This document shows, piece after piece, positions 1-64,000 of a stretch of 64,000 nt of DNA. The position numbers were made by a program, and so were the translations under genes. The stretch spans positions 62,001 through 126,000 of the forward strand of contig DATEMU010000013.1 in assembly GCA_035275405.1 (NCBI GenBank), read 5' to 3'. Source of the stretch: Phycisphaerae bacterium. GTDB taxonomy: Bacteria > Planctomycetota > Phycisphaerae > UBA1845 > UTPLA1. Below the pieces are notes generated by a model. The model was not told the origin of the DNA and made no database searches. It saw only the letters and a program-made list of their open reading frames with translations. The stretch's first letter is position 1. Each line of letters opens with the position of its first letter.

Positions 1-2583
1 GCGAGGCCGTTCGGCGTCGCCGGATTCGTCGGCGAGTCCCGGTTCCTCCGGCGGGGTGCTGTCATCCAGCTTGAGATCATCCTCGGTCAGCAGCTTCTCG
101 CCGCTGATCGCGTCGATCTCCTGATCCAGATCAATCGTGCCCCAGTCCGAACCGGTCCCCGGGGAAATCGTCTCCACCGTCGGAAGCGGCTCGTCCATCG
201 CGGGGGAAATATCGTCGACCGACGGCAGCAGATCGGCGCCCAATTCCGCCCTCGCGGTCGAGTCGATGTCGCCGGCCTCCGTCGACCCCGCGGCAGGCGC
301 CGCACCCGCGTCATCGGCCCGAAGCTGCCCCCCCTCAACGTCGGACTTGAGCTGCGGCGTCTCGCCGCGTGATTCCTCGCTCGGCTCGCTGTACGCGTAA
401 AACTCGCGGTAGGCCTTGCGGAAGTAGCCGCCGGCGCGGGACTCCACCTTGTTCAGGACCGCGCCGAATATCCTCGAGTTCATCGCCTCCAGCTGCGATT
501 GCGTCCGCTGCAGCGCGCCCCGCGACGTCTCCCGGTACTGGCACACCAACAGCACCCCGTCCACCGAGCCGGCCAGCACCATCGCGTCGCTCACCAGCAG
601 CACCGGCGGGCCGTCGAAAATCACCTGGTCGTACCGCGCCCGCGCCTCCACGATCAAATCCCGCAGCAGCGTGCTGCCCAGCAATTCCGCCGGGTTGGGC
701 GGCACCGGGCCCGCGCTCAGCACGTCCAGGCCCGGCACGCTCGTCGTCGTCACCACGTCGTCCAGGTGCGCCTGGCCGATCAGCACATTGGACAGCCCCT
801 CGTCGCGCATCCCCGCGAAGATCCGCGGCAGGCAGGCCCGCCGGAAGTTCGCGTCGATCAGGAGCACGCGCCGCCCGGACAGGGCAATCGAGATCGCCAG
901 GTTCGTCGCCACCGTCGTCTTGCCGTTTCCGCCGCTCGGACTCGTCACCAGGATCACGCCCTGCTGCTCGGCGGGCGCGCTGAAGAACAGGTTCGCCCGC
1001 AGGTTGCGGAACGACTCCGCGACGACCGAGTGCGGGGCATCCAGGCTCGCCGTCTCCACCCGCGGGATTTCGATTTCGTCGTCTTCCGTCGACGGGATGG
1101 TGCCGAGCACGGGGATCGAATGCCGCAGGACGTCGCGCGGCGTCCGCACGCTCTTGTCGGCCATCTCCAGAAGCAGGGCAAAACCAATGCTCACTGCCAG
1201 CCCCAGGAAACTCCCAATTGGCACCCAAATCTCCCACTTCGGACTGGAGCGCCGCTTCGGCTCCTTCGCCCAGGACCGGGCCTCGATCTGCACCGATTTC
1301 TTCTGCCGCAGTGTCACCTCTAGCAGATGTTTCTTCTCCTGAAGCTGTTCGTACTGCGTCTTGTATTGCTCGAGCTCGTCTTCCAGCCGCAGATACTTCG
1401 CTTGCTTGGCGTCCTTGTCCTGCTGCTCGGCTCGCGCTTCGATCAGGCTGTCTTTCAACGTGACCAGCTGCTCCTGGGCCTCCAGAAAACTCTGTTTGGC
1501 CTGATCGATCTGATTGCGCTGATATTCGACGATCTTGCGGGCGCGCTCCTCCTGGACGCGGTCCGCCGAGACGTCCCGGGCGACTTGCGCTCCTTTCACC
1601 ACGCGATGGTTTTCCCCAAACCGCGATTTGGCCGCATTCAGTTCCTCTTCCGCCGTCTGAAGCCGTTGTTCGAGCTGATAAATGAACGGGTCCGAATTGA
1701 TCAGGTTCTGCAGTTCGGCCGTAATGGGCAGGGAATCCGGCGTCGCGTTGGCCAGCGCGTCATAGATCGCCTTCTTGCCGAACATGTCCACCTGCAATTC
1801 CGTCACCAGCGCTGTCAACGTCAGGATCCGCTCCTCCGTCTCACGCTGGGCAACTCCCAACACGTTGAACTCCGCGCGGAACTTCTCGATATCCGCGGTC
1901 TTTTGATCGAGGAACCCTTTGGCGCGCCCGACTTCCGCGCCGATCTGTTCTTCCGCCTCGCGAATCGATTGCTTCTGCTGCCGGTCCACGATCTCCACGT
2001 ACTTCGCGACAATCGAGTTGACCAGCTTCGGCACCTCCTCCGCCACTTTCCATGTCACGGAGACGCCCACATAGTTGGAATCGCGAACAGGTTCCGCCGT
2101 CAGGATATCGCCCAGAAGATCCACCGGGTCTTCACCCTTCTTGGCCTGTTCCTGCTCCGCCTCGCGATACCAAACCGTGTCGCGAACTTCAGGATCCTGC
2201 AGCGCCGCTCCCAGTACTTCAGGGCTCTTGACGAAAAGCGCCTGGTCCTGAAGCAGGCGCGCCACTTCTTCCTCCCGCACCTCCTGCGGCTTGATCGGCT
2301 CCATCACGTCGCGCGGGCTGATCGACTGAACCAATACCAGCGCCGTCCCCTTGTACTGGGGGTAATACCGAATCATCAGATAGGTCACTCCGACCGTCAG
2401 ACCTGCGAAGAACAACGTCAAGAAAATGATCATGACCAGCCGCTGACGGACGATGCGAAGGACCTCGGCCCCGGTCATACCGACGCCCCCAGGAGCGGAC
2501 GCCGGCGCGGGGACCGGCCGACTCATCGTTCCCGTCGGCAGGCCCATCGGATGCTGCGAAGTGGCAGCGGTCAGCGTGGTCAT
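1..2583 (-). CDS. Wzz/BY-kinase exopolysaccharide co-polymerase, 3' end cut by window
   Basis: Inner-membrane polysaccharide co-polymerase fused to a bacterial tyrosine autokinase; the family controls chain length and export of exopolysaccharide. Reading from the ATG at 2583, a hydrophobic segment lies near residues 48-70 (VMIIFLTLFFAGLTVGV), followed by a long periplasmic coiled-coil region and a second membrane segment near 425 (WVPIGSFLGLAVSIGFALLL). The kinase part has a P-loop, SPSGGNGKTT, near residue 545 and a Walker-B-like VLLIDANF near 573. A tyrosine cluster (YFRKAYREFYAYSE) lies near 715-730, where such kinases autophosphorylate. Unusually, at least 130 acidic, Pro/Ser/Asp-rich residues follow it and the frame is still open at base 1, so the end is missing. 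It lies in line with the TPR, EpsI, exosortase and SLBB exporter genes upstream. The domain call is confident; the polysaccharide is unknown. Confidence 0.9.
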   Translation of the reverse strand, partial: MTTLTAATSQHPMGLPTGTMSRPVPAPASAPGGVGMTGAEVLRIVRQRLVMIIFLTLFFAGLTVGVTYLMIRYYPQYKGTALVLVQSISPRDVMEPIKPQEVREEEVARLLQDQALFVKSPEVLGAALQDPEVRDTVWYREAEQEQAKKGEDPVDLLGDILTAEPVRDSNYVGVSVTWKVAEEVPKLVNSIVAKYVEIVDRQQKQSIREAEEQIGAEVGRAKGFLDQKTADIEKFRAEFNVLGVAQRETEERILTLTALVTELQVDMFGKKAIYDALANATPDSLPITAELQNLINSDPFIYQLEQRLQTAEEELNAAKSRFGENHRVVKGAQVARDVSADRVQEERARKIVEYQRNQIDQAKQSFLEAQEQLVTLKDSLIEARAEQQDKDAKQAKYLRLEDELEQYKTQYEQLQEKKHLLEVTLRQKKSVQIEARSWAKEPKRRSSPKWEIWVPIGSFLGLAVSIGFALLLEMADKSVRTPRDVLRHSIPVLGTIPSTEDDEIEIPRVETASLDAPHSVVAESFRNLRANLFFSAPAEQQGVILVTSPSGGNGKTTVATNLAISIALSGRRVLLIDANFRRACLPRIFAGMRDEGLSNVLIGQAHLDDVVTTTSVPGLDVLSAGPVPPNPAELLGSTLLRDLIVEARARYDQVIFDGPPVLLVSDAMVLAGSVDGVLLVCQYRETSRGALQRTQSQLEAMNSRIFGAVLNKVESRAGGYFRKAYREFYAYSEPSEESRGETPQLKSDVEGGQLRADDAGAAPAAGSTEAGDIDSTARAELGADLLPSVDDISPAMDEPLPTVETISPGTGSDWGTIDLDQEIDAISGEKLLTEDDLKLDDSTPPEEPGLADESGDAERPR

Positions 2584-2737
2584 TCTTGGTCTTTCCGTCC
2601 GTCCGGGCGCATAAAAACAACCTCCCCGGCACAGGGCGGACCCTCAGCAAGGACCCGCCAATGTACATTTCGACGTTTCGGACCCTCAGGCTCCGCTCGG
2701 ACTCGACCGGCCCGGACGGCCGCGTCGGAACCACCGG

Positions 2738-5700
2738 CTATTCTTGCGCCTCGTTGACCTTTTTCAGCGACGCGTCAATATCCGCCAGGAAAGTACTGAT
2801 GTTGGCCTTTTCGGCGGAACTCTTGACCATACCCAGCGCCCGCTGAGCGATCGCCTTGGCGGTCTCCAACCGATTGCGTGCGTCTTCCAGCTCCCCCTTG
2901 TTGAGATGGACGACCCCTAAGTGGTATAGCGCCGCCACGTTATTGGCGTCAACCTGAATCGCCCGCAACAGCATCCCCGCCGCTTCGCCCGGACGATTGG
3001 TCTTGGCCAGGGCCCAACCGAGCGTATCCAGAATCTCCGGATTTCCCGGTTCAAGTCGGTTGGCCCGCTCGGCATAAGGCACCGCCTCGGCCGGCTTGCC
3101 CAGTTCATCCGTCAGCAGGTACGCAATGTTGTTCAGGGCCACGACGTTGTCGGGCTCCCGCTTGATCACGGACTCATACTTGCCCCTGGCCTCTTCGTAT
3201 TGGCCCAGTCGCTGCAGGAGAAGTCCCTGCGCCAGCATCGAAAACGTAATATCCGTGTCCTTTGCGGCCAGCGTCTCTATGCGCTGCGCCACCACGAGCG
3301 CCTCCTTGTCGTTATTGCCGAGCTGCAGCAGGTTGATCAGCACTTTTTGCCGCTCGATGTTGTCGGGTTGTCCCTCGGCCCGCTTTTTCTCGCGCTCCAG
3401 GGCCGCGTCGCCCCCGAAGGTCTCCACCATCTCCCTGACCACGCGCGTATACACGGCCACATCCGATCCCGAACTGACCAGGGCCTTGTCGTAGGTCTCC
3501 ATCGCCTTGTCGGACTGATTCGTCTTGCTATACGCCCACGCAATGGTGGACAACGCCAATGGCATGGTATCTAACATCCGCGTCGATAGTTTTTCCGCCG
3601 CATAATCGACGATCACTTGCGGTCGATTGGCTGCCTTGCACGCCCGAAGCAGCGCCACGACGGCGTCGGCCTTGTACCGGCTCAATTCCGCCGCTTTTTG
3701 GTACGCCTGCACCGCTTTTTCCAGGTCGAGCGAGCGCTCCCCGAGACGGCCCAGTAGCATCGGCCATTTGTAATCGCGCGGGAACTTTCTCATATAGGTG
3801 TAGATCAAATTCTCTGCGTCGCTGTACCGCGGCGGCTTGATCCGGCTGTAGATATCCACCAGCGCCTCGGCGACCGCCTGCTGATCCGGCGACTCCTCCA
3901 GAAGCGACCGAAGTTCGGAAATCGCCAGATCGCCCTGGCCCGACTCGAGCAGTGCCTCGGCCAGCGCCGTCCGATGTTGATACCCGAAACCGTTGGGGCT
4001 GAACGTCTTGGCCTTGGCGAGGTCGTCGATGGCTTGGCGCCATTTGCCCATGAGCATGAACAGCTGGCCGCGCTGCCAGAGGGCCACGGCGTTGTCCGGG
4101 CTCTTTTCCAGGTGGGCGTCGAAGGCCTTGCGGGCCTGGGCCACGTCGCCGGCTACGCGGTGATACGCGCCTTCGTAGACCATGCCCTGGGGATCCTCCG
4201 GGTATTTTTGCAGGAACTCGTCGATGCCCCGGCGGCTGGCCTCGAGGTCGCCGATCGCCAGGTTCAGGGCGATGATCCTGGAGCGCGTCTTCTGGGCGTC
4301 GGCCGAGCCGTCGTCCTGGGTCTTGAGGGCCCGCTGGTAGTATTCCAGCGAGTCGCGGTAGCGGTTGGTGCGGGCGTAGTATTCGCCGGCCGCGACGAGG
4401 GTCGCGCTGGAGGGGTCAAGGCTGACGGCCAGGCGGAAGTGGCGGTCGGCGGTGGCCAGGGATTTTTGCAGTTCGTAGAACTGGCCGAGATAGGTCGCGA
4501 CCTCGGCCTTTTGGGCCTTGCCGTCCTGCTTTTCCATCAGGGCCGAGAGGAGGGACTCGCCGTCCGATGGGCGGTTGACGTCTTCGCGGCCGTAGAAACC
4601 GGCCATCTCGCGGGCCAGGCCCATCTCCGGGGCGAGGGCGTAGGCCTCGCGGTAGACCTCGGCGGCCTTGTCGAATTGCGCGACGTCGGGCAGGGCGTAG
4701 AGCCGGGCCAGGAGGATCAGGTTCTGCGTGTCCTTGGGGTTTTCCTGGCGGAGCTTTTCGCGGGAGGCGATGCCGTCCCGGGGATTCTCCTTTTCCTTGA
4801 CGATCTGCAACTGCCGGCGGACCCAGTCGTCGTCGGGGATGTCCTTGGCGGCCTGCTGCAGGTACTTCTCGGCCTCGCGGTCGTCGCCCTCCTTGAGGAG
4901 CATGTCGGCCATGGCCCGGTTGGCGAAGCCGTTGGTCGGGTCCATCTTCAGGGCTTCCTGCAGGACGCTTTTGGCGTCGGAGGGACGGCCGGCCGCGTTG
5001 TACGCCTCGGCCAGATAGGTCCAGCCGAGCGAGTTCGTCGGGAACTTCTGCAGGCCGGCCCGCATCAGGTCGATCGCCCGATCGTATTCTTTCCGGGCCA
5101 TCGCCAGACGACCCTCGGCGATCTTGCCCTCGGCGCCATCCAGGTTGAGCTGGGCGTTCTTCTTGGCGTAGGTCTCCGCCCGGGCCCAGTCCTCGTCGCG
5201 CAGGGCCAGGCGGAACTGCCGATCGATGATCACCGGGGCCTCCGGCCGGATCTGCTCCGCCTCGTTGAGGTGCTTGGCGGCCTCGTCGAACTGGTCCTTG
5301 TTCGCGTAATAGTCGAACATGGCCAGGGCCCGCAGGAACGGGTCCTTCTCGCTTTGGGCGAACGCCAGTCGCTGGGCATCCACCTTCGCCGGGTCCTTTT
5401 CGTCGATCAGCTCCAGCTCCATCCGCCGGAACACCCGGTTGTCCGGGTCGCGGGCTAAGAGCGTCTTCACGTAGGCCCGGGCGTCGTCCAGGCGGTCCGC
5501 CGAACGATAGAGGCCCAGCAGGACGCGATTCGCGTTGATTTGGGTCGGGTCCTTCGCCAGGATCGCCTTCAGTTTGGTCTCCGCCTCGTCGTACTTGCGG
5601 TTGAGCACCAGAAGCTGCGCCTGGACCACTTCGTTGTTCACGTCGTCGCCGGTGAGTTGTTCGCCTTCCTGGATGGCCCGGTCGATTTGACCGAGCTGCC

Positions 5701-7312
5701 GAAAGGCCTCCATGCGCAGTTTCCGGGCGGTCGGATCCTGGCGCAGAAAATCACCCCGCGGGCCGGGCTCGTCCGGCTTCAAGTAAGCCAGCGCCTGCGT
5801 CGCGAGATTCTGCTGGAGGAAGATCTGCGCGAGCCGGACCTGCAGGGGAAAGGCGTTCGGGTTCATCTTGATCGCCTTCTCCAGGGCCGAGCGGGCCGCG
5901 CCCCATTGTTGCTGCCGCGCATACAACTCGCCGAGCAGCACCTCCAGGTCGAAGTGTCCGCGCACCCCCGCGATCCGCTCCGCCGCCTCCGCCGCCTTGA
6001 TCGCTTCGACGTACTCGCCTCGTGCATTGTGAATCTGGGCCGTCAAATAACGCGCTTCCACCGAATCCGGATCCAGCTCCTTCTCTAACGTGGCCAGCCA
6101 TTCGTCCGCCGATTTCAGCGCCGCTTCGCGCTTTGGCTTGCCCGCCTCGCCCGTTGCGTTGCGCGCCTCATCGACGTGGTGCAGCACCAGCTCCTTGTAA
6201 AAGAAAATCCGGGACAGCTTGTTCTTCAGTTCGCGGAAATTCGTGCTGTTGGGGATCTCCTTGAGCCCCCGCTTGTACAGCTCGATCTCCTCCGCCTCGA
6301 TCGCCGCCCGCTTGGCGGCGTCCTTTTCCGCCTGCCGCTGAAACTTGTAGGTGCGAGACAGTTCCTGATAAATGCGGCCGTCCTTGGGATTGATCTCCAG
6401 CGCCTTGGTCAACACCGCCTTGGCCTTGGCCGGGTCCGCCTTGACCTTCTCAAACAGGCCGTTGTACAGCGAACCCAGAAGCAGATGCGCGTCCACCTGC
6501 TCCGTCTCCGCCTGGGCCAGCGATTCCAGCATCGCCATCCCTTCGTCCACCTTCTCCCCGATGATCGTGAACAGAACCTGTAACTGCTTCAGTTCCGAGA
6601 GGCTCTGTGGCGACGCGCCGGAGCATTTGGCGATGGCCGAATCCACGACGGCGTCGCGCGCCTTGTCGAGGGACTTGGCTTCTTCAATCCGCCCTTCCGA
6701 TTCGAGTTCCCGCGCCGAACCCCACATCTGCTTGGCCAAAACGTCCACGACTTTGGTGTTCGTCGGGTCCAGTTCCAACGCCTTCTTCAGCGACGCCTCG
6801 CCTTCTTTTTCAAACCGATCGTCCTCGCTCCGCAAAGACAACAACGCGACCCCCATGGCGTGGTGCGCCAGCGCCGATTGCGCGTCCAGTTTCACGAGCT
6901 TCCGAGCTTCGTTGAGGACCCTATTCCACTGGGGAGACGACGGGAACAGCCGCGCCACCTCGAACTCAACGTCCGTCGTCAATTCCAGCGCCGCCATCAA
7001 CTGCGGATTCCGCTGCAGCGCCAATCGAAGATACTCCCGCGCCGGGGCGATCTTCCCGTCCTCGATCGCGCACTTCGCCGCCTTCACCAGATAGTCCGGA
7101 TTCTTCGTCGGGTCCCGCTGAAACGCGCGAAAATACGTAAGCATCGCCCGGTCGTACTGCTTCTCGTCTTCCAGCTTCTTGGCGTCGATCTCGTACGCCT
7201 TCGGGTCCTGCCCGGGCAGATTCGCTAGCAGGGCAAAGCCCGTCACCGCCAGGAGCAACATCCCCGCCAAGGTCAACAGACCCACCAGGTTTCGATTCAG
7301 TTTCTTCGCCAT
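2738..7312 (-). CDS. Giant TPR-repeat protein of the exosortase/EPS locus (PrsT-like)
   Basis: A 1524-residue protein with one N-terminal hydrophobic segment (residues about 10-30, LLTLAGMLLLAVTGFALLA) and then almost entirely tetratricopeptide repeats, visible as recurring A..Y..AL...P and NN.AYLL-type helices through to about residue 1500. There is no lipobox, so it is probably anchored by an uncleaved or weakly cleaved signal. Long TPR proteins (the PEP-CTERM/PrsT type) are regular companions of exosortases and exopolysaccharide genes, and this one lies between EpsI and the Wzz kinase on the same strand. A scaffold role in polysaccharide or PEP-CTERM protein export is inferred from context. 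Its length is above the roughly 900 residues usual for PrsT, so it may be a lineage-specific expansion or a different TPR family. The ATG at 7312 is preceded by a purine-rich GGCGGA. Confidence 0.88.
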   Translation of the reverse strand: MAKKLNRNLVGLLTLAGMLLLAVTGFALLANLPGQDPKAYEIDAKKLEDEKQYDRAMLTYFRAFQRDPTKNPDYLVKAAKCAIEDGKIAPAREYLRLALQRNPQLMAALELTTDVEFEVARLFPSSPQWNRVLNEARKLVKLDAQSALAHHAMGVALLSLRSEDDRFEKEGEASLKKALELDPTNTKVVDVLAKQMWGSARELESEGRIEEAKSLDKARDAVVDSAIAKCSGASPQSLSELKQLQVLFTIIGEKVDEGMAMLESLAQAETEQVDAHLLLGSLYNGLFEKVKADPAKAKAVLTKALEINPKDGRIYQELSRTYKFQRQAEKDAAKRAAIEAEEIELYKRGLKEIPNSTNFRELKNKLSRIFFYKELVLHHVDEARNATGEAGKPKREAALKSADEWLATLEKELDPDSVEARYLTAQIHNARGEYVEAIKAAEAAERIAGVRGHFDLEVLLGELYARQQQWGAARSALEKAIKMNPNAFPLQVRLAQIFLQQNLATQALAYLKPDEPGPRGDFLRQDPTARKLRMEAFRQLGQIDRAIQEGEQLTGDDVNNEVVQAQLLVLNRKYDEAETKLKAILAKDPTQINANRVLLGLYRSADRLDDARAYVKTLLARDPDNRVFRRMELELIDEKDPAKVDAQRLAFAQSEKDPFLRALAMFDYYANKDQFDEAAKHLNEAEQIRPEAPVIIDRQFRLALRDEDWARAETYAKKNAQLNLDGAEGKIAEGRLAMARKEYDRAIDLMRAGLQKFPTNSLGWTYLAEAYNAAGRPSDAKSVLQEALKMDPTNGFANRAMADMLLKEGDDREAEKYLQQAAKDIPDDDWVRRQLQIVKEKENPRDGIASREKLRQENPKDTQNLILLARLYALPDVAQFDKAAEVYREAYALAPEMGLAREMAGFYGREDVNRPSDGESLLSALMEKQDGKAQKAEVATYLGQFYELQKSLATADRHFRLAVSLDPSSATLVAAGEYYARTNRYRDSLEYYQRALKTQDDGSADAQKTRSRIIALNLAIGDLEASRRGIDEFLQKYPEDPQGMVYEGAYHRVAGDVAQARKAFDAHLEKSPDNAVALWQRGQLFMLMGKWRQAIDDLAKAKTFSPNGFGYQHRTALAEALLESGQGDLAISELRSLLEESPDQQAVAEALVDIYSRIKPPRYSDAENLIYTYMRKFPRDYKWPMLLGRLGERSLDLEKAVQAYQKAAELSRYKADAVVALLRACKAANRPQVIVDYAAEKLSTRMLDTMPLALSTIAWAYSKTNQSDKAMETYDKALVSSGSDVAVYTRVVREMVETFGGDAALEREKKRAEGQPDNIERQKVLINLLQLGNNDKEALVVAQRIETLAAKDTDITFSMLAQGLLLQRLGQYEEARGKYESVIKREPDNVVALNNIAYLLTDELGKPAEAVPYAERANRLEPGNPEILDTLGWALAKTNRPGEAAGMLLRAIQVDANNVAALYHLGVVHLNKGELEDARNRLETAKAIAQRALGMVKSSAEKANISTFLADIDASLKKVNEAQE

Positions 7313-7424
7313 GCTTGTCCGCCTTGTCGTTTGAACAATGATCCTACGGCGCCGCCCTCGAACGGCCGGAAGCGGCCGGGCGTCGCGAAGGACAAATTAT
7401 AACCCTTTTGGGCTTGTCTGCCCC

Positions 7425-8165
7425 CTACCCCGCGGCCTTCGCCGGCGAAGCAGCAGGGGGACCGCCCCGCTCCCAGCCCCGGGCCGGCCAATGGGACAGC
7501 TTCAACTCTGCGATCGCACGATCCAGGACGCTGCGCGCCGCCTCATCTAAATCCTCGAGTCGGCTGTCTACCGGTTCCTTGATCGCGACCTCCACCTTGG
7601 AATAGTAAAGATGCGTGTCAAAGGGATTCGACATTTCGATCCGTACTCGATCGCGCTGGCCGTAAAACCCCCCGTTCACACAAATGGTGTAATAGACAAA
7701 CGTCCGGCTGGAAAGATCGCGCGGGGGATAAAACGACAGCCGCCGAACCTGGATCGTCTCGCCAACGGTCGGCAGCGTCATGTTCATGATCTCGTCCCCC
7801 GCCTGCGTGAACGCCCCCTGGAAAAAACACTCCTCCGGCACGTGCGGCACTTGGTCCACCACGCCTGTGTAATACGTCACCGACAGCGAGCAGGCGCGCG
7901 GATTGCCCTTCTGCGATCCCAGCGCCCAGTTCAAGTACTCCTTCGTTCCCAATTCCTCCACCGTCTCCTGCGGAAGCTTGATGACGTTGACCAGTTCCAA
8001 CGGGGCCAGCTTGGTCCGGTCAAAGTCCTTGAGCGGTTTTCGGATTGGCAGCGCCCCTTTGATGATCTTGAGCGATCCCCGGCTCTGGGCCACCTGCATG
8101 AACGCCGCGCAGCCGCCCAGCAGCACGACACAAGTCACGAAATGGAAATTGCTCCGACGCATCAT
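7425..8165 (-). CDS. epsI: EpsI-like exosortase-associated protein
   Basis: 246 residues. It resembles the EpsI family (DUF3485), which accompanies exosortases either as a separate protein or as their C-terminal domain. The family-like stretch VTYYTGVVDQVPHVPEECFF lies near residues 99-118. The N-terminus has a hydrophobic run ending in LLGGC (residues 15-19), a plausible lipobox, so the protein may be a lipoprotein. Its start codon lies one base from the stop of the exosortase, so the two are translationally coupled. The biochemical role of EpsI is not established; the pairing with an exosortase is the main guide. Either ATG of the tandem pair at 8165 or 8162 could be used. Confidence 0.85.
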   Translation of the reverse strand: MMRRSNFHFVTCVVLLGGCAAFMQVAQSRGSLKIIKGALPIRKPLKDFDRTKLAPLELVNVIKLPQETVEELGTKEYLNWALGSQKGNPRACSLSVTYYTGVVDQVPHVPEECFFQGAFTQAGDEIMNMTLPTVGETIQVRRLSFYPPRDLSSRTFVYYTICVNGGFYGQRDRVRIEMSNPFDTHLYYSKVEVAIKEPVDSRLEDLDEAARSVLDRAIAELKLSHWPARGWERGGPPAASPAKAAG

Positions 8166-8166
8166 C

Positions 8167-9171
8167 TCAAGTCGACCCCGCGGCGCGGTTTCCCCGATCC
8201 TCCACGTACAGGTGATCGAGAATCCACAGGATTCCGAGATAAATCCCGAACCCCATGGCGAACATCAACAGCCCCAGCACGGTGTGCGGCGTACCCGACG
8301 CCAGATCACCGTACTTATACATCTGAAACCCCCCGGTAATGATCACCCGTAACACGTTGCAAAACAACGCCACCGGTACGACCAGAACCGCCATCGCCAC
8401 GCGGTGCCAGGTCGGTCGCGGCGTGAAATAGGCCGTGGCCAGCCCCAATGCGACAAACGCCATCAAGGATCGCATCCCACTGCACGCCCCTGCCACCGTA
8501 AAGCTCCCTTCCTCGCCGCTCCTCATAAAGTACGCTATGTTGATACCCTTTTGTTCGATCTCGGCCCCCGGAAACATCTCCAGGATGAGGGATGCTATCG
8601 TGGCGGCCCCCTGCTGGAGGGGCTGGGTGATGGATCGATACAGCCGGTCAGGCGGCGGGATAGCCAAAAGGAGGAATCCGATGGGAAACAGCGTCAATTT
8701 GAGCGTTCGCCAGCCTCGCAGGGCCAGAACGACACCGGCGATCACCGCCACCATGGACAGCGACTGCGGATAGCCGATTCGAAAGCGAATGCCAAGGACA
8801 AAAACGGCCAGCGAAAACAATACCAGTACCAGGCCCCAAACCGACCCCGGATGGTCCCCCGTAACCAATTCCCGCCGACGCAAGTTCACCAGGTAAAGCA
8901 CGAACAGCGGAATCACGAACCCGTGCGACCAGTCCGGGTTCTTCCACATCACGTAGAGCCGAAAGTAATGTTCGTGGTAGATCCAGCTGAACAGCGCCGC
9001 CAGCACCAGGATCTTCAAGACTCCCGACACCCCTAACGCCATGCCCCACGACGGGGAATCATCGACCGTCCGACGTCGGGGGCTGCCCCGCACCCGCCGC
9101 GCAGTCTCCTCGCCGGGATCGATCTCTTTCACTGCGTCCAATTGAGTCTCGCTACGTGCCCGCCCGGTCAC
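8167..9171 (-). CDS. Exosortase (PEP-CTERM sorting transpeptidase)
   Basis: 334-residue polytopic membrane protein of the exosortase/archaeosortase family, which cleaves proteins carrying a C-terminal PEP-CTERM signal and probably transfers them to a surface polymer. The expected catalytic residues are present: Cys230 in VAGACSGMRSL, Arg275 in NVLRVIITG, and His296 in SGTPHTVLGLLMF. About seven or eight hydrophobic segments follow a charged 40-residue N-terminus. The listed start is a GTG at 9171 without a clear ribosome site; an ATG near residue 44 (MALGVSG) would still retain all membrane segments. The gene is followed after one base by the EpsI gene and preceded by the SLBB exporter. A candidate substrate with a canonical PEP-CTERM tail is encoded at 33.8-34.5 kb. 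Confidence 0.93.
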   Translation of the reverse strand: MTGRARSETQLDAVKEIDPGEETARRVRGSPRRRTVDDSPSWGMALGVSGVLKILVLAALFSWIYHEHYFRLYVMWKNPDWSHGFVIPLFVLYLVNLRRRELVTGDHPGSVWGLVLVLFSLAVFVLGIRFRIGYPQSLSMVAVIAGVVLALRGWRTLKLTLFPIGFLLLAIPPPDRLYRSITQPLQQGAATIASLILEMFPGAEIEQKGINIAYFMRSGEEGSFTVAGACSGMRSLMAFVALGLATAYFTPRPTWHRVAMAVLVVPVALFCNVLRVIITGGFQMYKYGDLASGTPHTVLGLLMFAMGFGIYLGILWILDHLYVEDRGNRAAGST

Positions 9172-9270
9172 TAGGGCGGCATCCGCCCCGCAATAAGCTC
9201 CACTGCCAATCGTAGGGGGCTAATCCTGCGGCGGCTCAGGCGTCCCACGGCTCGACTCGGCCCGGGCGAG

Positions 9271-10881
9271 CTAGCCCGGAAGGCCCTTGGCCTGGGCTTC
9301 CTGGAACCGACGTTGCTTAAGCTGTTCCTTGGCCTGGAACGAATCGCCGTCCGCGAAATTACGATCATACACGAAACCGAACCCGTAGCTAAACCGAAAG
9401 GCGTTCCGCAATACCGCCAAAAAGACCGCCGCCGGCGTCGTTCCCACATTCACGATATCGTTCGGCTTCAAATAGAAGTCCGGCGCCGTTCCCGCGAAGA
9501 TCGCGTCCAGGTCCAACTGAATGATCTGTTCCTCATCCTGGCTGACCCGCCGGACCAGGTCCGCCCGCGAAGGCCAGGCCAGCGGCCCGAACCCGCCCGA
9601 CGACGCAATCGCTTCCTTCACCGTCAACCGCCGGCCCGTCAGATCGTACGCCCCGGGTCGGGAAATGTTCCCCATCACATAGAACTCGCCCACCGGGCCG
9701 GGCGGAACATTGATCAGATCGAACGGCCGAATCACCACATTGTACCGCGGATCGCCCGCCAGCAACTCCTTGGTCGGAATCTCGATGATCCGAATCGCCG
9801 TGGCCAGTTCCTCCCCCGCCATTCCCTCGCCGTCCGCCGTCTCCTGCCCCGCCGGCCGCGTGGGACTCACTGCCCCGTCCTTGGTCGCCGGGCTCGGCGC
9901 AGACTCCACATTCCGAATCACCCACGAACCGGTCTCCGCATCCCACACCGGAATCTGCCGCGTCGGCTCGGGGGCTCCTTCGAGAATCCGCAACTCATCG
10001 ACAACACTCTCCGTGTCGCGCGTCGCCGCCGTCGAGGGTGTCGACGGCAGAATCTGCAATGCCGGCTCCGTCACCGCGGGCATCGTCTCCGGCGGCGGCG
10101 CGGCGCGGCTGGTTGAGGCCGGTCCACTGGACGTCTCCGACATCGTCAGAGTCCCGGACCGCCTCCCGCCGAAACGCCGAACGACACTGTCCTCTGTGGG
10201 CACAGTCGTCGGAACACCCGAGGCGCCGGGGACCGCGCCCCGTCGGAACACGTAGATCGTTCGAATCTGCGGCGGAATCCCCCCCGCGTCCGCGATCGCG
10301 CTGAGCAGTCGATAGTCCGGGTGCGGGATTTCGTACGTCCCCGCCCGCGCCACACTGCCGATGATCGAAAACCGCTGGGAGCGCGTTTCGAGCAATGTAA
10401 TCTGGACCTCCGGGTCAGGAAGAATCCCCGCCGCCCGGATCTGCTCCTTCAATTCCAACTCCAGTTCCACCGGCGTGAATCCCGCCACCTTCACCCGGCC
10501 CAGCACCGGCAACGATTCGTAACCCGAGTTGCTCAACGTAAACTGCTGCACCGTCGCCTGTCCGGGAATCAGCAGCTCGAACACCGAAATCGCGATCGTA
10601 TCCCCCGGGACAAACCGATGCTCCGTATATTCCGCCGCCAGGTCCTCCGGCTGCGGCTCTTCAGCCTCTTGAATCCCGACCGGCTCTTCGAGAATACTCA
10701 ACGACCCTCGAATCTCATTACGCTTGGGTTCGAGAAACTGACCCGTCTGCGTGGGATCGATGAGACCGTTGAGCAGCCACTGCGCGCTCTCGCCCTTTTT
10801 GCACCCGCCCGACGCCGCCACACAGGCCGCGCAAAACGCCGCGCTCACCCCGAGCACTTTGATCCGCACCGTCGCAGTCAC
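9271..10881 (-). CDS. Polysaccharide export outer-membrane lipoprotein (Wza-like, SLBB)
   Basis: 536 residues from a GTG at 10881, chosen because AAGGAG lies seven bases upstream and because it gives a clean signal peptide (VRIKVLGVSAAFCAACVAA) ending in a lipobox-like SGGC. The open frame continues upstream to 10962, but that extension lacks a ribosome site. The polysaccharide biosynthesis/export domain begins near residue 85 (HRFVPGDTIAISVFE) and is followed by SLBB segments (IIGSVARAGTYEIP; VMGNISRPGAYDLTG). Between the two SLBB regions sits a low-complexity Pro/Thr/Ser-rich linker of about 150 residues, longer than in enterobacterial Wza. The expected role is the outer-membrane exit channel working with the Wzz/BY-kinase at 1-2583. 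Confidence 0.9.
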   Translation of the reverse strand: MTATVRIKVLGVSAAFCAACVAASGGCKKGESAQWLLNGLIDPTQTGQFLEPKRNEIRGSLSILEEPVGIQEAEEPQPEDLAAEYTEHRFVPGDTIAISVFELLIPGQATVQQFTLSNSGYESLPVLGRVKVAGFTPVELELELKEQIRAAGILPDPEVQITLLETRSQRFSIIGSVARAGTYEIPHPDYRLLSAIADAGGIPPQIRTIYVFRRGAVPGASGVPTTVPTEDSVVRRFGGRRSGTLTMSETSSGPASTSRAAPPPETMPAVTEPALQILPSTPSTAATRDTESVVDELRILEGAPEPTRQIPVWDAETGSWVIRNVESAPSPATKDGAVSPTRPAGQETADGEGMAGEELATAIRIIEIPTKELLAGDPRYNVVIRPFDLINVPPGPVGEFYVMGNISRPGAYDLTGRRLTVKEAIASSGGFGPLAWPSRADLVRRVSQDEEQIIQLDLDAIFAGTAPDFYLKPNDIVNVGTTPAAVFLAVLRNAFRFSYGFGFVYDRNFADGDSFQAKEQLKQRRFQEAQAKGLPG

Positions 10882-11345
10882 ATCAACTCTCCTTGGCTGT
10901 GGCGCCCGCCGCGGCGGGTAAGGCCCAACCTGTATTTTCGCCACGCGTCCTGTTATCGACACCTTGCGGGGCCAATAAAAATCTATCCGCCTCTCTCGCG
11001 CCCAATTCCGGATGCGAATTTTTTACCGCAGGAACCGCCTATATCCACGCACTTCACGCCCCTTTGCCCGATAACGCGCCTGCTTCGGTCCGAGAACGCG
11101 GCGACCCGGATCGCCTCAATCCTGATATGCAACTCACTGCGGGCCACCCTCCCGCGCATGTCTTGCACTCCGCCACACGTTTCGCCCCCGGATCCCCTCC
11201 CCTCGGCAACTCCTGCCCCTGCCGCCTCGCAATCCGCAGCCTCGTTTCATGGCCCCCCGCCCATAGACCGATAGCCTCTAGGGCGGCCTCGTCTGTAGCG
11301 TTCCGAATGTAGCGGCCGGCGCCCCTGCCGTCCGTTGAACATACG
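10882..11345. other. Intergenic region between divergent genes
   Basis: 464 bases without a convincing gene. It must hold the promoter of the leftward exopolysaccharide/exosortase operon and that of the rightward acyltransferase. Two AT-rich islands, near 10970-10985 (CCAATAAAAATC) and 11020-11032, stand out from the GC-rich background, but I could not fix a -35/-10 pair with good spacing. Confidence 0.5.
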
Positions 11346-11351
11346 GTGCCC

Positions 11352-12062
11352 ATGACCTCTGAAATCGTCATCCTCGGAGCCGGCGGCCACGGCCGCGTCG
11401 TCCTCGATATCCTCCTCCAGGCCGCGCGCCACAAACCCGTCGGCTTCCTCGACAACAACACCGCCCTGCACGGCCGCCGCATCGACGGTCTGCCCGTCCT
11501 CGGCGACATCTCCTGCCTCGCCGGACTCCGCGAGCGCGGCATCCACGGCGCCATCGTCGCCATCGGCGACAACGGCATCCGCCGCGCCATGGGGGAGCAA
11601 ATCGAACAGTGCGGCCTGGAACTCTGCAGCGCCGTCCACCCCTCCGCGCAGCTCGCGACGAATGCCACGTTCGGCAAGGGCGTCGTCATCGCGGCCGGCG
11701 CACTCGTCTGCGCGCACTGCCAGATCGGCGACTACGCCATCCTCAACACCGGATGCATCGTCGACCACGAATCCATGATCGGAACCGCCGTCCACATCTG
11801 CCCCGGCGTCCGCCTCGCCGGTCACGTCGTCATCGAATCCGGCGCCTTCGTCGGAATCGGCGCGACCGTCGTACAGAACGTCCGCATCGGCTTCGAGTCC
11901 GTCGTCGGCGCCGGCGCGGTCGTCATCGCCGATGTTGACCCCATGACCACGGTCGTCGGCGTCCCCGCCCGCGCCGTCAAAGACGCCCCCAGCGCCGGCG
12001 AATTCGCCTCGCTGTTGGCCCCCTCCATCAACCGCGGCAACGCCGTGCACATCAGCGCGTAA
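11352..12062 (+). CDS. NeuD/PglD-family sugar O-/N-acyltransferase
   Basis: 236 residues. The N-terminus has a small Rossmann-like nucleotide-sugar binding domain starting IVILGAGGHGRVVLD, the signature of the NeuD/PglD/VioB group. From about residue 95 it forms a left-handed beta-helix of hexapeptide repeats (ATFGKGVVIAAGALVCAHC, then IGDYAILNTGCIVDHES and IGTAVHICPGVRLAG), including the conserved VDHE histidine that acts as catalytic base in this family. It ends with the family-typical VVGVPARAVK. It should acetylate an amino- or deoxy-sugar used for a surface glycan, which fits the polysaccharide export operon running the other way. A GTG two codons upstream (11346) is an alternative start. 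Confidence 0.9.
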   Translation: MTSEIVILGAGGHGRVVLDILLQAARHKPVGFLDNNTALHGRRIDGLPVLGDISCLAGLRERGIHGAIVAIGDNGIRRAMGEQIEQCGLELCSAVHPSAQLATNATFGKGVVIAAGALVCAHCQIGDYAILNTGCIVDHESMIGTAVHICPGVRLAGHVVIESGAFVGIGATVVQNVRIGFESVVGAGAVVIADVDPMTTVVGVPARAVKDAPSAGEFASLLAPSINRGNAVHISA

Positions 12063-12259
12063 TGTCCATCATCAATACCATTTGGGCCCCACCCCAAGCT
12101 GGGCCTACAGATTCACCGTCCTTAATAAATACCCCCTAGCTGCGTCTACAGAGCTATGAGGGTGTAAACTCTACGCGGGGCTTGGGTCCGAGCCGGAGGC
12201 TCAACGCCGGCAGGTGAGATTGGCCCCCGATCATCCCTTGACCGTTTTTGGAGGTTGCC

Positions 12260-14356
12260 ATGACTCGTTGGTTTTTCTTCATCACTTGCGTGTGTGTCTT
12301 TGCCGCGCCGGTTCATTCGGAAGAACTCAAATCTACCCGGATCGCGCTCTTCAATTCCGGCGTCGGTTTCTTTGAGGCAGCCTGTACCGTCGACGGCGAC
12401 GACACGGCTGAACTCACCTTCCGCGTCGATCAGATCAACGACATTCTCAAGAGCCTCATCCTCCGCGACCTGGATGGCGGCACGATCGCTGCGGTGCAAT
12501 ATCCGTCACGCGATCCCATCGAGAAATCATTGAAGTCCTTCGGCGTGGATATCTCCGGCAAGCCCACGTTAGCGAACCTCCTCGACCAGCTCCGCGGCGT
12601 TAAAGTCGAAGTCCTGGCCGCGACGCCGGTCATCGGCCAAATCTTCGGAGTGGAGAAGCGCAAGACCATTACCGCTCAGCAAACGGTCATCGAGCGCGAC
12701 GTTCTCACCATCATGACGGATACCGGCTTGCGCAGCTTCGAACTAGTCGATGTCGCGGGCGTGAAGATCCTGGACCCCAAAGTAGAAGGCGAACTGAATA
12801 AAGCGCTGAACACCCTGGCCCTGGCTCACGACGCCGACAAGAAGGCCGTTACTTTGAACTTTGCCGGCAAAGGCAAACGGCGAGTACTGGTCAGTTATAT
12901 CCTGGAGACTCCAGTCTGGAAGACGAGCTACCGGCTCGGACTGACCAAGGACAAGAAGCCCTTTCTACAAGGTTGGGCCATGGTCGACAACGCGACAGAA
13001 CAAGATTGGGAAAACGTAAAACTGAGCCTCATTTCCGGTCGTCCGATCAGCTTCTCAATGGACCTCTACGAACCGCTGTACATCGAGCGACCCGAGGAAC
13101 AACTGGCACTCTACGGCTCAATCCGACCGCCGGAGTACGAAGAGTCGGAAAAAGATGAAGTGTACGCCGACGCCCATGCTGGTAGACAAGGTGGTGGCGG
13201 AGGAGGTGGGGGTGGAGGCTTGTTCCGTTCTGGTGAGCGGCAGAATCAACAGGGCGGATTAGCAGGTGGGCGATTCGTGCGTGGGACTGAACTGATGAGT
13301 AAGGAAGATGCTCCAGGGGAAGTCGGCGCTGAAGAGTTCCTCGCGAACATGCTTCGCCCCGGTCAAACCGGAGTTTTATCCGTCGCCTCGGCCCAATCCG
13401 CCGGCGAGTTATTCGAATACGCCATCAAATCGCCGGTCTCGCTAAAGCGTCAGCAATCCGCCATGCTTCCCATCGTCACCGAGGAAATCGACGGCAACAA
13501 ACTCTCCGTCTTCAATCCCGCATCCCACCCCAAGCATCCGCTCAACGCTGTCAAGCTAAAAAACACCAGCAAGCTCTTCCTCATGCAAGGACCGGTCACG
13601 GTCTTTGACGGCGGCGTTTATGCCGGCGACGCCAAGTTGCCTGACCTTCGGGCCGACGAGGAGCGGTTGGTGGGTTACGCCTTGGACCTGACTACGGTCG
13701 TGGACATGGATCGCGCCTCAATTCCGGAAGAGATTACGCAGATTCGTATTCTCAAGGGCACAATGATTATTCAGCGCAAGTACCTGGACGAGCGTACCTA
13801 TACCGTGCGAAACAAGGGCGACACGGCCAAGACCGTGATCCTCGAACAAGACGCCGGGAATGACTGGACACTCGTCGAACCGAAGGAGCCTTACGAAAAA
13901 GCGGGCACCCTGTTGCGCTTCAAACTCGACGTACCACCGGGCAAGTCTCAAACGCTGAAAGTTCGGCTCGTAAACGCCCGCGAGGAGCAGCTTGTCCTAT
14001 CGAACCTCGGGGGCGAGCAGATTGAGATTTACCTGCGAATGAAAGTGATCAGCGAGGCGATGAAGCAGGCCTTAACCAGGATCGTTCACTTGAGATCTGC
14101 GCTGGATCAGACTCGCCGCCAAATGGAGTCGCTGACCAACGATTTCAATACCATCTCCACTGAACAGTCCCGAATCCGCGAGAACATGAAGGTGCTCTCG
14201 CAAACCAGCGACGTCTATCGCCGTTATGAGAAGAAATTCGACGAGCAGGAAACCGATATCGAAAAGCTCCGCGGGGACCTGGTCAAGCTCCGCGACCAGG
14301 AGCAGAAGCAACTTGGGGAATTGGAGCAGTTCTTATTGTCCTTGGAGGCACAGTAG
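12260..14356 (+). CDS. Exported DUF4139-like protein with Gly-rich loop and C-terminal coiled coil
   Basis: 698 residues from the ATG at 12260, which has GGAGG five bases upstream; a Met four codons earlier lacks such a site. A signal peptide (WFFFITCVCVFAAPVHS) precedes a beta-rich region that I associate with the DUF4139/mucoidy-inhibitor-like group (TSYRLGLTKDKKPFLQGWAM, near residues 225-245). A glycine run of about ten residues within residues 310-325 forms a flexible loop. The last 110 residues or so are helical and charged, likely a coiled coil (LRSALDQTRRQMESL...). Function is unknown; an extracytoplasmic structural or assembly role is only a guess. It stands alone between an acyltransferase and a small-gene cluster. 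Confidence 0.7.
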   Translation: MTRWFFFITCVCVFAAPVHSEELKSTRIALFNSGVGFFEAACTVDGDDTAELTFRVDQINDILKSLILRDLDGGTIAAVQYPSRDPIEKSLKSFGVDISGKPTLANLLDQLRGVKVEVLAATPVIGQIFGVEKRKTITAQQTVIERDVLTIMTDTGLRSFELVDVAGVKILDPKVEGELNKALNTLALAHDADKKAVTLNFAGKGKRRVLVSYILETPVWKTSYRLGLTKDKKPFLQGWAMVDNATEQDWENVKLSLISGRPISFSMDLYEPLYIERPEEQLALYGSIRPPEYEESEKDEVYADAHAGRQGGGGGGGGGGLFRSGERQNQQGGLAGGRFVRGTELMSKEDAPGEVGAEEFLANMLRPGQTGVLSVASAQSAGELFEYAIKSPVSLKRQQSAMLPIVTEEIDGNKLSVFNPASHPKHPLNAVKLKNTSKLFLMQGPVTVFDGGVYAGDAKLPDLRADEERLVGYALDLTTVVDMDRASIPEEITQIRILKGTMIIQRKYLDERTYTVRNKGDTAKTVILEQDAGNDWTLVEPKEPYEKAGTLLRFKLDVPPGKSQTLKVRLVNAREEQLVLSNLGGEQIEIYLRMKVISEAMKQALTRIVHLRSALDQTRRQMESLTNDFNTISTEQSRIRENMKVLSQTSDVYRRYEKKFDEQETDIEKLRGDLVKLRDQEQKQLGELEQFLLSLEAQ

Positions 14357-14495
14357 CGTTGCCTGGCGCTACTACGCCCAGGATTCCTGAGCCTCCGACT
14401 GCGAAATAACTGCCGAGACCCGGAGTGCACCGGCACGCAGCGCCCCATCCCTCACGGACGAACCGAGATCAAGTCGCAGTCTGGAATTTCCGCCT

Positions 14496-14942
14496 TTAAT
14501 CCGGCGCGATCCACCGCATATGCAACAGCGGATATGGCCGCCCCTGATCATCCAATTCCGATCGCCGTTCCACGACGAAGCCGCACGCCTCATAGAACGC
14601 GCGGGCGGAGGAGTTCTGCTCGTTGACATCCACCGTCAGCACCGCGTGCCGTGCCTGGGCATGCTGGACCAGGCGACGACCGGCCCCGCGGCGATGATAC
14701 TCCGGCGCAAGGAAAAGCGACTGCATAGTACCGCCGGACATCCCCATGAATCCCATGATCGCGTCCGCATCGTCGCGGATGACCCAGAACTCCGTCTCGT
14801 CGGACGCCAGGTAATCCCGCACCTGCGGGATCATGGACTGGATTTCCTGCTCCGGTACGAATGTGTGGGTCGCCCGAACGGACCGCAGCCAGATGTCGAG
14901 AAGACTCTCGCCGTCTGTCAGTTTCGCCCGCCGGATGGTCAT
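14496..14942 (-). CDS. GNAT family N-acetyltransferase
   Basis: 148 residues with a standard GNAT fold: an N-terminal TIRRAKLTDGESLLDIW, the acetyl-CoA binding motif LFLAPEYHRRGAGRRLVQHA near residues 76-95, and the C-terminal VNEQNSSARAFYEACGFV. It resembles the YjaB-type acetyltransferases, whose substrates are mostly unknown. It starts three bases after the stop of the 92-residue protein upstream, so the two are probably co-transcribed. Confidence 0.88.
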   Translation of the reverse strand: MTIRRAKLTDGESLLDIWLRSVRATHTFVPEQEIQSMIPQVRDYLASDETEFWVIRDDADAIMGFMGMSGGTMQSLFLAPEYHRRGAGRRLVQHAQARHAVLTVDVNEQNSSARAFYEACGFVVERRSELDDQGRPYPLLHMRWIAPD

Positions 14943-14945
14943 GGC

Positions 14946-15224
14946 CTATGCGTCTCTCGTGGGGTACTTCAAAGCGTTTTCCAGTTCCTCATCATCAATT
15001 TCTGTGCCGTCAACGAACTTCGCGGCAACTCGCTTTTGCGCTTCGGGCACAACGAGCGAGAGCGCAATCTTTTGGCGGAGATAGGTCGCCAACAAATAAT
15101 TCGGCAGCTCGGCCACGGGCGTATTCCAGCCGCGTTTGCACCGCTCGATCAAGCCGGACTCGAAGCCTGGGTCGACCCACGGCCCCTCAACGTCGGCGAC
15201 TGTGGCAGGTTGTTCGCGATTCAT
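14946..15224 (-). CDS. Small protein resembling contact-dependent inhibition immunity (CdiI-like)
   Basis: 92 residues from the ATG at 15224 (MNREQP). The central pattern, with a Cys/Arg-rich GLIERCKRGWNTPVAELPN followed by YLRQKIALSLVVPEA and a terminal acidic EIDDEELENALK, recalls small immunity proteins of the CdiI_2 type found beside toxin systems. This is by-eye similarity, not a search result. No large CdiA/Rhs-type toxin is visible in the window. It is followed after three bases by the GNAT gene. It could simply be an unrelated conserved hypothetical. Confidence 0.55.
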   Translation of the reverse strand: MNREQPATVADVEGPWVDPGFESGLIERCKRGWNTPVAELPNYLLATYLRQKIALSLVVPEAQKRVAAKFVDGTEIDDEELENALKYPTRDA

Positions 15225-15389
15225 AGTCACTAAGCGTACCGCCCGCCCCATCAAAGTCGCCCCCCGCTTCGACCGCTGACGTCATACCGTCGCCGCGCGA
15301 CGACTCAGCTTGCTTCTTGATGGCATCACCATCGTGGGTTTCAATAAATCTAGAGCCCGCGGACATAGAATATTGGCAAGAGGTCGGCC

Positions 15390-15605
15390 ATGGTTAGACA
15401 ACTTACTGACGAGGAGCTTCGCGACAGGGCACTGGAGCTATTGACCGAAAACCTCGGCCCTGGCCAGACAATGCGGTTCCTGAGCTGGCTCCGTCAAACG
15501 CCCAGAGACTATCAGGCCTGGCGGGATGCCCACTTTCAGGGATTTACCGCCGAAGACCTGATCGCGCAAATGCGCGCCATCGAATCCGCTTCGCCCAAGC
15601 AATAA
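15390..15605 (+). CDS. Small conserved-looking hypothetical protein
   Basis: 71 residues, mostly helical by composition, beginning MVRQLTDEELRDRAL and containing FLSWLRQTPRDYQAWR. An AGAGG lies upstream of the ATG. The reading frame is free of compositional oddities and is not a shadow of another gene, so I believe it is real. No function can be assigned. It sits alone on the plus strand among leftward small genes. Confidence 0.55.
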   Translation: MVRQLTDEELRDRALELLTENLGPGQTMRFLSWLRQTPRDYQAWRDAHFQGFTAEDLIAQMRAIESASPKQ

Positions 15606-15633
15606 CCCCGTCCTTGGCGCCCAGGAATTCGAT

Positions 15634-16116
15634 TCATAATCTCTCCGTCGTCGATGCGACATAGTGATCGATATCGATTCTGATTCCAAGCGCCGTCGCG
15701 CGCTGCCGAATAGTGCGTGGCAACGACGGCGGGTGTGGCGTCGAACCGGAGGAAAAACAGAAAAAATCGATGTTGACGCCCTCACGGCGGAGTGCGGCAA
15801 TGGCTTTCGCCTTCGGCTCCAGTTGGGAAAGTAGCCACTCAAGATGAACAGATAGCCGAGGCGACTTCACCCAACGCTCGGAAGTCATGGCCCACATCCC
15901 GCCGCGATAGGGCGAATATTCCATAACCTTGCCCTTGCGGGTTCGGCCCAGCCGCGGTTCGCCGTCTCGATGTGTCCGATCTGCAGGCAAGCGCAGCGCC
16001 AACTTGACGGTTAGCGGATCTAGAGCCGAACCGTAGAATCGAACGGAGGCGTGCGCATGATCGAAAATACGCTTCGGCACGTACAGCTTTCCTCCAACGG
16101 CAATACGGACAGACAT
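15634..16116 (-). CDS. DUF4279-like protein
   Basis: 160 residues starting at MSVRIAV (ATG at 16116; AAGGA abuts it and GGCGG lies further upstream). The layout matches DUF4279: an early SVRFYGSALDPLTVK, a central short motif around YRGGMWAMTSE, a helix HLEWLLSQLEPKAKAI, and a C-terminal IRIDIDHY. DUF4279 proteins are frequent near polymorphic toxin/immunity gene clusters, but no biochemical function is known. Convergent with the 71-residue gene, separated by 28 bases. Confidence 0.7.
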   Translation of the reverse strand: MSVRIAVGGKLYVPKRIFDHAHASVRFYGSALDPLTVKLALRLPADRTHRDGEPRLGRTRKGKVMEYSPYRGGMWAMTSERWVKSPRLSVHLEWLLSQLEPKAKAIAALRREGVNIDFFCFSSGSTPHPPSLPRTIRQRATALGIRIDIDHYVASTTERL

Positions 16117-16220
16117 TCCTTGGCCGCCTTGCGGCCGGGCACGGTTGCATTCTAACAAGGACGGCTTGGCCGGGCCGGTGTACTTCACTGCGGGAATATG
16201 GCAGCGCGAACGCGGAGCAA

Positions 16221-16571
16221 CTACTCTTCGATGCTTGCCTCCCAACCGTCGTAATAGCCGCCGAACTTGTCAGCCAGCGCGCTCATCCAATCCGACGTGG
16301 CGAACACGCCTTCTTCCGATGGCACGGCGTGCGTTTCCGCGATGCTCGTGTACTCTCGCGGGCCGAAAAGGCGCTCCCAAAGCGATAGCCGCGGAGCGCG
16401 ATCCACCCGAACGTTCCGGTAGCCTCCGGCTTCCAATTCCCTCGCCGCCGACTTTGCGGCATCCAGCGACCTGAAGTACAGGTAGTGAATGGTGTGCGCC
16501 GGCTTGCTCAGGTCCGAACCGTGCGCAGCCAGTGCTTTCAAAACCTCTCGATCTCCGTCACGACTTACCAT
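16221..16571 (-). CDS. RraB-like protein (ribonuclease E inhibitor fold)
   Basis: 116 residues from the ATG at 16571; an in-frame GTG at 16586 would add five residues. The pattern GDREVLKALAAHGSDLSKP, then HYLYFRSLDAAKSAARELEA, and the closing SALADKFGGYYDGWEASIEE matches the RraB superfamily (regulator of ribonuclease activity B, also found as an immunity-type domain). In enterobacteria RraB binds RNase E; in a planctomycete with this gene context an immunity or regulatory role is equally possible. Confidence 0.72.
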   Translation of the reverse strand: MVSRDGDREVLKALAAHGSDLSKPAHTIHYLYFRSLDAAKSAARELEAGGYRNVRVDRAPRLSLWERLFGPREYTSIAETHAVPSEEGVFATSDWMSALADKFGGYYDGWEASIEE

Positions 16572-16598
16572 GTCAAGGTGCCCCACGATGCGTAGCCG

Positions 16599-16922
16599 CT
16601 AGTGCGCTTTCGACAGCAGAATGACCGGCCTCGACCCGTCATCCCACTGCGAAGCAAAGTACGCATACCCACCCTGGGATTGACCCAAGTACACCTTCTG
16701 GTCCGGCTCCGCAAGGTGCGGCTGAATTTCCCTCTTCCACTCGACGAAACAGTCGGCCTCGGGCACCCAGCGCAGGGGTGCGCCCACGTCCGCCATGACG
16801 AACCTCACCGGACCCGCGCGAAGCAGATCACGAATTTCATCGACGCCGACATCGCCGACGCGCTTGGCCTCCCCATGAGGCGTCGTGAGGCGAGAGAGCG
16901 GCAGCTTAGTGATGCCTTTCAT
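16599..16922 (-). CDS. Small hypothetical protein in immunity-like cluster
   Basis: 107 residues from the ATG at 16922 (MKGITKLPLS); an upstream GTG at 16937 is also possible. The sequence has alternating hydrophobic strands (PVRFVMADVGAPLRWVP; QKVYLGQSQGGYAYFASQW) typical of a small cytoplasmic alpha/beta protein. I do not recognise the family. It lies 27 bases upstream of the RraB-like gene on the same strand, so they are likely co-transcribed. Confidence 0.5.
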   Translation of the reverse strand: MKGITKLPLSRLTTPHGEAKRVGDVGVDEIRDLLRAGPVRFVMADVGAPLRWVPEADCFVEWKREIQPHLAEPDQKVYLGQSQGGYAYFASQWDDGSRPVILLSKAH

Positions 16923-17066
16923 TCCGCCTGATAACACTAGATGGTTCCGTCAAACGACACAAATACGCCCTGGAGACCCTCTAACAGCTACCGATTGTAC
17001 GTTTCCCTCGACTCAAGCCCCTTTCCCCCTGCCCGCCTGTTCCCCTGCTCAGGTTCCCGCCCGTCC

Positions 17067-17097
17067 CCTCAGGCCTCAAGCCTCAGGCCTCAGGCCT
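17067..17097. repeat. Heptamer tandem array (CCTCARG, four units)
   Basis: Four head-to-tail 7-base units, three CCTCAGG and one CCTCAAG, followed by CCT and a T run. A nearly identical array occurs in the opposite orientation inside pyrC at 47896-47929. The palindromic AGGCCT junctions could also pair as a weak hairpin ahead of the T6 run, so a terminator role is possible but secondary. Confidence 0.85.
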
Positions 17098-17320
17098 TTT
17101 TTACAGGGAGCGCTGAGCACGAGTACGGTTCAGAGGAAAAATAAGGCGGACGGACCGCCCCCTTTCTCTAGCTTACGGCCTACGCCTAAGGGCGAACGGC
17201 TTTAGCCCTCGGCTCGCAAGATCGGAGATTCTCCGCCCATGCGTCGAAATCCTGGGAAAGTCAAGTTTATCGGGCTGATTCAACCACTTGTTTTTTTTCC
17301 CGCCGCGCCCCCCGCCGGCC

Positions 17321-17470
17321 GTTCCGTCTTGTTCCGTCTCGTACCACCAAACAAAAAAACGCTGCCTCACGTTTGCGCTCCTTTGCGGCCAATTGCGCTT
17401 CAAAAAATATCTGCGCCCATCGGCGTCATCTGTGGACCCGTTTTCCGCTTAGTTCCGCTTAGTTTCGCCC
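17321..17470. repeat. Mosaic of decamer-period imperfect repeats
   Basis: Successive ten-base near-repeats fill this gene-free stretch: GTTCCGTCTT/GTTCCGTCTC at 17321-17340; GTTTGCGCTC, CTTTGCGGCC and AATTGCGCTT at 17371-17400; ATCTGCGCCC, ATCGGCGTC and ATCTGTGG near 17409-17435; and TTCCGCTTAG twice at 17443-17462. The whole gap from 16923 to 17536 carries no gene I can support. Only the last bases before 17537 (GGAGG) are clearly functional, as the ribosome site of the next gene. Confidence 0.7.
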
Positions 17471-17536
17471 CCCTTACCCCCCTCTGGGGTACCCGCCCGC
17501 CGATCGTTACAATCCGTCAGGAATGGAGGTGGCACG

Positions 17537-17896
17537 ATGAGCCAGAACACTGCCAGTCTTGAATCAGAACTAAACACCACGATCCAGAAAGGCGAGATCA
17601 TGGCCGCCTTCGAAAAATACTACGCCGACGACGTCGTCATGCAGGAAAACAACGAGCAGCCCTGTACCGGCAAGCTCGCCAACCGCGCCCGCGAGCAGGC
17701 CTTCGTCGATTCCGTCGCCCAGGTCCACGGCATCAAGGTGGTCAACAGCGCGGTCAACGGCGACGTCGCCTTCTCGGAATGGCTCCTCGACGTGACCTTT
17801 CGCAATGGCCAGCGGGCGAAAATGGCCCAGGTCGCCGTCCGCCGCTGGAAAAATGATCGCGTCGTGCACGAGCGGTTCTATTACAACAAGGGCTGA
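17537..17896 (+). CDS. SnoaL-like / NTF2-fold protein
   Basis: 119 residues from an ATG with GGAGG seven bases upstream. The order of elements (an N-terminal helix with EIMAAFEKYYADDVVMQEN, then GKLANRAREQAFVDSV and the strands VAFSEWLLDVTFRNG...QVAVRRWKNDRVVHERFYY) matches the SnoaL/NTF2-like superfamily. These are small cone-shaped dimers that may be enzymes or binding proteins. It is followed after 18 bases by the Rieske-flavodoxin fusion, with which it is probably co-transcribed. Confidence 0.82.
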   Translation: MSQNTASLESELNTTIQKGEIMAAFEKYYADDVVMQENNEQPCTGKLANRAREQAFVDSVAQVHGIKVVNSAVNGDVAFSEWLLDVTFRNGQRAKMAQVAVRRWKNDRVVHERFYYNKG

Positions 17897-17914
17897 TTCG
17901 CAGGAGCCCCTCTC

Positions 17915-19021
17915 ATGGCCGCTGAAAACTGGGCGGATCTCGGTCCTGTCGAGCCGCTGAAGACCAAACCGCTGCAACAGATTACCGTTGGCAAGCTCAA
18001 GTTGGCCGTCTCCTTTATCAACGGTCAATTCAGCGCCGTCTCCGGCGTCTGCAACCACGTCGGCGGTCCGCTCGGCGAAGGGCGGCTGGACGGCGATTAC
18101 ATCGTCTGCCCCTGGCACAACTGGAAATTCCATTGCCAAACCGGCCTCGGCGAGCCCGGCTATGAAGCGGACGCCGTCCCGCGACACGACACGAAGATCG
18201 AGAACGGTCATCTCTGGGTCAACACCGAGCCCGCCAGCAAGCGCACCCGCGCGCCGCACCCTGCGCACCCATTGGCCCGATCGGTTAAGCGGGACGACGG
18301 CCCCATCCGTCTCGTCGGCATCTCCACGACCGCCATGGATGCCGCCAATCCGCGCTATTCCACCTCCGACGCCCTTTTAGATTGCGCCCTCGAGCACGCC
18401 AGGAACAACCTCGGCGTGGAAACGCGGCTGATCCGTCTGAATGATCTGAAGTTCCGTCACTGCGAGGGCTATTACTCGAAAAGTTCGCACGCCTGCACCT
18501 GGCCGTGCAGCATCACGCAGATGGACCCCAATGACCAACTCGATCAGGTGTACGAAGCCCTCGTCCACTGGGCCGACGTCTTCATCGTCTCGACGCCCAT
18601 CCGCTGGGGCTCCGCCGGCAGTCTCTATTACAAAATGGTCGAGCGAATGAACTGCATCCAGAACCAGATCACCATCGCCAACAAGGTCCTGCTCCACCGC
18701 AAGGTCGCCGCCTTCATCATCACCGGTGGTCAGGACAACATCCAGGCCGTGGCCGGTCAGATGCTCGGCTTCTTCGCCGAACTGGGCTGCCACATGCCGC
18801 CGTTCCCATACATCGCGCATTCGCGCGGCTGGTCCGCCGAGGACATGGAGCGCAACGTACGCTACGTCATGGACAGCAAGGAACTGCGCGACGGCGCCGC
18901 CGACCTCGTCGCCCGCGCGGTGGAACTGGCCAAAACGCTCCTGTCAGGGGAACCCGGCGAAGCGCGCACCTCGCGCGGCGGCCGCAAGGCCCATCAACTC
19001 GACGTCAAAGCCCAAATCTGA
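17915..19021 (+). CDS. Rieske [2Fe-2S] domain fused to flavodoxin-like NAD(P)H oxidoreductase
   Basis: 368 residues; the ATG has AGGAG upstream. The N-terminal 110 residues are a Rieske ferredoxin domain with both cluster motifs, Cys46-x-His48 (GVCNHVGG) and Cys65-x2-His68 (CPWHNW). After a linker, residues about 125-350 form a flavodoxin-like fold of the NADPH-dependent FMN reductase type (IRLVGISTTAMDAANPRYST, VFIVSTPIRWGSAGSLYYK, VAAFIITGGQDNIQ). A single chain could pass electrons from NAD(P)H through FMN to the 2Fe-2S centre. The true electron acceptor is unknown; the SnoaL-like protein upstream is a candidate partner. The fusion is unusual in my knowledge of either family. Confidence 0.88.
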   Translation: MAAENWADLGPVEPLKTKPLQQITVGKLKLAVSFINGQFSAVSGVCNHVGGPLGEGRLDGDYIVCPWHNWKFHCQTGLGEPGYEADAVPRHDTKIENGHLWVNTEPASKRTRAPHPAHPLARSVKRDDGPIRLVGISTTAMDAANPRYSTSDALLDCALEHARNNLGVETRLIRLNDLKFRHCEGYYSKSSHACTWPCSITQMDPNDQLDQVYEALVHWADVFIVSTPIRWGSAGSLYYKMVERMNCIQNQITIANKVLLHRKVAAFIITGGQDNIQAVAGQMLGFFAELGCHMPPFPYIAHSRGWSAEDMERNVRYVMDSKELRDGAADLVARAVELAKTLLSGEPGEARTSRGGRKAHQLDVKAQI

Positions 19022-19052
19022 TTGTGCTGCTTGTACTGGAAACGAACTCGCC

Positions 19053-20339
19053 CTACGACCACGGCGTCCCCGGCAACGACATGCCGTCCGATTTCGAAGG
19101 AACCGACGGCACAGCCGCATCCGGGGCCGTTTCCGATGTGCCCCCGTGCCAGTGGCTCATTCGCAAGAACTTGCCCAAGAGCCCCCCGCGCTGCGCCGTC
19201 TCCGTCACCGCCAGTTGCGGGCAGTGAATCTTCATCGCCAGGTTGCGGATGTCCTGCCGAACCCGCGACCGCTCGAACTCCTTCTTTAGCGGATTGCCGA
19301 TGTTCACGCTCGAACTGACCGCCTTCCAGTCATCCGCGATCGACATGAACAGTTTGCGATTGAGGATCGTCTCGACCTGCTCCACCTCCAGGTGCGCCGA
19401 CTCCCGCCCCTGCCGATTGCACAGGAAGGCGATCCGCTTGGGATTGAACCCCTGGGCCGACAATTCCTGCACCATGCGGTCCGTGTTGCGGACGCTGGTC
19501 ACCAGAAGCTGCAACACGAGAAAGCTGAAGTCCGCGGCGTCGAGCACGCTCCGCCCGCCGGGATCGTGCCGCGTCGGGCCATCCACGATCACGTATGCGC
19601 AAATCTCCTGCAACACCGAAAGCACGTTGGCGCAGTGCGCCGCCGTGATCATCTCCGCCTGCGCGAAGGTGTGCGGCCGGCGCAGAACGTACAGCCCCGA
19701 ATCGTGCCGCACCAGCGCCTTCAACACCATGTCCGGGTCCAATTGCTCCGGAGTGCTGCACAAGTCCGCGACCGTGTGCGGGCCGTGCACGTCCAGCAGC
19801 GTCGCCACGTGCCCGAACCGGAAGTCCAGGTCCACCAGCGCCACTTTCTGCGACTCGCCGACGATGTCCGCAAGCTCGACCGCCAGGTTCACCGCGATCG
19901 TCGTGCACCCGACGCCCCCGGCGCTGCCCATAATGGAAATCAGCTTGCCCGGCTGTTTGGTCCGCCCCGCCGCGCCGACCGTACGGCCGATCGCCTGTTC
20001 CAGCTCCTCGATGGCCAGCGGCTTGAGCAAGTACTCCTTGATGCCGGCCCGCATCGCCGTCAGCACGACGTTTCCATCGGTCACACTGCTGAGCGCGAAG
20101 ACCGGCAGGTCCGGCGCGGACTCCTTGAGTTGCCGCAGGCATTCCAGGACAACCGCCGCGCTGGGGTCCAGATCGGCGATGAGCAGGTCGGCGGGGATTT
20201 GCGTGACCGCCTGGGAAAACAGGCTCGGCTCGTCCAGCTCGGCCACGATCCGCACCTGCGGCAGCGACGTGAGCATCCGCCGCATCTCCGGCCGGGCGGT
20301 CTCGTTCGACGTGAATAGGATGACACGTATCGTCTGCAT
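19053..20339 (-). CDS. cpaE: CpaE/TadZ-like pilus assembly ATPase with receiver-like domain
   Basis: 428 residues. Residues 1-125 have a response-regulator receiver-like fold (IRVILFTSN..., LLIADLDPSAA, ending GIKEYLLKP). Residues about 130-390 are a MinD/ParA-type ATPase with a deviant P-loop, GSAGGVGCTTIAVNLA, and a Walker-B-like VALVDLDFRFG. TadZ/CpaE proteins localise Tad pilus machinery to the pole. This is the last gene of the pilus cluster seen here; it ends 31 bases from the convergent Rieske fusion, so the ATPase TadA and platform genes TadB/TadC do not follow. Confidence 0.88.
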   Translation of the reverse strand: MQTIRVILFTSNETARPEMRRMLTSLPQVRIVAELDEPSLFSQAVTQIPADLLIADLDPSAAVVLECLRQLKESAPDLPVFALSSVTDGNVVLTAMRAGIKEYLLKPLAIEELEQAIGRTVGAAGRTKQPGKLISIMGSAGGVGCTTIAVNLAVELADIVGESQKVALVDLDFRFGHVATLLDVHGPHTVADLCSTPEQLDPDMVLKALVRHDSGLYVLRRPHTFAQAEMITAAHCANVLSVLQEICAYVIVDGPTRHDPGGRSVLDAADFSFLVLQLLVTSVRNTDRMVQELSAQGFNPKRIAFLCNRQGRESAHLEVEQVETILNRKLFMSIADDWKAVSSSVNIGNPLKKEFERSRVRQDIRNLAMKIHCPQLAVTETAQRGGLLGKFLRMSHWHGGTSETAPDAAVPSVPSKSDGMSLPGTPWS

Positions 20340-20551
20340 GGTGCGCTCAGCGGCCGGCGGCCCGGAGACCGAAGGACCGTGGTTTCGTCAACGGTCTTGC
20401 GTCATTGGCCTGTCTTTCCCGGCCACTGATCCCACTCCAGGGGAAGACCGCGCTTCGTCAACTCCTTATCGGCCATGCCGAAGGTCGACTTTTGGTACGA
20501 AGGACCCCGTCGTCGCGGACCGTCCGCAAATAAACTCGTCGCGACGGGCCG

Positions 20552-20605
20552 AAAAAAACGACGCTCGCTCCTCCCTGCCCAGTCGGGCGAAGAAAGAGCG
20601 AGCGT
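20552..20605 (-). terminator. Rho-independent terminator of tadG
   Basis: Perfect ten-base arms, ACGCTCGCTC at 20561-20570 and its complement at 20596-20605, followed on the minus strand by CG and seven T. It lies 26 bases after the stop of the leftward TadG gene. If it works fully, cpaE downstream needs its own promoter in 20340-20551, or relies on read-through. The rest of the 20340-20630 gap holds nothing else I can name. Confidence 0.82.
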
Positions 20606-20630
20606 GCGTGCCAAGGCCCCGGAAGCGGGG

Positions 20631-22544
20631 TTACTGGATCAACCGCGGCGGTCGTTTCGTGCCGAGGTTGTTGAAAATCGTGGTCAACTGCTCCACATAT
20701 TTCGGCTGACCCGTCACTTCGTCTGGAGTGCTGTCGGCGAAGAAATATTCGCCGTGGCCGATCTCCGCCATCTGCTCCAGCAGCTCAGTCTTGACGTCGG
20801 CGCCCACACCGATCGTGTAAAGCGTCGCGCCCATCTCGGCCGCTTCGGTGGCGACATCGAGGCAATACTGCTCCGCGTCGCCGCCGTCCGGCGAGACGTT
20901 CGGCTTGCCGTCGGTGAGCAGAATGATCACCTTGGCGGACATGGTTCGCGCGCGCGAACTCGTCAACTCTGCCAGGGCCTCGTCGACGCCGCAGCCGATG
21001 CAGGTCGTGCTGTCGTAGTGGCCGGCCTGCCGGTCCCGCAGCGTATCCGCGACAGCCTGGAATGCATCCAGCGCCGAGAGCGAATCGGAGGGCCCTACCA
21101 GGTCCACTTCATGCCGGCCCGTCGTGGCAAATACTTCCAGCGAAAGCTGGTCCTGCGTGTCCAATTCGACCAGCTTGTCGACCATGGTTTGTACGGCGTT
21201 CTTCACCGAATGCAGCGGCATCTCCGGCGCATCGGCCAGCTCCGGACACAACAGGTTGGCGGCCTGCCGTTCCAACAGGTAGTTCATCACCGTCTTAATG
21301 CCGTAGCGATAGCGGAAATTGGAATCCGTGGCGTACATCATCGTCGCGTTGGACGCGTTGTAACTCACCCAATCGCTCCACGACCCGCCGCCGAACGGCC
21401 AGGAGGCTTGTTGATGAAGCTCATTGGTGTTCACGATGTCGTCGTGATTCCCCGGTCCTCCGTTATATTTTCCGTCGGGTTTCTTACTCCTCCAACCCGC
21501 CAGGCCCAACAAGACCTTGACACGATTGAAATAGTAGGTGTCGGTGGCGTCGTTGGCGCCGGACAGCAGCGCCGCCCGCTCCTCCGCGTTGTATAGGTTC
21601 TCCGTGATGTTGTTGATAACGTCGGGATCCGTACACGTGGCGTACCGCGGGATGTAGTAAAGGCCCGGATCGCCCACCGGCGTGTAGGAACCGAGAACGA
21701 TCTCATTGCCAAAGCCGGTCATCCAGCCCCAGCGCGGCCCCGTGCAGCCGTTGGCGCCCCCTTGCGGATCGGCCCCCGGACTGGGATTGCCGCCCTGGCT
21801 ATTGGGCTGGCCGGGTCCCGTTCCAGGCTGGTCGTTGTAGTTCTGAGGATTGCCCGGCGGTTGGGGGTCAATGCCGTTGCCCACGCCGTTGTTACCCTTC
21901 TCGCAGGGAAACGCCAGCCACGTGTCCTCCAGGTTGATCTTCACGCCGGGCCGCGTCGTATTGTCGTTCTCCGACGTGTAGTTCGTATAGTGACGCAATT
22001 CCGTATCGTCATTCATTGACCGGGAAAGGTCGATGGACACGGCGATGTCGCGCGGACTCAGCATGGCCGTCGCGGTCGCACGGATCTGTGCACTGTTCAC
22101 CCCGAGGGCCTTGCCGAAGAGCAGCGAAACCGGGCCGTCGGCGGCTGTCTGGTCGCGCCGCAGCGTAACGCGAATCGCGTCGTACGGCGTCTGGTTGGCT
22201 TGAAATTCGAATCGATCGCCGGTCACCAGGACCGCGTGTCCGGGCACGATGTCGGCCTCGATCACGTCGGCATAGTCGCCGGCGACTCGATGAAGCTGCG
22301 TAAAGGTGGCCGCCTCCGCCGCGGCCAGAGTCATGGCGTTGGTCTCGGCGACCAGCCGCGACACGGCGGCCAGCGCGGCCGAGTCCGCGGCATTTTGCAA
22401 CTCCGCCTTCGAGGCGTACATCAGGCCGGTGTCGACGGCCAGTGCCGCGACCCCGACGCCGACAGTGCTCCCGAAGAGGACCGCCTGAAGCATTACGGCG
22501 GCCTTGCGACCATAGGGACGTTTTGTCGTACGGCGAGTCAACAT
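20631..22544 (-). CDS. TadG-like pilus-associated protein with von Willebrand A domain
   Basis: 637 residues; the ATG has GGAGG seven bases upstream. The N-terminal TadE/TadG-type membrane segment (AAVMLQAVLFGSTVGVGVAAL, with the first positions trimmed by the signal) leads into the typical ALAVDTGLMYASKAELQNAA. A von Willebrand factor A region begins at IAVSIDLSRSMNDD (a MIDAS DxSxS) near residue 170 and resumes near residue 510 with MSAKVIILLTDGKPN, interrupted by a large Asn/Gly-rich insert. It is expected to be a periplasmic or surface minor pseudopilin-like protein of the Tad system. A strong terminator follows. Confidence 0.87.
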   Translation of the reverse strand: MLTRRTTKRPYGRKAAVMLQAVLFGSTVGVGVAALAVDTGLMYASKAELQNAADSAALAAVSRLVAETNAMTLAAAEAATFTQLHRVAGDYADVIEADIVPGHAVLVTGDRFEFQANQTPYDAIRVTLRRDQTAADGPVSLLFGKALGVNSAQIRATATAMLSPRDIAVSIDLSRSMNDDTELRHYTNYTSENDNTTRPGVKINLEDTWLAFPCEKGNNGVGNGIDPQPPGNPQNYNDQPGTGPGQPNSQGGNPSPGADPQGGANGCTGPRWGWMTGFGNEIVLGSYTPVGDPGLYYIPRYATCTDPDVINNITENLYNAEERAALLSGANDATDTYYFNRVKVLLGLAGWRSKKPDGKYNGGPGNHDDIVNTNELHQQASWPFGGGSWSDWVSYNASNATMMYATDSNFRYRYGIKTVMNYLLERQAANLLCPELADAPEMPLHSVKNAVQTMVDKLVELDTQDQLSLEVFATTGRHEVDLVGPSDSLSALDAFQAVADTLRDRQAGHYDSTTCIGCGVDEALAELTSSRARTMSAKVIILLTDGKPNVSPDGGDAEQYCLDVATEAAEMGATLYTIGVGADVKTELLEQMAEIGHGEYFFADSTPDEVTGQPKYVEQLTTIFNNLGTKRPPRLIQ

Positions 22545-22702
22545 GTTTCACCCTCCAGTCCTGTCCGCCACGGCGGAACTTCGAGCGGACGCGCACAATG
22601 CGCGGCCATTCTCCTAGCAGGAAACCAAAATCGTTGTGTGTGTGAGCCCCGCAGCCTCATCAGGCGGCCGGCGGGTAGGTATGCGTTCCCGGCGTTCCGG
22701 GG

Positions 22703-24802
22703 TTAGTTCTCGTCCGAGTCCGCCAGGCCCCACGGCCCGCGGAGCGCCACCTGCGTCGTCACCCATCCGTTCGAACCGACGGGCGGTGAATTCACCGGCG
22801 CAATTTCGCGCGGTACGCGATCGAAAGTGGGCGCCTCGTGCGGCGTCCCTTCCAATTGACTCAACCCGAAAAACTCGAAGTCGTTGGGTTCCGTCATCAA
22901 GGAACCCGGCGGCGGCGGAATCTGCTGGGGATCAAGCGGCTCGACCAGTTGCGGCGTCACCAGGACCACCAGCTCTGTGTTGTTCTTCTGGTACTCCACG
23001 GAACTGAACAGCGCGCCCAGCACGGGCAAGTCGCCCAGGCCCGGCAGCTTCCGCGCCACCGCCTGGATCGTCTCGTTGAGCAATCCGGCCATCGCGAACG
23101 TCTGGCCGTTGCCGCACTCCACCGTCGATTCCACGCGCCGCGTCACGAAACTGAATACCGGCAACCCGCCCGCAAAAGTGTCGCCCGGAATGGCGTCGCT
23201 GACTTCGCTCATGACGTGCAGCCGAACGATCTGTCCAGCCATCACCGTCGGCGTAAACGCCAGGCGGATGCCAAATTCCTTGTACTCGATCGTGATCGAG
23301 CCGGCCGTCGCGCCGCCCTGGGTGACGGGGACGGGAACCTCTCCCCCCGCCAGGAACGTGGCCGTCTGGCCGCTGATGGCGACCAGGTTGGGCTCCGCCA
23401 GCACCCGCGCCAGAGAGTTCTGCCGCAACGCCTGCATGAACACCTGGAATTCCGCACGCGGGAATCCAAACGTCAGGTTCGTGGCCGGACCGTTGGCGGA
23501 AGGCGCAATTGAATACGTCATCTGCGGCGTCGGGTTCGCGGCGATGTCCACCAGCCCGTTGCTGCCGATGACCGTCGGATTGAGATTTCCGACGTTGTTG
23601 GCGAAGAAGAAATCCCTCGTCCAGTCCGCGCCGCCGATGGCCCAATTGAAACCGAGCTGCCGGACGGCTTCCTTGTTCACTTCCGCGACGACGACGCGAA
23701 GGAGCGTTTGCTGCACCCCCGCGACCGACAGCTGATTACGAACCGGCCCGCCCTGGAACAGCGACGCCATTTCGGCGATCCGCTCGCCGGTCTGCGCATC
23801 CGGCACCGTTCCCAGAAGCAGGATGGTGCCGTTGACGCTTCGCGGGTACACGTTGGCCGTCGGCGAAACCGAACGGATCGCGTTGGTCAACATGCTCAGG
23901 TCCTGTTCGACCAACACATTGAAGACTTTTTGCTGCGAATCGACCCGCAGGACCATCTGGGTCATGCCGAACGACTTGCCCGAGACGACGACGCGCCGGG
24001 GCGACACCACCGCGATATCCGCGACGGCTGGATCGGCGATCTCCGCCCGATCGCAGTCCATCGTGAGATCGATGGCCGCGGAACTGTTCTTGCCGACGAT
24101 AATGCGTTCGGCGTTATCGCTGAGGATACTGACGCCGGCGATGACATTGCCCGTAATGGTCGGCGCGGGCGACTGGCGAGTCACGGCCGGAGGCGGATTG
24201 GCCCGAGCGGGAGCCATCTTTACCGGCAGCGAGTCCTGATCGGCGGATGCTTCATCTTCGTCGTCCTCATCATTCGCATCGTTTTCGTCGTCGCTCTCCG
24301 CCCGCTTTTTGTTGACCTGTTCCTCGACGGGTTGGCTGTTCAGCTCCGGCTCGAGCCCGTTCATACGGCTCCTGCCGTCGTCGGGACTGCTGAACCCCGC
24401 ATGGGCCAGGAGCGACTCAACGTGCTCGAGTACCTCCGCCATGACGTTGGCGTCGTCCTGTGGTGACAGCCGCAGGTCTTCCGGCGCAACGGGCTCCAGC
24501 TCGTCACCCATGCACAACGCGTCGCCCAGCGGCTCGGCGCTGGGCGGCACAACCAGTTCGATATCAAAGGAGTCATCGAACTCGGTGAGGCGCGTCGTTC
24601 GATTGGCAATCGCGCGCGGGAAGCAATCCGCCGGCCCGGCCGCGATCCCCTCGCCGCCGCAGGCCCGCGGCGCCGGCGCGAGTCCGTGGACGAGGATCAG
24701 GAATGCGAACATCCCCGCGAATTCAGAAAAAGACCGCATCCCGTCCGCCCGTCCTGGGCCGCGGGTGCGAGGAGCGACAAAACCATCCTTGGTCTGGTTC
24801 AT
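22703..24802 (-). CDS. cpaC: CpaC/RcpA-like secretin of the Tad pilus
   Basis: 699 residues. The C-terminal half is a type II/III secretin (LRVVVAEVNKEAVRQLGFNW near residue 385; VPVPVTQGGATAGSITIEYK near 490; the closing GDLPVLGALFSSVEYQKNNT near 600), preceded by a BON-like segment (GTILLLGTVPDAQTGERIAE). Between the signal region and the pilus-specific N-domain (IIVGKNSSAAIDL) there is an unusually long acidic insert of about 150 residues (SDDENDANDEDDEDEASADQ). It should form the outer-membrane pore for the Flp pilus. Its start overlaps the stop of cpaB by four bases (ATGA). Confidence 0.92.
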   Translation of the reverse strand: MNQTKDGFVAPRTRGPGRADGMRSFSEFAGMFAFLILVHGLAPAPRACGGEGIAAGPADCFPRAIANRTTRLTEFDDSFDIELVVPPSAEPLGDALCMGDELEPVAPEDLRLSPQDDANVMAEVLEHVESLLAHAGFSSPDDGRSRMNGLEPELNSQPVEEQVNKKRAESDDENDANDEDDEDEASADQDSLPVKMAPARANPPPAVTRQSPAPTITGNVIAGVSILSDNAERIIVGKNSSAAIDLTMDCDRAEIADPAVADIAVVSPRRVVVSGKSFGMTQMVLRVDSQQKVFNVLVEQDLSMLTNAIRSVSPTANVYPRSVNGTILLLGTVPDAQTGERIAEMASLFQGGPVRNQLSVAGVQQTLLRVVVAEVNKEAVRQLGFNWAIGGADWTRDFFFANNVGNLNPTVIGSNGLVDIAANPTPQMTYSIAPSANGPATNLTFGFPRAEFQVFMQALRQNSLARVLAEPNLVAISGQTATFLAGGEVPVPVTQGGATAGSITIEYKEFGIRLAFTPTVMAGQIVRLHVMSEVSDAIPGDTFAGGLPVFSFVTRRVESTVECGNGQTFAMAGLLNETIQAVARKLPGLGDLPVLGALFSSVEYQKNNTELVVLVTPQLVEPLDPQQIPPPPGSLMTEPNDFEFFGLSQLEGTPHEAPTFDRVPREIAPVNSPPVGSNGWVTTQVALRGPWGLADSDEN

Positions 24803-25713
24803 TCAATAGCCTCCGGCGGCATCGTTGCGGGATTGTTCGTGGACGTTGGATTCGACGGATAATTGGCGGCGGCCCGGCGGGCGGCCTCCACCGCCGGGTT
24901 TTGCAGTCGGCCCGACGGGTCGAACACGAGCGTCTGGGTCTCCGAACCGCGGACGACTTCGACCACGCGGGGCGGCGCCAAACGCAATTTCGGCCTGGCC
25001 TTCGGGGCCGGCGCGGCCCGCGGCGCCGACGCCATCGCATTCGCCAAGATCTTCGACCAGCTTGACTCCGTGTCGCCCGACGCGCCCCGCATCGCCAATC
25101 GAATGCGCCCCTTCCCACTGTGGGCATGGAGCGTCTGGACTTCATGCGGTTCGAGGAAAAGCGTAACGGACTTGGTGATCCGAGTCGTTTTGCCGTCGGA
25201 GCCCACTTCGCTGAGCGATTGTCCCACCGCGCCGACTTCCACGTCCGTCAGGATCAACTTACTCGTGCGGGTTTTCTCATCGACGGTCGAGACGTCCACA
25301 TGCGCGCCGGGAAGAATGAACCCGCCCACGGCGGATTCCTCGTTGACGCTGACCGCCACGGCGCGATGCCCTTTCGGAATGATGGCCGCCAGGCCGGGTT
25401 CGGCCCCCGGCGGCGCCAACATGGAAGCGGTGATCGGGACTCCCGGCGCGATCGTCATGCCGCTGACGCGCCCCACGAGCGCCTTCTCTTCAGTGAAGGC
25501 GTTGGGCGGAATCAGCGTCTCCGGCACCTTGGTGGTGGTCAACATCGAATCGGTGATCTTCGTCGCCACCTCTATCGTCTTCGCGCTCACGAAGACGACG
25601 CGCTCGGAGCCCTGCGCGCCCTGGGCCTTCTTCACCAGATCAATGCCCATCTTGACGGCAAAGAAGCCGACGCCCAGCCCGAGGACCAACGGTACGATGG
25701 TTTTCGCTTTCAT
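24799..25713 (-). CDS. cpaB: CpaB/RcpC pilus assembly protein
   Basis: 304 residues with an N-terminal membrane anchor (IVPLVLGLGVGFFAVKMGIDL), then an SAF/CpaB domain: VFVSAKTIEVATKITDSMLT, IPPNAFTEEKALVGRV and MTIAPGVPITASML, followed by the RcpC region with AVAVSVNEESAVGGFILPGA. CpaB links the inner membrane to the secretin in Tad systems. Stop and start overlap with the secretin gene, so expression is coupled. About 48 bases separate it from tadE upstream. Confidence 0.92.
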   Translation of the reverse strand: MKAKTIVPLVLGLGVGFFAVKMGIDLVKKAQGAQGSERVVFVSAKTIEVATKITDSMLTTTKVPETLIPPNAFTEEKALVGRVSGMTIAPGVPITASMLAPPGAEPGLAAIIPKGHRAVAVSVNEESAVGGFILPGAHVDVSTVDEKTRTSKLILTDVEVGAVGQSLSEVGSDGKTTRITKSVTLFLEPHEVQTLHAHSGKGRIRLAMRGASGDTESSWSKILANAMASAPRAAPAPKARPKLRLAPPRVVEVVRGSETQTLVFDPSGRLQNPAVEAARRAAANYPSNPTSTNNPATMPPEAIE

Positions 25714-25761
25714 AGCATCTCTACGATCCCCGCCGGCCGCGCCGGCGCGGGTTCATACTTT

Positions 25762-26196
25762 CTACGGCGAATCGTCTTCCACGGTGTAGTCCAAACCTTC
25801 GCGGCGCATCGTCGTCCGACCGACAATCTGAAATGTGCCGCCGCCCAGCATGTTTCCGGTGAAGCTCACCCGATTCAGCGGAATGGCGACCTGCACCCAG
25901 ATCTCCAGGTCCGTCGGACCGAGCGTGCTGATATTGCTCGTCATCGTATAGCCGCCGAGATTCGCGGCTTCCATCGCCGTGTCCACGGCGTTCGTCACGT
26001 CCGTCAGCGTCGCGCCCGGCAATGCCCCGGCCCGGGCCCCTTCGCGCGATGCCAGCGTGACCGATTGCTTCACCATGAAGGCGTACCCGACTTCCATCAT
26101 GCCGAACATCGACAAAAGCATTAACGGCGCAATCACGGCAGTCTCCACCACCGCGGCGCCCCGCCGACCCAAAAGACAAATGTTTTTTTGCTTCAT
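25762..26196 (-). CDS. tadE: TadE-like pseudopilin
   Basis: 144 residues from the ATG at 26196. The N-terminus has the TadE signature RRGAAVVETAVIAPLMLLSM, with a Glu five residues after the putative processing region, and then a hydrophobic helix. The start overlaps the stop of the prepilin peptidase gene by four bases (ATGA), which decides it; the frame is open far upstream, but that part is antisense-free shadow of the peptidase. Expected to be a minor pseudopilin processed by the neighbouring peptidase. Confidence 0.88.
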   Translation of the reverse strand: MKQKNICLLGRRGAAVVETAVIAPLMLLSMFGMMEVGYAFMVKQSVTLASREGARAGALPGATLTDVTNAVDTAMEAANLGGYTMTSNISTLGPTDLEIWVQVAIPLNRVSFTGNMLGGGTFQIVGRTTMRREGLDYTVEDDSP

Positions 26197-26753
26197 AATA
26201 TTTCCCACCATCCGAAGTACCGATTCGCCGCGACGAACCACGTCCCCAGGCACAGGGGGATCGCGTAGGGAATCATTCCCGTTGATCGGCCCAGGCTTTG
26301 CGCCGAGCCGAACTCGCCGAGCGCGGTCTTCCAAGTCCTCATTTTCAGCATCAATACGCCGACATTGGCCGACATCTGGTTCCATGCCCGTTGTCGCGCC
26401 ACCAGCGCTAACGCCAACACACCGCCCAGAAGCCCGCCGACGACAATCGCCGCCAGCGTTAATTGCGGCCCCAGCCACGCGCCCAACGCCGCCATCAGCT
26501 TCACATCGCCGGCGCCCATCCCGCGGATGAGCCACAGCCCGATGAGCACGCCGAAGCCCACCAGCATGCCTTCCAGGCCCTCGATCGCCCCCGATCGGCC
26601 GTTCCAGGTCGCCTGCACGCCCAGTCCGGCGCCAGCCACCAGCACGCTCAGCCAATTCGGCACGCGATGAAAGCGGTAGTCGTTCCATCCGGCATACACC
26701 GTCGCCGGAACGAGCACCGCCGCCATCACCTCGGGATATCCCGCTTGCCACAT
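26193..26753 (-). CDS. cpaA: Prepilin peptidase CpaA/TadV (A24 family)
   Basis: 186 residues from the ATG at 26753 (MWQAGYPEVM). It is a small polytopic membrane aspartyl peptidase with the two expected aspartates: one in YAGWNDYRFHRVPN near residue 24 and one in GMGAGDVKLMAALG near residue 85 (the GxGD motif). It lacks the N-terminal methylase domain, as usual for CpaA/TadV. It would cleave the Flp pilins and TadE/TadG leaders. The region upstream of the start is open but non-homologous, so the longer frame was rejected. Confidence 0.9.
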   Translation of the reverse strand: MWQAGYPEVMAAVLVPATVYAGWNDYRFHRVPNWLSVLVAGAGLGVQATWNGRSGAIEGLEGMLVGFGVLIGLWLIRGMGAGDVKLMAALGAWLGPQLTLAAIVVGGLLGGVLALALVARQRAWNQMSANVGVLMLKMRTWKTALGEFGSAQSLGRSTGMIPYAIPLCLGTWFVAANRYFGWWEIL

Positions 26754-26824
26754 CAACGTACTCAACCTCAAAACAAACCGGCCTCGAATCTCGCCCATCC
26801 GTCGCGCCGCGGACCGCCCGCGCG

Positions 26825-26998
26825 CTACGGCAGCGAAGTCTCCACGTCGACATACGTCGACGACACTTTCGTGCCCAGCGCGGCAATCGCGCTCATGCAC
26901 ACAATGATGATCAGGGCGAGCATGACGGCGTATTCGACCGCCGTGGCGCCGCCTTCCTCCGCCCAGAACGATCGAACATATTGGAATAACGTATTCAT
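26825..26998 (-). CDS. Flp/Fap-type IVb pilin, second copy
   Basis: 57 residues: a short charged leader (MNTLFQYVRSFWAEEGG), the processing and Glu5 region ATAVEYAVML, then one hydrophobic helix. It is the same length as the copy at 27142-27315 and very similar through the helix and the tail (ALGTKVSST.VD.ET). It has a weak ribosome site, in contrast to its neighbour. It may be a minor or alternative pilin. Confidence 0.93.
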   Translation of the reverse strand: MNTLFQYVRSFWAEEGGATAVEYAVMLALIIIVCMSAIAALGTKVSSTYVDVETSLP

Positions 26999-27049
26999 GA
27001 TGACCAATCCGCCTTGCCTGCGCCGCCCGACTTTCACAAGACAGCACGC

Positions 27050-27081
27050 CGACGGGCGGAGGACGAGTCCTCCGCCCGTCG
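27050..27081. repeat. Perfect hairpin between the two pilin genes
   Basis: Fifteen-base arms, CGACGGGCGGAGGAC and its exact complement, separated by two bases (27065-27066). There is no T run on either side, so it is more likely an mRNA-processing or stabilising hairpin at the 3' end of the first pilin message than a classic terminator. Confidence 0.85.
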
Positions 27082-27141
27082 TCGCGTGCAATCACACTTG
27101 CCGGCGACGGGAGCGAGCCCCCGCCGCGCTGCCCGCCGCGA

Positions 27142-27315
27142 TTACGGCATGGCGGTCTCAATGTCCACAAACGTCGAGGAGACCTTCGTGCCCAGCGCGC
27201 TAATCGCGCCCAGGGAGATCACGATGATCAGGGCGAGCATGACGGCATACTCGGTCGCCGTCGCGCCTTCCTCTTCTCGAATAAACGACTTCACTCGGTT
27301 AATCAAAGCCTTCAT
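27142..27315 (-). CDS. flp: Flp/Fap-type IVb pilin, first copy
   Basis: 57 residues with leader MKALINRVKSFIREEEG, then ATATEYAVML and a hydrophobic helix ending ISALGTKVSST. The ATG is preceded by AAGGAGAGGAG, the strongest ribosome site in the pilus locus, which suits a major structural subunit. It is the promoter-proximal gene of the cluster, with nearly 700 bases of gene-free DNA upstream. Confidence 0.94.
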   Translation of the reverse strand: MKALINRVKSFIREEEGATATEYAVMLALIIVISLGAISALGTKVSSTFVDIETAMP

Positions 27316-28004
27316 GACTTCTCCTCTCCTTGCAGGGAACGGACGCATGTCCCCGGGGTTTGAGGGCCGAGCGTCGACATCCTGCCGGCGTTCGCGCCCC
27401 TGCTTCGTATCCCTCCAACACGGAGGGATCCACCTCCGACAGCGTCCGTTCTGTCGCGACTCCTGCTCGAATCTCGATGCGGACTTCCCGGCGCGGTACC
27501 CCGCACCGAACCGATCGAGACCCGATGTATTCCATTGCGAAGGATTCGCTTGTCGCGGCGCTCCACAGGCGCCCAAGCGCGTGATGTGCGGCGACGGCGC
27601 TTCATGCATCGCACCCGTCGCCACCCCCCACAACCAACCAGGCCGGACGGCCATCAGCCCACCGGTCTGTCCCCGCCGATCGTCCGTCACGGACATCGCG
27701 GGAGCCTTCGCCTGATCGTCGTTGGGACCATCGGCGACGGCCATCTTGAACATAAGAAATGGCGCCGCTGGAGGCAAATCGCACGAGAAACAATTTTGAA
27801 TGCTGCGCATCGTCGGACCTTCCGCACGGCGATGCGGGGGGGACTTACCGGTAATCCATATCGGTAAGGGACCGCGCGGGGTCTTCCCAAAACGGACGTG
27901 AAGTTATGGGAAATAACCGCGCCGACCCGATGAGCGGCCATTATCAACACTAGGAACGGCTCTCGCCCCGTGATGTCGTTTGGGCGGCGGGAATTGCAAT
28001 CGTG
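27316..28004. promoter_or_regulatory. Long leader/promoter region of the pilus locus
   Basis: 689 bases without a gene I can support. It contains a perfect ten-base palindrome TTACCGGTAA at 27845-27854 with an additional half-site CGGTAAG just after (27862-27868), a plausible operator, and a CCCTCC/GGAGGG hairpin at 27411-27427. I could not identify a -35/-10 or sigma-54 pair with confidence. Long untranslated leaders are compatible with post-transcriptional control of pilin. Confidence 0.4.
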
Positions 28005-29159
28005 TTACCGGCCGCCCCAGCGCGGCTCCAGGTCCCAGCGCGGGTCCTCCTCGGCCGTGTCAGCAAGCAATCCCTGCGGATCAAACGTCTCCTGCCACCA
28101 TGCGGCGAAGGAGGCCAGCGCCTGTTCCCGCTCCGACGGTTCGGCCCCGCGCGGCAGTCGGATCGACTGGTCCAAATGGGGGGGACGGCGACCGAGGGTG
28201 ACATCCATGTCAAACCCCTTCCCACCGCGCAACAAGTGCATCCCCGGCTTGGGCGGCGCGGCGTTCGTCCGCGGATCGGCGGCCGGATCCGGCGCCGCTT
28301 CCGGCAGCTTGCCCCGGCACCACTTTCCGAAATGCTCAATCGTTGCTTCCAATGGAAGAGGTTTGTCATTGAGCGCGAGGATCAAGTCCCCCTTGGCAAT
28401 GTGCGGCTGATCTTCCTTCTTGAGCTTCCAGTCTAGCGTCGTGTCATCCTCCACCAGCAGCCCCGCGGCTTCGTACGGAACGCGCGGATCATCGTCGTGG
28501 CGAACTACGCGCACACGCGCCTTGGGAAAGGCGGCGGGCGTAAATCCCGCGATGACCGACGAATCCAGTCGCACCCCCTGCCCGCCGCGAATCACGTTCA
28601 ACACGCACACCGTCCCGGGCCGCTGCGAAGCGATCCACTGCGTAAACTCGATCGCCGGATAGTCCTTCGTGCCGGTTCGGCCGTTCAGCGCCATGATCAA
28701 ATCGCCGCGCAGCAGGCCCGCTCGATCCGCGCCGGTGCCATGAAACACGTCCCGAAGAAGCAGCCCGGACGCCCACGGCGGTACGCGCAGGTCTCCGGAA
28801 TCCGGCGTATTCACGCCGCCGTGCGAAATTCCCAGAAACGCCCTCGGCGGGCCCAGGTGCTCGGCCAGGTAGATCTCCCGTGCGACCTGCCGGATCCGCT
28901 TGCGAACCTCGTAGCTCTTCGTCTCGCGGAACTCCGACCGCAGGCCGCGATAAGCCGACGTGCCCGCGTCCATCAGCGCGTTGCACGCCGCCTCTCGAAC
29001 CGACCAGCGCGGGCTGCTCAAATCACGGATCAATCGCTCGATCGCCTCCGGTGGCGGCGGTGAAGCGGGCGGGCTGGGCGGCGGAAGCTCCTGACCGTTG
29101 GACAACGCGCAAAAACTGCCGATCACTAAAGCGGTGAAGAGTTGCCGGCGGGTCGACAC
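28005..29159 (-). CDS. Exported PDZ-domain protein
   Basis: 384 residues from a GTG at 29159 with GGGAG seven bases upstream; a TTG at 29186 is in frame. A signal peptide (LFTALVIGSFCALSNG) is followed by a HEAT-like pair of helices (LIRDLSSPRWSVREAACNAL) and a region PRAFLGISHGGVNTPDSGD. Around residues 150-215 is a PDZ domain (GTGADRAGLLRGDLIMALNG); a second degenerate PDZ-like part follows (AKGDLILALNDKPL). No protease domain is visible, so it is probably a substrate-binding or scaffold protein. It is divergent from the XRE/S24 regulator. Confidence 0.75.
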   Translation of the reverse strand: MSTRRQLFTALVIGSFCALSNGQELPPPSPPASPPPPEAIERLIRDLSSPRWSVREAACNALMDAGTSAYRGLRSEFRETKSYEVRKRIRQVAREIYLAEHLGPPRAFLGISHGGVNTPDSGDLRVPPWASGLLLRDVFHGTGADRAGLLRGDLIMALNGRTGTKDYPAIEFTQWIASQRPGTVCVLNVIRGGQGVRLDSSVIAGFTPAAFPKARVRVVRHDDDPRVPYEAAGLLVEDDTTLDWKLKKEDQPHIAKGDLILALNDKPLPLEATIEHFGKWCRGKLPEAAPDPAADPRTNAAPPKPGMHLLRGGKGFDMDVTLGRRPPHLDQSIRLPRGAEPSEREQALASFAAWWQETFDPQGLLADTAEEDPRWDLEPRWGGR

Positions 29160-29251
29160 TGAAATGCTCCCAAGTACTGTTATCAATGTAGTACGCTTCG
29201 GGGCCCGCGCCCATTGCAGGGTCCGTCATCCCGACCGCGAGGCCGGCGTAT

Positions 29252-29278
29252 TATTGGTAGCCAATAGCCTCCCAATAG
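29252..29278. promoter_or_regulatory. Inverted-repeat operator upstream of the XRE/S24 gene
   Basis: TATTGG at 29252-29257 and CCAATA at 29261-29266 form a perfect inverted repeat with a three-base spacer, and a further CCAATAG half-site follows at 29272-29278. A -10-like TATCAT at 29280-29285 lies six bases before the ATG at 29292, suggesting a leaderless message. The placement fits autoregulation by the encoded HTH protein. Confidence 0.55.
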
Positions 29279-29291
29279 TTATCATAGCGCC

Positions 29292-29957
29292 ATGGCGAAC
29301 AAGCGTACCTCCCCGCGAACATCGACGCGACCGGACCCGCTCGGTCTGCGCCTTCGCGAGATTCGCCGCCGGCAGGGCATGACGCAGACCGAACTCGCCG
29401 CGCGGGCCAACGTCAACCAGGGTTACCTTTCGTCGATTGAAAAAGGCGATCACCGCCCGCGGCCCACCATGCTCCGCGCCATCGCCGTCGCGCTCGGCGT
29501 CCCCGAGGCCGTCCTGCTCGGCGAAGGCGAGGGTCACGACGCGCCGCAGCGCCTGGATACCCGCGAATTACCGCTGTTCGGCAGCATCCCCAACGGCCCG
29601 CCCTCCGGCTCGCAGGAACAACTCGAGATGTTTCCGGTGCTGCGCCACCTGTGGCACTCCGATCGCTACTGCCTCCGCTGCGAGTTCGATTCGATGGAGC
29701 CGACCCTCAAGCGCGGCGACATCATCCTCGTCGACTACCGCCCCGGCGTGGAGCCCGAGTTCGTGCAAGGCAAGATCTGTGCCTGCCTCGTGGACGGTCG
29801 CCCGACCCTTAAGCGCGTCAGCGTCGAGGGCACCGGCGACAAGCGGCTGATCATCCTCCGCGGCGACAACCCCAACGTCCCGCCCATGATTATTGACAAT
29901 TCACACGAGTTTTCCATCCAGGGCATCGCCGTATCTCTCGTCAGCAGAGAGTTTTAG
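29292..29957 (+). CDS. XRE helix-turn-helix regulator with S24/LexA-like peptidase domain
   Basis: 221 residues. Residues 17-75 are an XRE/HTH_3 DNA-binding domain (RLREIRRRQGMTQTELAARA). Residues 94-220 are a LexA/CI-type S24 domain with candidate catalytic Ser134 in FDSMEPTL and Lys174 in PTLKRVS. A cleavable Ala-Gly or Cys-Gly is not obvious at the inter-domain site (LPLFGSIPNG), so self-cleavage is uncertain. Such proteins are stress-responsive repressors of mobile or defence genes. It is immediately upstream of the ABC-GNAT gene on the same strand, and may control it. Confidence 0.9.
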   Translation: MANKRTSPRTSTRPDPLGLRLREIRRRQGMTQTELAARANVNQGYLSSIEKGDHRPRPTMLRAIAVALGVPEAVLLGEGEGHDAPQRLDTRELPLFGSIPNGPPSGSQEQLEMFPVLRHLWHSDRYCLRCEFDSMEPTLKRGDIILVDYRPGVEPEFVQGKICACLVDGRPTLKRVSVEGTGDKRLIILRGDNPNVPPMIIDNSHEFSIQGIAVSLVSREF

Positions 29958-29998
29958 GCCGAGCCAGTTCCGATAACCAATTGAAATATTGAATAATA

Positions 29999-30027
29999 TT
30001 GATTTATCCACCGCCTCGTGCTATGTT
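29999..30027 (+). promoter_or_regulatory. Candidate sigma-70 promoter of the ABC-GNAT gene
   Basis: TTGATT at 29999-30004, a 17-base spacer, and TATGTT at 30022-30027. It sits in a distinctly AT-rich island (29975-30025) that also contains the near-palindrome AATATTGAATAATATT, a possible binding site for the upstream regulator. AAGGAGG-like AAGGAGGG follows at 30050-30057 before the ATG at 30065. Confidence 0.6.
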
Positions 30028-30064
30028 TGTTAGGTAAAAGTTTGGTGTTAAGGAGGGCCCTTTC

Positions 30065-31585
30065 ATGTCCACCGCCATCGGTCGCTCGATTATGCTCCGC
30101 GTCATTCGTGAGCCCGGATACGTCCCCGTCACGCCGCGCGTCCGCGACATCTGCACCACCTTCGGTATCACTCATCGCGCCGAGCCGCGCATCATCGCCG
30201 ACGGTCTGCGGCTCGATCTTGCACCGGGCACAATTACATTCCTGACCGGTCCATCGGGCAGCGGGAAGACTTCGCTTCTCGCCGCCATCGCTGAACAGTC
30301 GCCGGGCGCGGTCCATGTCGGCGGCGCACGATTTCCCGCCGATCGCTCGATTGTCGATGGCATCGCCCCGCAGCGCCCGCTTTCAACGGCCCTCGAAATC
30401 CTCACCGCCTGCGGTCTGGGCGAGCCGCGACTGTGGGTACGCCGCTTTGCCGACTTGTCCGACGGCGAGAAGTTCCGCGCCGCCCTGGCCCGCACCCTCG
30501 GCAGCTCGCCGGAGGGCCGCGCGCCCGCCATCATCCTCTGCGACGAATTCGCCGAATCCCTCCACCGCCGCGCCGCCCGGGCGATCGCCTACAACCTCCG
30601 CAAGCTTGTCACGCGCCACCGCCTGATCCTCGTCGCCGCGTCCTCCCACGGCGATCTCATCGACGATCTGCAGCCGAATCAGATCCTCAGGCTGAATGGA
30701 GAACAGCCGCCCTCGGCTGTTCTTCGTCCGGAACACTGCCGCCAAGCCGTCTCCCTCCGCCGCCGCGCGACGATCGAGCCCGGCCGTCTCAGCGAGTATC
30801 AGCTATTCTCGGGCATGCACTATCGTCAGCGCGACAATCTCGGCTTCGTGGACAAGGTCTTCCTGCTCCGCGAGCGCCCGCGCGGCGAGCCGCTCGGCAT
30901 CGTCGTCTTCGCCCACGCCCCCGTCGAGCTGGCCCTGCGCAACCACGCGACCGGCGGCCGGTTCGTCCGCAATATCCGCCGGCTCAACCGCGAGCTGCGC
31001 ATCCTCCGCCGCCTCGTCATGCACCCCGACGTCCGCGGCTGCGGACTGGGCCACTGGTTCGTCCGCCGAACGCTGCCGCAAGTCGGCGTCCGTTTCGTCG
31101 AATGCCTCGCGGTCATGGGGGCCGTCAACCCCGTCTTCGAACGCGCCGGCATGACGCGGATCGGCCGCTGCCCGGTTCCGCGCGGTCGCCTGGCCCTGCT
31201 TGAACGGATGCGCCAGCTCAAGCTCGATCCGTTCAACCCGGATTTCGCCAGCCGCATCGCGCGGTATCCGCGAGTCCGCCGACTGGTGCAGGAGACGATT
31301 CACGATTATGTCGAAACGACGCAAGGCGGCTCGAAATTCCGAGCTGTGGGCCGCCGACCCGACGAACTCGTCCGCGCCTTCCAACAACTCCTCGGCGACC
31401 CGCCGGTCTATTACCTCTGGGATCGTGAAGGCGAGTTTCCAAAGTACGCGCCCATTTCCACCTGCCGCCCGCGCGGAAGTTCGCCCTGTGACAACGAGCC
31501 GACGCGCACCGAACGCGAGGCGTCTGGCGGGTCCGATCGCCACCGGCCCGATGGCGGCGACTCCTGCCGGAGTAGCTCCCCATAA
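30065..31585 (+). CDS. ABC-class ATPase fused to a GNAT (Mom-like?) acyltransferase domain
   Basis: 506 residues. Residues about 40-225 are a soluble ABC ATPase: Walker A GPSGSGKT (62-69), signature variant LSDGE near 140 and Walker B AIILCDEFAES. There are no membrane segments. From about residue 235 the chain continues into a GNAT-like domain (YQLFSGMHYRQRDNLGFVDK; LGIVVFAHAP; VMHPDVRGCGLGHWFVRR; MGAVNPVFERAGMTRIG). I recall ABC-GNAT fusions from phage and island genes and the domain has features of Mom-type DNA-modification acyltransferases, but this is inference. The last 60 residues are charged and low-complexity. It has a strong ribosome site and its own promoter, and follows the S24 regulator. 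Confidence 0.8.
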   Translation: MSTAIGRSIMLRVIREPGYVPVTPRVRDICTTFGITHRAEPRIIADGLRLDLAPGTITFLTGPSGSGKTSLLAAIAEQSPGAVHVGGARFPADRSIVDGIAPQRPLSTALEILTACGLGEPRLWVRRFADLSDGEKFRAALARTLGSSPEGRAPAIILCDEFAESLHRRAARAIAYNLRKLVTRHRLILVAASSHGDLIDDLQPNQILRLNGEQPPSAVLRPEHCRQAVSLRRRATIEPGRLSEYQLFSGMHYRQRDNLGFVDKVFLLRERPRGEPLGIVVFAHAPVELALRNHATGGRFVRNIRRLNRELRILRRLVMHPDVRGCGLGHWFVRRTLPQVGVRFVECLAVMGAVNPVFERAGMTRIGRCPVPRGRLALLERMRQLKLDPFNPDFASRIARYPRVRRLVQETIHDYVETTQGGSKFRAVGRRPDELVRAFQQLLGDPPVYYLWDREGEFPKYAPISTCRPRGSSPCDNEPTRTEREASGGSDRHRPDGGDSCRSSSP

Positions 31586-31817
31586 GGCGGACATCCCATC
31601 CTGTATCAGGGACAAATCATCGTATGTGAACTCCGGCCGGATCGAGACAAGTATCGTCTTGGCCATCCACATCCGCACGCACGACAGAGCCTTTATGGGA
31701 CCGAAAGATGTCGTCCGGCGTGAAACTCAGCAACAAAATCAATGCCATGATTCGGCCGATATCCCTGGCAAGGAATGCCCGGCGGCGATTTCCGTTTTCC
31801 AACGGCGAGGATCGGTC

Positions 31818-32345
31818 ATGCAAATCGGCTCGAGTCTCTTCGATATTCTGTCGCGTCTTCAACCATCTACTGTGAATACGAGCCTTTCTCGACTTACCGC
31901 CCCGTCGCAGGGCGAGCCGATCATCTTGGCCGACTCGCTCCTTCAACTCCTTGCCGACGAGACGACGACCGATGAGACCGCGGCAATCGAGACGCCCGAG
32001 ACGGTCGGCGACATCATCGCTGAACCCGTCGATCCCGATGTGTCGACCGACGTGCCGGCCACGGACACGGACGAGCCCACGACGACGGACGATGTATTGC
32101 CGCCGTCCCCGGCGCCCGATTCAGACGAAGAGGAAGCGCGAGGCGTCGTGCGGCTCCTACAGAGTGGCCACTTCAAGGGCGTGGCCGACCTGCGACTGCG
32201 GCTCAATCATTTCGACGAACTGTCGCATGAGTCGCTTCCCGCCGTCGAACCGGCCAAGGGCAACGGAAAAGCGTACAACAAATTCCTGGCGGAATACGAC
32301 GCGAAGTTCGCCCCCGCGACACCGGAAGTGGACGAAGTGGCCTGA
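31818..32345 (+). CDS. Acidic hypothetical protein following the ABC-GNAT gene
   Basis: 175 residues from the ATG at 31818 (GAGGA upstream). It has an N-terminal amphipathic stretch (SSLFDILSRLQPSTVNT), a long acidic Thr/Asp/Pro-rich linker of about 80 residues, and a short helical C-terminal part (ARGVVRLLQSGHFKGVADLR...AYNKFLAEYDAKF). No family is recognised. The frame runs open through the ABC-GNAT gene upstream, but only the portion from 31818 has plausible composition. The 232 bases before it carry no gene I can support. Confidence 0.5.
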   Translation: MQIGSSLFDILSRLQPSTVNTSLSRLTAPSQGEPIILADSLLQLLADETTTDETAAIETPETVGDIIAEPVDPDVSTDVPATDTDEPTTTDDVLPPSPAPDSDEEEARGVVRLLQSGHFKGVADLRLRLNHFDELSHESLPAVEPAKGNGKAYNKFLAEYDAKFAPATPEVDEVA

Positions 32346-32537
32346 CGCCGATCCACCCCTCCCCTCCACCTCCACACCTACACGCCATTGGCCTGTGCCT
32401 GAAAAGGCGAACGATTCATGACGCTGCCGATACGACGCCGAGCGGCGCCACATGCGTCGGGCGAATGGGATCTACCGGCCGGACACAGTGAACAAATCCA
32501 GGCTTTGAAATACAATCCTCTGACAAGGAGGGCCTTC

Positions 32538-32939
32538 TTGTCGGATCGAATCTCACAAACGGTCTTTGGCATGCCCAGACAAATCTGGGAACGGCACCAT
32601 CGTTGGTTCTACGCTGGCGCTATCGTGATTGCCTTTTTTTGGTGCCTGTTGATGTATTACCTGCCCTCCGTCCGGCCGTGGGGAGGCATTGCTGCTCTGG
32701 TTCTCAACAGCCTCGTCTTATTGCGATGGGTGAATGGAAGGCGGCTGATCCGGAAACTGCGTGATGCAAACTACGAAGTCTGCATCGTATGAGGTTATTC
32801 CTTGAAAGGGCTTCCGAGAATACATCATTGCCCGGAGTGTGGACTCGCCTTCGACAAGGACCAATTGGAGCGGCGGTGGAATTATGCAATATCATTCGGC
32901 CGCGAGCCTTTCGAGCTGCGGGCGCGTAAGAAAAAATAA
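32538..32939 (+). pseudogene. Membrane zinc-ribbon module interrupted by in-frame UGA at a Cys site
   Basis: Starts at a TTG (32538) with AAGGAGG six bases upstream, aligning with the ATG of the next gene: ISQTVFGMPRQIWERHH compared with ISRTVFGFPRHVWDRFH. Two membrane segments follow. At 32790-32792 a TGA replaces the second cysteine of the ribbon motif (CIV-UGA-GYSLKGLP, compared with CIVCGYSLRGLP). The frame then continues without any other stop, still encodes HHCPECGLAFDKDQL, and ends in TAA at 32937-32939, overlapping the next ATG by one base. It is either a nonsense-mutated gene, a sequencing error or a UGA-recoded (selenocysteine) protein. I rate plain nonsense mutation as most likely. 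Confidence 0.7.
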
Positions 32940-33715
32940 TGGCCGAGCGAATTTCACGAACGGTATTCGGCTTCCCCCGTCATGTCTGGGACCGTTTTCA
33001 CAAACGGTATGTCGTCATTGTCCCTGCGTTCGTGTCGGTGGGGCTACTCGCGCTGTTCCTGCCCGATCCCTGGCGATGGCCCCTTGTTATTACCCTCAAT
33101 CTCACGGTACCAATTCTGCTCTACGAGCGCTATCGCGCCGCCCGCCGATTGGATCGACAGCTGAGCGCGGAAAAATACGAAATCTGCATCGTTTGCGGTT
33201 ATTCGCTGCGCGGACTGCCGACCGCATCGGTCTGCCCGGAATGCGGCTACGAGTACAATAAAGAGCAACTGGCGCGACTTTGGAAGACCGCTCTGCTGGG
33301 CCCTGCATCGATCGCCCCTCCCGAACATCTTCAGGGCAAGTCCTTCCGATCCCGGCATCTTTTCCCGACCGTCCTGGGGGTTCCCCGGCAGATTTGGAAA
33401 CACGGCGCCTGGGCGGTCATCATGGCGCTTGGATTTCTGGCCGGCCTCGTCGCGTCACCCAATACCCCCCGTGCCTTTCAGAGTTCTGTGATGGGCTTCG
33501 GTCCGTTGCTCATCATCGCCGTCATGGTCGTCTATTTCATCTCCTGCGCCCGCCTTGATCGAAGTCTCAAGGGCCTCAATTACGAAAAATGTATCCTCTG
33601 CGGCCATCTACTGACGGACTTGCCAAAACACGGTTCGTGCCCCGATTGCGGATTTGTCTTCGACAAAGCGCTTCTGGCGGAGCAATGGCGGTTTTGGTTG
33701 CTGGGAGCTCGTTAA
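32939..33715 (+). CDS. Membrane protein with two tandem TM/zinc-ribbon modules
   Basis: 258 residues made of two repeats of the same module. Each module has a short TVxGxPRxxW motif (TVFGFPRHVW; TVLGVPRQIW), two hydrophobic helices, and a four-cysteine ribbon (CIVCGYSLRGLP...CPECGYEYN; CILCGHLLTDLP...CPDCGFVFD). The preceding gene is a third copy. Similar CPECG ribbons are widespread in planctomycete membrane proteins, but the function is unknown. The start overlaps the upstream frame's stop by one base. Confidence 0.8.
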   Translation: MAERISRTVFGFPRHVWDRFHKRYVVIVPAFVSVGLLALFLPDPWRWPLVITLNLTVPILLYERYRAARRLDRQLSAEKYEICIVCGYSLRGLPTASVCPECGYEYNKEQLARLWKTALLGPASIAPPEHLQGKSFRSRHLFPTVLGVPRQIWKHGAWAVIMALGFLAGLVASPNTPRAFQSSVMGFGPLLIIAVMVVYFISCARLDRSLKGLNYEKCILCGHLLTDLPKHGSCPDCGFVFDKALLAEQWRFWLLGAR

Positions 33716-33728
33716 TACTGCGTCAAAC

Positions 33729-33760
33729 AAAAAAGCCCCCCACCGCGAGGCAAGGGGCTC
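33729..33760 (-). terminator. Rho-independent terminator of the PEP-CTERM gene
   Basis: On the minus strand, AGCCCC pairs with GGGGCT (33754-33759 with 33734-33739) across a 14-base loop and is followed by six T (33729-33734). It lies 30 bases after the stop of the leftward PEP-CTERM gene and just after the convergent zinc-ribbon gene. Confidence 0.8.
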
Positions 33761-33789
33761 GGTTGTGTACGCAATTTGTAAAGCGGGAC

Positions 33790-34518
33790 TTACCGTCGCC
33801 GCCGCACCAGGGCCAGTCCGCCGAAGGCGAGCAGGGCGAGCGTGGCCGGTTCCGGGGAGTATTGAAGGCTATCGGGGGCGGTGCCCAGACCAAAGGCGGA
33901 GGGCGAGATAATATCCGTTTCGACACAGCCGGAGACGCCACTGAAGACAAACGTCGCCGCTTCCAACACAAGGAGATCATTGTCAAGATTGGCGGTGGAA
34001 GCGTCCGCTTTGTAGAGGGAGTAGTCCAGACCATCCACAATATTGCCCATGAAGTTGTTGGGCGTCAGGCCGTTGTTGCCGACGGTCCCCACGCCGAACC
34101 CAAGGAAAGGTGACAATGCCGCATTCATGTTCCGGAATTGCCAGGTGTCATCCCCGGCGACAACGGCCTTGAGGTTGGCATTCGCCGTTACCAGCGAATC
34201 CGGAGCATCCTGGTCGGTCAACCAGACATCCCCGGTGGCGCTGACATAGGTCAACGCGGGGCGCACGTTGTTGCAAACGACGTCAAAGTAATAACTGGAA
34301 AGTAAATCGTTCGGGTTCTGGCTGTGGACCGGCGAATCGTTGATCAGGTTGATGGTCAGGGTGTTGCCGCTGATGGTCAGATGGGACTCAAAGGCAACCG
34401 GCACACCCGCGGACGACAACCCCGACCACGTGTGAATCACAGTGGCCTGAGCGGGCGCGGCAACGACGGCCGTTGCCAGACCCAGCATGCACAAGAGCCC
34501 GCGTTTGACTGGACCCAT
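33790..34518 (-). CDS. PEP-CTERM sorting-signal exported protein
   Basis: 242 residues from the ATG at 34518 (AAAGGA eight bases upstream). A signal peptide (LLCMLGLATAVVAAPAQA) leads a beta-rich body of about 190 residues without recognised domain. The C-terminus has the canonical sorting signal: PEPATLALLAFGGLALV followed by RRRR. It is a likely substrate of the exosortase at 8167-9171. The gene is monocistronic, with its own terminator. Confidence 0.93.
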   Translation of the reverse strand: MGPVKRGLLCMLGLATAVVAAPAQATVIHTWSGLSSAGVPVAFESHLTISGNTLTINLINDSPVHSQNPNDLLSSYYFDVVCNNVRPALTYVSATGDVWLTDQDAPDSLVTANANLKAVVAGDDTWQFRNMNAALSPFLGFGVGTVGNNGLTPNNFMGNIVDGLDYSLYKADASTANLDNDLLVLEAATFVFSGVSGCVETDIISPSAFGLGTAPDSLQYSPEPATLALLAFGGLALVRRRR

Positions 34519-34825
34519 TTTCACAATCCTTTCCCTTTGTCGCCTCAAGCACACTCTCCCTTCATCACGAAGGCGTATGCGAAGCAACCGTGCGGGAGCA
34601 ACTTCCCTAAAAGAGACTGGGCGAACCCCCCAATGGCCCGCTCCTCCTTACTACTCAGACCCATAGTAGCGGAAAACGATCCGAACAATCAAGGCCTTGA
34701 CGCGAAATCTCCGCCAAGTACATGGACGACCGACGATGGCGACGGTGGGGCGACCCCATAACCCGCCGTCATATTCGTTACAGTCCCCACCGACCGCGCA
34801 GACCAGCGCCGACGCCGCTTGCCAG

Positions 34826-35467
34826 CTATTCCCCGCCCGCGCCAACGAGAAACGAGAGTTGTTCGAGCTGCACCGCCAGGTCCACGGCGCACACGGCCAC
34901 ATTCGCATCGATATCCAGACTGACCGGCGCGAAATTGAGCAACCCGCGGATTCCCGCCGCCACCAGGATGTCCGCGACCCTTTGCGCCGATTCCGCGGGG
35001 ACGGCCACGATGGCCAGGCGAATTTCCTTCTCACGAACCGCAGCCGCGATGTCGTCGACCGATTGCACGACCAACTCCGGCATCGACGGTACGGGGCGGC
35101 CCACCTTTCCCACATCCGAATCAAACACCGCCACCAGTTTGAAGCCTTTTTTGGAGAAACCCCGGTACGCCGACAGGGCCATGCCGAGATTGCCCGCCCC
35201 GACCAGGAGTACGTTCCACAAACGATCGGTCCCGAGAATCTTCCGAATGGAGTCGCCCAGCTCCCCCACGTCATAGCCGATGCCCGGCCGTCCGAACTGG
35301 CCGAAGTACGCGAGATCCTTGCGGATCTGGGTCGCGGTGAAACGCAGCGCCTCGCCGAGTTGTTTGGACGAGACGCGCTCGTGTCCGGCGTTCTTCAGCT
35401 TGTCGAGTTCGCGAAGATAAAGACTCAGCCGGCGGACGGCAGGCGCTGGAATGCTGTGGGGCTTCAT
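34826..35467 (-). CDS. rex: Redox-sensing transcriptional repressor Rex
   Basis: 213 residues from the ATG at 35467. The N-terminal winged helix (PAVRRLSLYLRELDKL, then VSSKQLGEALRFTATQIRKD) is followed by the NAD(H)-binding Rossmann domain with GAGNLGMALSAY and the C-terminal dimer helix. Rex senses the NADH/NAD ratio and represses fermentation or respiration genes when NADH is low. The frame is open upstream to 35587, but the chosen start matches the family. No clear Rex box (TTGTGAA-N6-TTCACAA) is seen in its own leader. Confidence 0.93.
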   Translation of the reverse strand: MKPHSIPAPAVRRLSLYLRELDKLKNAGHERVSSKQLGEALRFTATQIRKDLAYFGQFGRPGIGYDVGELGDSIRKILGTDRLWNVLLVGAGNLGMALSAYRGFSKKGFKLVAVFDSDVGKVGRPVPSMPELVVQSVDDIAAAVREKEIRLAIVAVPAESAQRVADILVAAGIRGLLNFAPVSLDIDANVAVCAVDLAVQLEQLSFLVGAGGE

Positions 35468-35515
35468 TACGATTCCCGACTGGACCGGCCGCGGAGGATG
35501 GCGACCGATAGGGTG

Positions 35516-35544
35516 ATAATATCTGGACCCCCTCGCCGTCTCAA
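35516..35544 (-). promoter_or_regulatory. Candidate rex promoter
   Basis: On the minus strand TTGAGA (35539-35544) and TATTAT (35516-35521) are separated by 17 bases, about 50 bases ahead of the rex start. The 300-base gap between rex and the rightward gene at 35768 holds nothing else I can name. Confidence 0.5.
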
Positions 35545-35767
35545 GCCGCGCAGCCCGCCGGGGGGCGCGCAACACTCGATAAATCAACGTTTTTCACTCC
35601 ATCGCCTCTTGACACTCTTGGCTGCCTGCGGATACGGTTGAGTGGCGGGTAAGGGGTCGGCGCCTTGCCGATCCATGGCCGGTCTGGGCGCCGGTTGAGC
35701 CCGCCACGCTCGCCTGAGGATGTCGAGCCAAAGCGTTTACGAGTGGGGGCCACAGGTCATTGCCGCG

Positions 35768-36799
35768 ATGAGTCGCCGACGATCGCTCCCTTGGTTCTTT
35801 GCGCTCGCTCCGGTCCTGGCCGGCGCGCCGGTGTTCGCACAGGACGTGCTCGAGCCCATCTTGAAGAGCGGGACGATTTCCGGCCGTCAACGGGCGACGA
35901 TGGAGGCGGAACTTTCGCAGCGCATCAAGCGGTTCGCGGAGGCCGGGGCCAACGAGTCGCGCCGCGTCGAAGCCCGCGATCGCCTTATCCGACCCGCACA
36001 GGCCAAGGGTGCTTCGAAGGCGGGGCTCGATGCGTATGCCGAGATCTGCGCCGACGAACTTCGGCCGGTCGTCACCAATCCGTTGTTCGACCTGGCCCAG
36101 GACGCATTGCACATCCTCTCCGCCCTGGACAATGCCAATACCGCGCCCGCCTACGCGGCCGCGCTCGAGTCGTCGAACGCCGCCATCCGCCTCATCGCCG
36201 CGCGCGGCATTCAATCGCTTCATAAAAAACTCGCCGATCGTCAGTCGGCGTGCGAGGATGTCCTCGCAGCGTTGGGGCGGGCCGGCGCCGCCGAGCGAAA
36301 CGAACACGTCCTCCGCGTCATCTATCAAGCCGTGAACTTCCCCGCCGCGGTTCCCAAGTTCAAATACGCCGACGCCGCGGCGGCCGCGCTGAATACGATT
36401 TTTGCCAGCCGGCTTCAGCAACTGGCCGGCGGGAGCCGCGACGAAAGACGCGATGTTCTGGGCTGGGCCGCCGCAACCGACTGCTACGGCGGCGCGGGAG
36501 TCGACCAAAAGGCCCTGCTCATGCGCAACATGGCCGGATTCCTGCAAACGATCGTCGATCGGTTTTTTGACCCCGATACCGGCGAAGAGGCCTATCCAGC
36601 CCTGGCGGCCGCCGCGGACCAGATTGAGAAGGTTATCTATGAGCTAATGAAGGCCTCCAAAGTCCCCCCTCCGACCCAGCGGGTAGCCGCCCGACTAAAG
36701 GGCCGCATCTCCGATCGAAACAAGGCGCGTTCCGAGGTACAGGCCGACCTCAAGGCCCTGATGGCCATCCTCCAAAAAGACCCCTGGAACCTGTCCTAA
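35768..36799 (+). CDS. Exported helical-repeat hypothetical protein
   Basis: 343 residues from the ATG at 35768; an upstream frame to 35720 lacks a ribosome site and would mask the signal peptide (SLPWFFALAPVLAGAPVFA). The mature part is almost all helical, with HEAT/ARM-like alternations (VTNPLFDLAQDALHILSALD; SSNAAIRLIAARGIQSLHKK). No cysteine motif or catalytic pattern is visible. It may be a scaffold. Followed on the same strand by two exported proteins. Confidence 0.68.
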   Translation: MSRRRSLPWFFALAPVLAGAPVFAQDVLEPILKSGTISGRQRATMEAELSQRIKRFAEAGANESRRVEARDRLIRPAQAKGASKAGLDAYAEICADELRPVVTNPLFDLAQDALHILSALDNANTAPAYAAALESSNAAIRLIAARGIQSLHKKLADRQSACEDVLAALGRAGAAERNEHVLRVIYQAVNFPAAVPKFKYADAAAAALNTIFASRLQQLAGGSRDERRDVLGWAAATDCYGGAGVDQKALLMRNMAGFLQTIVDRFFDPDTGEEAYPALAAAADQIEKVIYELMKASKVPPPTQRVAARLKGRISDRNKARSEVQADLKALMAILQKDPWNLS

Positions 36800-36979
36800 A
36801 CTACGGGTTATCGGGAGTCGTCCCCTTTGCAAGGCCGTGAGGATTCCCCCGTCCCCTCGTTTTCCTACCGTGGGCTGCTCCCCTCGCATCGGCATGGCCG
36901 TTGCCTATCGGCCCCCGGGCCCCTAGATTCACGGCCAATTTCGGCCCTGACTCGACCGAAAACTTGGCCTCGCAATGGG

Positions 36980-38785
36980 ATGGCGCACGATACGATGACG
37001 AACTGCTCTCGGCGCAAAAGATGGAACTTCTCTCCCGCCCTACGAACGCTTGCCGCACTCGCCGGCGCCGGCCTCGGCGGCAATCTCCGGGCGGCTGATC
37101 CCCTGCTCTACGTCCCGGCCGATGTCGCCGGCGTGATCGTCTTCCGCGACCTCGATGCGGCCGCCCGCAAGATCAATCCCTTCCTCAAGCAGATCAACCC
37201 GGACCATGCCGGTCTCGATGTCCCTGAAGTCGGCCTGGGGCTGAATCTGCCCTGCGGCCAATGGGATACGTCGGCGCCGGTCGTCGTGGTCTTCGCGCGA
37301 CCGGAGTTCAGCCGTGAGTCGATGATCGTCGCGTTTCGACCCGCCAAGGGCTCGACGCTTCTCGAACCCGTCCGGCCCGGCTCCAAGCGCGTTCGCAAAT
37401 GCGAAGGGCCGGAGGGTGAAACGTTCATGGCCCTCCGCGGCGGCACGGCCTTCGTGGGCCGATCGCTCAAATGCGTCCGTATGATCCCGCAGGGCCCGCA
37501 GGAAAAATCCATTCTCAGCGTCCTGACCGACGACGAGAAGGCCATGCTGGCGCGAAGCGACGCCTTCGTTCGCGTGGACCTGAATCGCTGGCGGGACAAG
37601 CTCACTCCGTTCGTGGTGCTCGGTCTGGGGTTGATGAAGCTCAGCGTCGCGGCCCAGACGCAGGACGGCCAGGACGCGGCCGCCGTGGTAGAGTGGCTGG
37701 CCGGCGGCGCCCGATCGTTCATCGATCAGATGGAATCCGCGAGCTTCTCGTTTTCCTTTGATCGCGAGACGATTCGCCTCGACCATCATCATCAATTCGC
37801 GCCCGGCCGCTCGGTCGCGCAGTACCTTTCCCAGGTGCAGCGCGGCGAGGACGACGTTTTGGCCATGATTCCCAATCGTCCGTTCCTGATGTTCGCCGCC
37901 TCCAACTGGCGCAGTGCCAAGGGCCGGTGTCTGACGGCATCGCTGAGCAAGCGCATTCTGGAAATGGAATCCGTCGCCAAAAAAATTCCGGCAGAGACGC
38001 GCCGGCGGCTGATCACGCAGATGGACGAGTGCTATGGCCAGGTCCGCGGCTCCGCCTTCATGGTCGCCGCACAGCCGGGCCGCCCGCTGCCGTTGGAGCT
38101 GATGGGTGGATACGCCGTGGAGGACTCCGCCTCGGCGCTGAAGCAGCTTTGCTTCCTGCACGAGAATTCCAACGAGGCGATGTCCGCAATCCTGCCCGGC
38201 GCTCATTGCTCCGGAAAGTTCAAGCCGCGACACGATCGCGGCGTTGACCTCATGGAACTCAACTTCGAGCCCGGGCAGACCCCCAGGGAAATAAGGGTGG
38301 AATTGTGCAAGGTGTACGGCCCGAAGGTGCGCTATCAGCAGGCCGCGGCCGGTCCCCATCGAGTCCTCTACACCTTCGCCGAACCGCCGACCAACGTCAT
38401 CGATCGCGTCAAGAACCTGGCCGAAGATCGAGTGGACAAGGATCCCGCAGTCCAGCGCATCCTCAGCCGACTTCCAGCCAAACCGCATCTCGCTATCGTC
38501 TTTGATCTCGAAAATACACTGGCTGCCGTGCCCTATCTGGCATCAGAGCATTGCGAAGCGAAGAGTGGCGAGACGCCGACTCCGGCCGCTGCATCCATCG
38601 CTCCTTCGCAGGGCTTGATCGGCTGGGCCGCCATCGTCCGGCCATCCTCAATCTGCGGTCAACTGGCCATGGACGCACAGGACGCCGTCAAGACCTTCAA
38701 GCTGGCCCGGGAAATGCCCCAGGCATTGACCAAGATGTCGGGGACCAAGATCAAAGAAAAGACCATCATCCATACTGATCCCTAG
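36980..38785 (+). CDS. Exported planctomycete-type hypothetical protein
   Basis: About 601 residues from the ATG at 36980; a second ATG at 36995 is equally plausible. A signal-like segment (ALRTLAALAGAGLGGNLRAA) precedes DPLLYVPADVAGVIVFRDLD, the opening seen in a group of large planctomycete exported proteins (compare the next gene, IIPQDAWGFAMARSLD). The rest is mixed alpha/beta with no recognised domain. I infer distant homology with the downstream gene from matching position and pattern, not from alignment. Confidence 0.6.
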   Translation: MAHDTMTNCSRRKRWNFSPALRTLAALAGAGLGGNLRAADPLLYVPADVAGVIVFRDLDAAARKINPFLKQINPDHAGLDVPEVGLGLNLPCGQWDTSAPVVVVFARPEFSRESMIVAFRPAKGSTLLEPVRPGSKRVRKCEGPEGETFMALRGGTAFVGRSLKCVRMIPQGPQEKSILSVLTDDEKAMLARSDAFVRVDLNRWRDKLTPFVVLGLGLMKLSVAAQTQDGQDAAAVVEWLAGGARSFIDQMESASFSFSFDRETIRLDHHHQFAPGRSVAQYLSQVQRGEDDVLAMIPNRPFLMFAASNWRSAKGRCLTASLSKRILEMESVAKKIPAETRRRLITQMDECYGQVRGSAFMVAAQPGRPLPLELMGGYAVEDSASALKQLCFLHENSNEAMSAILPGAHCSGKFKPRHDRGVDLMELNFEPGQTPREIRVELCKVYGPKVRYQQAAAGPHRVLYTFAEPPTNVIDRVKNLAEDRVDKDPAVQRILSRLPAKPHLAIVFDLENTLAAVPYLASEHCEAKSGETPTPAAASIAPSQGLIGWAAIVRPSSICGQLAMDAQDAVKTFKLAREMPQALTKMSGTKIKEKTIIHTDP

Positions 38786-38895
38786 TCGTCCGTGGCGACT
38801 TGACCAAAATCGTCCGTTAATGGATGATCTCCCGTCTCCAGCCGTTATCGTGTTTTTCATTGAACACCGTTTTTGAGCCAATAAGGAGCCGACCT

Positions 38896-40734
38896 ATGTT
38901 TTTCCGGAAATTCGCTGTGTACAGCCTGCTTGCGGCCATGACCGTCGCCGCGGCGCCCCTGGCATCCGCCCGCGCCGGGGGGCCGAAGGACATTCTCGAG
39001 ATCATCCCGCAGGACGCCTGGGGCTTCGCCATGGCCCGCTCGCTCGACACGGTCGATGCGAAGGCCAAGCTGCTCAAGGAAGCACTGACGCTTCCTATGA
39101 TTCCTGACAAGGTTTCGCCGATGGCCCTGGCGATGTTTGAGCTGGGCGATGCGGTCGATACCTCCAGCCCGATCTGCGCGGTCATGCTGGACGCCCAGAA
39201 ATTCGGCGGCGAACCCTCCAGTCCTCAGAATGCCGCGGTGCTTCTGGTGCCGGCGCGCGAGCCCAAGGCCCTACTCGAAAAGCTGAAAGCGGAAGAAGCA
39301 TTGGACGGAGTCTCCAAGTGCACCGTCAAGGGCGAACCCGCTTACGCCGCCGTGCGCAACAAGATCGTCATCCTCGGCCCCGGCAAGGACAGCGTCACGC
39401 ACCTGGCCAAGACCAAGAAGACCCTCGGCGACGACTTTGCCAAGGCCCGCGCCGCGGTCATCGACGACAGCGACATCTATCTCAGCATCTCCGTGCAATT
39501 GGTCGTGAACGCCTACAAGGACATGTTCATGCCCATGGCCCAGATGATGATGGCCGCACAGGATCCCGAGGGGAAGACGGTCAAGCAGCTCGTCAAACTC
39601 TTCAGCGAGATCGCCGCGTTTGATATCTCCATCGGCGTCGACCCCAAAGGCTTTTCCCTCAGAATGCTGGTCTGCCCGGTGAAGGACAGCGACCTGCAGA
39701 AACTGGCGGCCGACGAGAAAAACACGACGGACGCGCTGTTGGCGATGTTACCCAAAGAGAAGTTCCTCTTTTCCTTTGGGGGTCTGGCGACCCAGAGCGA
39801 ACACAAGGACAAATTCTCCGATCCCAAAGGCATCTCGAACGCGATCAAGATGATGAGCCCCCCCGGCATCGATGTGGCCGCGATCGAGAGCATTGAAAAG
39901 GACCTGATCGAACTCCAGAAGTCCATTCGCCAATACGCCCTCAGTATCTCCGCCCTGCCTGAGGGCTCGGACGGCCTCTTCGGCGCCGCAATCGTCGCGG
40001 AAGTCGGGGACTCGAAGGCCTTTGTCGAGGGCGTTCGCGGGTTGTACACGAAAGTCTGGAAGGCCTCGGAGGATGAGGACTTCGTCGCCCTGAAGAAGAG
40101 CATCGTCCACGCGGCCGACGGCGAAACGATCGACGGCAAGAAGGTCGACACGATCACCATCAATGTCGCCGAACTGGCCGAGCGCGGCGAGGCCAGCAAG
40201 GACGACGTGGACAAGGCCCAGAAAATCATTGGGAAGGAGTGCGTCGTGCGCTTCGGGGCAGTCGACGACAAGCACATCGCGATCGTCTATGGCGGCGGCG
40301 AGAAACGCTACGGGACGGTCTGCGGTGCCGTGAAGTCCGAGGGCGATTCTCTCGCGGGCGACAAGGGCATCGTCGATCTGTCCGGCCAGCTCCCATCACC
40401 GCGAAGCGGCGAGTGCTTTATCGCCGTCGATAGCATCCTCCAGACGTTTAAGGCCGGCGCGAAGCTGGTCGGCGAGGAGGAGGAGTTTCCCATCGATGCC
40501 CCGACCCTCAACGCCCCCGTCGCGATGGCCACCTCCGTACAGGACAAGAGCGTCACCCGCTTCGATTTCGTCGTGCCGATGAAGCTGGTCGTGGCCGCCA
40601 AGGAGGCGATGGAGAAATACTCAGCCTCGGCGAAGGACGAGGACTTCGATGAAGAGGGCGATGACGCCGCGGCCGGCGAGGAAGAGGGCGGCGAAGAAAA
40701 GCCCGCCGCCGAGCCGGAAGGCGACGAAGAATAA
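38896..40734 (+). CDS. Exported hypothetical protein with acidic C-terminal tail
   Basis: 612 residues from the ATG at 38896 with AAGGAG seven bases upstream. Signal peptide FAVYSLLAAMTVAAAPLASA. The start of the mature part (PKDILEIIPQDAWGFAMARS) resembles the group described for the gene upstream. The last 35 residues or so are highly acidic (EDEDFDEEGDDAAAGEEEGG). It is followed by a good terminator, which closes the unit. The function is unknown. Confidence 0.72.
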   Translation: MFFRKFAVYSLLAAMTVAAAPLASARAGGPKDILEIIPQDAWGFAMARSLDTVDAKAKLLKEALTLPMIPDKVSPMALAMFELGDAVDTSSPICAVMLDAQKFGGEPSSPQNAAVLLVPAREPKALLEKLKAEEALDGVSKCTVKGEPAYAAVRNKIVILGPGKDSVTHLAKTKKTLGDDFAKARAAVIDDSDIYLSISVQLVVNAYKDMFMPMAQMMMAAQDPEGKTVKQLVKLFSEIAAFDISIGVDPKGFSLRMLVCPVKDSDLQKLAADEKNTTDALLAMLPKEKFLFSFGGLATQSEHKDKFSDPKGISNAIKMMSPPGIDVAAIESIEKDLIELQKSIRQYALSISALPEGSDGLFGAAIVAEVGDSKAFVEGVRGLYTKVWKASEDEDFVALKKSIVHAADGETIDGKKVDTITINVAELAERGEASKDDVDKAQKIIGKECVVRFGAVDDKHIAIVYGGGEKRYGTVCGAVKSEGDSLAGDKGIVDLSGQLPSPRSGECFIAVDSILQTFKAGAKLVGEEEEFPIDAPTLNAPVAMATSVQDKSVTRFDFVVPMKLVVAAKEAMEKYSASAKDEDFDEEGDDAAAGEEEGGEEKPAAEPEGDEE

Positions 40735-40780
40735 GCACCGGAGGCCTGTGCCCCGGCTTGCTTTTCCTAAACTGACCCGA

Positions 40781-40818
40781 AAAGGGCCGCCGTCAGATTG
40801 ACGCGCGGCCCTTTTTCT
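40781..40818 (+). terminator. Rho-independent terminator
   Basis: Arms AAGGGCCGC (40782-40790) and GCGGCCCTT (40805-40813) pair perfectly around a 14-base loop and are followed by a T run. It ends the exported-protein gene. It also argues against the ATG at 40798 as start of the next gene, because that codon lies inside the hairpin. Confidence 0.88.
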
Positions 40819-40878
40819 TGTGCCATGATTGACCATGATCGGAACGTTCGGCCGGGCGGACTTCAAGGTGGCCTTTCC

Positions 40879-41445
40879 GTGAAACTCTACACTAAGACCG
40901 GCGATGACGGCGGGACAGGGCTTTTCGACGGTTCGCGCGTCCGCAAGGATGATCTTCGCGTCGAGGCCTACGGCACCATCGACGAACTCAACGCCTGGAT
41001 CGGCCTGACAATCTGCGCCATCGGTCAGGCGGCCGAGCGCGAAAAATTCGACGACTTGCACATGCGCCTGACGCAGGTTCAGGCCGAGCTGTTCACCCTG
41101 GGCGCCGAGCTGGCCACGCCGGCCGCCGCCGCGCAGGCGAAAAAGATCCCGCACGTCGCACCGGAGCAATCGCATCGATTGGAGCAATGGATCGACGAAG
41201 CCGCGGCCGCCGCCTCGCCCCTGAAGACCTTCGTCCTGCCCGGTGGCTCGCCCCTCGCCGCCCACCTGCACCTCTGCCGCACCGTCAGCCGCCGCGCGGA
41301 GCGCCGCGTTGTCACGCTCGCCGGTCAAACCCCCATCAACCCGGAAATCATCATTTACCTCAACCGCCTCAGCGACCTCTTTTTCGCCTGGGCGCGGATG
41401 GCGAACCACTTCGTGGGCGTCGCCGATGTGCCCTGGAATCCGTGA
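40879..41445 (+). CDS. Cob(I)alamin adenosyltransferase (PduO type)
   Basis: 188 residues from the GTG at 40879 with AAGGTGG upstream. It contains the PduO-type signature: VKLYTKTGDDGGTGLFDGSR near the start (ATP site), EAYGTIDELNAWIG, and the C-terminal PEIIIYLNRLSDLFFAWAR. It converts cob(I)alamin and ATP to adenosylcobalamin. No other cobalamin gene is nearby. Confidence 0.93.
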   Translation: MKLYTKTGDDGGTGLFDGSRVRKDDLRVEAYGTIDELNAWIGLTICAIGQAAEREKFDDLHMRLTQVQAELFTLGAELATPAAAAQAKKIPHVAPEQSHRLEQWIDEAAAAASPLKTFVLPGGSPLAAHLHLCRTVSRRAERRVVTLAGQTPINPEIIIYLNRLSDLFFAWARMANHFVGVADVPWNP

Positions 41446-41456
41446 CCGACGGACTA

Positions 41457-43472
41457 CTACACGCGAATCGGCAAAATCACGAACGGAATCCCCTGCGGGT
41501 AGAGCTGCCGTTGAATCGCGAAGACGACGTAGTTGTGCAGCCAGCGGGTGACGAACGACTCGCGGGCGAAGACGAGTTGCCCGGCGAAGAAGACCGCTCC
41601 GGGAAATTCCGCGACGATCTTCGGGGCCAGGGCGCTGATTTCGTCAATCACCTCCGTGCCGATCGAGCAGATGCCCTTGCCAAAATATCCCTGCTTGCCG
41701 ACGAAGCGCACATAGCGTTCGAGATCCGACTCGAGTTTGCGCTGAAGGTGTTCGATCTCCGCGGCGCCCTTGAAATTGCCGGCGTCCACCACGCCAACCT
41801 GAACGAACACGAAGTTCTGGAAGTGCTTCCCAAACAGCCGGACGACGTTGAGCAGCGTGTGGAGTCCCAGACCGTTGAACCCGTTCACCAGGATCACCGC
41901 CGTCTTACCGTCCGGATTAAACGGGGGAATCGAGACGGGGGCCTCGTCGGCCTTGGCCACGGCCGTTGCCATCAGGTCGTCCAGGCGGCCCAGCAGCCGC
42001 AGGGTCTGCCGGTAGTGGCGGTGGATCAGCAGGGCGACGACGATCAGCGTCGCCGTGATTAGGATGGTCACCCAGCCGCCTTCATGAAACTTGAGCACCA
42101 CGACGGCGACGAGGATGAGCGCGGTCAGGAGGAACGAACTGCCGTTGATTAACAGCTTGGGAATCCAGTTGGGCTCCGTTTTGCGTACCTGTAGCCAGTG
42201 CCGAACCATACCGAGCTGCGACAGGACGAACGTGATGAACACATTGATGCTATAAAGCACCACCAGCAGTCGGACCGAGCCACCGGAGAACCAGATGGTC
42301 ACCAGAGCCGCCCCGCCCATGAGCATGATGCCGTTCTGAGTGACCAGGCGGTCGCTGAGCGTCGCGAACTTCGTGGGAAACCAGCGATCGACGGCCATGT
42401 TGGCCAGGACCCGCGGACCGTCCAGAAAGCCGGTCTGGGCGGCAATGACCAGGAGCGTCGCCTCGGAGAGAAGCGTCACAAAGACGAAAACCCACGCCAC
42501 GCTCGGGTTCCACGTCCTGGTGATCTTCTCCATCAGTACGGCGTTGAGCGTTTTTCCCGGCTCCGACTCCAGCTCATACAGGAGATATCCGAGCATGAGC
42601 CCGGTCGCCGTCAGGGCCAAGGAGATCGCCATGTACCGCATGGTCTTCTTGGCTGTTTGGACGCGCGGCTCGCGCAGAATCGTGAGTCCGTTGCTCACCG
42701 CCTCAATGCCGGTGAACGTGCCGGCGCCCATGCTGTAGGCGCGCAACATCAATACCAGCATTCCCCAAAGACCCAGTTCCGCGTGGGTACTGCTCAGGTC
42801 CTTGACGGTCTTGTTGGCCAACACCGGAAAATCCAGCAAGTGGGTCAAGATCCCATAGAGGATCGCGATGGCGTGGGTGAGCAGGAAGGCGAGGAAGATG
42901 GGGACGAGCGGAGCGACGGACTCCTTCACGCCGCGGAGATTCAGGAGAATCATGGCCACCAGGCTGGCGACGATGAACCCGAGCTTGTAGCCGCTCCACT
43001 CCATGGGCAGGAACGAAAAAAGTGCGTCGGACCCGGCGGCGATGGAGATCGAGATGGTCAGGACGTAATCGATGAGCAGCGCGCAGCCCGCCACCATGCC
43101 CACGGTCGGCGAGACGAGCTTGCTGGCCACGACATATCCGCCGCCGCCGGACGGGAAGAGTTCGATGATCTGCGAGTAGCTGGCACTGATGACGAAGATC
43201 GTGATGGCCGATGCCAGGGCGACGAAAATAGCCAGGAACTTGTGTTCGCCGAGGGCGAGGAACGCTTCTTCCGGGCCGTAGCAAGACGACGACATGCCGT
43301 CGGAGCCGAGCCCGACCCACGCGAAGAAAGCCGCCAGCGTGAGCTTGTGAAAGACCTCGCGGTCCTGGGGGCTCCGCGCCCCGCCGATCAGAAGCGTCTT
43401 AAGACGCTGTAAAAAATTTCCGTCAGGTGAGATATCCGACACAGGGCTCCGCTCTCCAGCTCCCCAGAGCAT
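41457..43472 (-). CDS. APC-superfamily permease, KimA-like
   Basis: 671 residues, twelve or so membrane helices and a cytoplasmic C-terminal region of about 170 residues. The opening (SSSCYGPEEAFLAL; SYSQIIELFPSGGGGYVVAS; GCALLIDYVLTISISIAAG) matches the YdaO/KimA high-affinity potassium importer family within the APC superfamily. It could alternatively be annotated as an amino-acid permease. The C-terminal part (TAVILVNGFNGLGLHTLLNV) is soluble and may be regulatory. Divergent from gpmI with a 117-base gap; no c-di-AMP riboswitch-like structure is evident there. Confidence 0.82.
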   Translation of the reverse strand: MLWGAGERSPVSDISPDGNFLQRLKTLLIGGARSPQDREVFHKLTLAAFFAWVGLGSDGMSSSCYGPEEAFLALGEHKFLAIFVALASAITIFVISASYSQIIELFPSGGGGYVVASKLVSPTVGMVAGCALLIDYVLTISISIAAGSDALFSFLPMEWSGYKLGFIVASLVAMILLNLRGVKESVAPLVPIFLAFLLTHAIAILYGILTHLLDFPVLANKTVKDLSSTHAELGLWGMLVLMLRAYSMGAGTFTGIEAVSNGLTILREPRVQTAKKTMRYMAISLALTATGLMLGYLLYELESEPGKTLNAVLMEKITRTWNPSVAWVFVFVTLLSEATLLVIAAQTGFLDGPRVLANMAVDRWFPTKFATLSDRLVTQNGIMLMGGAALVTIWFSGGSVRLLVVLYSINVFITFVLSQLGMVRHWLQVRKTEPNWIPKLLINGSSFLLTALILVAVVVLKFHEGGWVTILITATLIVVALLIHRHYRQTLRLLGRLDDLMATAVAKADEAPVSIPPFNPDGKTAVILVNGFNGLGLHTLLNVVRLFGKHFQNFVFVQVGVVDAGNFKGAAEIEHLQRKLESDLERYVRFVGKQGYFGKGICSIGTEVIDEISALAPKIVAEFPGAVFFAGQLVFARESFVTRWLHNYVVFAIQRQLYPQGIPFVILPIRV

Positions 43473-43589
43473 ATCACTCCGGCGGTTGTCTGTCTTTGGT
43501 GCGCGCTGCGGTCTATAACGTCAATTCCCGACGCGAGTTCCATCTCGATCGCGGTCCGGCTAGAATCTCGCTTGAAAGGACATCGCCCC

Positions 43590-45272
43590 TTGCCGCAACT
43601 CGCCAAGCGCCCGCTTCTGCTCATCGTCCGCGACGGATGGGGGCACAATCCCTACCCCGAATGGAACCACGCCAACGCCGTGCACCTCGCCCGAACGCCG
43701 GTCAATGACCGGCTCTGCGCGACATATCCCTGGGTGCAAATCCACACCAGCGGAGAGGATGTCGGTCTGCCCGACGGCGTCATGGGCAACAGCGAAGTCG
43801 GCCACCAGAACATCGGGGCCGGTCGAGTCGTCGACCAGGAACAGATGCGGATCACGCGGTCGATCCGCGATAAGACATTCTTCGATATCCCCGCCCTCCG
43901 GGGCGCGTTTGCCCATGCCCGTTCGACGGGGGGATGTGTCCATCTCATCGGCCTGTGCAGCGACGGACGGGTGCATAGCTCTCTCGATCACTTGTACGCA
44001 TTGATGGAATTGAGTGTGAAGCTGCGCTTCGAGGGCGACCGTGTCTGGATTCACGCCATCACCGACGGCCGCGATACGCCGCCGAACAAGGGGGTTGATT
44101 ACCTCGAACAGATTGAAGAGCAGTGCAAGCGTTTTGGCATCAACCCGGTTGCCAGCGTGGTCGGGCGCTTTTATGCAATGGACCGCGATAATCGGTGGGA
44201 CCGTGTGCAGAGTGCCTACGACATGCTGGTTCAAGGTCGATCGACCTGTTGCGAGTACCCGACGTTTAACAACGCCGACTGCGCCATCGCCAGCTACTAC
44301 GAAAAGCCAAGCTCCGATTCCATGCAGGGTGATGAGTTCATTACGCCATCGATTACCACCGGACCGGGTGAAGAGTTCTCGAGAAGCCGAATCAAGTCGG
44401 GAGATGCGGTAATCTTCTTCAATTTTCGAGGTGATCGGCCCCGCGAACTGACGAAGGCTTTTGTATACGACGAGTTTCCATTTGCTCTCAAAAACGCGAG
44501 CGATGCTTCCGCCCATTCAACTGAATTCAAAGGTCCACCGGCGCTCAATCCATACTTACACGGCTTCGATCGCGGGCCGAAGATCGAAAATCTCTACTAT
44601 TGCACGATGTGCGAATACGAGACGGGCCTGCCGGTGAAGCTGGCGTTCGACCGGCCGGAGAAGATGAAGAATATCCTCGGGGCATACGCCGCCGAGCTGG
44701 GACTACGCCAATTTCGCTGCGCGGAGACGGAAAAGTACCCGCACGTCACCTTCTTTTTCAACGATTACCGCGACGAGCCGTTTCCGGGCGAGGATCGCCA
44801 GATCGTCCCCAGCCCGCGCGACGTCACCACCTACGATCAGAAGCCGGAGATGTCCGCGTACGGTGTGACCGAGGAGATGCTCCGCCGAATCGCGGCGGAC
44901 CAGCATGACTTGTACATTTTGAATTACGCCAACGGCGACATGGTCGGTCATACGGGCAACCTGCAGGCGGCGATCAAGGCGGTGGAGGTCGTCGACGAAT
45001 GCGTCGGCCGCGTGGTCGATGCGGTCCTCGCCAAGGGCGGCGCGGCCATCGTGACCGCCGACCACGGCAACTGCGAGCAGATGATCGACCCCGCGACCGG
45101 CGGCCCGCACACAGCCCACACGACGTACGACGTGGACCTGATCGTCGTGGACAACAGCCTCACAGGCCGCAAGCTCCGCGAAGGCGGCCGCCTGGCGGAT
45201 ATTGCCCCGACGCTGATAACGATGGGGGCGATCGAACAACCCATTGAAATGAGTGGGAAATCTTTGATTTAG
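43590..45272 (+). CDS. gpmI: 2,3-bisphosphoglycerate-independent phosphoglycerate mutase
   Basis: About 560 residues. It begins at a TTG (43590) with AAAGGA nine bases upstream; an in-frame TTG at 43572 is also possible. It has the two-Mn alkaline-phosphatase-like fold: LLLIVRDGWGHNPYPE, then the catalytic serine in MGNSEVGHQNIGAG, ITDGRDTPPNKGVDYL, and late metal ligands in ANGDMVGHTGN and IVTADHGNCEQM. It interconverts 2- and 3-phosphoglycerate in glycolysis. It is about 50 residues longer than the E. coli enzyme. Confidence 0.93.
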   Translation: MPQLAKRPLLLIVRDGWGHNPYPEWNHANAVHLARTPVNDRLCATYPWVQIHTSGEDVGLPDGVMGNSEVGHQNIGAGRVVDQEQMRITRSIRDKTFFDIPALRGAFAHARSTGGCVHLIGLCSDGRVHSSLDHLYALMELSVKLRFEGDRVWIHAITDGRDTPPNKGVDYLEQIEEQCKRFGINPVASVVGRFYAMDRDNRWDRVQSAYDMLVQGRSTCCEYPTFNNADCAIASYYEKPSSDSMQGDEFITPSITTGPGEEFSRSRIKSGDAVIFFNFRGDRPRELTKAFVYDEFPFALKNASDASAHSTEFKGPPALNPYLHGFDRGPKIENLYYCTMCEYETGLPVKLAFDRPEKMKNILGAYAAELGLRQFRCAETEKYPHVTFFFNDYRDEPFPGEDRQIVPSPRDVTTYDQKPEMSAYGVTEEMLRRIAADQHDLYILNYANGDMVGHTGNLQAAIKAVEVVDECVGRVVDAVLAKGGAAIVTADHGNCEQMIDPATGGPHTAHTTYDVDLIVVDNSLTGRKLREGGRLADIAPTLITMGAIEQPIEMSGKSLI

Positions 45273-45303
45273 GGCGGGCGAATCGACTAGACTCAAGGAG
45301 AGC

Positions 45304-45546
45304 ATGAGCCCAACGGTACTCCGCGATGGACCGTATCGCTTCTATTTCTTCTCTCGCGAGGAGCGACGCCCGCACGTTCATGTGGAGTCGGGATCAGGAG
45401 AGGCCAAGTTTTGGTTGGAACCAGCCGTCTCCCTTGCCTTGAACAAGAAGATGAAACCGGTGGAATTGAGAAAGATTCAGCGGATTGTTGAGTTGAACAA
45501 AAATGCCCTCCTTGAGAAATGGAAAACGCACTTCCAAGTCCCCTAG
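45304..45546 (+). CDS. DUF4160 domain protein
   Basis: 80 residues; the start is decided by AAGGAG three bases upstream. The pattern PTVLRDGPYRFYFFS, RRPHVHVESGSGEAKFWL and ELRKIQRIVELNKNALLEKW is that of DUF4160. It pairs with a DUF2442 gene in many genomes, and the pair has been suggested to be a toxin-antitoxin-like module; no biochemistry is known to me. Base composition is lower in GC than the neighbours. Confidence 0.88.
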   Translation: MSPTVLRDGPYRFYFFSREERRPHVHVESGSGEAKFWLEPAVSLALNKKMKPVELRKIQRIVELNKNALLEKWKTHFQVP

Positions 45547-45772
45547 CGTAAGCGTGGAGAATATCACGCGCTGGGGTATTTGGCTCTTTGTAATGGGACG
45601 AGAGTACTTTCTTGATTACGATCAATTCCCCTGGTTTCGGGATGCTCGTGTCAAGGAAATTCAGAATGTGAGGTTGGTGCGGAAATCCTATCTGCGCTGG
45701 CCGCAGCTCGACGTGGATCTCGAACTGGAAAGTCTATCCAATCCGGGAAACTACCCGCTCATTTACAAGTAG
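45503..45772 (+). CDS. DUF2442 domain protein
   Basis: 89 residues as listed, overlapping the DUF4160 gene by 44 bases; a GTG at 45554, just after that gene's stop, is a shorter alternative that still covers the domain (ENITRWGIWLFVMGREYFLD, FPWFRDARVKEIQNV, WPQLDVDLELESL). It is the usual partner of DUF4160. Confidence 0.82.
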   Translation: MPSLRNGKRTSKSPSVSVENITRWGIWLFVMGREYFLDYDQFPWFRDARVKEIQNVRLVRKSYLRWPQLDVDLELESLSNPGNYPLIYK

Positions 45773-45801
45773 AAGTGAGTCTGGGCAACGATGCCTGACG
45801 C

Positions 45802-46239
45802 CTAGTGAATCGGCAGGAGCTGCGGAACATCGAACCGCACCGCGAAGCCCACGTGATCCGAGTTATCGTCGGCCACATGGATCTCCGTGCGCACGACCGT
45901 CGCATAGCCGAGCGACTTGGCCCACTGCTCGGAGAGCGGTCGCGGCGTGGTATTGGGCGGGGCGAGGCGCACCTCGTAGCGCTGGCCGACCGCCAGGCCG
46001 AAACCGACCGGGGCGATCGCGTGCAGGCCGGCATCGGAGATGTTGTTCGTCCTGCAGCGCAAGATCGATTGCGCGGACAGATCGATCAGCCACACATCGC
46101 AGCGGGCCTCCCTCCGGTCGTAATCGCGGTTATCGAGCCGCGCGGTGGAACGCGACGTAATCCCCCAGCGATCGAACAACGGCGGGACGGAAAGATGAGG
46201 GGATCCGACGGGGATGGGAGTTGGCGGATGGGCGGGCAT
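45802..46239 (-). CDS. PilZ domain protein
   Basis: 145 residues from the ATG at 46239, with GGAGA upstream. The core YDRREARCDVWLIDLSAQS, NISDAGLHAIAPVGF and DHVGFAVRF fits a PilZ c-di-GMP-binding domain; an R-rich (DRREAR) motif precedes the strand as required. An N-terminal Pro-rich extension of about 40 residues is not recognised. It suggests c-di-GMP signalling, perhaps for pili or polysaccharide. Confidence 0.75.
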   Translation of the reverse strand: MPAHPPTPIPVGSPHLSVPPLFDRWGITSRSTARLDNRDYDRREARCDVWLIDLSAQSILRCRTNNISDAGLHAIAPVGFGLAVGQRYEVRLAPPNTTPRPLSEQWAKSLGYATVVRTEIHVADDNSDHVGFAVRFDVPQLLPIH

Positions 46240-46481
46240 TGGTGGGTCTCCATGCTCAGGGCCGACATCACGTCGCCGCTTCGTTACATCAAAGCGACGA
46301 ACACAGGGCCAAGGCCCCGCGTTGCACGACACCTTTCAGACAGGCCCGGTCACCAGCCGCATGAGAGGCCGGTCTTCACCAGCACCTGTGAGGCTTCCCT
46401 TCCCACACTCCCGATTCACCGATCGCATCGCCAATTTGATTTGCGACTCGATCGGTCCTTCCGCCGACTTGACCGCGCCTT

Positions 46482-46505
46482 GAAAAAGTCGTGAACGACT
46501 CTTCA
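46482..46505 (-). terminator. Candidate terminator downstream of pyrC
   Basis: On the minus strand AAGAGTCG and CGACTTTT pair (one wobble) around TTCA and run into T residues. It lies about 220 bases after the stop of pyrC. The 46240-46722 gap otherwise holds only an AT-rich patch near 46510-46555 and a CCCCTC/GAGGGG hairpin at 46606-46621; I see no gene. Confidence 0.45.
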
Positions 46506-46722
46506 GCCAAGCGATATTGTAACATACCCCCAAAAAGGGTCAATAATAATTCCTGGTACGGATTAGTCCTAACCGGCTATTTCGGGCCGGCGGAGGGCTT
46601 CAAGGCCCCTCCCTTGAGGGGGCGTAACTACACCCTGTGTTCGGAGACGCTTTACCCGATCTGTCACAGAATTTGTTAAGAATTCGTGACACCGGGTGCG
46701 AATGTGTAACGTCGCACACGAC

Positions 46723-48063
46723 TCACGGAACAGGCACGGTTGCGGAGGTCTCCACCCCATGCTGTGGAATTCCGGCAACGATGGTATGGGTGGCTCGGCC
46801 CTTCAGTTGAAGTCCGTCGTAGGGACAGTTACGGCTGTTGGAACGGAATTTCGCCGTTTCGACGATCCAATTGAGGTTCGGGTCGATGATCGTGACGTCC
46901 GCATCGGCCCCAACTGCCAGCGTGCCCTTGGGGATTCCCAGTAGTCGAGCGGGGTTTGTACTCATTCGCCGAATCAACTCCGGCCAATCCAGGTGACCGG
47001 GGATTACCAACGCCTTAATGAACAGGCCCAGGGCGACTTCCAGCCCGACAATCCCGGAGGGGGCGTTCTGAAAATCCAGCTCCTTCTCTTCTCGTGCATG
47101 CGGCGCGTGGTCTGTCACGAGGCAATCGATCGTCCCATCGACGACGCCCGCGATACAGGCCTCGATATCGCGCCGCCCGCGCAGCGGAGGATTCATCTTG
47201 TAATTCGTGTCGTATCCCAGGACGTTCTCTTCCGTCAGCAGCAGGTGATGCGGGCACACTTCCGTCGTGACCGCGACGTCTTCGCGCCTGGCCTGCCGAA
47301 CGCGCTCCACGCTGCCCATCGTGGAAATGTGCGCGACGTGATACCGCGCCCCTGTTTCCCGGGCGAGCAGCAGATCGCGCTGAATCATGGCCTCTTCGGC
47401 GATCGCCGGGCTGCCCGGCAACCCCAGGCGCGTGGCCGTCAGCCCCGCGTTCATGCAGCCGCCCGCGGCCAGGCTGGCGTCTTCGCAATGTTGGATAACG
47501 GGCTTGTTGAACATCGCCGCGTATTGCAGCGCCCGGAACATGACCGCCGCATCGGCGACGCCGCATCCGTCATCGCTGAACGCGACGGCCCCTGCGCGGA
47601 CCATCTGGCCCATCTCGGCGAGTTCCTTGCCCGCACGTGCTTTCGTAATCGCTCCGATGGGGTAGACATTACATCGCGCGGCCCGCGCCGCCTGGCGGTA
47701 CACGAACTCGATCATCGCCTCGGTATCCAGCGCCGGCTCCGTGTTGGGCATGCAGGCGACGGACGTGAACCCCCCCGCGACCGCCGCCGCGCTGCCCGTC
47801 GCGATCGTCTCTTCATCCTCATTGCCGGGCTCGCGCAGGTGCACGTGCATGTCGATAAGGCCGGGGCAGACGATCTTGCCAGTGGCGTCGATGATTTGAG
47901 GCTTGAGGCTAGAGGCTTGAGGCTTGAGGGGCGAAGGTGCACTCGAATTAGACGGGACGATGGCGGCGATCTTGCCGTAGGCGATTTCGACGTCAGCGAT
48001 TTGATCCATCCCTTGTGATGGATCGATGACGCGGCCGCCGGCAATTCGCAGTTCCGTGTTCAT
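46723..48063 (-). CDS. pyrC: Dihydroorotase
   Basis: 446 residues. Amidohydrolase with the metal motif DMHVHLREPGNEDEET near residue 75, later HCEDAS, HISTMGS and the DHAPHAREEKELDF loop. It cyclises carbamoyl-aspartate to dihydroorotate in pyrimidine synthesis. Its ATG overlaps the stop of parE by four bases (ATGA). Residues 37-54 or so (PSPLKPQASSLKPQ) are encoded by a tandem heptamer array that seems inserted between the usual AAIVP and IIDATGKIVCPG segments. It is of the longer type that acts as an independent enzyme. Confidence 0.95.
   Translation of the reverse strand: MNTELRIAGGRVIDPSQGMDQIADVEIAYGKIAAIVPSNSSAPSPLKPQASSLKPQIIDATGKIVCPGLIDMHVHLREPGNEDEETIATGSAAAVAGGFTSVACMPNTEPALDTEAMIEFVYRQAARAARCNVYPIGAITKARAGKELAEMGQMVRAGAVAFSDDGCGVADAAVMFRALQYAAMFNKPVIQHCEDASLAAGGCMNAGLTATRLGLPGSPAIAEEAMIQRDLLLARETGARYHVAHISTMGSVERVRQARREDVAVTTEVCPHHLLLTEENVLGYDTNYKMNPPLRGRRDIEACIAGVVDGTIDCLVTDHAPHAREEKELDFQNAPSGIVGLEVALGLFIKALVIPGHLDWPELIRRMSTNPARLLGIPKGTLAVGADADVTIIDPNLNWIVETAKFRSNSRNCPYDGLQLKGRATHTIVAGIPQHGVETSATVPVP
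47896..47929. repeat. Heptamer tandem array inside pyrC
   Basis: Read on the pyrC strand: CCTCAAG, CCTCAAG, CCTCTAG, CCTCAAG, then CCTCAA. The array matches the intergenic one at 17067-17097 with about four differences over the aligned bases. It is read in frame and encodes the repeated SLKPQ-type residues; the length does not shift the frame. Confidence 0.85.
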
Positions 48064-48362
48064 GTCTTTGCACCAAGGAGCGACTTTAGGTCACGCGCTC
48101 CATGCAGAACGCGGACGATTTGCAAAGGGTCGGTCTCGGGGCGATAGATTATCAGGAAAGAGAACACGGACCAGAAGCGAAATGGCTCATCCGTTAAATC
48201 ATCGCGCAGGTGGCCAAGGTCGGGCATTTCGGCCAGGCGCATCATCGCTTCGTGCAAGGCATCCAAGACCCTCCTCGGAGCCTCCTCGCTCTGTTTTTTC
48301 AAATAATCGCGGATTTCGGTTAGATCGGATTCGGCGAGAGGTGTGAGGGCAAAACCCCGCAT
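48060..48362 (-). CDS. ParE/RelE-family toxin
   Basis: 100 residues with the ParE-type pattern FALTPLAESDLTEIRDYLKK, RFWSVFSFLIIYRPETDPLQI and VLHGARDL. ParE toxins poison gyrase; RelE homologues cleave mRNA. The strand of the fold fits ParE best. Its start is 20 bases after the antitoxin stop. Its stop overlaps the pyrC start by four bases, so the toxin and pyrC are on one message. Confidence 0.9.
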   Translation of the reverse strand: MRGFALTPLAESDLTEIRDYLKKQSEEAPRRVLDALHEAMMRLAEMPDLGHLRDDLTDEPFRFWSVFSFLIIYRPETDPLQIVRVLHGARDLKSLLGAKT

Positions 48363-48382
48363 AGGCCGACGAATCTACTTGC

Positions 48383-48631
48383 TTAGGTGTGACCTTTCAA
48401 CCTTCTCATCACTTCTTCGCCATCCACCAGTTCGCCCCGCCGCGCCTGATCAATTCCATCCTGTATCTTTTGTCGCACTTCGTCTTTCCCCAACTTTTCT
48501 TCCGCCTTCTGTTCCTCGAGCAGCCGAAGACCGGCAAGGAGCACCTCGGACGGCGTTTCGTAATCGCCGCTGGCGACGCGCTGCGCTACAAATCGATCGA
48601 GTTCAGGCGGCAGGTCAATCTTGAGCGTCAT
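48383..48631 (-). CDS. ParD-like ribbon-helix-helix antitoxin
   Basis: 82 residues with MTLKIDLPPELDRFVAQRVAS and the following SEVLLAGLRLLEEQ, typical of CopG/ParD antitoxins. The rest binds and masks the toxin. It is autoregulated in this family, in line with the palindrome in its promoter. Confidence 0.9.
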   Translation of the reverse strand: MTLKIDLPPELDRFVAQRVASGDYETPSEVLLAGLRLLEEQKAEEKLGKDEVRQKIQDGIDQARRGELVDGEEVMRRLKGHT

Positions 48632-48640
48632 GACTCCGCC

Positions 48641-48669
48641 ATTTTACGTAGGCTATCGATAGAATTCAA
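48641..48669 (-). promoter_or_regulatory. parDE-pyrC promoter with palindromic operator
   Basis: On the minus strand TTGAAT (48664-48669) and TAAAAT (48641-48646) are 17 bases apart. A perfect palindrome CTATCGATAG (48653-48662) fills the spacer. The -10 is only about ten bases from the ATG, so the message is nearly leaderless. Confidence 0.72.
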
Positions 48670-48722
48670 CGAAGGAAAGAATTTCCACACCCGCCCGAGA
48701 AACGAGGGCTTCTGGCCCCCGT

Positions 48723-49412
48723 TCACGCCGCCGCCCGACCGCCGCCGCACAAGATCAACATCGACAAGTCATCCTGCTCCGCCGTCGGCGACTCAAATAC
48801 GCGAAGGCTGCGACGCATGGCCCGCAAGACGCCCCCCGGCCTCTGATGCAGCGCGGTACATACACGCCGCAGCCCAAATCGATCTCCATCCCTTCCGACA
48901 CAATCCAACAGGCCGTCCGTGAATCCCACGGCGTAATCGTGAGCGCCTAATCTCGTGCACTGGGCCTTGGGCGGCCGCCATTCCATGTCGTCGAGCACGC
49001 CCAGCGGCATGCCGGTGGCGCGATAGTGTTCGACGCCACTCGCCGCCCGTCGGACCAAAACGTCCGGATTGCCGGCGTTGATCATTGTCAGCAATTGAGT
49101 CCCGAAATCCAGGTGCATCATCGTGACGCACACGAAAAAATTGTCGACGCTGAAGCGGCGATAGACCATTCTGTTCCATCGCCGCAGCACGGTCTCGTCT
49201 ACGCTGCCAGCCATCTCTCGTTTGAGGATGGGCTCAAGAAAGGCTGTGACGTGGGCGGCGGCGTCTCCATGGCCGCAGGCGTCGCCGAGCATGACGGTCA
49301 ACGACTGCGCCGTTTCGTGGCGAAGGATGAAATCGCCGCCGCGCAGGCCCGACGGTCGGCTCCAGCTACGGATACCGGCCCAGCCTTGATATTGGTTGAT
49401 TTGCTCGTCCAT
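48723..49412 (-). CDS. SpoIIE/PP2C-type serine phosphatase
   Basis: 229 residues from the ATG at 49412 (GAGGA upstream); an ORF extension to 49598 is not supported. Phosphatase motifs: RGGDFILR, VMLGDACGHGDAAA, MINAGNPDVLV, VGFTDGLLDCVG and a terminal QDDLSMLIL. It has no sensor domain, so it is a stand-alone PPM phosphatase such as used in anti-anti-sigma pathways. No antagonist gene is next to it. Confidence 0.88.
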   Translation of the reverse strand: MDEQINQYQGWAGIRSWSRPSGLRGGDFILRHETAQSLTVMLGDACGHGDAAAHVTAFLEPILKREMAGSVDETVLRRWNRMVYRRFSVDNFFVCVTMMHLDFGTQLLTMINAGNPDVLVRRAASGVEHYRATGMPLGVLDDMEWRPPKAQCTRLGAHDYAVGFTDGLLDCVGRDGDRFGLRRVCTALHQRPGGVLRAMRRSLRVFESPTAEQDDLSMLILCGGGRAAA

Positions 49413-49570
49413 GCGCCGTCCTCGAAAAAAAACCTGTGAAGTCTGTTCAATTGAATTATGACCGCGCGGACTGACGCGCCCTTCAAAAAGGCATAACAGG
49501 TCCGAAAGACAAAAACCGCACTTTTGGCGTTGCCAGTATTGAAAAAAGGGATGGGAGAATGACAGGATTG

Positions 49571-50575
49571 TTACGGGTGCTCGGACGCCTGCTTGCACAA
49601 AAACATCACCGCCATGCGCACCGCCAATCCGTTGGTGACTTGGCGCAGCACCGCGCTCTGCTGGCCGTCTGCCACGTCGGCGGACATCTCGATCCCGCGG
49701 TTGATCGGCCCCGGGTGCATCACCAGGACATCCGGCTTGGCCCGCTTCATTCGTTCCGTCGTCAGCCCAAACAACCGCGAATATTCCTGCAAGCTGGGAA
49801 ACACATTGGACGCGATCCGTTCGCTCTGAATCCGCAGCATGTTGATCACATCGAATTCGCCGATCAGGCTGTCGAAATCGTGGCAGATCCTCGCCCCCAA
49901 TTGCGTGAATGTGCGCGGCACCAGCGTCGTCGGGCCGACCAGGGTCACCTGCGCCCCAAGTTTGAGCAGACCATAGAGATTCGACCGTGCCACCCGGGAG
50001 TTCGCGACGTCGCCGACGATCGCTATCTTGAGCCCGTCGACCCGTCCCTTGGCCTGCCGGATCGTGTAAATATCCAACAGTCCCTGCGTCGGGTGTTCAT
50101 GCCGCCCGTCGCCCGCGTTAATGACGCTGCACTTCACGTTTTTCGCGACGAGATGCGGCGCGCCCGCCGCGGGATGGCGGCAGACGATCAGATCGACGCC
50201 CATCGCCTCGATATTCCGTACCGTATCGCGGAGCGTCTCTCCCTTGCTGACCGAGCTGTCTTTGGACGTAAAATCGATCACGTCGGCGGAGAGCCGCTGC
50301 GCCGCCAGCGTGAAGCTCGTTCGCGTTCGCGTCGAATCCTCGAAGAAGAGATTGACGACCACCCGCCCCCGCAGCGCCGGCACCTTTTTCACGCTCCGGG
50401 TCGACACATCCTCAAACGCATCGGCGGTCTCCAGAATCGTGCGGATCTCCTCGGCGTTCAGGTCCTCCAGCCCCAACAAATTGCGATGCGGCCACGCCAC
50501 CGCCTCGCGCGACGCCGCACCCGCCTCCGATACGGTCCGGCGAACCTGCTCCGCGGGATTGACCGTGCCGCTCAT
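49571..50575 (-). CDS. pyrB: Aspartate carbamoyltransferase catalytic chain
   Basis: 334 residues. The carbamoyl-phosphate and aspartate sites are visible as FFEDSTRTRTSFTLAA, GRHEHPTQGLLDIYTI and the late VLVMHPGPINRGIEM. It condenses carbamoyl phosphate with aspartate. Its start overlaps the stop of pyrR by four bases. No PyrI-type regulatory chain is next to it. Confidence 0.95.
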   Translation of the reverse strand: MSGTVNPAEQVRRTVSEAGAASREAVAWPHRNLLGLEDLNAEEIRTILETADAFEDVSTRSVKKVPALRGRVVVNLFFEDSTRTRTSFTLAAQRLSADVIDFTSKDSSVSKGETLRDTVRNIEAMGVDLIVCRHPAAGAPHLVAKNVKCSVINAGDGRHEHPTQGLLDIYTIRQAKGRVDGLKIAIVGDVANSRVARSNLYGLLKLGAQVTLVGPTTLVPRTFTQLGARICHDFDSLIGEFDVINMLRIQSERIASNVFPSLQEYSRLFGLTTERMKRAKPDVLVMHPGPINRGIEMSADVADGQQSAVLRQVTNGLAVRMAVMFLCKQASEHP

Positions 50576-51093
50576 TCCGACGCCTCCACGCGATCCACGC
50601 CGTCGCTTCCGATCAGCCGCACCGTCACATGCTCCGTCTCGGACTTCGTTTTCACTCCCACAAAGTCCGGCTGGATGGGCAGCTCTCGTCCCCCGCGATC
50701 GACCAGGATGGCCAGGCGTATCGCCTTCGGCCGTCCCAGATCGTTGATGGCCGCCAGCGCCGCCCGAACCGACCGGCCCGTGTAAAGCACGTCGTCCACG
50801 AGGACGATGTATCGTCCGCCCACATCAAACTCGATCTCCGTCGTCCGCACGACAGCCGCCGGGCCGATCTCCGCCAGATCGTCGCGATACAGCGTGATGT
50901 CCAGGCAACCATAAGCGACATCGCGAACGCCCTCCGTCGCCAGAATCGGCAGAATCCGCCGCGCCAACTCGTCCCCGCGCCGCCGAATCCCGATCAGCCC
51001 CACGGCGCAGTCCGGCGGAATAGAACCGGCGATCTCGCGCGCCAGGCGCTCGAGGGTCTGCCGGATCCCCTTGTCATCGAGCAAAATTCTCAT
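50572..51093 (-). CDS. pyrR: Bifunctional pyr operon regulator / uracil phosphoribosyltransferase
   Basis: 173 residues from the ATG at 51093. The PRPP-binding loop VLVDDVLYTGRSVRAAL near residue 98 and an early IGIRRRGDELARRI match PyrR. In many bacteria PyrR binds the pyr mRNA leader with UMP to attenuate the operon. The 170-base upstream gap, shared with macA, is short for a classical PyrR attenuator and I cannot draw one. Confidence 0.93.
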   Translation of the reverse strand: MRILLDDKGIRQTLERLAREIAGSIPPDCAVGLIGIRRRGDELARRILPILATEGVRDVAYGCLDITLYRDDLAEIGPAAVVRTTEIEFDVGGRYIVLVDDVLYTGRSVRAALAAINDLGRPKAIRLAILVDRGGRELPIQPDFVGVKTKSETEHVTVRLIGSDGVDRVEASE

Positions 51094-51263
51094 GGGATCG
51101 CCCGCCAGCTTACCGCCGCCCCTTCCCCACGACAACCGAGTCCGCGAAATTCCTCCGCCTTTGGCGGTCCCCAACAAAGCACTATAATGTGGCGCTTGGG
51201 ATGGCGGGGAGCGGTCGTCGATGGTCGTCGGCCGGTTCCGGGGAATGGGACCGCACAGTAGCC

Positions 51264-52460
51264 ATGAAGAGTCTCGGCATTATCCTTACAGTTACGGCCC
51301 TTGGGGCGGGCGGCTGGATCGGCTATAACAAGTACGTCGCAGAGTCCCCTTCCGACACCTTTGTCCTCAAAAAACTGGACCGCGGTGACATTACTCAGAC
51401 CGTCTCCGCGACCGGTACCATCGAGCCGGTCACCAAGGTCATCGTCGGTTCGCAGGTCAGCGGAAATATCCTGAAATGGTACGCGGACTTCAATGCCAAG
51501 GTCCCGGCGGGGTTTGTCCTTGCCGAGTTGGACCCCGACCGCTTCAAGACCGCATTCAACCAGGCCAAGGCGGAAGTCCTCACTGCCAAGGCCCGCGAGG
51601 AAGAGGCCCGTGTCCGTCATAAGGACGCTCAGCGCGAGCGAAAGCGCATCCAGGAGCTGATGGACAAGAGCAACGCCAGCGAGAATGAGTTCCTGATCGC
51701 CCAGGCCGCCGAGGATGCCGCGCTGGCCGCCTGGCACGCCGCGCAGGCCGGCGTCGAGGCCGCCGAAGCGAGCAGAAATTCAGCCCAGGTCGATCTCGAT
51801 CGGACCATCATTCGCTCCCCCATCGACGGCGTCGTCATCTCGCGAAACATCGACGTCGGGCAGACCGTCGCGGCCTCGCTCCAGGCGCCGGAACTTTTCC
51901 TTATTGCCAACGATCTCACGCGGATGCAGGTGAACGCCAATGTCGCCGAATCCGACATTGGTCTGATCGCCGAGGGCCGCCCGGCGACCTTTCGGGTGGA
52001 TGCTTACCCGAACCGCACGTTCACCGGGAAGATTTCGCAGATCCGTTACAACGCAACGATCCTCGACGGCGTGGTGACCTATGTAACGCTCATCGAAGTC
52101 CACAATCCGGATTACGCCCTGCGGCCGGGAATGACCGCAAACGTCACTTTCGAAGTGGCCAAGGTCGCCAACGTCGTGCGCATCCCCAACGCCGCCCTCC
52201 GCTTCAATCCCAATCCACCGGATTCCGCCACGGCTTCGCGAGGCAACCGCGGCGGCGCGCGAGTGCCCACTGTTTATGTCGTTGAAAAGAAGAAGCCCAA
52301 GTCGATGCAGGTGCAGATCGGCCTGTCCGACGGCGCCTATACGGAACTCGTGGCCGGCGGTCTTCAGGAGGGCAGCGCCGTCATCACCGAGCGTGCCTGG
52401 CAGGGGAGGGACTCCGCGCGGGCCAACCCCATGCAGTCCATGCGCCCGCCGCGCGGTTAG
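51264..52460 (+). CDS. MacA-like periplasmic adaptor protein
   Basis: 398 residues from the ATG at 51264. It has an N-terminal anchor (GIILTVTALGAGGWIGY), then a biotinyl-lipoyl half motif (VSATGTIEPVTKVIVGSQVS), a helical hairpin (residues about 85-170), the matching second half (TIIRSPIDGVVISRNIDVGQ), and the membrane-proximal end (RPGMTANVTFEVAKV). It is a membrane-fusion protein of the MacAB/HlyD type. A MacB-like ATPase gene follows seven bases after its stop. Confidence 0.92.
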   Translation: MKSLGIILTVTALGAGGWIGYNKYVAESPSDTFVLKKLDRGDITQTVSATGTIEPVTKVIVGSQVSGNILKWYADFNAKVPAGFVLAELDPDRFKTAFNQAKAEVLTAKAREEEARVRHKDAQRERKRIQELMDKSNASENEFLIAQAAEDAALAAWHAAQAGVEAAEASRNSAQVDLDRTIIRSPIDGVVISRNIDVGQTVAASLQAPELFLIANDLTRMQVNANVAESDIGLIAEGRPATFRVDAYPNRTFTGKISQIRYNATILDGVVTYVTLIEVHNPDYALRPGMTANVTFEVAKVANVVRIPNAALRFNPNPPDSATASRGNRGGARVPTVYVVEKKKPKSMQVQIGLSDGAYTELVAGGLQEGSAVITERAWQGRDSARANPMQSMRPPRG

Positions 52461-52467
52461 GGCGCCC

Positions 52468-53262
<795 letters not shown>

Positions 53263-53325
53263 GCTTATGCTGGGGTTGATGGCGGTGCGAAAATCCTCTC
53301 TCGCACCTTTTCGCGGAGGCGCCCA

Positions 53326-54180
53326 ATGCCCGCGAATCCAAGAACCAATCGCTTGTATGTGATCTCCAATTCGTGCCGTCTCTTTTCTCGATCGGGGGTG
53401 GTTTTCATGATCGCGCTATTCCACACTGCGTGGCCGCAATGCCGCCCATCCGCCGGAAACTCTGCCCCGCCCCCCCCATCGGGCCCGACCGCATCTACCA
53501 CCACGAGTCCCGCCGGTCTCCCGCGGACGACGGAGCGCCAAACCGAGCGTCGTCGTATGGTCGATCAACAAATGGCCGCCCGCGACATCCGCGATGCGCG
53601 CGTGCTCGCCGCGATGCGCAACGTCCCACGGCATTGGTTCGTGCCCGAAGACTCCGCCCGCAGCGCCTACGACGACCGCCCCCTGCCCATCGGCTGGGAC
53701 CAAACGATCTCGCAGCCTTACATCGTCGCGCTGATGACCCAGCTCCTCGCGATCAAGCCGGGCGAGAAAGTGCTGGAGATCGGCACCGGCTCGGGATACC
53801 AGGCCGCCGTCCTCGCCGAACTGACCGAAAAGGTGTACACGATTGAAATCGTTGAGCCACTCGCCAAACGGACGATCGACATCCTGCGCGAACGAGGCTA
53901 CAAGAATATTCACGTCCGCATCGGCGACGGCTATCTCGGCTGGCCCGAAGAGGCCCCGTTCGACGCAATCATCGTCACCTGCGCCCCCGAAGACCCGCCA
54001 CCTGCGTTGATCAAGCAACTCGCCGCCGGCGGCCGCATGTGCATCCCCGTCGGCTCACTGTGGACCGGTCAGGAACTGATCCTTCTGCGCAAGGAGAAAG
54101 ATGGCACTCTGAAGAAGGAATCGGTCGCGCCGGTCCAGTTCGTTCCGATGACGGGCAAGGCGCAGGATAAGCGGCCGTAA
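53326..54180 (+). CDS. pcm: Protein-L-isoaspartate O-methyltransferase, exported form
   Basis: 284 residues; the ATG at 53326 has GGAGG six bases upstream, while another at 53407 would give a clean signal peptide (MIALFHTAWPQCRPSAG). The catalytic core (residues about 75-275) has the family motifs: ARSAYDDRPLPIGWDQTISQ, then the SAM site VLEIGTGSGYQAAVLAEL and the closing GGRMCIPVG. It methylates damaged isoaspartyl residues for repair. An N-terminal hydrophobic, Pro-rich extension suggests export, which is unusual because SAM is cytoplasmic. Confidence 0.9.
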   Translation: MPANPRTNRLYVISNSCRLFSRSGVVFMIALFHTAWPQCRPSAGNSAPPPPSGPTASTTTSPAGLPRTTERQTERRRMVDQQMAARDIRDARVLAAMRNVPRHWFVPEDSARSAYDDRPLPIGWDQTISQPYIVALMTQLLAIKPGEKVLEIGTGSGYQAAVLAELTEKVYTIEIVEPLAKRTIDILRERGYKNIHVRIGDGYLGWPEEAPFDAIIVTCAPEDPPPALIKQLAAGGRMCIPVGSLWTGQELILLRKEKDGTLKKESVAPVQFVPMTGKAQDKRP

Positions 54181-54189
54181 TCGCACAAC

Positions 54190-54498
54190 TTAATTATCGA
54201 GCGGATCGATCGGCCTTCGCGCGCCGTGTCGGACGTGTAGAACATGAACCTCGTCGCCGCGAATAGTAAACAGGACGCGGTAGTTTCCGATGACAAGGTG
54301 CCGAATTGCGACGTTGAATTCTTCCGATTCAGGCGCGAGCGGACATCGCTCCGGCACTTCCTTCAGCGAAAGTATCGCGTCTTCAATTTGATTGGCCCAT
54401 TTCAGCGCGTTTTCCGGTGAATGCTTCGCAATGAATACGAGAGCGTCGTTAATTTCTTCCTCAACGGATGGGGACGTGATGACCCGGAAGCGTATCAT
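54190..54498 (-). CDS. RelE/ParE-family toxin, second module
   Basis: 102 residues with FRVITSPSVEEEINDALVFI, HLVIGNYRVLFTIRGDEVHV and LHVRHGARRP, a ParE/RelE fold. The start overlaps the antitoxin stop by four bases. Convergent with pcm, ten bases away. Confidence 0.88.
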   Translation of the reverse strand: MIRFRVITSPSVEEEINDALVFIAKHSPENALKWANQIEDAILSLKEVPERCPLAPESEEFNVAIRHLVIGNYRVLFTIRGDEVHVLHVRHGARRPIDPLDN

Positions 54499-54785
54499 CC
54501 GCGGGGAATCTTATGCTTCTTTCGCAACTCCGCAAAAAACTCCTCCGCAGGACGGCCCTTCCCCTGCGTCATCGACTCCAACCCCCGCCGAATCCCCGCG
54601 ATCGTCTCGGCCCGCTCGACGGCTTCCAGCAGCTTCTGATAGGCCTCTGCATCCTGCACGACGATCTCTGCCTTGCCGTTGACGGTCAAGAGCTCCGCAC
54701 GCCCGCGCTTCTTCAGCCGTTCGATATGCTCCTTGTGGTTTCGCAGAAAATCCGTCAGCGGATGGATGTCGGTCATGTGGATCAT
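54495..54785 (-). CDS. Phd/YefM-type antitoxin
   Basis: 96 residues from the ATG at 54785, with AGGAG upstream. The core DIHPLTDFLRNHKEHIERLKK and LTVNGKAEIVVQDAEAYQKLL is Phd/YefM. The C-terminal FFAELRKKHKIPRG should bind the toxin. The antitoxin family differs from that at 48383-48631, though both toxins are ParE-like. Confidence 0.88.
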   Translation of the reverse strand: MIHMTDIHPLTDFLRNHKEHIERLKKRGRAELLTVNGKAEIVVQDAEAYQKLLEAVERAETIAGIRRGLESMTQGKGRPAEEFFAELRKKHKIPRG

Positions 54786-54806
54786 GGCAGGCTCCTGTCT
54801 GATTAT

Positions 54807-54844
54807 TATCATACTATTATATGATAGCACCAAGCAGCGATCAA
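54807..54844 (-). promoter_or_regulatory. Promoter and operator of the Phd/ParE module
   Basis: On the minus strand TTGATC (54839-54844), a 17-base spacer and a perfect TATAAT (54816-54821). An inverted repeat TATCAT/ATGATA (54807-54812 and 54821-54826) overlaps the -10, as expected for autoregulation by the antitoxin. Confidence 0.82.
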
Positions 54845-54951
54845 AGGGTGGCCATGGCCCGACTTTTTGTAGCGCAAAGGAAGGGCGGCGAATCCGTCAC
54901 TGACGAACCACCGCCCGAAAACACCCAACGCCGATACGGAAACCGAAGGGC

Positions 54952-55359
54952 CTACGGGCTCGCCGCTTTCGCGCCCTCGTTTGGCATCTCCGCACCGTCG
55001 GCGGGAACGATTGCTTTCAAATCCAGCGGATTCGGCGGCCTTACATCAAAGCGGGCGATAATGTCCTTGTCCCGGTCCATCAAAACGTCCAACACCGGGT
55101 TGGTGGTCTGCCCGACGCCGGCGTTGCCGCGCCAGCTCGTAAAGACCCACGAGACCGCCGGAGTGGCGGTCAGGCGCACCACGTCTCCCCTGCGATGAAG
55201 GCTGGTGCAGCAGGGCTCGACGGTGCCATCGCCTTCGATCGTGATTCTCAACACCGTCGCGTCCAGGTCCTGGGGGCAACTGGTGTTGCCGAGGATGGGT
55301 ATCGCCAGCAGGCAGAGGATTAAGATGCCCATTCGCGTTCGTCGCACTGTCGACTGCAT
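54952..55359 (-). CDS. Small lipoprotein with a divergent InlB-like (B-repeat) domain
   Basis: 135 residues. Signal peptide with a lipobox-like ILGNTSC near residue 28. The mature part has the pattern GDGTVEPCCTSLHRRGDVVRL, TATPAVSWVFTSWRGNAG and LMDRDKDIIARFDV, which recalls the divergent InlB B-repeat seen in surface proteins. Function unknown. Confidence 0.72.
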   Translation of the reverse strand: MQSTVRRTRMGILILCLLAIPILGNTSCPQDLDATVLRITIEGDGTVEPCCTSLHRRGDVVRLTATPAVSWVFTSWRGNAGVGQTTNPVLDVLMDRDKDIIARFDVRPPNPLDLKAIVPADGAEMPNEGAKAASP

Positions 55360-55709
55360 GATTCAAACCTCCGAGGAATTTCCCAACGGCCATTCATGGT
55401 CGAAACGGATTCCATGTTTACTTTGTTAGCGGCTGCCCGGGGGGCAGCCTCCCGAAACGGTCTGTATTTTCCCTGTTCAACTCCCAGCGGTCAAATAACC
55501 GCCAATTCCTGGATGCGGCCCCTGACGCCTGCTAGTTCATCCTCGCGGGGACGCATTCGAGGATCTTCGCCTCGCCGGCAAGGGCCATATTCTCCAGTGC
55601 GACAGACCGGGCCAGGTACTCACGCGAAATCGGGAGTTTCTCCAGCAAGACCTCGCTGCACTTCCACGTGTAGGAAGGGCATGCGGAAGTATATCTTCGT
55701 AATTCGTTG
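55360..55709. other. Gene-poor gap with a possible gene fragment
   Basis: 350 bases. On the minus strand, 55532-55747 is open and its tail (VLLEKLPISREYLARSVALE, then LAGEAKILECVPARMN) reads like natural protein, but the start overlaps the next gene and has no ribosome site. It could be a decayed fragment. Nothing else stands out. Confidence 0.35.
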
Positions 55710-56267
55710 CTATGGCGCGAGTTCGGCGAAGTTGAAGGGGCGCCCACATTCCGGGCAGATCATAGAGACATTTCCGATCAGGCTATAGGCGCATCCAGGA
55801 CAAAGGGTACCGTTTTGTATCGGAAGCGGTTGGCGAAGCCTGTTGTATGCGAGCATAAGCACGACATTCGAAAGTCCAAAGAATGCACAGAGATAGACTC
55901 CGTACTTCAGCATCAATAGCCAATGATTGGGGTCAGGGTTCCCAAGAGAAAAAACGAGGGCGAGACTTATGGCGCCGCATCCACATGCGATTCCCGATGC
56001 AAGCGCTCGTCGAAAGGTCCTGACCATAGACTGACATCGCCAAAGTATCATCCATGGGATACCCGCCACGGCGGCCATTCCGACCGTTAGCCAAAGCCGC
56101 TGATAGTTCAAAACAAAAGTCGGCAATTCTCCATGCTGCGCGAAAATCGACACTGCCATCAATCCGATTCCCCCGATGTAAACGGTGACGCCCGTGAGAA
56201 ACGAATACCCGATTAAACGCGGAGGCGACCAAAGTTCAGAACGATATACGACAGCCCTGACTGGCAA
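55710..56267 (-). CDS. Membrane protein with C-terminal zinc ribbon
   Basis: 185 residues from a TTG at 56267, preceded by GAGGG. Four hydrophobic segments (IGGIGLMAVSIFA; VGMAAVAGIPWMILW; AISLALVFSLG; YGVYLCAFFGLSNVVLML) precede a four-cysteine ribbon, CPGCAYSLIGNVSMICPECG. The ribbon matches the one in the 32.5-33.7 kb proteins. It starts nine bases after the stop of ftcD, so they may share a message. The role is unknown. Confidence 0.75.
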   Translation of the reverse strand: MPVRAVVYRSELWSPPRLIGYSFLTGVTVYIGGIGLMAVSIFAQHGELPTFVLNYQRLWLTVGMAAVAGIPWMILWRCQSMVRTFRRALASGIACGCGAISLALVFSLGNPDPNHWLLMLKYGVYLCAFFGLSNVVLMLAYNRLRQPLPIQNGTLCPGCAYSLIGNVSMICPECGRPFNFAELAP

Positions 56268-56276
56268 GGATTGCCC

Positions 56277-57962
56277 TCACAATAACCTGCGCTCGACAGA
56301 TTCCTGTATCGCCTGCTCGCAACTCGATATCTTCGCCTCGATTTCTCTCGCCTGCCGCCGAAACTCCTGCACGGCCGCCTTATCCGTCAACCCCTTCGCA
56401 TTGATCTTCACATTCAAATGCGCCCCAATCACCGCCGCCCGGGCGCATGCCGCGGCTACCCCCGCGTCCGAGACGCTCGCCTCCATCCCATGGTCCGCCA
56501 TCGCTGCGATCACCTCCATCGACGCCAGGGCCTCCTCCATGACCGCCAGGGGGACCTCGATCGCCCTTTTCGTTGCCGCCTCGACCGCCGCCGCCCTCGC
56601 CGACTTCTCCGACTCGCTACCGTTCGGCAAGCCATGCGCCGCCATCAGGGTGTTGAAGGCCTCGGTGTCCTCGTCCACGAGCTGCATCAGCCGCGCCCAA
56701 TGGGCTTTGCCGCGCTCCGCCCACGTCGAAAACTCCTCCCAGCGCTCGTCCCAGCCCCGCTTATGGCTCGACAGGTTTGCCACCATCGTCGCCAGCGCCG
56801 CCCCCAGCGCCCCTACCAGCGCCGACACGCTCCCACCGCCCGGCGCAGGGGCCTCGCTCGCGGTCAACTCGACAAACCCTACGACGGTGCGATCCACCAG
56901 CCGCCCCGCGGACTTGTCGGCAATGGCGTATTCGATGATCTTTTCTTCCGGCTTAAATGGGCTTAGGTCGTTCAGCCCCAGACTCTTCACCGCGATTTTG
57001 ATCAGCTCCCGATCGCTCACGCCGACCGAGCGGTGCTGCTTGCGCAGAAAATATCGCCCCGCCTCCAACATCGCCGAGAGCGGAACCATTCCCACAATCT
57101 CGCTGCCCGTCACGCGCACGCCCCGCGCCTCGGCCTTCTTGCAACATTCGTCGAATGCGACGTGGATCGGCGTTACGGCGAGGTTGGTCAGGTTGATCGA
57201 AATCTGCGCGATTCCATACTCTTCGATGTACCAGCCGATGGCCTTGCAACATTTGAGCGATCCCGGCTCCCACAGCTTTTCGCCCTTGGCGTCCAGGACG
57301 GGCTTGCCGCCCGCCTTGCCATCGATCGTCTTGATGCGCCCCTTCTCGCGAATGTCGTAGGCGATGGCGTTCGCCCGGCGGACGCTCGTCGTGTTCAGGT
57401 TGACGTTGTACGCAACGAGAAAATCGCGCGCGCCGACCGCCGTCGCCCCGCTCTTCTCATTCAACTTCGCCGGCCCGAAATCCGGCTTCCATTCCGGCCG
57501 GCTCAACTTCTCCGCCAGCCCCTCGTATTCCCCGGCGCGGACGCTCGCCAGATTCTTCCGCTCGGGTTTCGTCGCCGCGTATTCATAGAGAAAAACCGGA
57601 ACACCCAGCTCCTCGCCGATCCGCCGACCGAGCTTCTTCGCCCATTCGACCGTCTCTTCCATCGTAATCCCCGAAATCGGCACCAGCGGGCAAACATCCG
57701 TCGCCCCGAACCGCGGATGCTCACCCTTGTGCCGCCGCATGTCGATCACCTCAGCCGACTGTTTCGCCGCCCGAAATGCCGCCTCGCAGACAAGCCCCGG
57801 CGGACCGACGAACGTCACCACGGTGCGGTTGGTCGCCTGACCGGGGTCAACGTCCAGTAATCGCACGCCTTCGACGGTCAGAATCTGGTCTGTGATCTGT
57901 TTGATGACGGCGGGATCGCGGCCTTCGGAGAAGTTGGGGACACACTCAATAAGGGGGGGCAT
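56277..57962 (-). CDS. ftcD: Glutamate formimidoyltransferase-cyclodeaminase
   Basis: 561 residues with both enzymatic halves. The formiminotransferase part opens with LIECVPNFSEGRDPAVIKQI and carries MRRHKGEHPRFGATDVCPLV; the cyclodeaminase part starts near residue 350 (VELTASEAPAPGGGSVSALV). It transfers the formimino group of formiminoglutamate to tetrahydrofolate and deaminates it, the last step of one histidine-degradation route. HutI is encoded 3 kb away. HutH and HutU are not in the window. Confidence 0.95.
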   Translation of the reverse strand: MPPLIECVPNFSEGRDPAVIKQITDQILTVEGVRLLDVDPGQATNRTVVTFVGPPGLVCEAAFRAAKQSAEVIDMRRHKGEHPRFGATDVCPLVPISGITMEETVEWAKKLGRRIGEELGVPVFLYEYAATKPERKNLASVRAGEYEGLAEKLSRPEWKPDFGPAKLNEKSGATAVGARDFLVAYNVNLNTTSVRRANAIAYDIREKGRIKTIDGKAGGKPVLDAKGEKLWEPGSLKCCKAIGWYIEEYGIAQISINLTNLAVTPIHVAFDECCKKAEARGVRVTGSEIVGMVPLSAMLEAGRYFLRKQHRSVGVSDRELIKIAVKSLGLNDLSPFKPEEKIIEYAIADKSAGRLVDRTVVGFVELTASEAPAPGGGSVSALVGALGAALATMVANLSSHKRGWDERWEEFSTWAERGKAHWARLMQLVDEDTEAFNTLMAAHGLPNGSESEKSARAAAVEAATKRAIEVPLAVMEEALASMEVIAAMADHGMEASVSDAGVAAACARAAVIGAHLNVKINAKGLTDKAAVQEFRRQAREIEAKISSCEQAIQESVERRLL

Positions 57963-58026
57963 TCAGAACCTCCACCGCGTAGTTTAGACCCGGACACACG
58001 GGTCGCAAACCCTACTCCGATCGCAC

Positions 58027-58056
58027 TTTACACAGCCCGTCGACGTGGGATATACT
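58027..58056 (+). promoter_or_regulatory. Promoter of the kinase-CHASE2 gene
   Basis: TTTACA (58027-58032), an 18-base spacer and TATACT (58051-58056). The GTG start at 58067 lies only ten bases on, so the message would be essentially leaderless. Confidence 0.65.
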
Positions 58057-58066
58057 GGCGGGCCGC

Positions 58067-60448
58067 GTGGCGGATGGGCCAGTCGGGCGCTCTCGTCGCC
58101 TTCTCATCGCATCGAGCAGTTCGCCGCCATCAGTCGGAGCGGAATACTTGTCGGAGCCCGCGCCAACTTCAGCGCCGGGGGGCCAACGTCCGGAGCCTAC
58201 GACTCCCGCGCCAACGTCTGTCCCCACCGCGCCCAGCGACGTCCTTCCGACGCCCGCCGATTTATTCCCGGGCTACGAGATCATCGCGGAGATCAGCCGC
58301 GGCGGTCAGGGCATCGTTTACCAGGCGATCCAGACGGCCACCAAGCGCAAAGTCGCCCTTAAGGTCCTGCTGCACGGCCACTATGCCGACAGCGCCCAGC
58401 GCAAGCGCTTCCAGCGCGAAATCGAAACTCTTGCGCAGCTTCGCCACCCCAACATCGTCTCGATCTTCGACGCCGATCTGACAAAGGACGGCCGCCAGTT
58501 CTACGTGATGGACTACGTCCGCGGCAAACGCCTCGACGCATATGTCCAGACGCAGCGGGCCTCCGTCGAGCAGATGGCCCAACTCTTCATTGGCATTTGC
58601 GACGCGATGCACCATGCCCACGAACATGGCTTCGTCCATCGCGACCTTAAGCCGCAGAACATCCTCGTCGACAGCGACGGCCACACCCACATCCTCGACT
58701 TCGGCCTCGCCCGGCCGATGGCCGCCGGCGTGGACCCGCAACTCTCCACGAGCCTGCACGTCATGGGGACCCTCCGCTACCTCTCCCCCGAGCAGGCCGG
58801 CCGCGATCCCGGCGCCATCGATCGGCGGACGGATATCTATTCCCTGGGCGTCATTCTTTACACGCTTTTGACTGGCGCCACACCGTACGATACGGACAGC
58901 GATCTCCACTCGGCCCTCGATAACATCCTGCACGCCGCCCCGAAGCGGCCCAGCACGGTCTGCGCGGGAATCGATCCCGATCTGGAGACGATCATACTGA
59001 CGTGCCTGTCCAAGGAGCGCGAACGCCGCTACCAAACCGCGACGGCCCTGGCGGGGGACCTGCGCGCGTTCCTGGCCGGCGCGGCGATCACGGCCAGGCA
59101 GGACAGCCGGGGATACCTCGTCAGGAAGCATGCCCAGCGCGCTGTGGCGAGACATCCTATCACGACCCATCTGGGAATCATTGTGGTGGCGACATTGCTG
59201 GCAAGGCCCGTCGGAGACTATCTCTTCTTTGGATTAACGCCGGTCGGCGGATGGGTTGATCGATTCATCATCGGCCGGTTTGCGGTGCCACCCGCCGGGC
59301 CGGCGCTGCAGCAGGTCCGCATCATAACCATGACGGATTCGACGGGGATGCCCGCCCTGGCGAAGCAGGAATCCCTGGCCGACGTCTCGCGGGACAATCG
59401 TCAAAGCTATCGCCGGCTGCACGGGCGCCTGATGGAGCGGCTCGCGCAGGCCGGCGTTCGAGCCGTGGCCTTCGACATAACTTTTATGGGGAATTCGCCA
59501 TTTGATGAGGATTTCGTCAGCGGGGTGCGGGCGCTGCGCGCGGCCGGAGCCGAGGTCATCGTCACCGTGACGGACTGGCCGCTGCAAGGTTTGTCCTCGG
59601 CGCAACTGAGCGGGATCATTGCCCCGGACGTTCGTTGGGGCCGGCCCGTTCTTGCGAAGGAGGCCCCTTGGCGCCTGGTTCTCTTTATGCAGCGCGGCGT
59701 AACGGAGCCGATGCCGTCGATGGCGTTGACCACGTTTGCCGCCTGTCGCCAGCCCGACGCGGAACCCGTCTTTCGCGTCAATGAAGCCCGGGAGTCCCTG
59801 GAGATCATCTACTACAAAGCCGATCCCAACGTGCCGCGTTCCAAACAATTGCTGGAATCATCGGATCATATCAATCTTACCTACCTGACGCCCGTCCCCA
59901 CCGACGTATCGAAAATGGGGCTCAAGTCCGGCGACTATGTGGGCCATTTCATTATTCCGATGCCCAACGACGACGTTCTGACCGCCTCCACCATCGACTA
60001 CCGCGAAATCTTCTCCGCCGCGCTGCATGATTTGAAGGACATGCTCCGCGACAAGGTGGTCGTGATCGGAGACCTGACCAGCAAGGATTGGTACCCCCAT
60101 CCGGACGGTCGCACGTTGCCGGGTTGCCACGCCCACGCCGTGGGGATTGACATGCTGTTGCGATCGATTTCGCTGGGTCGTCCGCGTTGGGAGGCCAAGA
60201 TTGCTATGACCCTTGGCGCCGCTTTATTGGGGTGCCTCATCGTGGCATTCGCAGCCGGGCGCCGCTGGAAGACGTACCTGCTCGTCGCCGCCGCCGCCGC
60301 CGCGAGCTTCGGAGCAAGCCTGATCATCGTGCGACTGGCCTCCACGGCATGGAATCCCCTGTTGGCCATTCTCGCAATGTTCATGGCGTGTGAAATGAGC
60401 CTATGGATTGGTCGAAGGAATAAACTCGATCGTCAAACTGTTCAATAA
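58067..60448 (+). CDS. Ser/Thr protein kinase with CHASE2 sensor
   Basis: 793 residues. After a Pro/Ser/Thr-rich N-terminus, a Hanks-type kinase occupies residues about 67-330 (ISRGGQGIVYQA glycine loop; ALKVLL lysine; HRDLKPQNIL; DFGLARP; GTLRYLSPEQAG). A membrane segment lies near residue 365 and is followed by a CHASE2 domain (VRIITMTDSTGMPAL; RRLHGRLMERLAQAGVRAV; FDITFMGNSPFDEDF) outside the membrane. Three hydrophobic segments end the protein. It should phosphorylate cytoplasmic targets in response to an extracytoplasmic signal. The GTG start has a good promoter just upstream. It lies between ftcD and hutI but on the opposite strand. Confidence 0.92.
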   Translation: MADGPVGRSRRLLIASSSSPPSVGAEYLSEPAPTSAPGGQRPEPTTPAPTSVPTAPSDVLPTPADLFPGYEIIAEISRGGQGIVYQAIQTATKRKVALKVLLHGHYADSAQRKRFQREIETLAQLRHPNIVSIFDADLTKDGRQFYVMDYVRGKRLDAYVQTQRASVEQMAQLFIGICDAMHHAHEHGFVHRDLKPQNILVDSDGHTHILDFGLARPMAAGVDPQLSTSLHVMGTLRYLSPEQAGRDPGAIDRRTDIYSLGVILYTLLTGATPYDTDSDLHSALDNILHAAPKRPSTVCAGIDPDLETIILTCLSKERERRYQTATALAGDLRAFLAGAAITARQDSRGYLVRKHAQRAVARHPITTHLGIIVVATLLARPVGDYLFFGLTPVGGWVDRFIIGRFAVPPAGPALQQVRIITMTDSTGMPALAKQESLADVSRDNRQSYRRLHGRLMERLAQAGVRAVAFDITFMGNSPFDEDFVSGVRALRAAGAEVIVTVTDWPLQGLSSAQLSGIIAPDVRWGRPVLAKEAPWRLVLFMQRGVTEPMPSMALTTFAACRQPDAEPVFRVNEARESLEIIYYKADPNVPRSKQLLESSDHINLTYLTPVPTDVSKMGLKSGDYVGHFIIPMPNDDVLTASTIDYREIFSAALHDLKDMLRDKVVVIGDLTSKDWYPHPDGRTLPGCHAHAVGIDMLLRSISLGRPRWEAKIAMTLGAALLGCLIVAFAAGRRWKTYLLVAAAAAASFGASLIIVRLASTAWNPLLAILAMFMACEMSLWIGRRNKLDRQTVQ

Positions 60449-60459
60449 GGAGATTCCCG

Positions 60460-61131
60460 ATGTCTGGCCGAAATGCAACTCTCGCGCTCACCCTTGGAAT
60501 GCTGGGAATGGTCGGTTGTTTGGGCGGCTTCCCCCCGCCGCCGCCGGGGATAAAAACGAGTCCGCGCGCGATCCTCACCGGCGTGATCGTGCGGCCTCAT
60601 CAGGAAATTAAGAGTAACTATTTCCATCGCTACAAGGTTAAATTCAATTTGGACAAAGTGCCAAGTGAATTCGATGCCCTGATCGGACCTTATCCTTATA
60701 ACGTGTCTCCACTTCCGGACTTCGTCGCGCAGTATCGAAACCCCATTCCGCGCATCTACATCGCGTCAGGCTATGTCTATGAGGCCGGCGAGTGTCCTTC
60801 CGCCGAAACAGATCTGGTGGATGCCACCGCGCACGGCAGCAACGCCACCATGATCACCCAGGTCGACGGGGCCATCCACCGTGTTTTCCTCGTGAGAAAG
60901 ATTACGGGAACCGAACAAGCGACCGTTACGCTCAAGGGCGTTTCGCCCACCGTGCAAATAATAATGAACGCGAGCACGACTATGGCGGATCAGTACGTCG
61001 AGGCTATGCTGCCGGGACCTACGCTCACCGGGCCTCATAATGTCGCTGGGTCTGGGCAGGCTGGCTTTGTGGCAGACGTCAAGGCCTTTGCGGGCGAGGC
61101 CGCGCTCATCGATGCGTCCACGCCACCCTAA
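60460..61131 (+). CDS. Lipoprotein of unknown function
   Basis: 223 residues from an ATG with AAGGAG upstream. Signal peptide and lipobox: LALTLGMLGMVGC, with Cys20. A Pro-rich tether (FPPPPPG) then a beta-rich part. It follows the kinase by 11 bases and is probably co-expressed; it may be an accessory to the sensor. No family recognised. Confidence 0.72.
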   Translation: MSGRNATLALTLGMLGMVGCLGGFPPPPPGIKTSPRAILTGVIVRPHQEIKSNYFHRYKVKFNLDKVPSEFDALIGPYPYNVSPLPDFVAQYRNPIPRIYIASGYVYEAGECPSAETDLVDATAHGSNATMITQVDGAIHRVFLVRKITGTEQATVTLKGVSPTVQIIMNASTTMADQYVEAMLPGPTLTGPHNVAGSGQAGFVADVKAFAGEAALIDASTPP

Positions 61132-61158
61132 AACAGAATCTAGCGGCGATCCAGGCGA

Positions 61159-62406
61159 TTACGCCGACTGAAGAACAGGAAGAATCTGCCTGCCCCGTTT
61201 GAGCACGGATCGAACAGCATTGGCGCCGACGCGGTATGGCCATGCGTCGATGTTTGGCACATCGAGGACGAGGAGGTCCGCCTGATACCCGACCGCGATC
61301 GCCCCGATCCGATCCGCGCGGTGTAGCGCCGCTGCGGCGTTGGCCGTGCAGGCCACCAGGCACTCGACCGGCGTCATCCGCAACATCGTGCAGGCGATCG
61401 ACATGACGAGGGGCAGCGACTCGATCATCGACGAGCCGGGGTTGCAATCCGTCGCCAACGCGACCGGCAGTCCCGCGTCGATCAGCTTCCGCGCCGGCGC
61501 GGGCGTCGTGTTCAGGAAAAACGAACAGCCGGGCAGCAGCACGGGGATTGTCTTCGACGCTTTCAGCGCCGTGATATCCTCGTCATCGATGCATTCGAGA
61601 TGATCCGCTGACGCCGCTCCCAGTTCGACGGCCATCCGCGTGCCTCCGGTTTTCGTGATCTGCTCGGCATGAATCTTCGGCGTCAGGCCCGCGTTCTTGC
61701 AGGCCGTCAAGTATCGTCGGGATTGTTCGACGCTGAAGGCCCCACGCTCGCAGAACACATCGGCGAACTCGGCGAGCTTCTCCTCATGCAGCCGTAGTAA
61801 AAACGCCGCATCCGTCATCGCCGCGAGAAAGTCTTCCGCCCGTCCTTCAAACTCCGGCGGGACGGTGTGCGCCCCGAGGTAGGTCGCCACAATCTCGATG
61901 GGCACCTGCCGCGCGATCTCGCGGATCGCCGTCAACATCTTCAGCTCGTCGTCCGGGCTCAGCCCATACCCGCTCTTGATCTCCAGCGTCGTGACGCCGC
62001 CGGCGATCATTCGCCTGACGCGCGGAAGCGATCCCTCCACCAAATCCTCGACGTTTGCGGCCCGCACCGCCCGCATCGTGCTGCGAATCCCCCCGCCCGC
62101 CTGCATGATCTCCAGATACGACGCCCCTTTGATCCGCTGAACAAACTCCCCCTCGCGCATGCCCGCGAAAACGGCGTGCGTATGACAATCCACCAGCCCC
62201 GGCGTCACGCACCCCCCGCCCGCATCGACCGTCTCATCAAACGGCCCCTCCGGTCGCTCGCCCTTCGGCCCGAACCATGCGATCCGCCCATCCTCGATCA
62301 CGAGCGCGGCGTCTTTAATGATCGGTGGCGCAATGAATTGTTCGCCCGACGCCGGCCCCGGCGGAACGACGATCAGCTGTCCGATGTTGTGTAAAAGCGT
62401 GCGCAT
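61159..62406 (-). CDS. hutI: Imidazolonepropionase
   Basis: 415 residues. Amidohydrolase with the family motifs GLVDCHTHAVFAGMREGEFV, KSGYGLSPDDELKML, HAEQITKTGG, and ALATDCNPGSSMIESL. It hydrolyses imidazolonepropionate to formiminoglutamate in histidine degradation, feeding FtcD. The gene is convergent with the lipoprotein at 61131 and lies downstream of the repeat pair at 62412-62504. Confidence 0.95.
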   Translation of the reverse strand: MRTLLHNIGQLIVVPPGPASGEQFIAPPIIKDAALVIEDGRIAWFGPKGERPEGPFDETVDAGGGCVTPGLVDCHTHAVFAGMREGEFVQRIKGASYLEIMQAGGGIRSTMRAVRAANVEDLVEGSLPRVRRMIAGGVTTLEIKSGYGLSPDDELKMLTAIREIARQVPIEIVATYLGAHTVPPEFEGRAEDFLAAMTDAAFLLRLHEEKLAEFADVFCERGAFSVEQSRRYLTACKNAGLTPKIHAEQITKTGGTRMAVELGAASADHLECIDDEDITALKASKTIPVLLPGCSFFLNTTPAPARKLIDAGLPVALATDCNPGSSMIESLPLVMSIACTMLRMTPVECLVACTANAAAALHRADRIGAIAVGYQADLLVLDVPNIDAWPYRVGANAVRSVLKRGRQILPVLQSA

Positions 62407-62411
62407 AAAAC

Positions 62412-62504
62412 TAGCGAATGAAGAATAGCAAATAGCGAATGTCCCGTCTAACAGTGTTGCGCTGCGGTCTTCTTTCGCTATTCGCTATTCGCCATTCGCT
62501 ATTC
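62412..62504. repeat. Pair of inverted heptamer arrays (TTCGCTA)
   Basis: At 62474-62504, TTCGCTA is repeated four times (one unit TTCGCCA) plus TTC. At 62412-62441 the reverse complement occurs as four degenerate units. The two arrays face each other across about 32 bases, so they could pair as a long hairpin. The stop codon of the GNAT gene (62499-62501) is inside the right array. Confidence 0.8.
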
Positions 62505-62969
62505 CTCTTCCTCCCCCGACCCCTCGCCGATTGCCTTTTCAAAAATGATGAGATTGTCCGCCCGGTCAGGGTCCCACCGCACGCCGGCGATGTTGAAACC
62601 CATCTTGATCGCCATGTGCAGGATCGGCCGATGGGCGTTGTGGCACTCCATGCGCATGTGCAGATACTCGTGCTCCGCCGCCCACGCGCACTGCGCCTCG
62701 TGCATCTGCGTCGCGATCCCCAGCCGCCGATAGTCCGGCAGGATCCCCGTCAGCCACGAAAAAAAGACCGTCGGCTTGAGTTCGAACCCCGTGGAAAACG
62801 CGACCGGCTGCTTGTCGACGTGCGCCACAAGCAAAAGCGCGTTATACCGACCGCGCAGGCGCCGTCGAAAAAACTCCACGTCGTGCGCCGGCCGGAAGAT
62901 CTCGTTGTAAAGATCGGCGATCAACGGCAGCTCGCCCGGGCCGACAATCATCACTTCCGCATTGGCCAT
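62499..62969 (-). CDS. GNAT family N-acetyltransferase
   Basis: 156 residues from the ATG at 62969. Acetyl-CoA motif LTGILPDYRRLGIATQMHEA near residue 75, and the C-terminal HRPILHMAIKMGFNIAGVRW. The last residues (GEGSGEEEE) end in a stop formed by the repeat array. No substrate can be named. Confidence 0.85.
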   Translation of the reverse strand: MANAEVMIVGPGELPLIADLYNEIFRPAHDVEFFRRRLRGRYNALLLVAHVDKQPVAFSTGFELKPTVFFSWLTGILPDYRRLGIATQMHEAQCAWAAEHEYLHMRMECHNAHRPILHMAIKMGFNIAGVRWDPDRADNLIIFEKAIGEGSGEEEE

Positions 62970-63027
62970 TTCACTAGGATATAAACGCGGACCGGCTTTG
63001 TCGAATCGGTCGCCGCGGCGACAAACA

Positions 63028-64000
63028 TCAATTCCTCCAGCGTCCGCCGATCGGCCGCGCCAGCCGGTAGACCTGGATCGAATTGCCGATGTTGGCCACC
63101 GGACGGATGAGCTTCCCTTCAGCGATCTCCAGGGCCGGCACGAAGATGAATCGACCGTGGTCATTCACCGGGTAGGACCTTCCGCGAAGCGAGTTGCTGA
63201 TGGCCACCAGGCCCGGCCCCAGGGGTTGGCCCTCCGCCAGGTCGGGAACTCGATAATCGATTCCGTAGATCGCGGGATCCACCCGCCCGAAGTACAGCAG
63301 TTGAATCGGGCCGGTTTCGCGCTGCGTCTGGAAATGCCGCAGGGCGATGAGATCCTGGCCCCAGTCGAGGTTCGAGTCCGTCGCGTACCGGAATCCCTGC
63401 GACGGGCCGCCGGCGATCTGGTTGAAGTAGGTCAGGTAATGCGGGTGAATTCGGGCAGTCTCGACGCCGCACCAGACCAGCAGGACCGTGACAATGGCCG
63501 ACCACCAGCGCCGCCTCGGCGCTGCGCAGAGGCAGATGGCGACAAAGAGCCAGACCAGGGGAGCGGCGGGGAGGATCATCCGCAGCCCCAGTTGCTTGTT
63601 GGAAAAAAATGAGAACACGACGAACAGCAGCGCCGCCGGCATGAGCAATAACCAGGGGAGCAGGCCGCGGTACGCACGAAGCGCCAGCGCCCGGCCCATC
63701 CCTAGAAAAAAGAGCGCCAGTAGCGGCAGTGGGGTCTTCACCGCCAACAGTGCGATGAAATAGAACCACTTGCCTCCGAAGTAGTATTGGCCGAAGAGAA
63801 ACGAGGGGTCCCCGACTGCCGCGTCGCGAAGCTGGTTGTCCAGCGCCGTCACGAAGCTCGCGGGCAGCGGCAAGGGCGTCCCGCCGGGGACGATCCGTTG
63901 CACCAGCTTGCCCGCGCCGCTGGCGAAGGCGAACGAGTTAAGAAGCCGCCCCACTTCCTGAAAATGATACCCCGCGCAGATCGTGACTCCGCTCACCAGA
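63028..64000 (-). CDS. Membrane glycosyltransferase, GT39/ArnT-like, 5' end cut by window
   Basis: At least 324 residues; the frame is open through base 64000. Several hydrophobic helices and the conserved tail GPSQGFRYATDSNLDWGQDL, which is common to planctomycete dolichyl-phosphate-mannose-transferase-like proteins. The N-terminal catalytic Asp/Glu motif would be outside the window. Expected substrate is a polyprenyl-phosphate sugar. Confidence 0.78.
   Translation of the reverse strand, partial: LVSGVTICAGYHFQEVGRLLNSFAFASGAGKLVQRIVPGGTPLPLPASFVTALDNQLRDAAVGDPSFLFGQYYFGGKWFYFIALLAVKTPLPLLALFFLGMGRALALRAYRGLLPWLLLMPAALLFVVFSFFSNKQLGLRMILPAAPLVWLFVAICLCAAPRRRWWSAIVTVLLVWCGVETARIHPHYLTYFNQIAGGPSQGFRYATDSNLDWGQDLIALRHFQTQRETGPIQLLYFGRVDPAIYGIDYRVPDLAEGQPLGPGLVAISNSLRGRSYPVNDHGRFIFVPALEIAEGKLIRPVANIGNSIQVYRLARPIGGRWRN

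What the first reader, a model, noticed from the sequence alone, without database searches (positions are those of the whole stretch)
32538..32939. UGA codon exactly at a zinc-ligand cysteine in an otherwise intact frame
TGA at 32790-32792 stands where the paralogue downstream has Cys (CIV-C-GYSLRGLP). The frame continues for about 48 codons, keeps the second CPECG pair and ends with TAATG overlapping the next start. Nothing else is decayed. This could be a recent nonsense mutation, a sequencing error or selenocysteine incorporation. I see only a weak potential hairpin (CCU/AGG with UGAA loop) just after the UGA, so recoding is not well supported by structure.
Basis: partly seen in the sequence, partly recalled or inferred. 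Interest (0 to 1): 0.72.

Follow-up and report, generated by a model that had tools for sequence, protein, structure and literature searches.

The report
Stop mutation in a zinc-ribbon gene
One of three neighbouring copies of a membrane zinc-ribbon protein in a planctomycete-like bacterium carries a stop codon at a zinc-binding cysteine; the bacterium does make selenoproteins, but this stop lacks the RNA signal found at the real selenocysteine sites checked here, so it is most likely an ordinary gene-breaking mutation.

Summary
TGA 32790-32792 interrupts a frame of 133 codons (TTG 32538 with a good Shine-Dalgarno, TAA 32937-32939 overlapping the next ATG), exactly where the tandem paralogue has the second zinc-ligand Cys. 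They do: selA, selB, selD and tRNA-Sec(UCA), and seven genes here read as selenoprotein genes, one of them selD. That supplied an internal test. All seven of those UGAs, and 13 of their orthologues, are followed 22-35 nt downstream by a hairpin of at least 5 uninterrupted base pairs with a G-containing 3-6-nt loop (GU in all but one). TlpA orthologues with UGA have it in 8 of 8; those with TGC in 0 of 5. The window's UGA has no such hairpin, and its folding is no better than shuffles (z = +0.27). UGA is not conserved at this Cys in 114 genomes of the order or 392 of the phylum; other UGAs hit Cys4 of the same domain sporadically in two genomes. Best reading: a recent nonsense substitution (or consensus error) in one of many redundant copies; selenocysteine about 3%. 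By-product: a conserved 85-aa UGA-containing membrane protein that matches no Pfam or NCBIfam model.

The parts
32525..32532 (+). Shine-Dalgarno AAGGAGGG, 6 nt (from AGGAGG) before the TTG start
   Evidence: sequence
32538..32789 (+). open part of copy 1: N-terminal (T)VFGxPRxxW motif, two hydrophobic segments and first ligand Cys (CIV), 84 codons
32790..32792 (+). in-frame TGA at the position of zinc-ligand Cys 2
32793..32852 (+). stretch where a bacterial SECIS would lie; no G- or GU-loop hairpin of the kind found at the genome's Sec sites
32793..32939 (+). rest of the frame: second CPECG ligand pair and tail, 48 codons, ending in TAA
32939..33715 (+). intact paralogue holding copies 2 and 3 of the same unit, each with CxxC...CPxCG; its ATG overlaps the TAA of copy 1 and has no clear Shine-Dalgarno of its own

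Best explanation
TGA 32790-32792 is an ordinary stop codon. It most likely arose by one base change (TGC or TGT to TGA) in the second zinc-ligand Cys codon of the first of three tandem copies of a two-TM plus zinc-ribbon protein. Translation ends after 84 residues, leaving a membrane peptide with no zinc ribbon. The change is recent relative to the duplication, because the 48 codons behind it still look like the paralogue. Shown: the sequence, the paralogy, the Sec machinery and Sec genes elsewhere in the genome, and the missing SECIS. Inferred: that the base is real in the organism, and that the loss is tolerated because the family is highly redundant (22 matches in this genome).
For: (1) No SECIS-like hairpin at this UGA: zero GU-loop hairpins, best G-loop stem -0.2 to -1.0 kcal/mol; folding of the 43 nt after UGA z = +0.27, 116 of 200 shuffles at least as good. 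(2) The same test finds the hairpin at the genome's own Sec sites: TlpA-like WUAPC, Trx-like TUGGC, Prx-like WUTLC, AhpD-like CRYU, rhodanese YCAU, SelD and a small membrane protein FCUG. In TlpA orthologues 8/8 UGA forms have it and 0/5 TGC forms do. In the FCUG family the six orthologues read all have a stem of 6-8 bp. (3) UGA at this Cys occurs only here among 114 genomes of the order and 392 of the phylum (the other pattern hits are not the domain); a scan of 84,980 species found no further true case. (4) Sporadic UGA at another ligand (Cys 4) of the same domain in two genomes (G010, G033) shows that such stops arise now and then. (5) Some 625 domain matches in 41 genomes make the family redundant and a large mutational target.
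Against: The stop falls exactly on a Cys ligand (6% by chance) in a genome that does use Sec. No other damage is visible. The TAATG overlap suggests that ribosomes are meant to reach 32937 so that the next gene is translated. A recent review (PMC13188914) notes that some bacterial SECIS elements do not fit the standard model.
Confidence: 0.8

Rival explanations
1. Consensus (sequencing or assembly) error or strain mixture: the real codon is TGC or TGT and the protein is intact.
For: Nothing else in the gene is decayed, the preceding and following parts are equally conserved, and the genome is a multi-contig assembly (19 contigs, 96.3% complete).
Against: Single-base substitution errors are rare in modern consensus sequences; no reads or second record of the same strain are available to test it.
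Confidence: 0.14
2. Selenocysteine is inserted at the UGA, giving a zinc ribbon with one Se ligand.
For: Full Sec machinery; at least seven genes read as selenoprotein genes in the genome; the UGA sits opposite a Cys in a CxxC motif; frame and stop overlap are intact.
Against: No SECIS hairpin, whereas 20 of 20 UGA-Sec sites examined in this genome and its relatives have one; UGA not conserved in any relative; the position is a structural zinc ligand rather than a redox catalytic site.
Confidence: 0.03
3. The 84-residue product, ending at the UGA, is itself a functional shortened membrane peptide, and the rest is a decaying remnant.
For: Good Shine-Dalgarno and start; TM part kept.
Against: The relatives found are matched mainly through the zinc ribbon, and the remnant shows no decay yet.
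Confidence: 0.03

Closest known systems
Bacterial selenoprotein genes (UGA plus SECIS; model in PMC13188914, approach in PMC1088965)
   Same: In-frame UGA opposite a conserved Cys in homologues, in a genome with selA/selB/selD/tRNA-Sec
   Different: No hairpin with a G-containing apical loop 16-37 nt after the UGA; no UGA-bearing orthologue
Planctomycete membrane proteins with a CxxCGYxLxGLPxxxxCPxCG zinc ribbon (no dedicated Pfam model found)
   Same: Same domain, same tandem organisation as the next gene
   Different: Second ligand codon is a stop
NCBIfam NF049953 zinc ribbon-containing (seleno)protein DG
   Same: A curated selenoprotein family that also holds a zinc ribbon
   Different: Score 14.6 bits against a cut-off of 130; only the generic ribbon aligns

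Membership tests
bacterial selenoprotein | Sec machinery (SelA, SelB, SelD, tRNA-Sec) in the genome | tested here: met
   selB 302 bits (326 with its neighbour in the frame) and selA 523 bits adjacent on contig C12, selD 371 bits (itself with an in-frame UGA), tRNA-Sec 71 bits with anticodon UCA
bacterial selenoprotein | UGA aligned with Cys in homologues | tested here: met
   aligned with Cys of both paralogous copies
[quoted passage not shown]
   the best relaxed structure is -7.2 with only 2 bp next to the loop; positive sites of the same genome show 5-8 uninterrupted bp
bacterial selenoprotein | UGA conserved in some orthologues | tested here: not met
   no same-genus genome is held, so very close orthologues are untested
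bacterial selenoprotein | full-length Se-containing product | not testable with these tools
   needs 75Se labelling or mass spectrometry
NCBIfam NF049953 ribbon_DG_selen | score above curated cut-off of 130 bits | tested here: not met
   14.6 bits
CxxC...CPxCG zinc-ribbon membrane family | two Cys pairs (CxxC and CPxC) 12 residues apart, with hydrophobic segments before them | tested here: met
   met if the TGA is read as the second ligand: three of four ligands present, one replaced by TGA; paralogues intact

The most novel reading that the evidence does not exclude
Selenocysteine is inserted at a structural zinc ligand through a non-standard or absent SECIS, making a Se-liganded zinc ribbon unique to this lineage.
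Probability: 0.03. Interest if true: 0.75.

Novelty: already known. Interest (0 to 1): 0.13.

Why it matters
By itself the site matters little: a nonsense codon in one of many redundant copies. The value lies in the method. A Cys/UGA pair in a Sec-using genome looks persuasive, yet comparison with the genome's own Sec sites gives a clear negative. The same comparison turned up a conserved small membrane protein family with a UGA that does look like selenocysteine.

Tried and rejected
A codon-usage model to judge the part after the TGA was too weak: it scores -3.6 where 5% of real 48-codon stretches score below -4.1, and the part before is also low, at 3.3 over 84 codons. In-frame TGA matches reported for G037 and G030 are natural stops just behind the domain or lie outside it. 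The three other phylum pattern hits (L062, L063, L065) and the seven GTDB hits are not the zinc-ribbon domain. UGA reassignment was rejected: 293 of 765 long open frames in the fetched part end in TGA. No true orthologue of copy 1 was found in the family (best relative outside the genome 33% identity), so the orthologue test at close range could not be done.

Full report
What is there. The frame 32538-32939 (+) begins with TTG behind AAGGAGGG and runs 84 codons to TGA 32790-32792, then 48 more to TAA 32937-32939, whose last base starts the next gene (ATG 32939). The next gene holds two more copies of the same unit: a (T)VFGxPRxxW-like start, hydrophobic segments, then CxxCGxxLxxLPxxxxCPxCG. 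The TGA stands where both other copies have the second Cys. The residues after the TGA are as similar to copy 2 as those before it (20/45 versus 36/82 identical), so the stop came late relative to the duplication.

The genome can make selenoproteins. selB and selA are adjacent on another contig (302 bits, 326 with a second match in the same frame, and 523 bits). tRNA-Sec scores 71 bits and ARAGORN reads its anticodon as UCA. selD scores 371 bits and has an in-frame UGA at ASCAGUAGK. selA is present in 36 of 41 genomes examined from the order. The presence of Sec machinery therefore leaves recoding possible, and the genome provides its own positive controls.

Positive controls. In 2.43 Mb of the genome I looked for in-frame TGA with coding-like sequence on both sides. 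Clear cases are a TlpA-like FWATWUAPC, a thioredoxin-like TUGGC, a peroxiredoxin-like WUTLC, an AhpD/CMD-like CRYU and a rhodanese YCAU. Pfam confirms four of the five when U is read as Cys; the TUGGC protein has no Pfam match. A sixth, a small membrane protein with FCUGHPLA, has conserved UGA in relatives. Each is followed by a hairpin of 5-8 uninterrupted base pairs with a GU-containing loop of 3-6 nt beginning 22-31 nt after the UGA; SelD has a 7-bp stem with loop GUC 33 nt after it. Among TlpA orthologues, 8 of 8 with UGA have the hairpin and 0 of 5 with TGC do. The six orthologues of the FCUG protein that were read also have it; in one the loop is GGC rather than a GU loop. That makes 20 of 20 UGA-Sec sites examined. 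These sites are Sec by inference from homology, UGA conservation and the hairpin; none was tested at the bench, and the FCUG and TUGGC proteins rest on less than the others.

The window's site fails this test. No hairpin with a GU loop exists between 10 and 40 nt after its UGA. The 43 nt downstream fold no better than shuffles (z +0.27). Against the published model (3-9 nt loop, 4-16 bp upper stem, G in the first two loop positions, 16-37 nt from UGA, MFE at or below -7.5; PMC13188914), the best relaxed structure reaches -7.2 with only two base pairs next to the loop. About 3% of 3,000 ordinary Cys codons of the genome have a chance hairpin as good as the weakest of the five clear controls (TlpA) and 6% one as good as the FCUG site's, so the test separates well.

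Conservation. A pattern for UGA at this Cys followed by CPxCG found only this gene in the 114 held genomes of the order and in 392 genomes sampled across the phylum (other hits dismissed). A scan of one genome per species for 84,980 species gave seven hits, none of them this domain. UGA at Cys 4 of the same domain occurs singly in G033 and G010. In G010 it shortens the protein by only a few residues before another stop. For G033 the strict GU-loop hairpin is only -3.8 and lies 39 nt away; under the relaxed published rule both G033 and G010 can form longer imperfect structures (-12.1 and -12.6), so these two sites are left open rather than excluded. With about 625 domain matches in 41 genomes, occasional nonsense codons are expected. 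A random nonsense change in this gene would hit one of the four ligands with probability 0.065: mildly surprising, not compelling.

Mechanism. Committed reading: a single-base nonsense change at the second ligand codon, giving an 84-residue product without zinc ribbon; two intact copies follow directly and many more exist elsewhere. Because the next start overlaps TAA 32937-32939 and has no clear Shine-Dalgarno, the stop may also lower translation of the next gene (inference). A consensus error remains possible (about 14%). Selenocysteine insertion is unlikely (about 3%).

Comparison with the known. It works like, and most likely is, an ordinary nonsense mutation. It shares with selenoprotein genes the Cys/UGA pair and the genomic setting but fails two tested features, SECIS and conserved UGA. 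NCBIfam does hold a zinc-ribbon selenoprotein model (NF049953), but this protein is far below its cut-off.

Noticed in passing
L252 (genome contig C12:91112-91393, +), L253-L258 in relatives: Small (about 85 aa) membrane protein with motif [FY]CUGHPL: UGA inside 18 of 19 matches across 18 of 41 genomes of the order, SECIS-like hairpin 22-23 nt after UGA in the orthologues read, no Pfam or NCBIfam match. Possible undescribed selenoprotein family; Cys-bearing homologues and literature not checked.
   Followed up: partly
genome contigs C3:87284(-), C15:428205(-), C15:407910(-), C15:137326(+), C15:301492(-), C8:89261-90184(-): Likely selenoprotein genes in the same genome: TlpA-like, Trx-like UGGC, Prx-like, AhpD-like, rhodanese and SelD, with a compact GU-loop SECIS.
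   Followed up: yes
L234 (G010) and L233/L049 (G033): UGA at the fourth zinc-ligand Cys of the same domain in two other genomes of the order; both look like sporadic stops, though imperfect downstream structures leave them open.
   Followed up: partly
L235-L249: TlpA orthologues switch between UGA and TGC within one family, and the SECIS hairpin is present only in the UGA forms; a natural experiment on Sec/Cys exchange.
   Followed up: partly
selA of G019, G025, G029, G032 (family f4): SelA matches are split at about profile positions 259-267 by some 25-50 extra residues in the same open frame; a family-specific insertion in SelA.
   Followed up: no
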